Source: Myxococcota bacterium (GTDB lineage Bacteria; Myxococcota_A; UBA9160; UBA4427). Taken from it: 36,155 nt of DNA. Shown one piece after another: positions 1 through 36,155 of this stretch. Each line of letters begins with the position of its first letter. Within the stretch, counting starts at the first letter, position 1. The notes under the pieces are model-generated. The model saw nothing but the letters and a program-made list of their open reading frames with translations, did no database searches and was not told the DNA's origin. The position numbers and the translations under genes were made by a program. The DNA is taken from contig JAPYTP010000001.1 in assembly GCA_029941885.1 (NCBI GenBank), positions 83,118 to 119,272 of the forward strand. The letters run 5' to 3'.

Positions 1-47
1 CAAGACTGCGAATGAGTTCAAGACTGCGAATGAGTTCAAGACTGCGA
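1..47. repeat. 18-bp tandem repeat, about 2.6 copies
   Basis: The 18-bp unit CAAGACTGCGAATGAGTT occurs exactly at 1-18 and 19-36, and its first 11 bases recur at 37-47. The array touches the left edge, so its full length is unknown. It lies about 50 bp upstream of the first gene. There are no spacers between copies, so it is not a CRISPR array. Confidence 0.9.
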
Positions 48-96
48 GCTCGGCGCGACCGGCTGTGCAGCCATAGCACGGGACGCTGGGAGGACC

Positions 97-780
97 ATGA
101 CCCTCGGAAACCGCGCGTTCGAGTTCTTTCTCCGATCTGCTCGCACCCGACTCGAGGCAGAGGAGGGTGCGGATTTCGCTGCCGCCATCGCGGTCGCCGC
201 GCGAGAAGAATACACGCGTATCCTGCCCACGGTTCCCGACATCGGAGGATCGGCCAACGTCTTTCAACCGGTGATGTTGGTGAACGGCTGGATCGCGGCA
301 CTTCATCGTGCGCTGTCGGCCCGGGGTCGGCCGGCTTCTCAGACGATTGCGATCTGCCATGCCGTCGTCGACGGCTGGCTGCGCAAGATTCCGACCTTTC
401 TGCTTCGACTCGTCGGTCGCCTGACGTTCAGCGGGCCGGCGCGTGCCTTCTTCGAGTCTCAGGCAAGTCGCTCGCGAGAGCGCGGCTACCCCGCTGATTT
501 CGTGTGGAGCGTCGAGAACGGACCGGATGGCGAGTTCTCACTCGTCTTCGACGAGTGTGCGGTCAACAAGTGGTACGATGCAAACGATCTGCACGACCTG
601 AAGCCCTACTGCAATTTCTTCGACGTGACCTACAGCCGGCTGATGGGGATGGGCGTCAACGCGAACGACACGATCGGTCTGGGCTGCGAGCGCTGTGCGC
701 TTCGCTTCAAGCACGGCCGAGATACGCAGATCCCGAGCATGTTGGGTCCGATCATAAGAGATGCCGAGTCATCGAACTGA
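97..780 (+). CDS. L-2-amino-thiazoline-4-carboxylic acid hydrolase-like protein
   Basis: This 227-aa cytoplasmic protein has the overall look of the ATC-hydrolase family, whose founding members open the thiazoline ring of L-2-amino-thiazoline-4-carboxylate during cysteine formation. The family signature is in the C-terminal half: a DECAVNKWY block (about 152-160), PYCNFFDVTYS (170-180) and a TIGLGCERCALRFK block (192-205) with paired cysteines at 197 and 200. Many proteins with this domain are uncharacterised, so the exact substrate is not fixed by sequence. The ATG follows GGGAGG only 3 bases upstream, which is tight but usable. It converges on the minus-strand amidohydrolase ending at 824 and has no same-strand partner, so context adds nothing to the function. 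Confidence 0.72.
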   Translation: MTLGNRAFEFFLRSARTRLEAEEGADFAAAIAVAAREEYTRILPTVPDIGGSANVFQPVMLVNGWIAALHRALSARGRPASQTIAICHAVVDGWLRKIPTFLLRLVGRLTFSGPARAFFESQASRSRERGYPADFVWSVENGPDGEFSLVFDECAVNKWYDANDLHDLKPYCNFFDVTYSRLMGMGVNANDTIGLGCERCALRFKHGRDTQIPSMLGPIIRDAESSN

Positions 781-823
781 TCGTGGCTCGTGGGCGGGGT
801 GCGGGATCCCAACGAGGCCCGGA

Positions 824-2539
824 TCAGGAGGGAGGCGCGGCTTGCGGCCCCCGCACCAGTGTCCCGGGCAACGCGCCCGTGGGCTTTCCGCCTTCGTAGG
901 TGACTTCGCCACTCTTGATGGTGTAGCGATAGCCATCGATCTGCTGGATCAGCCTTTTCCCTCGGGCCGGTAAATCGTTGACCATCTCGGGTCCGTGGAT
1001 GTGGAGAGCTTCGAAGTCGATCACGTTCAGATCGGCTTTCATGCCCGGCGCGACCACGCCGCGATCTTTCATTCCATAGAACTCGGCGGTTCGCTTGGTC
1101 TGTTGCTGAACGATCCACTCGATCGGGAATTTCTCGCCCTTCACTCGATCTCTTGCCCAATAGGTGAGTAGGAAGGTCGGCATGCTCGCGTCGCAGATCA
1201 GGCCGCAATGGGCGCCGCCATCCGATAGGCCGAAGACGGCCTTTTCGTGGGTCATCATCGAGCGGATGTCTTCCAGGTCGCCGTTCGCGTAGCCGAGAAA
1301 GGGCATGTACAGGAACTCGCCTGCGAGCATCGAGTCGTACGCGAATTCCGAGGGGGTGACGCCCGCCTTCTTGGCGCGAGCCTCGACCGAGTCTTCGGGC
1401 CCGGGCTCATAATTCGGCGGCGTTCCCATCGGATACATCATCTGCCAGGCCGATGTGATCATCGCCGTGATGCCGGGAATATTTCCCTGGCGCGGTTCCT
1501 CGTCGATGATCGCGCGACGAACCTCTGGACGCCGGAGCTCCTCGAGTCGCGCCTCGTAGTCGAGTTCCGAGAGGGGAAAGAACGACGGCTTCAGACGGAA
1601 GGGGTGAAGTGAGCTGTCGAAACCGAAGATGAGGCCCGCCGGGCGTTGGGCGACTTGGGGTGTCAAGTGGCCGCCCTCGGCGGCGTCCTGATCCACGATT
1701 TCGAGCAGACGCTTCCACTGGTCTCCATCCATCGGATTCTGCAAGCAGGCAAAGGTGACGGGGCGGCCCGTCTCCTTGCCGAGTCTACTCATCCACTCGA
1801 GTTCTGCGCCTTCGGGTGCGAGGTCGCTCGCGACTTCGAAGACGCCGTGTCCGACCTCGCCTAGCATACGGCCGATGCCCATGACCTCATCGTCTTCCGC
1901 ATAGGTACCGGGCACGACCTCACCGTCCTTGGCGCGATGGAGCAGCGTTCGGGAAGTCGAGAATCCAAGAGCGCCGGCCTCGAGTCCTTCCTTGACGATC
2001 GCGGCCATCTCGTCGATCTCTCCCGGCTCCGCCTTTTCGTTCCTCGCTCCGCGGTCGCCCATCACGTAGGTGCGCACAGCGCCGTGGGGAATCTGGGCAG
2101 CGATATCGACGGAACGGGGCATCTCTTCCAGCGCGTCGAGGTATTCGGGGAAGCTTTCCCATCGCCAATCGATCCCCTCGCTGAGTGCGGTTCCGGGAAT
2201 ATCCTCGACACCCTCCATCAGCTGGATCAGATAGTCTTCTTTGCCTGGGCGGACCGGTGCGAATCCCACGCCGCAGTTGCCCATGACGACCGTCGTCACG
2301 CCATTCCAACCGGAGGGGGTCACGTGCGGATCCCAGGTCACCTGTCCGTCGTAGTGGGTATGGATGTCGACCCATCCGGGCGTGACGAGGAGGCCAGTCG
2401 CGTCGACGACTCGGTGCGCCTCTCCGAGATCGGCTCCAACGGCGACGATGCGGTCCCCCTCTACGGCCACGTCCGCCTGCTTCGCTGGGGCGCCGGTACC
2501 GTCGATGAGGGTTCCACCGCGGATGATGAGGTCGTACAT
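824..2539 (-). CDS. N-acyl-D-amino-acid deacylase-type amidohydrolase
   Basis: A 571-aa metal-dependent amidohydrolase of the D-aminoacylase / N-acyl-D-glutamate deacylase group, expected to hydrolyse N-acyl-D-amino acids or a related amide. Visible features are the N-terminal beta-sandwich strand (MYDLIIRGGTLIDG), the metal-binding HTHYDGQ (H60, H62), GNCGVGFAP with the metal-ligand-type Cys89 known from D-aminoacylases, a SDGGAHCG segment supplying the catalytic-type Asp, and the closing KADLNVIDF domain. I start it at the ATG at 2539, preceded by GGAG at 9-nt spacing, rather than 22 codons upstream, because the family begins at the MYDLII strand. Next upstream on the same strand is a rhodanese gene. 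Proteins of this subgroup are common in environmental proteobacteria and substrates are mostly unknown. Confidence 0.88.
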   Translation of the reverse strand: MYDLIIRGGTLIDGTGAPAKQADVAVEGDRIVAVGADLGEAHRVVDATGLLVTPGWVDIHTHYDGQVTWDPHVTPSGWNGVTTVVMGNCGVGFAPVRPGKEDYLIQLMEGVEDIPGTALSEGIDWRWESFPEYLDALEEMPRSVDIAAQIPHGAVRTYVMGDRGARNEKAEPGEIDEMAAIVKEGLEAGALGFSTSRTLLHRAKDGEVVPGTYAEDDEVMGIGRMLGEVGHGVFEVASDLAPEGAELEWMSRLGKETGRPVTFACLQNPMDGDQWKRLLEIVDQDAAEGGHLTPQVAQRPAGLIFGFDSSLHPFRLKPSFFPLSELDYEARLEELRRPEVRRAIIDEEPRQGNIPGITAMITSAWQMMYPMGTPPNYEPGPEDSVEARAKKAGVTPSEFAYDSMLAGEFLYMPFLGYANGDLEDIRSMMTHEKAVFGLSDGGAHCGLICDASMPTFLLTYWARDRVKGEKFPIEWIVQQQTKRTAEFYGMKDRGVVAPGMKADLNVIDFEALHIHGPEMVNDLPARGKRLIQQIDGYRYTIKSGEVTYEGGKPTGALPGTLVRGPQAAPPS

Positions 2540-2658
2540 GATGGCGTTCTCCGTTTGGGCACGGCGCGCTCGACGCGAGCGGCCCGATGCCAGAGGCCCG
2601 GTCAAGATATCAGAGTCGGGGGGGCGGAAACCGCCCGTGGGTCAGGCGCAGACCGGGT

Positions 2659-3069
2659 TCATCGCTTCTTGCGCTCGTAGGGGACGATCTCGCCGCCCGC
2701 TTCCTTCCAGGCGGTGAATCCACCCTCGAGGTGACTCGCGCGTTGAAGTCCGAGCCGGTTGGCAATCGCGCAGGCGAGGGCCGAACGCCAGCCCGACTGG
2801 CAGTAGAAGACGAAGCGCTTGTCTTCCTGAAAGATCGGCCTCGCGTAGGGGCTATCCGGGTCGATCCAGAATTCGAGCATTCCGCGTGGCGTGTGAACCC
2901 CGCCTGGCAGATGTCCCTCTCGCTCCAGTTCGCGAATATCACGGAGGTCGATTATGACGAGGTTCTCGTCGGCGATCTCGCTCTTCAGCATCTCTGCGGA
3001 CACGACCTCGATGTCAGCATTCGCTTCGTCGAGAAGTTTCTTTACGCTGATGCCGTCGCGCACGGTCAT
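2659..3069 (-). CDS. Single-domain rhodanese-like protein
   Basis: A 136-aa protein with one rhodanese domain, the fold that carries sulfur as a cysteine persulfide between thiosulfate-type donors and acceptors. The catalytic loop CQSGWRS places the active cysteine at residue 90 and fits the CxxGxR pattern. DLRD (41-44) and EGHLPGGVHTP (51-61) are the usual CH2A-type elements, and LEGGFTAWKEAG near the C-terminus is the family closing motif. There is no signal peptide, so it should be cytoplasmic. The ATG at 3069 has GAGG upstream, inside an 11-bp inverted repeat (3072-3082) that could mask the ribosome-binding site. It lies between enoyl-CoA hydratase and amidohydrolase genes, probably co-transcribed. 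The sulfur acceptor is not indicated by context. Confidence 0.9.
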   Translation of the reverse strand: MTVRDGISVKKLLDEANADIEVVSAEMLKSEIADENLVIIDLRDIRELEREGHLPGGVHTPRGMLEFWIDPDSPYARPIFQEDKRFVFYCQSGWRSALACAIANRLGLQRASHLEGGFTAWKEAGGEIVPYERKKR

Positions 3070-3071
3070 GG

Positions 3072-3082
3072 GAGGTTACCTC
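3072..3082. promoter_or_regulatory. Inverted repeat over rhodanese ribosome-binding site
   Basis: GAGGT-T-ACCTC is a perfect 5-bp inverted repeat directly upstream of the rhodanese start. On the minus-strand transcript it contains the only GAGG Shine-Dalgarno-like sequence. It is short enough to be chance. Confidence 0.3.
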
Positions 3083-3138
3083 GTACTCGATGTAGTGCCC
3101 TTCGGCAGAGTTTACGACGATTCCGTCCGGGTCTGGTG

Positions 3139-3921
3139 CTAGCGCCCCTTGAACTCCGGTGGCCGCTTCTGGATGAAGGCCCGGATGCCTTCCTTAGCAT
3201 CTTCACTTTCGCTGCAGATCGTCTGGAGTTCGACCTCGCGGTCGTAGGTGCGGGGGAGATCGCTCGTGACCGCGGTTCGGACGGCGTCCTTCGCATAGCG
3301 GAGCGAGAGCGGGGCCCGCGACGCGAGTTTCGTCGCCCAACTACGGGTTTCATCGAGCAGAGTCGCGGCCGGAACGACTCGATTACAAAGACCCCAGTCG
3401 AGGCAGCGTGCAGCGGGCAGCCGCTCGCCGGTCGCGATCACCTCGTAGGCCCGCTTTCGGCCGAGCGTGTTCGCGAGATGCCAGGTCGCGCCGCCGTCTG
3501 GGATCAGTCCGATCGCTGCGAAGGCCTGATAGATGTAGGCGTCATCCGCCATGACCGTCAGATCACAATTCATCGCGTACGCGCTACCGATTCCCGCCGC
3601 GGCGCCCTGGACCGCGCTGATCCAGGGTTTCGGCGAGTTCGCGATCGCGAGTAGAACCGGTCGATGGTCTTCGTTCAGATGATCGGCGGTCGTGCGGCCC
3701 GGCTCAAGCTTGATTCTCAGATCGGCGCCGGCGCAGAAGCTGCTTCCGCTGGCCGCCAGGATGGCGACGCGAATCGACGGGTCGTCATTGATCTTGTGGA
3801 CGGCGTCCATCATCTCGTGAAGCATCGCGACATCGATTGCATTCAGCTTCTTCGGCATATCGAGGGTGAGGACCGCGACCGCGCCGTCGATTTCGAATCG
3901 GATACATTCATAGCTGGACAC
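3139..3921 (-). CDS. Enoyl-CoA hydratase/isomerase (crotonase family)
   Basis: A 260-aa crotonase-fold enzyme acting on acyl-CoA thioesters, most likely hydration or isomerisation of an enoyl-CoA. The oxyanion-hole segment is FCAGADLR (62-69), the second is GAAAGIGSAYA (107-117), and IGLIPDGGATW (137-147) carries Asp142 at the position used by PaaG-type isomerases. The classical pair of glutamates of crotonase is not evident, which favours an isomerase or a PaaG-like role over a standard hydratase. Translation starts at GTG 3921, preceded by GGAG at 5-nt spacing, since no ATG fits. It sits downstream of the phosphotransferase and upstream of the rhodanese. The substrate is not identifiable. 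Confidence 0.9.
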   Translation of the reverse strand: MSSYECIRFEIDGAVAVLTLDMPKKLNAIDVAMLHEMMDAVHKINDDPSIRVAILAASGSSFCAGADLRIKLEPGRTTADHLNEDHRPVLLAIANSPKPWISAVQGAAAGIGSAYAMNCDLTVMADDAYIYQAFAAIGLIPDGGATWHLANTLGRKRAYEVIATGERLPAARCLDWGLCNRVVPAATLLDETRSWATKLASRAPLSLRYAKDAVRTAVTSDLPRTYDREVELQTICSESEDAKEGIRAFIQKRPPEFKGR

Positions 3922-3948
3922 ATTTTCTCCGGGGGGCGAGGGGGGGGC

Positions 3949-3970
3949 GAAGGCGGGTCGAAGGCGGGTC
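3949..3970. repeat. 11-bp direct tandem repeat
   Basis: GAAGGCGGGTC occurs twice head to tail (3949-3959, 3960-3970) and is followed by a partial third copy. It lies in the short gap between the enoyl-CoA hydratase start and the phosphotransferase end, next to runs of six and seven or more G. It looks like simple slippage-prone intergenic sequence. Confidence 0.7.
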
Positions 3971-4001
3971 GAAGGGTCGTAATCTCTCGGCAGGAGAGAA
4001 A

Positions 4002-5372
4002 TCAGACGCTGAAGTCGGGGATCGGATTGTGGCGCGCAATGGCCGAACCCTTGGGTCCGCAGAGCATCAGGTATCGCGAGGTCCTCTTGTGAAAGAGTCG
4101 GACGAGAGCTTCGTCGTGGATTCCATCATCTTCGAGGACGAAGCGTTCGAGGGCATCGTCGCCCTCCTGCCAGGTTGCGGGGCGAACCCCCAATAATCCT
4201 TCGAGGTCATCGAGGTTTGACTGGTCGACGACATCGCCGATCTCGTCGGTTCGAGCGATGTGACGCGCGAGGCGAAAGAAGATCCGGAACTGATGCTGCG
4301 TATAGTCCTCATCGGCTTCGAAGTGGCGCAACCAATCGATCAGATGCGATTGCGCCACCGCGGCCGTCGAGATCGTCGCCTCGGGCATGGGTACGTCCTG
4401 GAGTTCGATCCCAATGATTTGCGCGAGCGCCTCCATCGCATAGATGTTGGTTTCGGCGCACCATTGCATGTTCGTCATGTAGTCGGAGCCCGAAGGCGGT
4501 GACGCGAGAGCGTCATGGAATGCGAGCTGATTGCTGAGCGTGAAACAGAAGTGGTAGTACTCGATCGCCTTTCGATCGACCGGCTGGCCGCCGTGCTTCG
4601 CATAGTGATCATAGAGTGCGTTGAAATCACCGAATCCCAGGACGCTCGTGCGCATGCGAAAGCCGGCCAGATCCATCATCGGATCACCGATATGACCGAT
4701 TTCCAGATCGATCGCGGCAGTCACGCGACCTTTCTCGTGCATCAGTTGTCCCGAGTCCCAGAGGACCACGGTTTCCCGGATCGGGCCACCGAGTGGATTC
4801 CGCTTGAGCCAGGCGAGGCAGAATTCGAGGAAGGGGTCGGGCCGCTTCTTCACGGCACGATAGGCGTCCTCGTAGATCTTCATGCCGAGGCGGCCGGATT
4901 CCTCGGGCTTCCCCGCACGCATGATCCCGGCGTCGACGAAGGGCTGGATATCCAGACAATGGATCGAGGCGAGGATCTCCATGTAGTCCTGCATGACGGA
5001 ATCCCGCTCGGCGTCATCAGTCTGGTTGAAGTGTTCGACGCCTCGCACGCGATCCATGACGTAGGCGCGGGGATCGTCACACCATCCGTAGACCTTCGCG
5101 ACTCGAATCCCGGCGGCGTGGAGCTGTTGCTGTAGATGCATTTCGTGTTCGAGGGGGAAGCCGTGCCGGCAGTCGAGCCGGTCGCCCCGCACACAGAGTT
5201 CCAGCTTCTCGCCGTCGACCTCCACCTCGGCGAACCAGACCGGTCGCCACCGCGCCTGCGGGTCGATGTGCGTGACTCGGCCACCCACATTCTGCTCGAT
5301 CCATCGAATCACCTTCTCGGTTCGATCTTCCATGGAGGCGAGTTCAGGGGTGTTCTGGGATTTTTGCGGCAT
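4002..5372 (-). CDS. APH-fold phosphotransferase family protein
   Basis: A 456-aa protein with the aminoglycoside-phosphotransferase/choline-kinase fold. The kinase core is visible as RVRGVEHFN (hinge region, about 108-116), a catalytic-loop region WDSGQLM (205-211) and the metal-binding IDLEIGHIGDPMMDLA (221-236). The canonical HGDxxxxN catalytic loop is altered: the Asp is kept (206), but the His is absent and Asn is replaced by Gln in a shorter loop. This variant seems to define a subgroup found with acyl-CoA metabolism genes in environmental bacteria. I start at ATG 5372, which has GGAGGAG at 8-nt spacing. A long C-terminal helical extension after the core is unusual for antibiotic kinases, so resistance is unlikely. 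The phosphate acceptor is unknown. Confidence 0.8.
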   Translation of the reverse strand: MPQKSQNTPELASMEDRTEKVIRWIEQNVGGRVTHIDPQARWRPVWFAEVEVDGEKLELCVRGDRLDCRHGFPLEHEMHLQQQLHAAGIRVAKVYGWCDDPRAYVMDRVRGVEHFNQTDDAERDSVMQDYMEILASIHCLDIQPFVDAGIMRAGKPEESGRLGMKIYEDAYRAVKKRPDPFLEFCLAWLKRNPLGGPIRETVVLWDSGQLMHEKGRVTAAIDLEIGHIGDPMMDLAGFRMRTSVLGFGDFNALYDHYAKHGGQPVDRKAIEYYHFCFTLSNQLAFHDALASPPSGSDYMTNMQWCAETNIYAMEALAQIIGIELQDVPMPEATISTAAVAQSHLIDWLRHFEADEDYTQHQFRIFFRLARHIARTDEIGDVVDQSNLDDLEGLLGVRPATWQEGDDALERFVLEDDGIHDEALVRLFHKRTSRYLMLCGPKGSAIARHNPIPDFSV

Positions 5373-5552
5373 CGGGGGGGCTCCTCCGCGTTGGGCCGGA
5401 TCTCTAGTCTCGCATAAGTCGAAGCTCAGGTCTTCGCCGCACCGGGCGGATTGATGCAGCTCCTCGAAACTCCTAAGTTCGGCCCGGGTCGATTCAGCCC
5501 AATTCCGCAACGATCGAAGGGAATGTGCCCATCGGGGCCGGGAGCAAGCGAC

Positions 5553-6749
5553 ATGAGCAGCGGATCTGCCGACAATCGGGCCGCATTCGACGAGGCCGAT
5601 CTGATTTCCGACGCTCAGGCGAACTCGGGGCTAGGCGATTTCGGCGAGGACGAGTTTCGCGAGCCCCTCGGCGTGTTGCTGAAGTCGCTTCGCGAAGAAG
5701 CGCCGCTCAATGATCTCGGTCGAACGCTCATGCGTTCGCGGATTCTCGAGAGTCTCGAAACCCGGCTCAAGACGCAGGATTGGATTTTGCGTTACCCGGA
5801 GATCCTCGAAGAGGAGATTGCCGCACCACTCGTCGTGATCGGACTCATGCGAACGGGAACGACGATGCTGCAACGGATCATCGCGAGCGACCCGCGCAAC
5901 CACGCCTGCATGTGGTGGGAGACGCGATTCCCTGCGCCGCATCGGGGGACCGACTGGAGTCAGTCCGAGCCCAGGATTCCGATTGCAGAAGCAGAGGTTG
6001 CCGCGATCCTCGAAGCCGATCCCCGCCAGGCATCGATCCATCCGTGGGACGCGAACGCGCCCGACGAAGAGATCATGCTGCTGGAGCATTCCTTCCTCTC
6101 CCATGTCCCCGAGGCGTTCGCCAATATTCCGACCTATCGCAGCTGGATCACCGAACAGGACTGGACGCCCTCCTATCTGTATCTGAGGAAGCTGCTCCAA
6201 TCCTTGCAATGGCAGAAGCGGCAGCGCGGAAACGTTCGTGAGCGGTGGGTTCTCAAGACCCCCGGCCACCTCGGATATATCGACACGCTCTTCGATGTCT
6301 TCCCAGGCGCAAACGTGATTCAGACACACCGCGATCCGATCGATACGATTCCCTCCGCTGCGTCGATGAATCATGCGATGTGGGCGCTCTACAGCGATGA
6401 CACCGAGGCGAACGTGGCAGGTGCGCAATGGCAGGAGCGACTCGCCTGGGGAACCTCGCGCGCGATGGAGTCCCGCAAACGCTACGACGCCGACCGCTTC
6501 GTCGATATCTGGTTCCGTGACGCCATGAAGGATCCGATCTCCGAAATCGAACGTGCGTACGACGTGTTCGGAATCGAGATGACGGATGCGGCGCGCGCGG
6601 GCATGGAGCAGTGGCGCGTCGACAACCCGCGAGATGGGCGCCCGCCCCACCAGTACACGCTCTCGGAGTACGGTCTGACCGAGGAGGGGATCAAGCGCGC
6701 CTTTTCCGAGTACCGGGCGCAATATATCGAGCCACGGATAGAGGTCTAG
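5553..6749 (+). CDS. PAPS-dependent sulfotransferase family protein
   Basis: A 398-aa sulfotransferase expected to move a sulfuryl group from PAPS to an unknown hydroxyl or amine. The 5'-phosphosulfate-binding loop is GLMRTGTT (97-104) and the 3'-phosphate-binding region is NVIQTHRDPIDTIPS (254-268), with WVLKTPGH between them as usual for this family. No signal peptide or membrane segment is seen. I start at ATG 5553 because GGGAG lies 8 bases upstream. ATGs at 5523 and 5451 give longer proteins but lack a spaced ribosome-binding site. The stop overlaps that of the SnoaL-like gene on the other strand: the four bases CTAG serve both. A second, divergent sulfotransferase lies at 33710-34969. 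Confidence 0.85.
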   Translation: MSSGSADNRAAFDEADLISDAQANSGLGDFGEDEFREPLGVLLKSLREEAPLNDLGRTLMRSRILESLETRLKTQDWILRYPEILEEEIAAPLVVIGLMRTGTTMLQRIIASDPRNHACMWWETRFPAPHRGTDWSQSEPRIPIAEAEVAAILEADPRQASIHPWDANAPDEEIMLLEHSFLSHVPEAFANIPTYRSWITEQDWTPSYLYLRKLLQSLQWQKRQRGNVRERWVLKTPGHLGYIDTLFDVFPGANVIQTHRDPIDTIPSAASMNHAMWALYSDDTEANVAGAQWQERLAWGTSRAMESRKRYDADRFVDIWFRDAMKDPISEIERAYDVFGIEMTDAARAGMEQWRVDNPRDGRPPHQYTLSEYGLTEEGIKRAFSEYRAQYIEPRIEV

Positions 6750-7204
6750 CCCGGGATTTCGTACCCTTCCGGTAGCGAACCCTGCATCACCGTCTGTTCG
6801 CAGACGCGCTCCACGATTCGCCAGCCATCAGTCGTTCGCGCGAGCTTGTCCAAATAACGCCCGCCGTTCGTGATGACGTATTGCTGACCGTCGGGCATGT
6901 TCCGGCCCATTGGGGCGTGGTAGTAACAGCGGCTGCGAGCGACGTCACCGTCGAACTCGATGATCACATTCGAGACGACGTGCAGGTTGATAGGCCAGCT
7001 CTCGAGGGCACGATCGAGCCACGCGAGGGTCTCGCGGAACGGGCCCTTCTGTCCCCCGGTCGACGTGTAGTCGATCGTCGCTTCCAGGGCGAAGATCCGG
7101 TCCATCTTCGTCCATTCTCGGCGATCCACCATCTCGGCATAGAGATTGAGGAGCTCTTCGATATCGATTCGATCCTGGATCGCCTGGAGGGCTGCGTCCT
7201 GCAT
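6746..7204 (-). CDS. SnoaL-like / NTF2-fold protein
   Basis: A 152-aa cone-shaped NTF2-fold protein of the SnoaL_4 type, related to polyketide cyclases, steroid isomerases and ring-hydroxylating dioxygenase small subunits. The pattern is an N-terminal helix with DIEELLNLYAEMVDRREW (14-31), a hydrophobic pocket region and a C-terminal sheet GGRYLDKLARTTDGWRIVER. It may be an enzyme or a binding protein, and the substrate cannot be told. The start at ATG 7204 has GGAG at 7-nt spacing. It converges on the sulfotransferase with a 4-bp stop overlap and lies 91 bp downstream of plsB on the same strand. Confidence 0.82.
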   Translation of the reverse strand: MQDAALQAIQDRIDIEELLNLYAEMVDRREWTKMDRIFALEATIDYTSTGGQKGPFRETLAWLDRALESWPINLHVVSNVIIEFDGDVARSRCYYHAPMGRNMPDGQQYVITNGGRYLDKLARTTDGWRIVERVCEQTVMQGSLPEGYEIPG

Positions 7205-7295
7205 GGTCTTTCTCCGTGGTCCGTTAGGGTGGTGTCGGGATCAGGACTCTACCAGAGGAAGTCGGGCAAGGAGCGCCCTGCGAACCCCGATCGGG

Positions 7296-9716
7296 CTAGG
7301 ACGCAAAACCCGCGCGCCGGCCCCCTGCCAGCGCGACGATGATGTCGACTCGACGCACGGCGTCCCGGATCTCCTCCGCGAAGTCCATTCGAGCGGAGGC
7401 CAGATCGTCGATGCTCGTATCGAGCAGACCCCGGTTCTCGGCGAGCTTGAGTGCCGTCTGGAAGAGTGCTTTCGAGACGGAGTCCGCCGCATGGATGCGC
7501 TTCTGGAGCTGGTATTGACGCCCGAGTCCGAGACAATCCTTCAGGAAACGTTTCTCATCGAACTCCGCTTCCAGCGGGATGGTCGTCAGCTGATCTGCTG
7601 CGACGCGATAGCTCTCGAGAAAGGGTCGGAGCACTCGATGGGACAGAAAGGGTCGCGTTCGGCGGATCATCTCCTCGGGGTCGAGTTCGAAGGTCTCGAT
7701 CCGTTTTTCCCAGTTGCGATGATTCAGCTCCAGGAAGTCACGGATTTCCTCACGGAATGCCTCCTTCTCCGCGAAGAAGAATTCGAATTTCAGGAGGTCG
7801 CGAAGGCGCATGACCTCGTCCCAGAACAGTGGTAATACGTTTCGATGTTCGCGTCCGATCGCGCGCAGCATCGCGAGTTCCGCGATCGCGCCGCCCACGA
7901 AAAAGTGAACGATGGTGTTCCGGTAGTATGCGGCGGAGAGCTGTTGCTCGTCCCCGATTCCGTAGACCCTTTCGAGCCCTTCGTCGAAGCGCGTTACGAC
8001 ATCGTTCTCGACAAGGGCGTTCAGTGTGAACTCGACGCCTTCGTCGCTCTCGAGGTGGTGAAAATCGGCGGTCGTTGGTAGCTGTCGCATTCGCACGTTC
8101 TCGAGCAAGTTCGTGATCGATCGACGGGTTTCCGGGACGGTCAGGGCCTGACCGGTCGTGCCAAGGAGCGCGAGGGTTACGAGCGAGGTCGGCGTGATCG
8201 GCGTGACGCGGTTGATTCGGACCGAGACTTCGAAGGCGAGCTTCTCGAGATCGAAGCGTCGACCGGATGGGCTCGAGGCGCCGGTTCCATTCTCGCCGAG
8301 TTGCTCACGGAGTGAAAGCGGATCGCCGAACGCGATATGGATGCGGCCGTAGCGCCTCTTCATTTGTCGGATGAAGACCAGGAACCACGAAAAGCTCTCG
8401 TCCCTCTTGACCCCGCCTCGCTGCTCTTCGACATACCCATCGAGTCCCTGGATCTGGTCGTAGGCGATCGACACGGGCACCAGGTAGACGTCTTCGCTCT
8501 TCGCGCGGTGATAGGCATCGACGACGTTCGCGAGCAGGCCGAAGCGTGGGGGAAGCAGCTTTCCCGACCGCGATCGCCCGCCCTCGATATACCACTCGAG
8601 AGGGAAACGCTTCTCGATCAGATAGTCGATGTAGTGCGCGAGCGTATGCCTGTAGACCGGGTCGTCACGGAAGGTGCGGCGAATAAAGAAGACGCCGGCC
8701 CGCCGAACGAGTTGTCCGACGGGAAAGAAGTTCATGTTGATCCCGCCGGCCGTGTGATTCGGTGGAAGGCCGTGCTCGTGGAGGGCGTATTGGAGCACGA
8801 GATGGTCGAGGTTGTGTTTATGCGTGGGGAGGAATACGACGGGGTGACGCTCTTCGAGGGCGGCGATGCCTTTCATCTCCGCCGCGTCGTAGACGAGTTT
8901 CTCGTCGTAGCCACGGGTGTAGAGCCAGCGAATCACGCTGATCACGAGATCGATGATCAAGGGACTGTGAGTCGCGGCGATCTCCCTGAGGTCGCGAGTC
9001 GCTTCCGACGCGAGTGCGGCGAGGGAGGCGTCGGATTTGCCCTCCGCGCGTTGCTCGGCCGCAATCCGAGAGAGTCCGCCCCGAAAGGCCGGGCGGCCGA
9101 GGATCTCCTCGTGGACGAGTCGCGGAACTTTGTAGCGAGCGCCCCGGATGCCTCTCTCGGCGCGTTCGAGCGCGAGGGTCGCTTTTTGGGCGACGAACTC
9201 CGCGAAGCTCGCGGTCTCCGCACTTTCGGGGCCGGAGGCAGCCGTCCAGCGCTCACGAAGATTGGAGGCGGTGGCGGGTTCGCCCGAGACGATTACGCAT
9301 CGATCCGGGTCACGCCGGAGGACCCAGGCCTGCCGGATCCAATTCGGGTCGCGTGGGTCTCCGATCGTGAGGAGTCCGAGGGCGCTCGCGGATCGTTGGC
9401 CGTCGCGCAGGGCCCCGCGCCAGATGACACGCAGGGGACACATGAGTGGGTCACCGGGTGATGCAAGGGTGGTCTCGAGTAACGGATGATCGCGGCCCGT
9501 CGAGCGCCTGCGGCGGGAAGCGGAGATCGCCACGATTTCGACGGTTTCAGATGGGCAGGATTCCGGGCGGGCATGCGCGATCCAATGGTGAATCAGTCGC
9601 CGCTCGAGCCGACTCGACGTGTCGGTGAGAAAAATGATCCGTGTGCCCGGCTCCACTCGGGGCCATTCCGGACCGTCGTGCACGGGGCCGGCGGGTCGCG
9701 ATTTCACTGATCCCAT
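7296..9716 (-). CDS. plsB: Glycerol-3-phosphate 1-O-acyltransferase PlsB
   Basis: An 806-aa enzyme, close to the length of Escherichia coli PlsB. It acylates sn-glycerol 3-phosphate at position 1 with acyl-CoA or acyl-ACP, the first step of phospholipid synthesis, at the inner face of the cytoplasmic membrane. Acyltransferase block I is THKHNLDH with the HX4D pair near 299-304. Block II is GVFFIRRTF, block III is IEGGRSRSGK (about 377-386), and block IV is PVSIAYDQ. A large N-terminal domain precedes the catalytic region, as in PlsB and GNPAT. ATG 9716 is preceded directly by an in-frame GTG at 9719, and neither has a strong ribosome-binding site. Divergent from the CoA-transferase. With the PlsC-type enzyme at 11633 and the PqiABC set it forms an envelope-lipid neighbourhood. 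Confidence 0.93.
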   Translation of the reverse strand: MGSVKSRPAGPVHDGPEWPRVEPGTRIIFLTDTSSRLERRLIHHWIAHARPESCPSETVEIVAISASRRRRSTGRDHPLLETTLASPGDPLMCPLRVIWRGALRDGQRSASALGLLTIGDPRDPNWIRQAWVLRRDPDRCVIVSGEPATASNLRERWTAASGPESAETASFAEFVAQKATLALERAERGIRGARYKVPRLVHEEILGRPAFRGGLSRIAAEQRAEGKSDASLAALASEATRDLREIAATHSPLIIDLVISVIRWLYTRGYDEKLVYDAAEMKGIAALEERHPVVFLPTHKHNLDHLVLQYALHEHGLPPNHTAGGINMNFFPVGQLVRRAGVFFIRRTFRDDPVYRHTLAHYIDYLIEKRFPLEWYIEGGRSRSGKLLPPRFGLLANVVDAYHRAKSEDVYLVPVSIAYDQIQGLDGYVEEQRGGVKRDESFSWFLVFIRQMKRRYGRIHIAFGDPLSLREQLGENGTGASSPSGRRFDLEKLAFEVSVRINRVTPITPTSLVTLALLGTTGQALTVPETRRSITNLLENVRMRQLPTTADFHHLESDEGVEFTLNALVENDVVTRFDEGLERVYGIGDEQQLSAAYYRNTIVHFFVGGAIAELAMLRAIGREHRNVLPLFWDEVMRLRDLLKFEFFFAEKEAFREEIRDFLELNHRNWEKRIETFELDPEEMIRRTRPFLSHRVLRPFLESYRVAADQLTTIPLEAEFDEKRFLKDCLGLGRQYQLQKRIHAADSVSKALFQTALKLAENRGLLDTSIDDLASARMDFAEEIRDAVRRVDIIVALAGGRRAGFAS

Positions 9717-9871
9717 CACTCTATTCTACCGGGCGATCCCGTCGGCTGCGCAAGGAAGTCGCACAGCAGGGCGGGCGACCTGCGGGAGGTTGAATCGACC
9801 CGGCAGCCTTCGCGACCGCGCTACGCGCAACATTGGCGTCTGCGGGGGGGCTGGCTCATCATGAGCACGAC

Positions 9872-11191
9872 ATGAGCGCCCCCCACCCCGTCTCTGCCGA
9901 CGCGGCCGCAGCGATGCTCGAGCCCGCGGATCGGCTTGTGATTCCACTCGGCCCCGGCCAACCCAAGTCGTTTCTGCACGCCCTCGGGAAGCGGAAGGAT
10001 TGGGAGGATCTGAGGGTATTCGGGGCACTGCTGGTCGATCTCTTCGCCGTGTTTGCGCACCCCGGAGTTCGCCTGCGGTCGGGATTCTTCGGTCCGGCTG
10101 AGCGCGCACTTCGTGCAGCCGGACACGCCGTCGAATTCGTGCCAGCGGATTTCCGGCGGTTTCGCGAAATCGGTCGACGTTTCGATCCCCGGGTGATTGC
10201 GACGGCGGCTGCGCCCCCGGACGAGGACGGGCGCCTCTCGCTTTCACTTCATGCGGGGGCCAGTGTCGAGGAGATTCATTCCGCAGCCAGCGATCCCGAA
10301 CGACTGCTCGTGGTGGAGACGAGTCCGCATTTTCCTCGCACTCTGGGTATCCCACCCGACCATCTGCATTCGATCGCGCTCGAGGACGTCGACGTCTGGA
10401 TCGAGAGCGACGCCCGGCCAACGGAACTCCCAGACGTTCCAGGCGGCGCGGTCGAAGAGGCGATCGCTTCGCAAGTGGCCCGCTTCATCGAGCCGGGAGC
10501 GACTCTGCAGACCGGAATCGGTGGCGTACCGAATGCGGTCGTCGCCCTGCTTGCCCAGGAATCCGGAGGAGATTTCGGTGTCCACAGTGAGATGTTCACT
10601 ACCGGCTTGATGCGGCTTCACGAAGCCGGGCGCATCTCGAATCGAAAGGGCACCTTCGACGGCGTTTCGATCACGACCTTCGCCATGGGAGATCGAGCGC
10701 TCTACGACTGGCTCGACGGAAACGAGCTCGTCCGATTCCTGCCCGCTGAGATCGTGAACGACCCCGCGGTCATCGCCCGCAATCGCAACATGGTTTCCAT
10801 CAATGGCGCCCTCTCGGTCGATCTCATGGGCCAGGTGGTCGCTGATTCGATCGCTGGCGTCCAGCATTCCGGGATCGGGGGGCACGAGGATTTCCTGGCG
10901 GGTGCCGGACGCGTGGTGGAAGGTCGATCACTACTCTGCCTGCCCTCGACCGTTCGAGTGGGCGATGCGCTCTGCTCTCGCGTTGTAGGCACGCTCCCCG
11001 CCGCTTCGATCGTGACGAGTCCACGCCATCAGGTCGACGTGGTCGTGACCGAGTATGGGGTTGCGGAATTGGCCGGGAGGACGGTCGGGGAGCGTGCCCG
11101 CGAGCTTGCGGAGATCGCCCATCCGGATTTTTGCGAGGGTCTTCGGGCGCAGGCCCGCACGATCGATCGCCGGGGGGTACTCGGCGGCTGA
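9872..11191 (+). CDS. Acetyl-CoA hydrolase/CoA-transferase family protein
   Basis: A 439-aa family I CoA-transferase related to 4-hydroxybutyrate and acetate CoA-transferases, which pass CoA between carboxylates through a glutamyl-CoA intermediate. The catalytic glutamate is in GVHSEMF (E240). Supporting motifs are TGIGGVPNAV (214-223), the SGIGGHEDFLAGAGR segment and the late VVTEYGVAELAG. The length is normal. I start at ATG 9872. An in-frame TTG at 9833 would add 13 residues, and neither has a well-spaced ribosome-binding site. The next gene, a TfoX-type protein, follows 77 bp later. The acid substrate is not known. Confidence 0.87.
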   Translation: MSAPHPVSADAAAAMLEPADRLVIPLGPGQPKSFLHALGKRKDWEDLRVFGALLVDLFAVFAHPGVRLRSGFFGPAERALRAAGHAVEFVPADFRRFREIGRRFDPRVIATAAAPPDEDGRLSLSLHAGASVEEIHSAASDPERLLVVETSPHFPRTLGIPPDHLHSIALEDVDVWIESDARPTELPDVPGGAVEEAIASQVARFIEPGATLQTGIGGVPNAVVALLAQESGGDFGVHSEMFTTGLMRLHEAGRISNRKGTFDGVSITTFAMGDRALYDWLDGNELVRFLPAEIVNDPAVIARNRNMVSINGALSVDLMGQVVADSIAGVQHSGIGGHEDFLAGAGRVVEGRSLLCLPSTVRVGDALCSRVVGTLPAASIVTSPRHQVDVVVTEYGVAELAGRTVGERARELAEIAHPDFCEGLRAQARTIDRRGVLGG

Positions 11192-11268
11192 TCGAAGAGG
11201 GCGGCTCGAGTTCGGATCGGCCGGTTCTGCAGGCCGTGCGACCTTGGCTATCGCGAAGGGAGAAGCGA

Positions 11269-11619
11269 ATGGCATTCGATGAAGGTTTGGCGCAACGACT
11301 TCGAGAACTCACGGAAGCGGAGCCGAGGATCGTCGGTGAGGAACTGATGGTTCGGGTCGGGCCGGACGCCTACGCGGGATGCCTCTCGCTTCCGCACGCC
11401 CGCGAGATGGATTTCACCGGACGCGCCATGAAGGGCATGATCTACGTTTCAACGGAGGGCTTCGAAGAGGACGTGGATCTCGAAGCCTGGGTCGAGCGGG
11501 GGATCGTGTTCGCGGATTCCCTGCCGACCCAAGCCGCTGTCCGGAAGGCGGCGAAGAAGGTCGCGAAGAGGGGCGCCAAGAAATCCGCCAAGAAGTCGCG
11601 CGCGAAAACGAAGCAATAG
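11269..11619 (+). CDS. Internally shortened TfoX N-terminal domain protein with Lys-rich tail
   Basis: A 116-aa protein that clearly belongs to the TfoX_N domain family: AFDEGLAQRLREL at the start, LMVRVGPDAY (26-35), LPHAREMDFTGRAMKGMIYV (41-60) and LEAWVERGIVFADSLP (71-86). TfoX_N proteins normally have a KMFGGLAFMVNGNM-type strand pair between the first helix and the LMVRVGP strand. That block of roughly 22-25 residues is missing here without a frameshift. After residue 88 there is a tail of alternating Lys/Ala/Arg similar to bacterial histone-H1-like tails, suggesting nucleic-acid contact. GGGAG lies 7 bases before the ATG. TfoX_N proteins are often linked to competence regulation, but a standalone domain proves no such role. 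Confidence 0.8.
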   Translation: MAFDEGLAQRLRELTEAEPRIVGEELMVRVGPDAYAGCLSLPHAREMDFTGRAMKGMIYVSTEGFEEDVDLEAWVERGIVFADSLPTQAAVRKAAKKVAKRGAKKSAKKSRAKTKQ

Positions 11620-11632
11620 AAACGCGGTCAGC

Positions 11633-12484
11633 ATGGTGACACCCTGGTCCTATCTGAAGAGCGCCGCTTCCCTCATCGTGATCACACTGAACCTCTCGGT
11701 GTGGGCGCTCCCTTTGGTCCTCATCGGCGTGATGAAGCTCATTGCGCCGCCCTTTCGCGGGACGGCAGATCGTCTGATGGACCTCATCTATCGCGTGGCG
11801 GTGTCCGTGGATGACGCCTGGCTACGGGGCGTCATCGGCATTCGCTGGAACCGGCCCGTCCTCGATCTCGACCGGAACAAGACCTACGTCGTCGTGGCCA
11901 ATCACGCCTCGTGGTCCGACATCTTCCTGCTTCAGAGCATCCTGGTCCACGACGGCCCGCTGCTCAAGTTCCTCGTCAAGCGGAGCCTGGTCTGGATCCC
12001 CGTTTTGGGAGTGATCTTCTGGGCCTTCGACTTTCCCATGCTGCGGCGTCGCAGCCGCACGGGCGCGGACGACGCTGAACGCCGGCGTGGAGATCTCGAG
12101 GCGCTTCACGCGGCGTGCCGCGTGTTGCTGGAGCGGCCCGCGGCCCTGATGAATTTCGCCGAGGGCACCCGTTTCAGCCCCGAAAAACATGCGGCGAGCG
12201 AGAGCCCCTACCGTCACCTTCTGCGACCGCGCGCAGGGGGTCTGACTGCGCTGCTCGAGGCGCTCGATGGGGAAGTCGACTCGGTCTTCGACGTGACGAT
12301 CGTATATTCGCGGCCCGTCTCGTTTCTGGATTTCCTCTCGGGCGGCGTCGATGAGATCGGAGTCGATGTCGAGCGGATTCCGCGCGCGGAAATTCCGGAT
12401 ACGCGTGAGGCCCAGCGGCAGTGGCTCGAGGACCGCTGGCATCGCAAGGATCAGCGAATTGATTCCGCGCGCCGCGCGAGATGA
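11633..12484 (+). CDS. PlsC-type lysophospholipid acyltransferase
   Basis: A 283-aa membrane-associated acyltransferase of the 1-acylglycerol-3-phosphate acyltransferase superfamily. An N-terminal hydrophobic stretch (about 11-37) anchors it. The catalytic motif is NHASWSD with H91 and D96, FLVKRSLVWIPVLG is motif II, and NFAEGTRFS (174-182) is motif III. The arrangement and the long C-terminal part resemble the YihG/YihF-like acyltransferases rather than the short PlsC, so it could remodel phospholipids. The ATG lacks an obvious ribosome-binding site. It follows the TfoX-type gene by 13 bp, so the two are probably co-transcribed. Confidence 0.86.
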   Translation: MVTPWSYLKSAASLIVITLNLSVWALPLVLIGVMKLIAPPFRGTADRLMDLIYRVAVSVDDAWLRGVIGIRWNRPVLDLDRNKTYVVVANHASWSDIFLLQSILVHDGPLLKFLVKRSLVWIPVLGVIFWAFDFPMLRRRSRTGADDAERRRGDLEALHAACRVLLERPAALMNFAEGTRFSPEKHAASESPYRHLLRPRAGGLTALLEALDGEVDSVFDVTIVYSRPVSFLDFLSGGVDEIGVDVERIPRAEIPDTREAQRQWLEDRWHRKDQRIDSARRAR

Positions 12485-12762
12485 AGAACCGGACTGCCTC
12501 ACTCCACTCGATGGGGCTGGATCAAGGGAAGACGGACCGAGACCGTTGCCCCCCGGAACGCCTCGGGTGTAGATGGGGAGGGGGAGTCGTCGCGAAGAAC
12601 TGGATTCGCATGTGGGTATTACGCCCCGATTGAATGAGCTCTGTGCGAGGAGTGGGGGTCGAGCTCGATTCCAGTATCGTGGCTCATGGGCCCCGGCCAT
12701 GATGGATCGGTGCGGGTGAGACGGGGGGGGAGCCGATCGGCCCTGCTTCCTGGGGAGTTGGA

Positions 12763-13362
12763 TTGGCGCTCGTCGGATGTCATGAATGCGACGCGGTGGT
12801 CGAGGAACCCGAGGTTCCAGACGGCGGGGCCGCAATTTGTGGCCGCTGTGGTGGAACGCTCTTCCGCCGCCAGCGTCAGACCGTCGAGTTCACCCTCGCT
12901 CTGGCCATGGCCGCGGCGATACTCTTCGTCGTTGCGAACGCCTATCCCTTCCTTTCTTTCGAAATGCAGGGGCAGGTCACCCAGACGACCCTCGGTTCCG
13001 GGGCGGCAGCACTCTGGGAGCAGGGGCGTTATGCCGTGGCAGCCCTCGTGTTCCTGACGACGATCCTCGCTCCCGCACTCCAGATCGGATTGCTTCTGTA
13101 CGTGGTGGCCCCGATTCATTTTCGTCTTCGTGTACCGGGGGCGGTCATCGCGTTTCGTTGGGTCGAGCGTTGCCGGCCGTGGAGCATGATGGAGGTGTTC
13201 CTGATTGGAATCATGGTGGCGCTCGTCAAATTGGCCGACATGGCCGACATCCTGCCGGGTTTGGCACTCTGGGCCTTCGCACTCCTGATTCCGATCCTGG
13301 CGGGAACATCGGCCTTTCTCGATCGAGAGATCGTCTGGCGTGAGATCGGGGACCTCGAATGA
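12763..13362 (+). CDS. PqiA-like membrane protein, first half-size copy
   Basis: A 199-aa inner-membrane protein with one paraquat-inducible protein A domain. Two CxxC pairs (C6/C9 and C26/C29) form an N-terminal zinc-ribbon, followed by about four membrane segments, the first with the family motif VVANAYPFLSFEMQG. RPWSMMEVFLIGIMVALVK is the second conserved block. The start is TTG 12763, supported by GGGGAG at 5-nt spacing. E. coli PqiA carries two such modules in one chain, but here they are separate genes. Its stop overlaps the start of the next gene as ATGA, so translation is coupled. It should supply the inner-membrane part of the PqiABC lipid-transport system. Confidence 0.88.
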   Translation: MALVGCHECDAVVEEPEVPDGGAAICGRCGGTLFRRQRQTVEFTLALAMAAAILFVVANAYPFLSFEMQGQVTQTTLGSGAAALWEQGRYAVAALVFLTTILAPALQIGLLLYVVAPIHFRLRVPGAVIAFRWVERCRPWSMMEVFLIGIMVALVKLADMADILPGLALWAFALLIPILAGTSAFLDREIVWREIGDLE

Positions 13363-14015
13363 CACCGCCGGCGACGTCCTCGGTCGGGATGCACGCACAA
13401 TGTCATACCTGCAACCTCGTGGTGTCCATTCCGTCGGACTCCGTTTCGAGCCTCGGCTGCCCGAGGTGCCGGGCCCCGGTCCATCACCGGAAGCCGAACA
13501 GCCTCTCTAGAACCTGGGCCTTGTTGGTTGCCGCGATGATCTGTTATGTACCGGCGAATCTCTACCCGATCATGAAGGTGACCTCACTCGGCAGCAGTCA
13601 GGCTGATACGATCCTGTCCGGCGTGATCTTCCTCGCTGTTCACGGGATGTGGCCGCTCGCCGCAATCGTGTTCATTGCGAGTGTGGTCGTGCCGGTTCTC
13701 AAGATCTTGTCTCTGCTTGCTCTGACGGTCTCGGTCGAGCGAGGGAGCCAGTGGCGGCCCCGCGAGCGTGCGCGACTCTATCGGATCGTCGAAGCCGTCG
13801 GGCGCTGGTCGATGGTCGACGTCTACGTCGTGACGATCCTGGTAGCCTTGGTCCATCTCGGCTCACTGGCTTCGGTCGATGCCGAGATTGGGGCTTTCTT
13901 TTTCGGGGCGGTCGTCGTGTTGACCATGTTTGCGGCACAGAATTTCGATCCGCGGCTGATCTGGGATCAGCTCGTCAGCGTCGAAGGGGAGGAAGAGGAA
14001 GTCGATGGCGGATGA
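13359..14015 (+). CDS. PqiA-like membrane protein, second half-size copy
   Basis: A 218-aa protein with the same build as the gene before it: zinc-ribbon cysteines C15/C18 and C34/C37, then the membrane domain beginning at about residue 52 with YVPANLYPIMKV, the PqiA signature, and GRWSMVDVYVVTILVALVHLG further on. The C-terminus is short and acidic (EGEEEEVDGG). It overlaps the upstream gene by 4 bp and pqiB by 11 bp. The two half-size proteins probably pair to rebuild the two-module PqiA found as one chain in enterobacteria. This is inferred from gene order and domain count. Confidence 0.88.
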   Translation: MTPPATSSVGMHAQCHTCNLVVSIPSDSVSSLGCPRCRAPVHHRKPNSLSRTWALLVAAMICYVPANLYPIMKVTSLGSSQADTILSGVIFLAVHGMWPLAAIVFIASVVVPVLKILSLLALTVSVERGSQWRPRERARLYRIVEAVGRWSMVDVYVVTILVALVHLGSLASVDAEIGAFFFGAVVVLTMFAAQNFDPRLIWDQLVSVEGEEEEVDGG

Positions 14016-15615
14016 CTCGACGAGTGGATCCGGGCAATCCGATGCGCCCCAGGCGATCGTGCGGGCGCGGCCGCGTCCTTCGAGCGTCTGGCTGATTCCG
14101 CTGGTCGCAGCGGTCGTCGGGCTCTATCTCGCCTATTGGGCGTGGTCGGAACAGGGGCCGACGGTCCAAATCGTCTTCGAGAGCGCGGAAGGGCTCGAGG
14201 CGGGGAAGACCCGGCTGAAGTACAAGGAAGTCGATATCGGGGTCGTCGAGGCCGTCGAGTTGACCGACGACCTGACCCAGGTTCGCGTGACGGCGAACCT
14301 GGTAAACGGGGTCTCGCGTTATCTGACAGAGGGAACCCGCTTCTGGGTGGTCCGAGCGGTCGTGTCCGCGGGGCAGATCTCGGGCCTCGGCACGTTCCTG
14401 AGCGGTGCCTATATCGCCGTCGACCCCTCGGAGGAGGGCGCGCGCACCTACGAATTCACCGGATTGGAGAAGGCGCCGGTCGTGACTTCGGACAAGCCGG
14501 GCACGCTCTTCGATCTTCGCGCGCAGGAACTCGGTTCCGTCGAAGTCGGGTCGCCCGTCTACTACCGCTGGCTTCGAGTCGGGCAGATCGCAGGATATTC
14601 CCTCGATCTGGCCGGAGAATCGATCAGCGTACAGGTCTTCATCGAGGCGCCCCACGATCGTCGAGTCCGATCGACGACGCGTTTCTGGAATGCCTCGGGA
14701 CTCGACGCCGTCGTGACGGCCGAAGGCATCCAGATCGACAGCCCGTCCTTGATCTCGATGATGGTCGGTGGGATCGCCTTCGAAACGCCTGCGACGGTCA
14801 CCGTTGCGCGAGACGTACCAGAGAACATGGTCTTCGAACTCTATCCGAATAAACAGGCGACGCGGCGTCCGCGCTATCTCTTCAAGAGCCGCTTCTTGCT
14901 CTACTTCGACGGATCCGTGTCGGGGCTCGTCCAGGGTTCACCCGTCGAGTTTCGCGGGATCAAGTTGGGCGAAGTGCTCGACGTCGATCTCGAACTCGAT
15001 CGTGAAACGGGTGAGATCCGAATTCCCGTCGTCATCGAAATCGAGCCGGAGCGACTCGGCCTGACGAAGAGAGACGTGGAAGAGGACGGGTCCGACCGGG
15101 TGAGCGATCTCGTCGCGCGTGGTTTCCGAGCCCGACTCGCCACGGGAAATATATTGACGGGACAGAAGGCGATCGACTTCGATTTCATCGAGGACGCGAG
15201 TCCGGTCGCGATCGATTACACCCGCACCTACCCCATTCTGCCCACCGTGTCCGGGGGACTCGATGCGATCACCGAGCGCGTCGCGCGCATCGTGGACAAG
15301 GTCGATCGGCTCCCGATCGCATCGATCGGCAAGAATCTCGACGAGGTGCTGATCAGTCTTTCGAGTACGCTCGTTGCGATGGAAGGTCTTGCGGGCGCAG
15401 CGAAAAGGGATCTGCTTCCGAGCATGACCGCGTCCCTCGCCAGTCTCGAGGACACATTGTCCTCGGCTGATTCGTTGATCGCGCCAGACTCGGCGATTGC
15501 GCGGGAACTCGAGCACCTGATGGCCGATCTGTCGACCGCGGCTCGCTCCCTGCGAGTGCTCGCCGAGCGGCTCGAGGAGCACCCGGAGGAACTATTGAGG
15601 GGGAAGGGCGAATGA
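14005..15615 (+). CDS. pqiB: PqiB, three-MCE-domain intermembrane lipid transport protein
   Basis: A 536-aa periplasm-spanning protein. One membrane segment near the N-terminus (about 28-47) anchors it in the inner membrane. Three MCE (MlaD-type) domains follow at about 52-120, 167-235 and 290-355, and a long helical C-terminal region (about 415-530) has heptad-like leucine spacing. In E. coli PqiB hexamers stack three MCE rings and a needle of C-terminal coiled coils to make a hydrophobic channel between the two membranes, and the layout here is the same. The start overlaps the upstream PqiA-like gene by 11 bp, and its end overlaps pqiC by 4 bp (ATGA). Confidence 0.93.
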   Translation: MADDSTSGSGQSDAPQAIVRARPRPSSVWLIPLVAAVVGLYLAYWAWSEQGPTVQIVFESAEGLEAGKTRLKYKEVDIGVVEAVELTDDLTQVRVTANLVNGVSRYLTEGTRFWVVRAVVSAGQISGLGTFLSGAYIAVDPSEEGARTYEFTGLEKAPVVTSDKPGTLFDLRAQELGSVEVGSPVYYRWLRVGQIAGYSLDLAGESISVQVFIEAPHDRRVRSTTRFWNASGLDAVVTAEGIQIDSPSLISMMVGGIAFETPATVTVARDVPENMVFELYPNKQATRRPRYLFKSRFLLYFDGSVSGLVQGSPVEFRGIKLGEVLDVDLELDRETGEIRIPVVIEIEPERLGLTKRDVEEDGSDRVSDLVARGFRARLATGNILTGQKAIDFDFIEDASPVAIDYTRTYPILPTVSGGLDAITERVARIVDKVDRLPIASIGKNLDEVLISLSSTLVAMEGLAGAAKRDLLPSMTASLASLEDTLSSADSLIAPDSAIARELEHLMADLSTAARSLRVLAERLEEHPEELLRGKGE

Positions 15616-16253
15616 GCGAGCGAAGATCGACGGTTTCCGCAACGCGGGTCACGGCACTCCTGGTGCTGTCTGCGTTGCCGCTGCTGGGGTGTCTCGGTCG
15701 CAGCCCGGACGTCGAACACTTCATGCTCGGGACAACGACGCTCGCGGTCACCGGATCGGGCACGGAATCGGATCTTTCTGTGTTAGTCGGTCCGGTCATT
15801 CTGCCGGCGTATCTCGAGCGTCCACAGATTGCGAGCTTCGAAGAGGGAGGTGAGGTGGAACTCGCCGAGTTCGAACGCTGGCTCGGTGGATTCGAAGCCA
15901 ATTTCTTGCGCGCCGTCTCGCTTGGACTCGCGCGTCGCCTCCAATCGATCCAGGTCGTGGCGCATCCGTCTTCGCCTCCCTTTCCGTTGGACTACCGCGT
16001 TCGGCTCCACGTCGACGACCTCGTCTTCGTCTCGGACCAGAACGTTCTTCGCACCCGGATTCGTTGGGCTCTGGCTGCAGTGGAGTCGAAATCGCGACCG
16101 GAACTCTTCCTGCTGGAGAATTTGTTAGCGGTGGAAGACGATTCGGTCGAAGGGCTGGTGGAGGCCCATGAAAGGGCGATCGCCGACCTGGTCTCACGGA
16201 TCGCCGACGCAATCGAACGCCTGGAGGCTTCCCCCGAGGACCCGGTTCGCTGA
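15612..16253 (+). CDS. pqiC: PqiC-like ABC-type transport auxiliary lipoprotein
   Basis: A 213-aa predicted outer-membrane lipoprotein. The signal sequence (about 12-26) ends in a lipobox LLGC with the acylated cysteine at 27. The mature part has the PqiC/YmbA fold pattern: LVGPVILPAYLERPQI and FERWLGGFEANFLRAVSLGLARRL with the helix that precedes the second sheet. PqiC binds the tip of PqiB at the outer membrane in E. coli. Its start overlaps the pqiB stop as ATGA, completing a PqiA-PqiA-PqiB-PqiC operon. Confidence 0.88.
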   Translation: MSERRSTVSATRVTALLVLSALPLLGCLGRSPDVEHFMLGTTTLAVTGSGTESDLSVLVGPVILPAYLERPQIASFEEGGEVELAEFERWLGGFEANFLRAVSLGLARRLQSIQVVAHPSSPPFPLDYRVRLHVDDLVFVSDQNVLRTRIRWALAAVESKSRPELFLLENLLAVEDDSVEGLVEAHERAIADLVSRIADAIERLEASPEDPVR

Positions 16254-16365
16254 GCCTTCTCTTGGATGTCGGAGGCTCCAAGTCGGTTTCAGCAACCGCC
16301 GGTTGCATGTCCGAGGCATCTGAGACCGATAGAATGCGCTGCGCACTGTCCCTCCATCGAGGCTC

Positions 16366-16390
16366 AGCCGGTCGCAGCCGGTCGCAGCCG
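16366..16390. repeat. 10-bp tandem repeat before small membrane gene
   Basis: GTCGCAGCCG occurs twice (16371-16380, 16381-16390) and is preceded by a similar partial copy. The array abuts the GGGAGG ribosome-binding site of the next gene, so copy-number change would alter the leader but not the reading frame. Confidence 0.6.
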
Positions 16391-16400
16391 GGAGGTTTCC

Positions 16401-16664
16401 ATGTCACACGGAGCATCAGAAGACGCCGATCGAACGAATCAATCCCAACCGGAGAGAGCGACTCCCCTGTCCTTCAAGGAGCGGCTCATCGCCGAGGTGA
16501 GGGGCCCCCCCTTCGGATACACGGTCCTCGCGCTTTTCGTTCTGGGGGGCCCGATCGTGGCGCCTTTCTTGTTTCCCCAGGCCCCGCCAGGCGCAGCCGT
16601 CGTCGGTGGAATCGCCTTCGGGATATACGCAGCGCTCACCGCGGTGCCCCAGAAATTCATGTAG
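16401..16664 (+). CDS. Small membrane protein of unknown function
   Basis: An 87-aa protein that I do not recognise. It has a polar N-terminus (1-30), a short amphipathic stretch SFKERLIAEVRGPPFG, and two closely spaced hydrophobic segments, about 46-60 (TVLALFVLGGPIVAP) and 68-83, joined by a proline-rich turn. The pattern fits a two-helix inner-membrane hairpin. ATG 16401 is chosen because GGGAGG sits 5 bases upstream. Longer in-frame extensions lack such a site. It lies between pqiC and an NTF2-like gene. Confidence 0.6.
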   Translation: MSHGASEDADRTNQSQPERATPLSFKERLIAEVRGPPFGYTVLALFVLGGPIVAPFLFPQAPPGAAVVGGIAFGIYAALTAVPQKFM

Positions 16665-16690
16665 TCCGAACCGGTCGAGAGGAGAAGAAG

Positions 16691-17143
16691 ATGGGATCTC
16701 CAGCTGTCGCGGGATTGGAAGCCTGGCATCGCGTCGTCCGGAACATGAGCGAAGATGCCCTCGACGAAATCCTCGACGCCGACGTCGTCTTCCAATCGCC
16801 CGTCGTCCACACGCCCCAGGAGGGCCGAGCGATTACGAAGCTCTACCTGATGGCGGCGTTCAACGTCCTTCCGGGCCAGGGGAAGGAAGAGCCTTCACAA
16901 CCGCAGACGGGTAGACCAGAGAGCCAGTTCCGATACGTTCGGGAGGTCGTCGGCGACCACGACGCGGTGCTCGAATTCATGACGGAGGTCGATGGGATCA
17001 CGGTGAACGGCGTCGATATGATCAAGTGGAACGATGAGGGGAAGATCATCGATTTCAAGGTGATGATCCGACCACTCAAGGCGATCCAGAAAGTACACGC
17101 GCAGATGGGCGCAATGCTGCTTGGAATGAAGAAGGGCGGCTGA
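16691..17143 (+). CDS. NTF2-like / SnoaL-like protein
   Basis: A 150-aa protein with the NTF2-fold pattern: an N-terminal helix region, DADVVFQSPVVHTPQEGRA (about 28-46), an RYVREVVGDHDAVLEF strand pair and DMIKWNDEGKIIDFKVMIRP, the typical last hairpin of polyketide-cyclase-like proteins. The start is ATG 16691, with GGAGAAG just upstream. It is preceded by the small membrane protein gene at 26 bp. The ligand or reaction is unknown. It is one of three SnoaL/NTF2-type proteins in this window. Confidence 0.82.
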   Translation: MGSPAVAGLEAWHRVVRNMSEDALDEILDADVVFQSPVVHTPQEGRAITKLYLMAAFNVLPGQGKEEPSQPQTGRPESQFRYVREVVGDHDAVLEFMTEVDGITVNGVDMIKWNDEGKIIDFKVMIRPLKAIQKVHAQMGAMLLGMKKGG

Positions 17144-17163
17144 TCCCCGCTATTGTAGAGGCG

Positions 17164-18309
17164 ATGTCTCCTCCGACTCGTCGCCGATATCAGCTCCGTC
17201 GCCCCGACCTCAACGAAAAGATCGAGGATCTAGTCGATGCCGCCCAGCGAGAGGGTACGAATCCGGAAGACGCCGAGCTCGTCCGGCAGCTCCTGACGAC
17301 CGGGGTGCATCTTCTGCGAGATGAAACCTCCCGCGCCGAACTCAAATTGGTAAACAGCGCGCTCAAGGAGCTCCGTCACGCATTTCGCGTATTCAGCCCC
17401 TACTCGGAGCTTCGCAAGGTCGCGGTCTTCGGAAGCGCCCGGACGCCGAGTGATCACCCTGACTATCTGCATGCGCATGCTTTCGCCGAGGAAATCGTCC
17501 GCGCCGGCTGGATGGTCATCACCGGAGCAGGGGATGGGATCATGGGCGCGGCGCAGGGGGGGGCCGGTCGCGCCGCTTCTTTCGGCGTCAATATCCGACT
17601 TCCCTTCGAACAGAACGCAAATGAAACGATCGCGGGCGATTCCAAGCTCATCAATTTCCGATACTTCTTTACACGGAAGGTCGTCTTCGTAAAGGAAGCG
17701 CACGCGATCGTGCTATTTCCGGGCGGCTTCGGGACCCATGACGAGGGCTTCGAGGCCTTGACGCTCATCCAGACCGGGAAGAGCGAAATCGTGCCGGTCG
17801 TCTTCCTGGACGAGCCGGGAGGTAACTATTGGCGCGATTGGCTGGACTACGTAGAAACACACCTGACCGAACGAGGGCTCATCAATCCCGAGGACATGAA
17901 TTTTTTTCGCGTGACCGATTCGGTCGAGGAGGCGGTCGCAGAGATCGAAGGCTTCTATCGAAACTATCACTCGAGTCGATTCGTCGGCGGTCGGCTCATC
18001 TTGCGTGTCCACGTCGCACCGACGAATGGACAACTAGAGGCGCTGAATGAGGAGTTTTCGGGCCTCCTCGATTCCGGTCGGATCGAACGCTCGGAGCCCC
18101 TGGCGGAAGAGGACGGTGAAGTCGCGCATCTCCCCCGTCTGCGGCTCCACTTCGATCGAAAGAAGGCGGGCCTGCTACGCGGACTGATCGATCAGCTCAA
18201 CACATTCCCCGACGAGCCGGCGCCTCCGAGCGATGCGCGTCGCCGCGAAATCTTCGAGACACCGCTCACCGAGGCCCAGGAGGAGGCCGAGTTCGAGGAG
18301 GACGATTAG
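17164..18309 (+). CDS. LOG-family Rossmann-fold protein (putative nucleotide 5'-monophosphate N-glycosidase)
   Basis: A 381-aa protein of the LOG / 'lysine decarboxylase-like' family. FGSAR (89-93), TGAGDGIMGAAQGG (120-133) and the signature PGGFGTHDE (186-194) form the nucleotide site. Family members with characterised activity cleave the N-glycosidic bond of nucleoside monophosphates (cytokinin-activating LOG, PpnN). Unlike short LOG proteins it has an 80-residue helical N-terminal region and a 130-residue C-terminal domain, which suggests a PpnN-like regulated enzyme, though without a clear full match. No lysine decarboxylase activity should be assumed. It starts 20 bp after the NTF2-like gene and converges on the FAD monooxygenase. 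Confidence 0.82.
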   Translation: MSPPTRRRYQLRRPDLNEKIEDLVDAAQREGTNPEDAELVRQLLTTGVHLLRDETSRAELKLVNSALKELRHAFRVFSPYSELRKVAVFGSARTPSDHPDYLHAHAFAEEIVRAGWMVITGAGDGIMGAAQGGAGRAASFGVNIRLPFEQNANETIAGDSKLINFRYFFTRKVVFVKEAHAIVLFPGGFGTHDEGFEALTLIQTGKSEIVPVVFLDEPGGNYWRDWLDYVETHLTERGLINPEDMNFFRVTDSVEEAVAEIEGFYRNYHSSRFVGGRLILRVHVAPTNGQLEALNEEFSGLLDSGRIERSEPLAEEDGEVAHLPRLRLHFDRKKAGLLRGLIDQLNTFPDEPAPPSDARRREIFETPLTEAQEEAEFEEDD

Positions 18310-18356
18310 GCGAATTTCCGGTCAGGTTTTGAGGCTCTTCGCTCGGCTCGCCCCGA

Positions 18357-19559
18357 TCAGACTTCCAGCTCGACCCGCGTCACGCCGTCGAGGAAGATCG
18401 ACATCACAGTCGCCGCCCGTCTCTGCCCCAGACGCGTGTCCGCAACGCGTGCGATGGTGCGCCGTGCGAGTTCGTGGAAGGGAGTGCGCCCCATCACGAC
18501 GTGCGGCGGAATGCTCGCCATACGCTGCACGAGATCGATCTCCGGCCCGCGTCGACTTTCGACGCGGGCCGCCGCCGCATCGAGATCTCCGCCGTTGCGG
18601 ATAGTCGGGATCAATTCGTTTGCCGTCACGATCGCGTCCCGCAGCGCCAGGTTGATCCCCTGGGCACCGACGGGCGACATGGTGTGCGCCGCATCTCCGA
18701 TCAGAAGCGTATTCCTCCCGGACCAGCCGATCACGCGGTCAGCTACGGCGTTCAAGAGGAAGGGGCGGCTGATCTCGTGCCGGTGGGCTCGAAGATGTTC
18801 CGCGAGCTCCGGGTCGGTGTACCGGCTCATCTCGTCGACCCATTCTTCGATGCTCCGGCTCTTGAGATCTCCATAGGTGCCCTTGAGAATGATCCAGGCC
18901 ATCTGGAGAAGACCTTCTGCTGAACGCCCGACGATCATGAGATGCCCGCGGCCCATTTCGAATCGTGCGCGCGATTCCTTCCACGCCACGGGGTAGGGCA
19001 TCTTGAACCACACGATGTCGAGAGGGGTGCTTCGGTTCTTGATGTTTGCGGCGAAATTCTTTCGACAGACGGAGCCACGACCATCCGCGCCCACCAGATA
19101 GGGCGCACGAATCTCCTCCTCGCCCGACAGGCCGACCCGTCTCGTACGAAGCAGGATCGTCCCCTCGCTCGACCGCGCCACCGCGCGGACCGTGGTGCCG
19201 CGGCGGAGTTCGAAATGACCGGTCTCTTCGGCGAGTTCGACGAGTGCCTCGAGCAGTTCCGGTTGTGAAACCGCGGTCGGAAGCGGGGGTTCGAGCAGAG
19301 ATGTGTCGATCGACGCGAAGGGTCGCCCGTTCAGATATGCCTCCGCCCGCTCGGGAACGCAATGGGCGACGCGCTCGAGGTCGACTCCGGCCGTCGCTAG
19401 CGCACGGATGCCGCTCGGCATCAGGACCTCGCCTCGAAACTCGCGGGAAAAGTCGGATTGGCGTTCGAGCAGCAGCGTGTCGATCCCGCGTGAGGATGTC
19501 AGGTACGCCAGCAGAGCGCCGGCTGGGCCGGCCCCCACGATCACGATTCGAGGGTCCAA
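18357..19559 (-). CDS. FAD-dependent aromatic-ring-hydroxylase-type monooxygenase
   Basis: A 400-aa class A flavoprotein monooxygenase, related to p-hydroxybenzoate and UbiH-type hydroxylases and to geranylgeranyl-type oxidoreductases. The dinucleotide motif is IVGAGPAG (7-14), the DG motif is LVGADGRGS (156-163) and the flavin ribityl-binding motif is LIGDAAHTMSPVGAQGINLALRDA (286-309). I start it at TTG 19559, which has AAGGAG at 5-nt spacing and puts the GxGxxG motif near the N-terminus as expected. Upstream in-frame sequence shows no homology. It is transcribed divergently from the P450 gene across 162 bp, so the two may share control. The substrate is unknown, with a phenolic or quinone-type compound being typical. 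Confidence 0.88.
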   Translation of the reverse strand: MDPRIVIVGAGPAGALLAYLTSSRGIDTLLLERQSDFSREFRGEVLMPSGIRALATAGVDLERVAHCVPERAEAYLNGRPFASIDTSLLEPPLPTAVSQPELLEALVELAEETGHFELRRGTTVRAVARSSEGTILLRTRRVGLSGEEEIRAPYLVGADGRGSVCRKNFAANIKNRSTPLDIVWFKMPYPVAWKESRARFEMGRGHLMIVGRSAEGLLQMAWIILKGTYGDLKSRSIEEWVDEMSRYTDPELAEHLRAHRHEISRPFLLNAVADRVIGWSGRNTLLIGDAAHTMSPVGAQGINLALRDAIVTANELIPTIRNGGDLDAAAARVESRRGPEIDLVQRMASIPPHVVMGRTPFHELARRTIARVADTRLGQRRAATVMSIFLDGVTRVELEV

Positions 19560-19721
19560 CGTGTCTCCTTCGGATCGGGCACCTCGGAGCCTAGCGGACC
19601 GGGCGCCCGCCCCCTCTCCGGTTCGAGATTGGGCGCGGCGGAGGAGCGCGCTTCGAACTAGAATCCAAAGTCCGCCGCAGCGGTGGGCGAGCCCTGACGG
19701 CTCGACGAAGACGAGAAGAAC

Positions 19722-20921
19722 ATGACCGCAGCCGTACCCGAGAAGATCGACCTGCTCGATCGCGATCTCTACGAGGGGGACCCGCAGCCGACCTATTCGT
19801 GGTTGCGCGAGAACGCCCCGGTCTACTGGGATGAGACGAACGAGATCTGGGGAATTTCTCGTCACGCGGATATCGTCGAAATCGCCCGCGACCCGAAGCG
19901 GTTCTCGAGCGCTGCGGGATCGAGGCCGAACACGAGTGGTTCCGGCTCGATGATCGACAACGACGATCCCAAGCACGTTGCGTTTCGCCGGATCTTTCAA
20001 AAGGAGATTACGCCCCGAGGCGCCAGAAATTTCGTTCCCCGGATTCAGCGGATCGTCGACGATATTTTTGTGGGCCTCGAAGGCAGGGGCGAATTCGACC
20101 TCGTTACGGAACTCGCGATTCCCCTGCCGGTACGCGTGATCATCGAAACGCTCGGACTCGAAGATTCGGACTGGGAGCGCTACGCGGAGATCGCCGAGAC
20201 GACGATGGCCGCGGGTGGGGGTCCCCGATACCAGTCGGATGAGATGATCCAGATGGCCGGCGCCTACTATCAAGAGGCGATGGAGATCGCTGCCCAACGC
20301 CGGGAGGCCGGACTGAAAAACGGCTTTGCGGGCGACTGGTTTTCGAAGATCGTCGAACATTCGACGGAGGGAGACACGAAGCGCGAAGACGTCGAGATCG
20401 CTTCAGAGTCGCTTCTGTTGCTGAATGGCGGGAGTGACACGACGCGCCACGTCATCGCGGGGGGGGCGCTGGCGCTCCTCGAGCATCCCGACCAGTTTGA
20501 ACTCTTGAAGCGAGAACCCGAACGGCTCACGAGGGCGATCGAAGAGATGGTCCGATGGGTTTGCCCGCTTCTCAATATGTCCCGCACTGCGATGCGGGAC
20601 ACGGAGATCCGAGGCCAGAAAATCGAAGCGGGCCAGCAGGTCCTGATGATGTACGCCGCAGCGAATCGTGACGAGGCGGTCTTCGAGAATGCAGAGGTCT
20701 TCGACATCACGCGCCACCCCAACCCCCATCTTTCCTTCGGGATCGGGACACATTTTTGTATGGGTGCGAATATTGCGCGCCTGGAATTGCACTGCGTGTT
20801 CGAGGCGATTCTCTCGCATCTGCCGAATATGGAACGAACGACCGTCGGCCCGCTTCCGATGAATTCGCCCGCGTTCGCGTCTGGTCTCCGGTCACTGCCG
20901 ATCCGGGTGAACGCGGCCTGA
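19722..20921 (+). CDS. Cytochrome P450
   Basis: A 399-aa soluble bacterial P450. The haem-binding signature FGIGTHFCMGANIAR (339-353) places the proximal cysteine at 346. The I-helix oxygen-activation motif is NGGSDTT (235-241) and the K-helix ExxR is EEMVR (274-278). General look and length are those of the CYP125/CYP142-like steroid and terpenoid oxidising group of bacterial P450s, but family assignment by eye is uncertain. No ferredoxin or reductase is encoded nearby, so redox partners must come from elsewhere. The next gene, 82 bp downstream, is Ltp2-like, which supports a role in side-chain or isoprenoid degradation. Confidence 0.9.
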   Translation: MTAAVPEKIDLLDRDLYEGDPQPTYSWLRENAPVYWDETNEIWGISRHADIVEIARDPKRFSSAAGSRPNTSGSGSMIDNDDPKHVAFRRIFQKEITPRGARNFVPRIQRIVDDIFVGLEGRGEFDLVTELAIPLPVRVIIETLGLEDSDWERYAEIAETTMAAGGGPRYQSDEMIQMAGAYYQEAMEIAAQRREAGLKNGFAGDWFSKIVEHSTEGDTKREDVEIASESLLLLNGGSDTTRHVIAGGALALLEHPDQFELLKREPERLTRAIEEMVRWVCPLLNMSRTAMRDTEIRGQKIEAGQQVLMMYAAANRDEAVFENAEVFDITRHPNPHLSFGIGTHFCMGANIARLELHCVFEAILSHLPNMERTTVGPLPMNSPAFASGLRSLPIRVNAA

Positions 20922-21003
20922 TCAATATCTGGATCCGAGTTTGGTCGATCGTGGCGGCGTCGCCCGAATTGGAATCGAGTCGAGAACCGAGGAAGGAATC
21001 GAA

Positions 21004-22197
21004 ATGGGTAAACGATCCGCTGCGCTCGTTGGCTATACCGAATGGGCGCCTCAACGAAATTGGGACGATCCGATGTTCGGGATGGAGGCCTGCGCCAAGC
21101 TCGCGGCCGAGGCGCTTGACGACGCGGGATTGGAGAAGGACGAAGTCGACGGCCTCGTGATCGGAGGGCTTCAGGAATCGCCCATGTTCTCGCCGCTCGC
21201 GATCGCTGAATACCTCGGGATCCAGACTCATTTCGGCGAGATCGTAGACATCGGAGGAGCGAGTTCCGCGGGGATGACCTGGCGCGCCGCGGCGGCGATC
21301 GAGATCGGTCTCTGCGAAACGGTGCTCGTATTGGTGCCGTCGACGCCGGCGCCCATCGAGAGTGGCGGCGCTGGAGAGAAGATGATGCTTCCGCCCTACC
21401 TGGCGGGGGATTCATGGGGTTCACCCCAGGGCCAATTCGACATTCCCTACGGCCTCGTTGCCGCTTCGCCGTCCTTTGCCCTGGTCGCCCAGCGCTATAT
21501 GCACGAATTCGGGGTTGCGCCGGAGACCCTGGCCAAGATTGCGGTCGACGAACGCAATAGTGCGCTGAAGAACCCGAAAGCGGTCTTCAAGGACAAGCCG
21601 ATCTCGGTCGACGATGTCTTGAACTCGCCAATGGTGAACGACCCGGTCCATCTGCTCGAGATGGTCATGCCCTGTTGGGGTGGGGGCGCCGTCGTGGTCA
21701 CGAGTGCGGAACGGGCGAAGCGGGCGAAGCATCGTCCGGTCTTTCTGTCGGGCTACGGGGAGTACATCAGTCACAAGACGGTGACCTACATGAACGACCT
21801 GACGCTGACACCCGCCAAGCCCGCGGCGGATCAGGCCTTCGGGATGGCGGGTGTCGATCGTTCGGCCGTCGATCTTTGTTCCTTTTATGACTGCTTTACG
21901 ATCACCGTTCTGTTGACGATCGAGGACGCTGGCTTCGCTGGAAAGGGCGAGGGAGGTCGTTTCGTTGCGGAACATGATCTGAGCTTCGCCGGCGACTTTC
22001 CACTGAACACCCACGGTGGTCAGCTCGGCATGGGGCAGGGAGGAGCCGCGGGCGGTCTGTCGCACGTGATCGATTCCCTGACCCAGATTCAAGGACGCGC
22101 CGGAGACAGACAGCTTGCCAAAGCCGATACCGCCTACGTGACGGGCGTCGGCGGCTTGATGGCCTCAAACGTCGGTCTCGTGATGGAGGGAGCCTGA
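21004..22197 (+). CDS. Thiolase-fold lipid-transfer/retro-aldolase-like protein (Ltp2 type)
   Basis: A 397-aa thiolase-superfamily protein. The position of the thiolase nucleophile (normally VNxxCxSG) reads VDIGGASS (81-88), so the cysteine is replaced by glycine. The second catalytic segment reads NTHGGQLGMGQGG (335-347) instead of GHP. YDCFT (295-299) followed by a GKGEGG element is typical of the Ltp2/DitF-like group. Ltp2 cleaves the steroid side chain by retro-aldol reaction on a CoA ester and needs a DUF35 partner, and a DUF35 gene follows immediately with overlapping stop and start. Start ATG 21004 has GGAAGGA upstream. An aldolase or acyl-CoA carbon-carbon lyase role fits better than thiolysis. 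Confidence 0.83.
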   Translation: MGKRSAALVGYTEWAPQRNWDDPMFGMEACAKLAAEALDDAGLEKDEVDGLVIGGLQESPMFSPLAIAEYLGIQTHFGEIVDIGGASSAGMTWRAAAAIEIGLCETVLVLVPSTPAPIESGGAGEKMMLPPYLAGDSWGSPQGQFDIPYGLVAASPSFALVAQRYMHEFGVAPETLAKIAVDERNSALKNPKAVFKDKPISVDDVLNSPMVNDPVHLLEMVMPCWGGGAVVVTSAERAKRAKHRPVFLSGYGEYISHKTVTYMNDLTLTPAKPAADQAFGMAGVDRSAVDLCSFYDCFTITVLLTIEDAGFAGKGEGGRFVAEHDLSFAGDFPLNTHGGQLGMGQGGAAGGLSHVIDSLTQIQGRAGDRQLAKADTAYVTGVGGLMASNVGLVMEGA

Positions 22198-22628
22198 TGA
22201 TGCGGATCGAACAACCCTACGACGAGGCGACGGGTCGCCCGATCCCGCGTAGGACTCCGACGAGCGCGCCCTATTTCGAGGCCGCGCGCCAGGGGAAGCT
22301 CAGGCTGCAGAAATGTCCGCGCGACGGATTCTTCTTCTACCCGCGAACCGCGTGCCCCCGATGCCTGCGAGCGGATTGGAGCTGGAAAGACGTGAGCGGT
22401 CGAGGAACGGTGTATTCCTATACGGTCGATCGGATGGGACTCGATCCCGCCCAGCGAAGTCAGGTGCCCCTCGTCGTTGCGATCGTCGAGCTCGAAGAGG
22501 GTCCGCGGATGACCAGCAATATCGTTGGGTGCACGCCGGAGGATGTCTCGGTCGGTCAGGCGGTCGATGTCACTTTCGAGGATCTCGGCGAGGAAACCCT
22601 GATCCATTTCAAGCTAGCCACTTCCTGA
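22197..22628 (+). CDS. DUF35 OB-fold protein with rubredoxin-like zinc ribbon
   Basis: A 143-aa Zn-ribbon/OB-fold protein, the usual partner of Ltp2-like and acetoacetyl-CoA-thiolase-type proteins, where it shapes the acyl-CoA site. The zinc ribbon lies at 40-56: C40, then Asp at 43 where a second cysteine is expected, and C53/C56. The OB-fold segment has VYSYTVDRMG and VPLVVAIVELEEG. Two ATGs at 22197 and 22200 overlap the preceding stop codon, with GGAGGGAG just upstream, so translation is coupled with the thiolase-fold gene. A complex of the two proteins is very likely. Confidence 0.87.
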   Translation: MMRIEQPYDEATGRPIPRRTPTSAPYFEAARQGKLRLQKCPRDGFFFYPRTACPRCLRADWSWKDVSGRGTVYSYTVDRMGLDPAQRSQVPLVVAIVELEEGPRMTSNIVGCTPEDVSVGQAVDVTFEDLGEETLIHFKLATS

Positions 22629-22656
22629 ATTCCATTCCCGACCCTTCGGAGTACCC

Positions 22657-23523
22657 ATGAAGTTCGTCATCTCGGCCGCGTTCCAACCGCCCCAGCACCT
22701 CGTTCCCATCGCCCAGGCGGCGGATGAAGCCGGCTACGAGGCGATCGCGTCCTCGGATCACGCCGTCTATCCAGAGACGCTGGATACCCCCTATCCGTAT
22801 ACGGACGACGGTGTGAGGCGGTACGACGAAACCTCGCATTTTCCGGATCCCTGGATCCTGGCGGGGGCACTCTCGTCGGTGACGAAGCGGATCCGGTTCA
22901 CGACGAACGTCTACGTCCTGCCCATGCGAAACCCGTTCATTGCAGCGAAACAGGTCGCGACCGCGGCCGCACTCTCGAACGATCGGGTCACACTCACGAT
23001 CGGCGTCGGATGGTCGAACCTCGAATTCGGACTCGTCGGACAGCAATTCAAGCGACGGGGGTCGCGCGCGGACGAGATGATCGAGGTCATGAAGAAATGC
23101 TGGTCCGGCGAGTGGGTCGAGCATCAAGGCGAGTTCTACCAATTCGATCGATTGAAGCTCACACCACCGATCCCGACAAAGCCCATCCCGATCTGGGTCG
23201 GGGGAATCTCGGATTTCGCGTTGCGTCGAGCCGCCCGCAACGACGGCTGGCTCTCGGATCTCCAGACGACGGATGAGATCATCGAGTGTATCGACAAGGT
23301 GCGCGCGTACCGACTGGATCTCGGGAAGAGCGAGATCTTCGACGTGATGGCGAGTGCGAGTGACGCGGCGGGAATCGATGACTATCGCAAGCTCGGCGAC
23401 AGTGGAGTCAACCATATCCTGACCATGCCCTGGGCCTTCTATCACGGGGTGACGGACGATCTCGAAAAGAAGATCGATGGGACGAAGCGCTTCGCGGACG
23501 ACGTCATCGCGAAGATGAGCTGA
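22657..23523 (+). CDS. LLM-class (luciferase-like) flavin/F420-dependent oxidoreductase
   Basis: A 288-aa TIM-barrel protein of the bacterial luciferase-like superfamily, in the subgroup often annotated F420-dependent. Motifs seen are ASSDHAVYPE (31-40), RIRFTTNVYVLPMRNPF (77-93), TLTIGVGWSN (112-121) and KPIPIWVGG with the cofactor-phosphate site. The cofactor could be F420 or FMN, and sequence by eye does not settle it. GGAG lies 6 bases before the ATG. It sits 28 bp after the DUF35 gene and 10 bp before the esterase, in the same run as the P450, so it likely oxidises or reduces an intermediate of the same route. Confidence 0.86.
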   Translation: MKFVISAAFQPPQHLVPIAQAADEAGYEAIASSDHAVYPETLDTPYPYTDDGVRRYDETSHFPDPWILAGALSSVTKRIRFTTNVYVLPMRNPFIAAKQVATAAALSNDRVTLTIGVGWSNLEFGLVGQQFKRRGSRADEMIEVMKKCWSGEWVEHQGEFYQFDRLKLTPPIPTKPIPIWVGGISDFALRRAARNDGWLSDLQTTDEIIECIDKVRAYRLDLGKSEIFDVMASASDAAGIDDYRKLGDSGVNHILTMPWAFYHGVTDDLEKKIDGTKRFADDVIAKMS

Positions 23524-23533
23524 GGGCGCGCCG

Positions 23534-24574
23534 GTGCGAAATCGCTGGCCCAATCGAGCCGTGATCGGGCTCGGAATGCTCGTCGGGGCGCTCGCGGCCG
23601 TCACCTATAGCTGGACGTTCACGCGCATCGGTCGGCTCGACTATTCGGCCGCCTTGATCGCGAAGATGGCTTCGTTTCAAGGCGGGGCGGTCGAGCTGAC
23701 TCCCGAAGCCCGCTCGCAAGCCAACGCCTACACCGCGCGCCTGCTTCCGGACTATCCGTTGGACGATCACGTGCGTGTCGAGGATCGCCGAATTCCGACC
23801 CCGGACGGGGCGGAGATTCCAATTCGGATCTACATCCCCGAGAAGATCGAAGGGGAGGGGATCCCGCCCTTCTACCTCGATATTCACGGCGGTGGATTCT
23901 GGATGGGCGACGGTTTCCTCTTTCACGATGCGATGGTGGATTTCGCGGCTCGAACCAAGGCGATCGTCGTTTCCGTCGACTATCGACTCGCCCCCGAACA
24001 TCCCTTCCCGACGCCCCTCGACGACTGCCATACCGCCCTCGTCTGGATCGCCGAACAGGGTGCCTCCCTGGGCGGCGATCCGACCCGAATCGCGATCGGG
24101 GGCGCCAGTGCAGGCGGGAACCTCTCGGCGGCCCTCGCCCTTCGTGTGCGAAACGAGGGGGGGCCTAAAATCGCTTTCCAGTATCTGCTGGTTCCGGGGA
24201 CGGACCTCAGCGGGACGCGAGAATGGCACTCAATTGACGAAGCCGGCGAGGGCTATGTACTGACGGTCTCGGGGATGGATCAGATGATCGCAGCCTATGT
24301 GCCGGATCCGCGCGAACGGATCAATCCCTACGTCAGCCCGCTGCTCGCGGGGGACCTCGCGGGGCTTCCACCGGCACTGGTCGTGACCGCGCTCTTCGAC
24401 CCACTTCGCGACCAGGGCGAGGCCTACGCCCGTCGTCTGCAGGATGCGGGCGTAACTGTCGAACTCCATCGGGAGGCGGGTGCCCTTCACGGATTCCTCG
24501 GATCCCCGGATCGAGCGCGCCGCGTACAGGCGATGGCAGCGGAGGCCGTTCGCGCAGCACTCGTCCCTGATTGA
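23534..24574 (+). CDS. Membrane-anchored alpha/beta hydrolase, hormone-sensitive lipase family
   Basis: A 346-aa esterase of the HSL family (family IV). The oxyanion HGGG is at 118-121, the nucleophile serine is S192 in GGASAGG, and the acid and base are D289 (FDPLRD) and H319 (LHGF). A hydrophobic segment at about 9-26 looks like an uncleaved signal anchor, placing the catalytic domain at the membrane or in the periplasm. The start is GTG 23534, with only a weak GAGG upstream, 10 bp after the LLM gene. It may release acyl or ester groups from a lipid-like substrate taken up for the neighbouring P450/LLM/Ltp2-like enzymes. Confidence 0.87.
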   Translation: MRNRWPNRAVIGLGMLVGALAAVTYSWTFTRIGRLDYSAALIAKMASFQGGAVELTPEARSQANAYTARLLPDYPLDDHVRVEDRRIPTPDGAEIPIRIYIPEKIEGEGIPPFYLDIHGGGFWMGDGFLFHDAMVDFAARTKAIVVSVDYRLAPEHPFPTPLDDCHTALVWIAEQGASLGGDPTRIAIGGASAGGNLSAALALRVRNEGGPKIAFQYLLVPGTDLSGTREWHSIDEAGEGYVLTVSGMDQMIAAYVPDPRERINPYVSPLLAGDLAGLPPALVVTALFDPLRDQGEAYARRLQDAGVTVELHREAGALHGFLGSPDRARRVQAMAAEAVRAALVPD

Positions 24575-24593
24575 ACGAAGAAGGAGTCCGACC

Positions 24594-26546
24594 ATGAGAC
24601 CCGCCCGCCCCGCGATGCTCCCATTCTCTCGAGATGTCGTTTTTGCGATTCTTCTCACCGGATGTGTCCTGTCTGCCCTAAACGCCGCCGCCACGGACCG
24701 ACCCTATGCGATCACCGAAGAACGCGAGCCCTGTCGCGGCTACGATCCGCTGAGACGTCCCTTTTTCGGCGACACCCATGTGCACACCTCGTATTCGCAT
24801 GACGCAAGTACCCAGGACACTCGCAATACGCCGAGAGACGCCTACCGCTTTGCTCGAGGCGAGGAGATCGGAATCCAGCCCTACGACGAAGACGGGAACT
24901 CGAAGCGTCGGGTGAAACTCGATCGGCCGCTCGACTGGACTGCGATCTCGGATCACTCTGAGATGCTCGGCGAAGTTCGGATTTGCGAAGATACTGCTCA
25001 TCCGGAATACGACAGCGACGTGTGTTGGAACAAGCGGAATGCCCAATTCGCCCTGCTCGGATTCCTTGCGAGATCACAGATCGGGGAGCGCCACAAGATG
25101 TGTGGGCCCGGAGGCGAGATCTGTCGTGCTGCGGCACGCAGTGCCTGGGCCGATATCCAGGCGGCAGCGGAAGCCGCTTACGATCGAAGCGCGGGCTGTC
25201 AGTTCACGAGCGTGATCGGCTACGAGTGGACGTCGGGAATCGCGAGCAATCTGCATCGAAACGTCCTGTTCCGCAACCACGTCGTTCCGGATTATGCCCT
25301 CTCTTCGATGGATACCGTGAGCGCCTTCCGCCTCTTCGAAGGACTCCAGAGGGATTGCGTCGAGGGACTCGAGAGCTGCGATGCTGTCGTGATTCCGCAT
25401 AACTCGAATATCAGCATGGACGGCTACATGTTCAAGACGACCCGTCTGACCTCGCTCGAAACCGGCGACGGAAAGGTCGATCAGGAAGAAGCGCGTCTGC
25501 GCAATCGTTTCGAACGCGTCGTCGAGATCATGCAACACAAGGGAGACTCGGAATGTCTTCTGGGAGCCGAGACGACCGACGAAGCGTGCGGTTTTGAAAA
25601 GCTGCCCTACGACGCGATGTCCGGCGCGATCGGCGCGCCACGGACACCGCCGAAGCGATCGGCGATGGTCCGCGAAGGCCTCAAGAAAGGGCTCCTGCTC
25701 GAACAGGAACTCGGCACCAACCCCCTGAAATTCGGCATCATTGCGAGTACCGACACCCACTTGGGCACTCCCGGTCTCGTCTCGGAAGAAGGTCACGTGG
25801 GACACGGGGGTGCTTCTCGCGTCATGCAACCGGCGGTTCCCGAGGGTCTGCCGGATGCGATCGAATTCAATCCGGGCGGACTGGCCGTCGTTTGGGCCGA
25901 GGAGAACGCCCGGGACTCGATCTTCGAAGCGCTCCGCCGGCGTGAAGTCTACGGGACGAGCGGAACGCGACCCGAGGTTCGCTTCTTCGGCGGTTGGCGC
26001 TACCCAGCGGATCTGTGCGAGGCGGAGAATATCGCAGAGCGAGGCTACGCGATGGGCGTGCCGATGGGAGCGGACCTTCCACACCGGCCGGAGAGCGAAG
26101 GCGCTTTCCTGGCACCCGTATTCGTCGTCTCTGCGCTTCAGGATCCGGGGACGGAGCGGCGGCCGGGAACCGCGTTGCAGAGAATCCAGATTGTGAAGGG
26201 CTGGACGCAGGACGGTACGACTCACGAGAAGGTCTATGAGGTAGCGGGCGGACCGAATGAGGCCTCCGTTGATCTGGATTCGTGCACGCCGACCGGCGCA
26301 GGTGCGCGCGGGTTATGCGAAGTCTGGCGTGATCCCGATTTCGACGCCGGAGAACGCGCGTTCTACTACGCGCGGATTCTGGAAAACCCGACCTGCCGAT
26401 GGCAGCAACATCTGTGCGTCGAGGCGGGGGTCGATTGTTCGGATCCCGAGACCGTCGGTCGGGGCTATCAGCTGTGTTGTGATTCGAGCGTGCCGCGGAC
26501 GGTACAGGAGAGGGCTTGGACGAGTCCGATCTGGTATCGCCCGTGA
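24594..26546 (+). CDS. Exported DUF3604 protein (PHP-like metal-binding)
   Basis: A 650-aa protein of the DUF3604 family, related to the PHP phosphoesterase fold. FFGDTHVHTSYSHDA (57-71) gives the HxH metal site, ISDHSE (118-123) a second ligand pair and STDTHLGTPG a third. The N-terminus carries a signal sequence: hydrophobic 15-29, with a lipobox-like LTGC (21-24) but also a plausible signal-peptidase I site after NAAA (30-33). The many cysteines, some in pairs near the C-terminus, fit an oxidising, extracytoplasmic setting. ATG 24594 has AAGGAG at 7-nt spacing. It starts 19 bp after the esterase and ends the plus-strand run. The reaction is not established for the family as far as I know. 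Confidence 0.85.
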   Translation: MRPARPAMLPFSRDVVFAILLTGCVLSALNAAATDRPYAITEEREPCRGYDPLRRPFFGDTHVHTSYSHDASTQDTRNTPRDAYRFARGEEIGIQPYDEDGNSKRRVKLDRPLDWTAISDHSEMLGEVRICEDTAHPEYDSDVCWNKRNAQFALLGFLARSQIGERHKMCGPGGEICRAAARSAWADIQAAAEAAYDRSAGCQFTSVIGYEWTSGIASNLHRNVLFRNHVVPDYALSSMDTVSAFRLFEGLQRDCVEGLESCDAVVIPHNSNISMDGYMFKTTRLTSLETGDGKVDQEEARLRNRFERVVEIMQHKGDSECLLGAETTDEACGFEKLPYDAMSGAIGAPRTPPKRSAMVREGLKKGLLLEQELGTNPLKFGIIASTDTHLGTPGLVSEEGHVGHGGASRVMQPAVPEGLPDAIEFNPGGLAVVWAEENARDSIFEALRRREVYGTSGTRPEVRFFGGWRYPADLCEAENIAERGYAMGVPMGADLPHRPESEGAFLAPVFVVSALQDPGTERRPGTALQRIQIVKGWTQDGTTHEKVYEVAGGPNEASVDLDSCTPTGAGARGLCEVWRDPDFDAGERAFYYARILENPTCRWQQHLCVEAGVDCSDPETVGRGYQLCCDSSVPRTVQERAWTSPIWYRP

Positions 26547-26613
26547 GGAGGATCGATCGGGGTGCGACCTAGCCCCGAGCCGTCAACCGGCGAGACCGTC
26601 TGGCTCGACGACT

Positions 26614-26627
26614 CCCCGCTGCCGGGG
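26614..26627. terminator. Possible weak hairpin between convergent genes
   Basis: CCCCG-CTGC-CGGGG forms a 5-bp stem and 4-nt loop between the DUF3604 stop and the methyltransferase stop. There is no following T-tract on either strand, so an intrinsic terminator is doubtful. Confidence 0.25.
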
Positions 26628-26705
26628 GCTCGGGATTCCTTCGTTTCAACGACTGGGCGTTTGGGGCGAGCCAGGACTTCGACGGGTCGCCCGATCGGTC
26701 GAGTT

Positions 26706-27647
26706 TCAGCGGAGGTCGCCGGCAGGACGCTGTCCCCATTGAGTGCCTCTAGATGGGACGTTGGGCGAGGCTCGAGCGGTCCCGGCGGACCTGCTGTGGA
26801 CGAATCGAGAGCGGACGGGAACCCAGGTGCAGTCATCTGTCGGAACGTCGATGTCGAGCAGGATGGAATCGTCGCGGTCGCACTCGACGGCGCTCGGGAA
26901 CGGGCTGAATCCCTGCTTCCAGGAGGTTTCAGGTTCCGAGGGCGAAGTCCGCAGATGGATTCCCTCCGCCAGTAGCACGTCGAAGGAAACACAGAAGCCT
27001 CGGAGGCTTCCCCGGCGCAGTACTCGAAGGGCGACCGGCGGAACGTCGGCGTAGGTCAACGAATCGGAGAACTCGACCGATCGCCAGTGCGTCCAGTCGC
27101 TGAAGAGTTCGTCTTCCGACACGGAGAGCGTCTGATTGTATCGGACCAATTCGCGATAGACCTCGGTATAGTCGAAGCCGTAGCGATCCAGAAGGGCATC
27201 GGTCCAGAAGCTGTGCTGTCGCTCGAATTCGATGGGCGTAGCGAGCGCGACCTCACTCTCGATACTTCGAGGGATGAAGACTCCGTCGGGTTTCAGGGAT
27301 CGATTCAACGCATCGATCATGAAGATCAGGGTATTCTCGCCGAAGGCGACGCTGTCGAGAGTCTCCGAGAGGATGACGTCCAAACGCTCAGGCAGACTGA
27401 CGTTCAGCGAAATTCCGGGCATCGCAATGAACCGATCGCTGTCGTAGTCGTTGTTTGCGATCGTCCGCTGGGCCAAGGCGAGAATGTCGGGATTCACCTC
27501 GATGCCGTAGACGCGCTCCGCACCGGCCTCCAGAGCCATCAGACTGAGAGGCCCCAGGCCGACTCCGATCTCGCAGACGGTCTTTCCCGGGCAGACCTTC
27601 CCAATCGCCCGACGATACGCTCCCATGCGAATGTCGTCGCGCATCAT
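26706..27647 (-). CDS. PRMT-like SAM-dependent methyltransferase
   Basis: A 313-aa class I methyltransferase with the arrangement of protein arginine methyltransferases. Motif I is VCEIGVGLGPLSLMA (about 24-38), the acidic end of strand 2 is YGIEVNP (47-53), and ILSETLDSVAFGEN (about 91-104) matches the PRMT double-E loop position but with only one glutamate. DDIRMGAYRRAI (4-15) matches the family's DxVRxxAYxxAI helix. A beta-barrel-like domain follows. The ATG at 27647 has no clear ribosome-binding site, and family-like sequence continues about ten codons upstream to an in-frame TGA at 27684-27686. It is transcribed convergently with the DUF3604 gene. The target could be a protein or a small molecule. 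Confidence 0.78.
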   Translation of the reverse strand: MMRDDIRMGAYRRAIGKVCPGKTVCEIGVGLGPLSLMALEAGAERVYGIEVNPDILALAQRTIANNDYDSDRFIAMPGISLNVSLPERLDVILSETLDSVAFGENTLIFMIDALNRSLKPDGVFIPRSIESEVALATPIEFERQHSFWTDALLDRYGFDYTEVYRELVRYNQTLSVSEDELFSDWTHWRSVEFSDSLTYADVPPVALRVLRRGSLRGFCVSFDVLLAEGIHLRTSPSEPETSWKQGFSPFPSAVECDRDDSILLDIDVPTDDCTWVPVRSRFVHSRSAGTARASPNVPSRGTQWGQRPAGDLR

Positions 27648-27847
27648 GGTCTGATCATCACGCAGCAGCCTGTCGTTCGATTCTCATCCCCGTCTCGAGC
27701 CCATGCATGGACTCTCCAGGCGCTGGCTCGTCGTCCGCACTCCTGCGGAGAGTCGCGCCAAATAACCCGATGATGTGTTTTTCGGCAGCGCTCCGTGGGG
27801 ATCAAGAGATTCGTGCGCGGTGGGGCCCGGCATTTTAAAACCCGACC

Positions 27848-27862
27848 GGGAAAGAATTTCCC
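27848..27862. promoter_or_regulatory. Palindrome GGGAAA-N3-TTTCCC, possible operator
   Basis: GGGAAA-GAA-TTTCCC is a perfect 6-bp inverted repeat with a 3-bp centre, in the intergenic region next to an AT-rich patch. The size fits a homodimeric repressor site or a short hairpin. No regulator gene is adjacent. Confidence 0.4.
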
Positions 27863-27932
27863 AGCGCGGCGCGGCGCGATTTGGCGCAGCCTCTGCCCGT
27901 CTGTTGGGAACGCGTCGGTGGGAAGGGCAATA

Positions 27933-27947
27933 ATTTCCGGGGGAAAT
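27933..27947. promoter_or_regulatory. Palindrome ATTTCC-N3-GGAAAT, possible operator
   Basis: ATTTCC-GGG-GGAAAT is a second perfect 6-bp inverted repeat with a 3-bp centre, 85 bp from the first. It shares the GGAAA/TTTCC core but with the half-sites in inverted order. It lies about 175 bp upstream of the quinone-oxidoreductase-like start. Confidence 0.4.
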
Positions 27948-28122
27948 CGGCCATAGGCGCGAGATGAAAGCGTCTGTGGGGCGGCGTTCCTTCCGCGCTA
28001 GGCTCGCTGTGAGCATTTTCGCGAAGGGAACTCGTCGTGTCGTATCTGCAGGAAATCTGCGAAGGATGGAAGTACGCCCGCGCCGATCTGACGGGCGGCG
28101 GGTCTCGGGTCGACTGACGTCG

Positions 28123-29106
28123 ATGCGCGCCCTTCGTTGCAACGCATACGGAGGCCCCGCGAGCGCCGTCCTCGAAGATCGTCCCACCCCCGAGCCCGGC
28201 GAAGGACAGGTACGCGTCGACGTGCGTGCCGCATCGGTCAATTTTCCCGACGTCCTGATCATGCAGAACCTCTATCAGGTGTCGGCTGAACTCCCCTTTA
28301 CACCTGGCAGCGAGCTGGCCGGCTTCGTGAGTGCCGTCGGGTCAGGCGTTGCAGATTTTCGTGTCGGCGATGCCGTCTACGGAGCGACATTCGTCGGTGC
28401 TTTTGCGGAGCAAGTCGTCGTTCCGGCCGTTTCGATGTCACGCGTACCGGCCGGTGTCGAGATGAAGGACGCCGCCTCATTCAGCGTCGTGTACACCACC
28501 GCCTATCTGTCGCTCACAGGAACGGCTGAACTCCAAAAGGGCGAGACGCTCGTCGTACTGGGAGCGGCGGGCGGTGTAGGTCTCGCTGCCGTCGCCCTCG
28601 GCAAGCATCTCGGTGCACGCGTGATCGCGGTTGCGTCATCCCGCGAGAAGCTCGCGGTTTGCGTCGCTTGCGGGGCTGACGAGACGATCGACTCCAGCGT
28701 GGAGAATCTGAAAGAGCGGATCAGGGCCCTCACCGGGGGAGGCGCCGACGTTGTTCTCGATCCAGTGGGCGGCCCGAACGCGATTTCCGTCTACCGAGCG
28801 ATGCGCTGGCGCGGGCGCTATGTGGTGGTCGGGTTTGCATCCGGCGAAATTCCACAGGTTCCCCTCAATCTCGTTTTGCTGAAGGGTGCCGATCTGCGCG
28901 GTTTCGACTTGCGGAGCTTCGCGATGAACGCACCGGAGCAGATGCGGCAGGCGCGGGAGGAACTCGTCGGGCTGCTTGCGACCGGTCGGATCCGTCCGCA
29001 GATCTGCGCCGTCTATCCCCTGGCCGAGGCCGCCCTGGCCCTCGCTCACGTTGCCGAGCGACGCGCCACTGGAAAGGTCGTGATCGAGATCGCGACCGAT
29101 GGATAA
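28123..29106 (+). CDS. Zinc-independent MDR enzyme, NADPH:quinone oxidoreductase-like
   Basis: A 327-aa medium-chain dehydrogenase/reductase of the quinone oxidoreductase type. The N-terminal part has the catalytic-domain motif VNFPDVLIMQN, and VVLGAAGGVGLAAVALGKHLGARVIAVASS contains the NADPH-binding Rossmann loop at about 145-150. The structural zinc cysteines of alcohol dehydrogenases are absent, as in QOR. The start ATG 28123 fits the family N-terminus (MRALRCNAYG), although the ribosome-binding site is weak and in-frame ATGs lie upstream at 28066 and 27964. It likely reduces a quinone or an enone/enoyl thioester with NADPH. It is a single-gene unit converging on the amidohydrolase. Confidence 0.88.
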   Translation: MRALRCNAYGGPASAVLEDRPTPEPGEGQVRVDVRAASVNFPDVLIMQNLYQVSAELPFTPGSELAGFVSAVGSGVADFRVGDAVYGATFVGAFAEQVVVPAVSMSRVPAGVEMKDAASFSVVYTTAYLSLTGTAELQKGETLVVLGAAGGVGLAAVALGKHLGARVIAVASSREKLAVCVACGADETIDSSVENLKERIRALTGGGADVVLDPVGGPNAISVYRAMRWRGRYVVVGFASGEIPQVPLNLVLLKGADLRGFDLRSFAMNAPEQMRQAREELVGLLATGRIRPQICAVYPLAEAALALAHVAERRATGKVVIEIATDG

Positions 29107-29266
29107 ACGTGGAGGGATCGCCTAGCAGAAGGTCTCGCTTGTGTCGATCGGGTGAGGTCGATCGGGCGCGCTCTGGCCGGAACGAGGGGCATCTCGTTTT
29201 GGAAGCGGGCCTCGAGGGTCCTGGGGCCGATCTCCCGACGTGACCGCGCCGTTTCTCGAACGAGGC

Positions 29267-30439
29267 TCAATCGAGGTGGTAGACCCGAGCAGCATTGTCG
29301 TGCATCACCTTGCGGATCGTGTCCTCCGGCAGGTCGCCCATCACTCGCTCGACATAGTCGCGCGGGTGCTCGGCGATCGACTGGGGTCCCGGCGCCATGC
29401 TGGTGGGGTGCGGGAAGTCGGTCTCGTAGAAGATGTTGTCGGGGAATTTCTCGAGGGCTGCGCGGACGCCGTCGCTTTCGAACCAGAAGCAGCCGTAGAT
29501 CTGGCGTTTGAAATACTCGCTGGGAAGCAGATCGTACTCGGGGTGTTCGGTCGCAACGCCATTGTTGTGCCATTGCCAGTCGAAGGACTCGAGCGCGAAC
29601 ATGAGCCAGCTGACTCCGCTTTCCACCGACACGAAGTCGAGCTTCGGGAAGCGGTGACAGATGCCGGAATAGATGATGTCGGCAATGCAATTGGAGTTGT
29701 CCATGAAGAGCTGCGTACAGATTCGGGCCATGCCGGTGCGGATCCCCATTCCGGCGTTGCCGAGCATGAGTCCAGCGATATCGCCGCTACCGATGTGGAA
29801 GCTGATAGGCAGCTCCGCATCCTGCGCAGCGGCCCAGACGGGATCCCAATGGGGATCGGTCAGCGCGGGCTCGCCAAAGGCCTCGGGTTTGGCGCCGAAG
29901 AGCACGCCCTTGTGCCCGGTTGCCTTGCATCGCTCGATCTCCTTGACGGCCGCTTCGACATCCCAGAATGGGGTCGCCATGATGGGCAGCAGGCGCTTCG
30001 CGTCCGCGCTCGACCAATCCGTCAGGAAGTCGTTGTAGGCCTGCACACACTCGAGCATGAGCTCGGGCTCTTTCAATCTGAGGAAGCCGGCGGAACCGAA
30101 GCCGCCGACGTTCGGATAGAGGACCTGCGCGTAGATCCCCTCCCGATCCATGTGAGCGAGCCGCGCGTTGGCATCGTGAGCGGCCGGAATCGCATCATCG
30201 AGCGTGTCGGGGTGGTCGGGCAGCATGCCATCGAATTCCGCCATTGCAGCGACGCCGGTGGGTTGGATCAACTGGTCCCCGATGGCCCACCAGTCCTTGG
30301 GGCCGCCGCTGGGATCCTTTACCACATGGGGAACGCGGTCGCCCCACTTCGACGCCACGCGAGCGGTCCAGACGTCGGGGGGCTCGGAGATATGAGTGTC
30401 GGTGTCGATGACCTTGTATCGATCGAAGATTCCTTCCAT
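29267..30439 (-). CDS. Amidohydrolase_2 family metal-dependent hydrolase/decarboxylase
   Basis: A 390-aa TIM-barrel protein of the ACMS-decarboxylase-like amidohydrolase group. The N-terminal metal motif is DTDTH (12-16), FHIGSG supplies a mid-barrel histidine, SVESGVSWLMFALESFDW is a family signature and ETDFPHPTS carries the late catalytic aspartate. Members act as decarboxylases or hydrolases of aromatic or ring-opened acids. ATG 30439 is chosen because GAGGAG lies 4 bases upstream and the family begins with the YKVIDTDTH strand. Longer in-frame starts lack this. It is the last gene of the minus-strand run that starts beyond the right edge. Confidence 0.87.
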   Translation of the reverse strand: MEGIFDRYKVIDTDTHISEPPDVWTARVASKWGDRVPHVVKDPSGGPKDWWAIGDQLIQPTGVAAMAEFDGMLPDHPDTLDDAIPAAHDANARLAHMDREGIYAQVLYPNVGGFGSAGFLRLKEPELMLECVQAYNDFLTDWSSADAKRLLPIMATPFWDVEAAVKEIERCKATGHKGVLFGAKPEAFGEPALTDPHWDPVWAAAQDAELPISFHIGSGDIAGLMLGNAGMGIRTGMARICTQLFMDNSNCIADIIYSGICHRFPKLDFVSVESGVSWLMFALESFDWQWHNNGVATEHPEYDLLPSEYFKRQIYGCFWFESDGVRAALEKFPDNIFYETDFPHPTSMAPGPQSIAEHPRDYVERVMGDLPEDTIRKVMHDNAARVYHLD

Positions 30440-30587
30440 GGGGGCTCCTCTCTCCAAATCGTTCGTCGAAGCGTAGGCTGAGTCGTGCGGGAATGTCATC
30501 CGAAGGGTGTGTGCCCTTGCAGGATACTGGCACGGAACGGGGGCCGCACAAAGCGCTCGACCCCTCTCTTCGCGATCTTCGCCGCCC

Positions 30588-32048
30588 TCAGTCCGCGGCG
30601 AGAATCGCCCGCGCGGCATCGAGTCCCGCGCGGGCCGAGATATCGACGGGTCCCGCGTCGCTCTCGATCGTGGTGTTCGCAAGGTAGAGACCGGGACAAC
30701 CCGGCACCTCGACGCCGTGTCGCCGGACCGGTGCCCAGAACCAGCCCATGATCGCGGGTCGCTGCACCCATTGGCGCGCTTCCCATTCGACGCAGTCGTC
30801 GAAGTCGGAGTAGAAGCTTCTCAGATAGGCGCGGGCGGCAGCCGCCGTCGCCTTCGTCTCCGCCCATCCGATGCGTTCGTCACGTCGCAGCCAACGTGTG
30901 ATCAGGCAATGCAGCAGGTGACGGCCCTCCGGTGCCATGGCGCGTGAGCTCATGGACGGAAAATGGAAGCCGCCGCGAAATTGCTTCTCGGGGCCGATGA
31001 GCATCCGATTCCATCCACGATGGGTCTCTATCTCTCCCGTGTCGCGGATTCGGGGCAGTCGCTTCAGTGCGATCTGGAGACCGATGGCGTCGGTGCACTG
31101 ATCCTCGAGTCGCTCGGAAACGTCGACCAGATGTGGGTCGCGACGCTCGGGCGGCAGCAACGGCAGTGCACTCCAGATCGGGTAGCTGATGATCGTCGCC
31201 GGCGCGCATATCTCGAGGGCGAGATGGTTATCGCTCACGGCCACGAAACCACTCGCTCGCTCGCCGTCGAAGCTGATCTCTACCGGTTGGTGGGAAAGGA
31301 TGATCTCGCCGCCGCGTTCGCGCAGTGCGCGTTCGAAGGGGAGGACGGCTCCCTGCATCCCTCCGGCCTCGGGATCGTCAGCGAAACCATGGATGGCACG
31401 TTCGCCGGTATGACGGGTGGAGAAGAAGCCCATGATGCGCCCCGCCGAGGCTCGCTCCGGATATTGGCAGTAGACGGTCTTCGCCATGTTGAGAACCGCC
31501 TGTTGGACTTCGGGTGCTGCGATATTTTCCTTCACCCATTGTCCGAGAGTCACCTCCACATGACGGTCGATCTCTTCGGCCGAGGCGGATGAGAGGCGCT
31601 CGAGGGTCTTCGAGAAGTCGGGAAGCAACGCCTCGGGGACCCCGAGGACGTCCCGCGCTAGCGGCACGAAGCCCTCCGGGCTCCACTCGCCATTCACCGT
31701 GCGCCCAGGGCCCGTGGGCGGAAATTCCGGCAGCAGGTGCACACGCAGGTGAGAATCCATCTCGTTGATCGGAATCTCGACCCCCGCTTCACGGCAGGCC
31801 TCAGGTCCGTGAATCCAGCCGATCTCGAGATCGGTGACGTCCGACCCGAGGCGGTGCCCGCAGTCGAGCCAGTAGTCGCCGAAGCGGACTGCGCCACCGC
31901 GTCCCCCGGTGACCGGCGGCGAGTCGACGACGACCACGCGCTTTCCGTGCTTTGCGAGAATGGCGCCCGCCACCATGGCGGACATCTCCGCTCCGACGAT
32001 GGCGACATCACATTCAATGGGTTCTGAGTAGTCGATGACCTGGGACAC
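30588..32048 (-). CDS. Phytoene-desaturase-like FAD-dependent oxidoreductase
   Basis: A 486-aa flavoprotein-type oxidoreductase of the amine oxidase/phytoene desaturase superfamily. TGGRGGAVRFGDYWLDCG (48-65) is the family GGR motif and GLYLANTT with SDAGPVDISARAGLDAARAIL is the C-terminal FAD segment. The first nucleotide-binding loop is unusual: VAIVGAEMSA (15-24) instead of GxGxxG, with Glu and Ala at the second and third glycine positions. Start GTG 32048 has GGGAGG at 6-nt spacing, so the N-terminus is well placed. It lies between VOC and amidohydrolase genes on the same strand. Substrate unknown, and reduced FAD binding is possible. Confidence 0.83.
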   Translation of the reverse strand: MSQVIDYSEPIECDVAIVGAEMSAMVAGAILAKHGKRVVVVDSPPVTGGRGGAVRFGDYWLDCGHRLGSDVTDLEIGWIHGPEACREAGVEIPINEMDSHLRVHLLPEFPPTGPGRTVNGEWSPEGFVPLARDVLGVPEALLPDFSKTLERLSSASAEEIDRHVEVTLGQWVKENIAAPEVQQAVLNMAKTVYCQYPERASAGRIMGFFSTRHTGERAIHGFADDPEAGGMQGAVLPFERALRERGGEIILSHQPVEISFDGERASGFVAVSDNHLALEICAPATIISYPIWSALPLLPPERRDPHLVDVSERLEDQCTDAIGLQIALKRLPRIRDTGEIETHRGWNRMLIGPEKQFRGGFHFPSMSSRAMAPEGRHLLHCLITRWLRRDERIGWAETKATAAAARAYLRSFYSDFDDCVEWEARQWVQRPAIMGWFWAPVRRHGVEVPGCPGLYLANTTIESDAGPVDISARAGLDAARAILAAD

Positions 32049-32093
32049 GAGAGACCTCCCAAAGTTGTGGAACCGGATGTGGCCCGGACGCGA

Positions 32094-32567
32094 TCAGCCG
32101 GCGCCGGTTCCGGGAACAGCCGCCGGATTGCCGGGCGCATCGATGAGCTCGATGCGCATGCCGTCCGGGTCGAGTACGAACAACGCCCGCGTGTCGCCAT
32201 CGGGGAGCTTCAAGCGGCTGTCTTCGCGGATGCTGCCACCCGCGGCTTCGAGGCGCGTCTGGAATGCCGCCATGTCGGTCACCCGAAACGATAGATGCGT
32301 GAGACCCAGCTCGTTGAGTGGCCGAGCCACGCCCGACCCCGTGTGCCCGGGAGATGCGTAGTAGAGCAATTCGATCCGCCAGCCGTCGCGCTCGAGGTAG
32401 ACGGTCTGCAGCTCGGCGTTGGCGATTTCGATGAGGCGGCTGGTCATCTCGGCGTCGGGAACCAGTCGGCCCACTTCCACGAACCCGAACAGATCGCGAT
32501 AGAAGGCCACCGAGCGCTCCAGGTCCGAGACACAGATCCCCAGATGGGTGAGAAGTTGAACGGTCAC
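32094..32567 (-). CDS. VOC-family (glyoxalase I-like) protein
   Basis: A 157-aa vicinal-oxygen-chelate protein with two beta-alpha-beta-beta-beta modules. Likely metal ligands sit at H8, E66, H91 and E140, the same His-Glu-His-Glu order as glyoxalase I. Start GTG 32567 is preceded by AAGGAG at 7-nt spacing, and the upstream in-frame ATG at 32618 adds a basic stretch without homology. Family activities include isomerases of glutathione adducts, epimerases and dioxygenases. The position after a CMD/AhpD-like gene and before an FAD oxidoreductase suggests a shared catabolic or detoxifying route, but no specific reaction can be named. Confidence 0.86.
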   Translation of the reverse strand: MTVQLLTHLGICVSDLERSVAFYRDLFGFVEVGRLVPDAEMTSRLIEIANAELQTVYLERDGWRIELLYYASPGHTGSGVARPLNELGLTHLSFRVTDMAAFQTRLEAAGGSIREDSRLKLPDGDTRALFVLDPDGMRIELIDAPGNPAAVPGTGAG

Positions 32568-32690
32568 GGATTGTCTCCTTCGCTTCGAAGACTGCGAGGC
32601 GCTGTCGGATCCGGTCATCGAATGCCGTCATTGGCCCGAGCCTCGGGTCCGAGTGGGTTCGGCTCGCTCCCAGACACCGCACCGGTGCCG

Positions 32691-33194
32691 CTAGTTGTTG
32701 GGTTCCTCGAGGTCGAGTCGTAGCGGACAGGAGACCGCGACATCCATCACCATGGTAATTCGGCCCATCATCAGCCAGTTGCCCACACAGATGGAGATTT
32801 CGAGGATCTCCTCATCCGAAAAGTGCTCGCGCAGCCGTTCGAAGAACGCGTCGTCGAGCGTCTTGTGGTCGGTCGCGAATTTCTCGGCGTACTCGACGGC
32901 GATGCGCTCCGCTTCGGTGTAGCCGGGATAGGTTCGCCATTCCGAGACGTTCTGGTAGAGCTCCTCGTTGAGCTCGAGCGGCGCCAACTGCGCCGCACGG
33001 GTGTCGAGTCAGACATGGCATTCGTTGATCTGGGCGATTCGCATCCGCATCAATTCACGCAGCCGGACCGGAAGCTGACTCTTTTCGTAAATAGCGAAGG
33101 ACAGTGCAGCCGCCGGAGCGCTCACGTGAGGCGCGAGTTCGAAGAGCCTCTGGGTTTCCTCCGTGTCACCGGATGCCAGCTGGATGCGCGCCAT
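32691..33194 (-). CDS. Carboxymuconolactone decarboxylase/AhpD-family protein with in-frame UGA (candidate CxxU selenoprotein)
   Basis: Read through one UGA, this is a 167-aa CMD-family protein. Start ATG 33194 has GAGGAG at 6-nt spacing. The first part, with LPVRLRELMRMRIAQINECHV (41-61), matches the helix before the family's CxxC redox motif. The codon expected to encode the second cysteine is UGA (codon 62), giving C59-x-x-U62. The same frame continues as LDTRAAQL and a normal C-terminal half (FATDHKTLDDAFFERLREHFSDEEI region) to 32691 with no other defect. The downstream half has no credible start of its own. A SECIS-like hairpin follows the UGA. Selenocysteine in AhpD-like proteins is known from environmental bacteria. 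Alternatives are a nonsense mutation (TGC/TGT to TGA) or a base-calling error. Confidence 0.72.
32973..33008 (-). promoter_or_regulatory. SECIS-like stem-loop immediately after the in-frame UGA
   Basis: On the minus strand the 36 nt after UGA read, in order: CUCGA, a 7-nt unpaired CACCCGU, GCGGCGC, loop AGUUG, GCGCCGC, UCGAG. The two 7-base arms pair perfectly, and so do the two 5-base outer arms. The upper stem begins 12 nt and the loop 19 nt after the UGA, within the range known for bacterial SECIS elements, and the loop has G at its second position as expected. The element lies within the coding sequence. Confidence 0.55.
33009..33011 (-). other. In-frame UGA at the second Cys of the CxxC motif (candidate recoding site)
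   Basis: The codon is UGA in a reading frame that is otherwise open from 33194 to 32691. It follows GAA-TGC-CAT-GTC (E-C-H-V), so the motif is C-x-x-stop/U. Only this position interrupts the gene. Confidence 0.95.
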
Positions 33195-33302
33195 CGGGTT
33201 CTCCTCGTTCCTGTGATTGCGTGGCAAGCGTAGCGAAAGGACCAAACGCCCGGAATCGAGCGTTTTGAGCGATCCCCAGGGTATTAGTTCGCTCTCGAGA
33301 TC

Positions 33303-33680
33303 TCAGCCATGAGGGATCTCGTCGAGCTCCCACTTTCCCTCCATGGCCATCGCCGGGAGCCACGTTTCGACCAGCCGCCCGGCCTCGATCCGAAACGTCT
33401 GGACCCAGTCCCAGTGCATCTCGCCATTGATCTTCCAGGTTCCGATCGAGGTTACGAAGTCACCCTCCGCCATCAGGAAATATTTGAAGTCGGAGATCTC
33501 CCACTGACCTGCGACCGGTAGCAGTTCGTCGCGGTATTCCTCCGCGGTGACGATCCGCGTCCCGCGCACGTCGTGTCGTGTGTAGTTCGGCCCCGCGAGC
33601 GCCGGGATCAGCGCGAAATCGAGGTTCGCCCACATCTCATCGTACCAGCGACGCAAGAGCGCCTTGTTGTCCTCTTCCAT
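33303..33680 (-). CDS. SnoaL-like polyketide cyclase family protein
   Basis: A 125-aa NTF2-fold protein: NKALLRRWYDEMWANLDFALI (5-25) is the typical SnoaL entry helix, followed by YTRHDVRG, a mid-region EISDFKYFLMAEGDFV, and WVQTFRIEAGRLVETWLP near the end with the conserved Glu-x-Trp. ATG 33680 is used, but a GTG at 33686 two codons earlier has GGGAG at 9-nt spacing and may be the real start. It lies 29 bp downstream of the sulfotransferase and 108 bp upstream of the CMD-family gene, in the same transcript direction. Members with this pattern catalyse aldol condensations or hydrolyses, or only bind ligands. Confidence 0.85.
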   Translation of the reverse strand: MEEDNKALLRRWYDEMWANLDFALIPALAGPNYTRHDVRGTRIVTAEEYRDELLPVAGQWEISDFKYFLMAEGDFVTSIGTWKINGEMHWDWVQTFRIEAGRLVETWLPAMAMEGKWELDEIPHG

Positions 33681-33709
33681 GCTCACGGTGCGGGTCTCCC
33701 TGTTCGCTC

Positions 33710-34969
33710 CTAGGTGTTGGGTTCTTCCCGTTCTACCGGGAACGCGTCCATGTAGTCGCCGAAATACTCGTACATCTCCTCGCGCCGGATTCCGAAGTCG
33801 CGCTCGAGGTCGTAGACGACCTTGCCGTGCCGGCCGCGTGGGTGTGTTTCGATGTAGTGGTCGATCTCCGCTTTGGTCTGCGCGGTCATGGGGAGATTGG
33901 CCCGTTCGTAGATCCGATCGAGGGTGCGGCGATCGTCCGCCATGAATTCGTGGAAGTAGACATGTTCGGTTCGTCCCTCGGGAAGACTCGATCTGTCTCG
34001 AACGATGCCGTCGAGCAGCAGCTTCTGGAGAAGTTGCGCGTGGGGGATGACATCGCCGAGAACGACGGGATTCCGGGAGAGTCGCGCCGCGTAGCAGGTC
34101 ATCGTGATCCAGGAGGTGAAGACCGAGACCGGGTCGCGGTGGGTGCAGACGATCGTGGCGTCTGGAAAGGTCTCGACGAGCGCGGGAACCCAGGCGAGGT
34201 GCTGCGGACTCTTGAGGACCCAGCGTTCCTTTGGGGCCAGAAATTGGAGCGCCTTGAGTGCGCGCTTCAGGAACGCGTAGTGCGGACGTTGATCCTCGGC
34301 GAAATAGCCTTCCATCCAATTCGTGACGGGCTGCCCGGCGGCCATCAGGAGCGAGGACAGGCACATGTGCTGGAGTTCGACCTCTTCATGGATGCCGTCG
34401 ATCGGAACGTCATACATATTGGTCATGAGGGGGATCAGCAGGTTCTGCTGTTCGAGGGCCGTGTGTCCGTTTGCGATGCGGTCGTCCGCGATCTCACCCA
34501 GGCGGGCGGCTCGGGCGGGAATCGGCTCCTGGGACTCCCATCGGCGAAGCGCTCGCAGGCGGGTGTCGGCGCCGATGAGGTTCAGGAGATGGGTCGTTCC
34601 GGATCGAGGAAGGCCCGCGATGATCAGCGGTCGCTCGATCTCGATCTCCTCGATCTCGGGATGCTCGAGATAGAGGGCTTCGAGGCGGCTACGTTGGATC
34701 AGGTAACGCTTGAGACACTGAAACGTTCCGAACTGACCCATTCGGGTATATCCGGAGTCGGACAGCACCGCCTGAACGTAGTCCTCCAGGCGGTCGTACC
34801 AGTCCTCGTCTTCGTAGAGAGGGACGTCGCATTCTTCCCGTGCGCCATCGATCACGGCCTTCGAACTCAATTCGAAGGGGATCTGCTCGACCATCGCGAT
34901 CGCAGCCGTAGCCGCCTCGGAGTGTCGGGGCGTTTCGAAGTCGCTGATCCGGATCGGCCCTGCGACCAT
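33710..34969 (-). CDS. PAPS-dependent sulfotransferase family protein
   Basis: A 419-aa sulfotransferase. The 5'-phosphosulfate-binding loop is IIAGLPRSGTTHLLNLIGAD and the 3'-phosphate site is TIVCTHRDPVSVFTSW, with RWVLKSPQHL between. It differs from the other sulfotransferase of the window (5553-6749) in loop sequence, with PRSGTT here against MRTGTT there, so the two are not recent duplicates. The start ATG 34969 lies 5 bp after the aldehyde oxidoreductase stop. A GGAG is present but about 14 bases away. It is part of the operon with the AOR and SnoaL-like genes. The acceptor is unknown. Confidence 0.87.
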   Translation of the reverse strand: MVAGPIRISDFETPRHSEAATAAIAMVEQIPFELSSKAVIDGAREECDVPLYEDEDWYDRLEDYVQAVLSDSGYTRMGQFGTFQCLKRYLIQRSRLEALYLEHPEIEEIEIERPLIIAGLPRSGTTHLLNLIGADTRLRALRRWESQEPIPARAARLGEIADDRIANGHTALEQQNLLIPLMTNMYDVPIDGIHEEVELQHMCLSSLLMAAGQPVTNWMEGYFAEDQRPHYAFLKRALKALQFLAPKERWVLKSPQHLAWVPALVETFPDATIVCTHRDPVSVFTSWITMTCYAARLSRNPVVLGDVIPHAQLLQKLLLDGIVRDRSSLPEGRTEHVYFHEFMADDRRTLDRIYERANLPMTAQTKAEIDHYIETHPRGRHGKVVYDLERDFGIRREEMYEYFGDYMDAFPVEREEPNT

Positions 34970-34974
34970 GTGGG

Positions 34975-36155
34975 TCAGCCAGCTCCGCCCTTCGCGAACA
35001 CCTCTTCCGTCGGCTCGATCATTCGCTCGTAGGTCGCCTGAATGACATCCGGCCCGATGTCGAAGACGACCTTGGCGCCCTCGGGCCCGACCGGATCTTC
35101 CTGCATGCAATCCGGCATGACGTCGTCGGCGGCTGTCCAACCCGCGCCCTTGTTGAAGTTCCACTCGTCCTGGAGGCATTGCCACGTCATGTCGAGGAAG
35201 GTCTCGCGCGAGATTTCCTCTCCAAAGAAGGCCGAATAGAACTCGCGGAGCGTTTCCATGTTGACCATCAGGAACATGCAGAATCCAGAGGAATCGATGG
35301 CGGCGTTGATATGCTGCTGCTCCTGGGAGAGGCGAGCCATCTGATCCGGGGTCGCTGCCGGATTCACGACCAGGCCCGCCGTATGATCAGCGCCCATTGC
35401 GCTCGTCACGTAGGTGACACCCGTTGCCTTGAGCGGCCGCGGGTCCCAGGCCGGGATGGCCTGGCCATGGACGGTCGGGATCCGTTTGTGGCCGGTCGCC
35501 TTGCCCGTTGCGTCGGCCCCGTGGCCGATCATGTCGGCGGCATCGCTTCCCTCGGCGACCTCGGCGATGAGCCTTTTCATGCCTTCGCTATCCCCCCACT
35601 CCAAGCCACCGGAATCCATCAGGATGCCGAGCGCGGCGCCGGTCTCGATCGTGTCGAGCCCGACCTCGTCACAGAGTCGGTCGAGTTCCGCAACCTTGTC
35701 CCAGGTGTCGACCGCGCAGTTGGCGCCCAACAGCGTAATCGTTTCGAACTCCAGAGCGGACGTTTTGTAGTTGCCATCAGCGTCGTGGACAATGTTGGAG
35801 CACGAAACGATGCATCCGGTCAGGCAGTTGTGCATGCCGCCGCCGCGTTCCTCGAAGCTCGCGACAATGCCGGTTCCCGTGAGTGTTGCCGCGTCGGGAG
35901 ACTGACCGTCGATGCGATTCTTGTAGGGGAAGGTGTGGAGCATCTGCGCCAGATCGACCGATGGGCTCGTGCCATATTGCATCGGCTGGGGGCCATCGAG
36001 GTACGTCTTGGACAGGCCCTTGCTGAGCTTCATGAAGGCCTTCTTGTCCGCGCCGTGTCGCACCCCGGACTTGCCCGCGTCGACGGCGACGTATTTGAGA
36101 CCCTTGGATCCCATGACCGCACCGAGGCCACCACGGGCGGCGTGTCGCGCCGGAC
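34975..36155 (-). CDS. Aldehyde ferredoxin oxidoreductase (partial, 5' end beyond the window)
   Basis: The reading frame runs without a stop through the right edge, so only the C-terminal 392 or so residues are present. The first residues visible, RGGLGAVMGSKGLK, are the family's pterin-binding block near residue 190-200 of complete AORs. A cysteine group HNCLTGCIVSC (C-x3-C-x3-C) and a later SSGFC supply the [4Fe-4S] ligands, and GLDTIETGAALGILMD is the conserved helix of domain 3. AORs use a tungsten or molybdenum bis-pterin cofactor to interconvert aldehydes and acids with ferredoxin. The cysteine spacing differs by one residue from the C-x2-C-x3-C I know for Pyrococcus AOR. It heads the visible operon. 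Confidence 0.9.
   Translation of the reverse strand, partial: PARHAARGGLGAVMGSKGLKYVAVDAGKSGVRHGADKKAFMKLSKGLSKTYLDGPQPMQYGTSPSVDLAQMLHTFPYKNRIDGQSPDAATLTGTGIVASFEERGGGMHNCLTGCIVSCSNIVHDADGNYKTSALEFETITLLGANCAVDTWDKVAELDRLCDEVGLDTIETGAALGILMDSGGLEWGDSEGMKRLIAEVAEGSDAADMIGHGADATGKATGHKRIPTVHGQAIPAWDPRPLKATGVTYVTSAMGADHTAGLVVNPAATPDQMARLSQEQQHINAAIDSSGFCMFLMVNMETLREFYSAFFGEEISRETFLDMTWQCLQDEWNFNKGAGWTAADDVMPDCMQEDPVGPEGAKVVFDIGPDVIQATYERMIEPTEEVFAKGGAG

Follow-up and report, generated by a model that had tools for sequence, protein, structure and literature searches.

CxxU selenoproteins of the CMD/AhpD-like kind were reported from the Sargasso Sea in 2005 (PMC1088965), an AhpD-like CxxU selenoprotein named 'AhpD-like 2' (pfam02627) was described from the GOS data in 2008 (PMC2398784), and reviews of 2022 and 2026 list such proteins (PMC9312934, PMC13188914), the former with a table row on COG2128 (YciW) CxxU. 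The original prediction for the locus analysed here stated that AhpD-like selenoproteins are known from environmental sequence, and the relevant passages of PMC1088965, PMC2398784 and PMC13188914 indeed present them as an established kind. Since CMD CxxU selenoproteins have been in print since 2005, the gene adds a member to a kind that is not new. For the main text of the deep-Sep paper (PMC12013277), we found no mention of AhpD or CMD. Two characterized proteins bear on function: PA0269, for which PMC3141380 describes a proton relay of Glu36, Cys48, Tyr50, Cys51 and His55 and weak peroxidase activity, and Bmp8, given in PMC7918430 as a CMD homologue with dehalogenating activity.

The candidate gene (Table 1) lies in what we call the window, the whole stretch of 36,155 nucleotides that was analysed, from a draft Myxococcota genome. 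Judged from its sequence and that of its relatives, we believe it to be a functional selenoprotein gene in which the UGA inserts selenocysteine, with a probability of about 0.95.

Table 1. Coordinates of the predicted gene, its features and its neighbours in the window
Feature	Position	Strand	Remark
CMD/AhpD-like selenoprotein CDS (predicted)	32691..33194	-	167 aa + TAG, one UGA read as Sec
Putative Sec-UGA, codon 62, second position of CxxU	33009..33011	-	TGA in 7/7 orthologues, window included; TGC/TGT in more distant homologues
Cys59 codon, first position of CxxU	33018..33020	-	Cys in 17/17 Sec and 14/14 Cys rows of alignment A2
Glu47 codon	33054..33056	-	place of AhpD Glu118 / PA0269 Glu36, 15 residues before second Cys
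Arg66 codon	32997..32999	-	place of AhpD His137 / PA0269 His55
AGGAG ribosome-binding site	33201..33205	-	6 nt before ATG at 33194
SECIS-like hairpin	32978..32996	-	7-bp stem, loop AGUUG, 19 nt from UGA to loop
SnoaL-like protein, upstream neighbour (context)	33303..33680	-	26.5 bits, just below Pfam cut-off 27
Glyoxalase/VOC protein, downstream neighbour (context)	32094..32618	-	Pfam

Reading frame and selenocysteine machinery

A 168-codon frame with UGA as its sole interruption and the motif C59-H-V-U62 had been predicted; the coordinates given for it are exact, and the strand, which was left unstated, is minus. The single in-frame stop is the TGA at 33011-33009, and the frame closes with the TAG at 32693-32691. 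A plus-strand reading of 32691-33194 was rejected, as it holds a TAG and yields no CMD protein. The two halves do form one CMD domain, as had been proposed: the Pfam CMD match (PF02627; 35.5 bits against a gathering cut-off of 23) covers residues 28-104 and crosses the UGA. Likewise, the first half has the good ribosome-binding site claimed for it, and inspection by eye found none before the in-frame TTG at 32987, in line with the claim that the second half has no such site of its own. When the window was scanned mechanically for C..U or U..C flanked on either side by 25 or more open codons, 16 cases came up, of which this one alone was taken further; the motif by itself is thus weak evidence, and the candidate stands above chance because TGA is kept at codon 62 in all seven orthologues, the window included.

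An antisense frame of 136 codons (32823-33233, plus strand) lies over the gene, and automatic callers might prefer it. Related antisense frames occur in three orthologues according to a crude all-against-all comparison of long frames, and we take this conserved-looking frame for a shadow of the conserved coding strand. Standard callers would either split the gene at the UGA or miss it for the antisense frame, which makes its recognition useful for annotation.

The draft genome (6.65 Mb in 500 contigs; 92.44% complete, 6.19% contaminated) encodes SelA (528.8 bits), SelB (304.7 bits) and SelD (264.6 bits), all above curated cut-offs, and the tRNA-Sec model gives a match of 67.4 bits, also above its cut-off, at a gene that ARAGORN calls tRNA-SeC(tca), with anticodon TCA. 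A search for selA, selB, selC and selD had been proposed as a check, and all four are present. Among 14 control genomes, the same models exceeded their cut-offs in one (selA), two (selB), two (selD) and five (tRNA-Sec), and a second match above the tRNA-Sec cut-off in the genome under study is a tRNA-Ser by ARAGORN. Because the tRNA-Sec model passes 5 of 14 controls and a tRNA-Ser, the ARAGORN call is what counts for this gene. The sel genes sit on contigs other than that of the candidate; selA is above cut-off in 84 of the 90 genomes of the class, which makes contamination improbable as their source.

Conservation across the UGA and the SECIS-like hairpin

When the 90 genomes of the class were searched at E<=1e-28, five had a match, the gene's own genome included; the other four (of 89) belong to three other genera and are 69-73% identical. 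A search of the order (79 genomes) returned three of these five, again with its own, and a sample of the phylum (377 genomes) contained no further orthologue at E<=1e-26. Relatives at ~50% identity were present on two near-copy contigs labelled Actinomycetota and Candidatus Microthrix (L020 and L021). The contig scan relied on six exact peptide patterns; its reach is limited to close relatives, and Cys orthologues of 40-60% identity could have gone unseen. The original prediction asked whether other genomes keep the UGA: all six relatives of 50-73% identity (L052, L081, L082, L083, L020 and L021) have TGA at codon 62. It also asked whether relatives carry Cys codons there, and 25 of the 65 best loci that cover the codon, more distant homologues, have TGC or TGT. 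The remainder comprise 32 loci with TGA and eight with Val, in which the partner Cys is replaced by Ser; the table was drawn from the 68 best loci of the searches, L049 and L050 being without coverage and L093 without a row.

Selection appears to act on both sides of the UGA. In six comparisons among the window, L052, L082 and L083, pN/pS is 0.17-0.38 before the UGA and 0.31-0.54 after it; the calculation was run on six of the seven orthologues, leaving out L081, and comparisons with L020 and L021 were dropped owing to saturated synonymous sites. With pN still lower than pS past the UGA, the protein remains under selection in its downstream half, and the decay of this half that would have spoken against the prediction is not seen. 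The higher pN/pS after the UGA accompanies a lower pS there, which would in part be expected from a conserved hairpin.

That hairpin, counted from the U of the UGA, pairs columns 16-22 with columns 28-34. The bSECIS limits in section 5 of PMC13188914 are a loop of 3-9 nt, a stem of 4-16 bp, a G in the first two loop positions, a spacing of 16-37 nt and an MFE <= -7.5, and the hairpin falls within them with its 5-nt loop, 7-bp stem, G in the first two loop positions and 19-nt spacing. The 42 nt from the UGA fold with an MFE of -19.3 kcal/mol, only moderately more stable than shuffled sequences (z -1.89; 10 of 200 shuffles fold as well). Across the seven orthologues, 89.8% of stem cells are paired, compared with 20-55% for slid versions of the register, and the covariation score is 0.558 versus a shuffled mean of 0.248, a value reached by none of 500 shuffles. 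Three pairs are changed on both sides (compensatory), but 102 of 500 shuffles have at least as many, and 400 of 500 reach the observed number of pair types; two of these three pairs differ only in the near copies L020 and L021, so that the covariation signal rests on few events. Columns 17/33 are unpaired in three of the seven rows and columns 19/31 in two, and RNAalifold, unprompted, recovers five of the seven pairs. An Rfam search of 32500-33400 gave no match at E<=1.

The hairpin count was widened, in a register fixed by codons and not fitted to structure, to the window, its six orthologues and 23 loci from a second family of Sec proteins in the order, with the motif CDTULFARYA (hereafter the CDTU family), excluding L044, L076 and L091 as other subfamilies. 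In the CDTU family the same register is 87.6% paired, although slid by +2 it is still 70.2% paired, and the hairpin forms in 13 of 23 single 42-nt folds. On the Cys side, 23 of the 25 Cys loci were counted (22 distinct; L047 and L048 are without the searched motif), and the same register is 33.8% paired across the 22 distinct sequences, inside their slid-register range of 23-46%. Of the seven hairpin pairs, three are left in L053, a Cys form, and two to four in three Cys forms from plasmid records.

These results also bear on readings in which the gene would not encode a selenoprotein. A pseudogene or a sequencing error, with the TGA a true stop or a miscalled TGC/TGT, is suggested by the occurrence of a single TGA, one base away from TGC/TGT, in a metagenome-type draft; a base-call error is very unlikely, however, given that six other assemblies show TGA at this codon too, and with pN below pS downstream and a conserved hairpin we regard this explanation as highly improbable. 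We give just as little credence to the UGA being a stop in a split protein, or one that leaves a 61-residue peptide only. The TTG at 32987 could indeed start a second half (a 98-aa ORF), but it has no apparent ribosome-binding site, the break would fall within the two-helix redox motif, and distant homologues have a Cys codon at this place in one continuous frame. Conserved read-through alone is silent on the residue inserted, and UGA might be read genome-wide as another amino acid such as Trp or Cys, with no selenoprotein at all. However, TGA ends four of the five Pfam-matched neighbouring frames checked (AOR, amine oxidoreductase, VOC and amidohydrolase), and the frames of orthologues L052, L082 and L083 themselves terminate at TGA, which argues that UGA is not generally reassigned; the UGA moreover occupies the position of the homologues' catalytic Cys in a genome with a full Sec system, leaving a reassigned code barely credible.

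Predicted fold, active site and possible role

The AlphaFold2 model, built on 34 aligned sequences, is helical throughout (pLDDT 86.3, pTM 0.81), its C-terminal tail being poor from residue 156 onwards. Its best PDB matches in Foldseek are Atu0492 (2gmy) and the AhpD-like PA0269 (2ijc, 2o4d and 7xw1), with TM scores of 0.71-0.75 by query, followed at lower rank by other peroxidase-related proteins and the debrominase Bmp8, and the sequence search agrees. By spacing, the counterparts of the PA0269 relay are Glu47, Cys59, Val61, Sec62 and Arg66; the Glu-Cys-x-x-Cys-His relay of AhpD-like proteins is thus represented by Glu47, Cys59 and Sec62, with Arg66 in place of the His.

In alignment A2, 16 of 17 Sec rows carry Arg66, as do 2 of 14 Cys rows, 8 of these 14 having His, and three Cys relatives from plasmid records also combine Arg at 66 with Cys at codon 62. 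Arg66 as a hallmark of Sec is therefore ruled out: as the nearest Cys relatives carry Arg too, the residue is the mark of a wider clade, not of selenocysteine. The proposal that Arg in place of the AhpD His sets this protein apart as a distinct subgroup is right as to the subgroup, but the Arg belongs to the wider clade, Cys forms included. A selenol of low pKa would lessen the need for a His relay and would fit Arg66, although the existence of Cys forms with Arg disfavours this as the cause.

With codon 62 read as selenocysteine, SelB, guided by the hairpin that starts 12 nt past the UGA, would deliver Sec-tRNA(Sec) at this codon, and translation would proceed through it to the TAG. The product would be an all-helical protein of the AhpD/CMD fold with the redox pair C59-x-x-U62. 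In M. tuberculosis AhpD, the counterpart of Sec62 is Cys133, the attacking residue of that protein; here the U62 selenolate would most likely attack a peroxide, a disulfide or another oxidised substrate. A selenenylsulfide with C59 would then form, C59 acting as the resolving residue, and a cellular thiol system could reset the pair; attacking residue, substrate and reductant are all assigned here by inference. For its function, we lean towards a role as a selenol/thiol peroxidase or disulfide oxidoreductase.

A different function, fully compatible with the selenoprotein reading, would be that of a dehalogenase or another catabolic enzyme of the CMD fold. Bmp8 occurs among both the sequence and the fold matches, Arg66 replaces the AhpD His, and the genes in the vicinity appear catabolic (SnoaL-like, glyoxalase, amine oxidoreductase and amidohydrolase), with a P450 and an SDR beside L020 and an NTF2-like protein and an SDR beside the Novosphingobium Cys relative. 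Against this, PA0269-type proteins match better than Bmp8, and when 12 window proteins were compared with the six orthologue loci (tblastn, E<=1e-6), the only match was at the gene itself. The catabolic setting suggested by the same-strand neighbours (SnoaL-like, VOC, amine oxidoreductase and amidohydrolase) is a weak indication because no such neighbour was found beside orthologues. In the all-against-all comparison of long frames, neighbours were shared between L020 and L021 only, which are near copies of one region, apart from a general SDR protein in L086 that is 20-30% similar to the SDRs of L020 and L021; frame picking was poor, with 6 of 10 picked frames lacking a Pfam match, and a shared neighbour could have escaped. 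Altogether we consider a dehalogenase or other catabolic function unlikely. Further along the window, an aldehyde ferredoxin oxidoreductase is represented by its C-terminal part (34975-36114, minus strand; AFOR_C, 183.8 bits); the contig ends 41 bases away and probably cuts the gene.

More doubtful still is a broader idea built on Arg66, namely that the clade carrying it (the window family, the CDTU family and Streptomyces-type Cys forms) might be a distinct group of CMD-fold enzymes that rely on Arg instead of His to set up their redox centre. The reaction catalysed may then differ from peroxide reduction (reductive dehalogenation, for instance, or a catabolic step), and both in the lineage of the window and in some Actinobacteria the enzyme may have become a selenoenzyme without a remaining Cys form.

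Relatives and comparison with known families

The highest-scoring Cys relatives found, at 35-38% identity, are three CMD proteins from records filed as plasmids, which belong to Streptomyces (WP_266619777.1), Nonomuraea and Novosphingobium aromaticivorans; 3 of the 153 matching records were examined. Of the 35 sequences in one tree, 31 come from the 65 loci, the others being the window and these three plasmid-record proteins; there the window falls in an all-Sec clade of five (95/98), and the Sec/Cys label needs four changes, three of them forced by well-supported branches. A tree of 61 rows, which excludes five near-identical Cys rows, recovers the same all-Sec clade at 100/100 and again four changes for Sec; given the long branches, we are unsure of the deeper branching order in both trees.

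Several other CMD relatives have TGA at the second Cys position. The CDTU family has two copies in the window's genome, L089 (G000:C428) and L090 (G000:C19), among 23 fetched loci in the order, and L053 is a Cys member of this family from the window's own genus. The same genome holds a fourth, more distant CMD-type candidate selenoprotein with C-H-Y-U (L091, G000:C208), while C-P-F-U occurs in another genome of the order (L076, genome G055) and C-D-Y-U on a Chloroflexi contig (L044). Among viral contigs, no relative was found. Three short unannotated records filed as phage (OR845538.1, OR851745.1 and OR850051.1; 1.5-2.9 kb) encode CMD proteins 26-30% identical to ours and may, as a guess, be bacterial fragments, and PHROGs has one matching family (29.7 bits), its function not annotated.

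The window's genome has no fewer than three further CxxU-bearing CMD genes (L089, L090 and L091), in a class with near-universal selA. L053 against its Sec sisters, and the Streptomyces-type forms against the window family, are natural Sec/Cys pairs that allow testing, in one small protein, why Sec is kept or lost.

Measured against existing models, the window protein matches five NCBIfam models at E<=0.1, in every case with a score under the cut-off. The best is NF053654 (GroundWater_YciW, YciW-related (seleno)protein) with 67.8 bits, far below its cut-off of 310, followed by TIGR01926 (36.1 versus 81.8), TIGR00778 (20.4 versus 27.8) and NF041238 (14.3 versus 175); NF053654 scores 58.2 bits on orthologue L052 and 66.1 on L020. 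These scores suggest that the subfamily is uncovered by those models, and the name NF053654 occurs in none of the papers listed by a literature search.

Compared with described proteins, PA0269 and Atu0492, which are AhpD-like with CxxC, have the fold and the order of active-site residues in common with the window protein; they carry Cys where it would have Sec, and His55 of PA0269 is Arg66 here. The CMD proteins of Streptomyces, Nonomuraea and Novosphingobium share the Arg at 66 but have CxxC instead of CxxU. Closer in motif is the CDTU paralogue family of the same order, which is 32-40% identical and has CxxU, Arg at +4 and a hairpin in the same register. The environmental CMD/AhpD-like CxxU selenoproteins, likened here by description, combine a CMD domain with CxxU as the window gene does, and a predicted SECIS is printed for the AhpD-like group.
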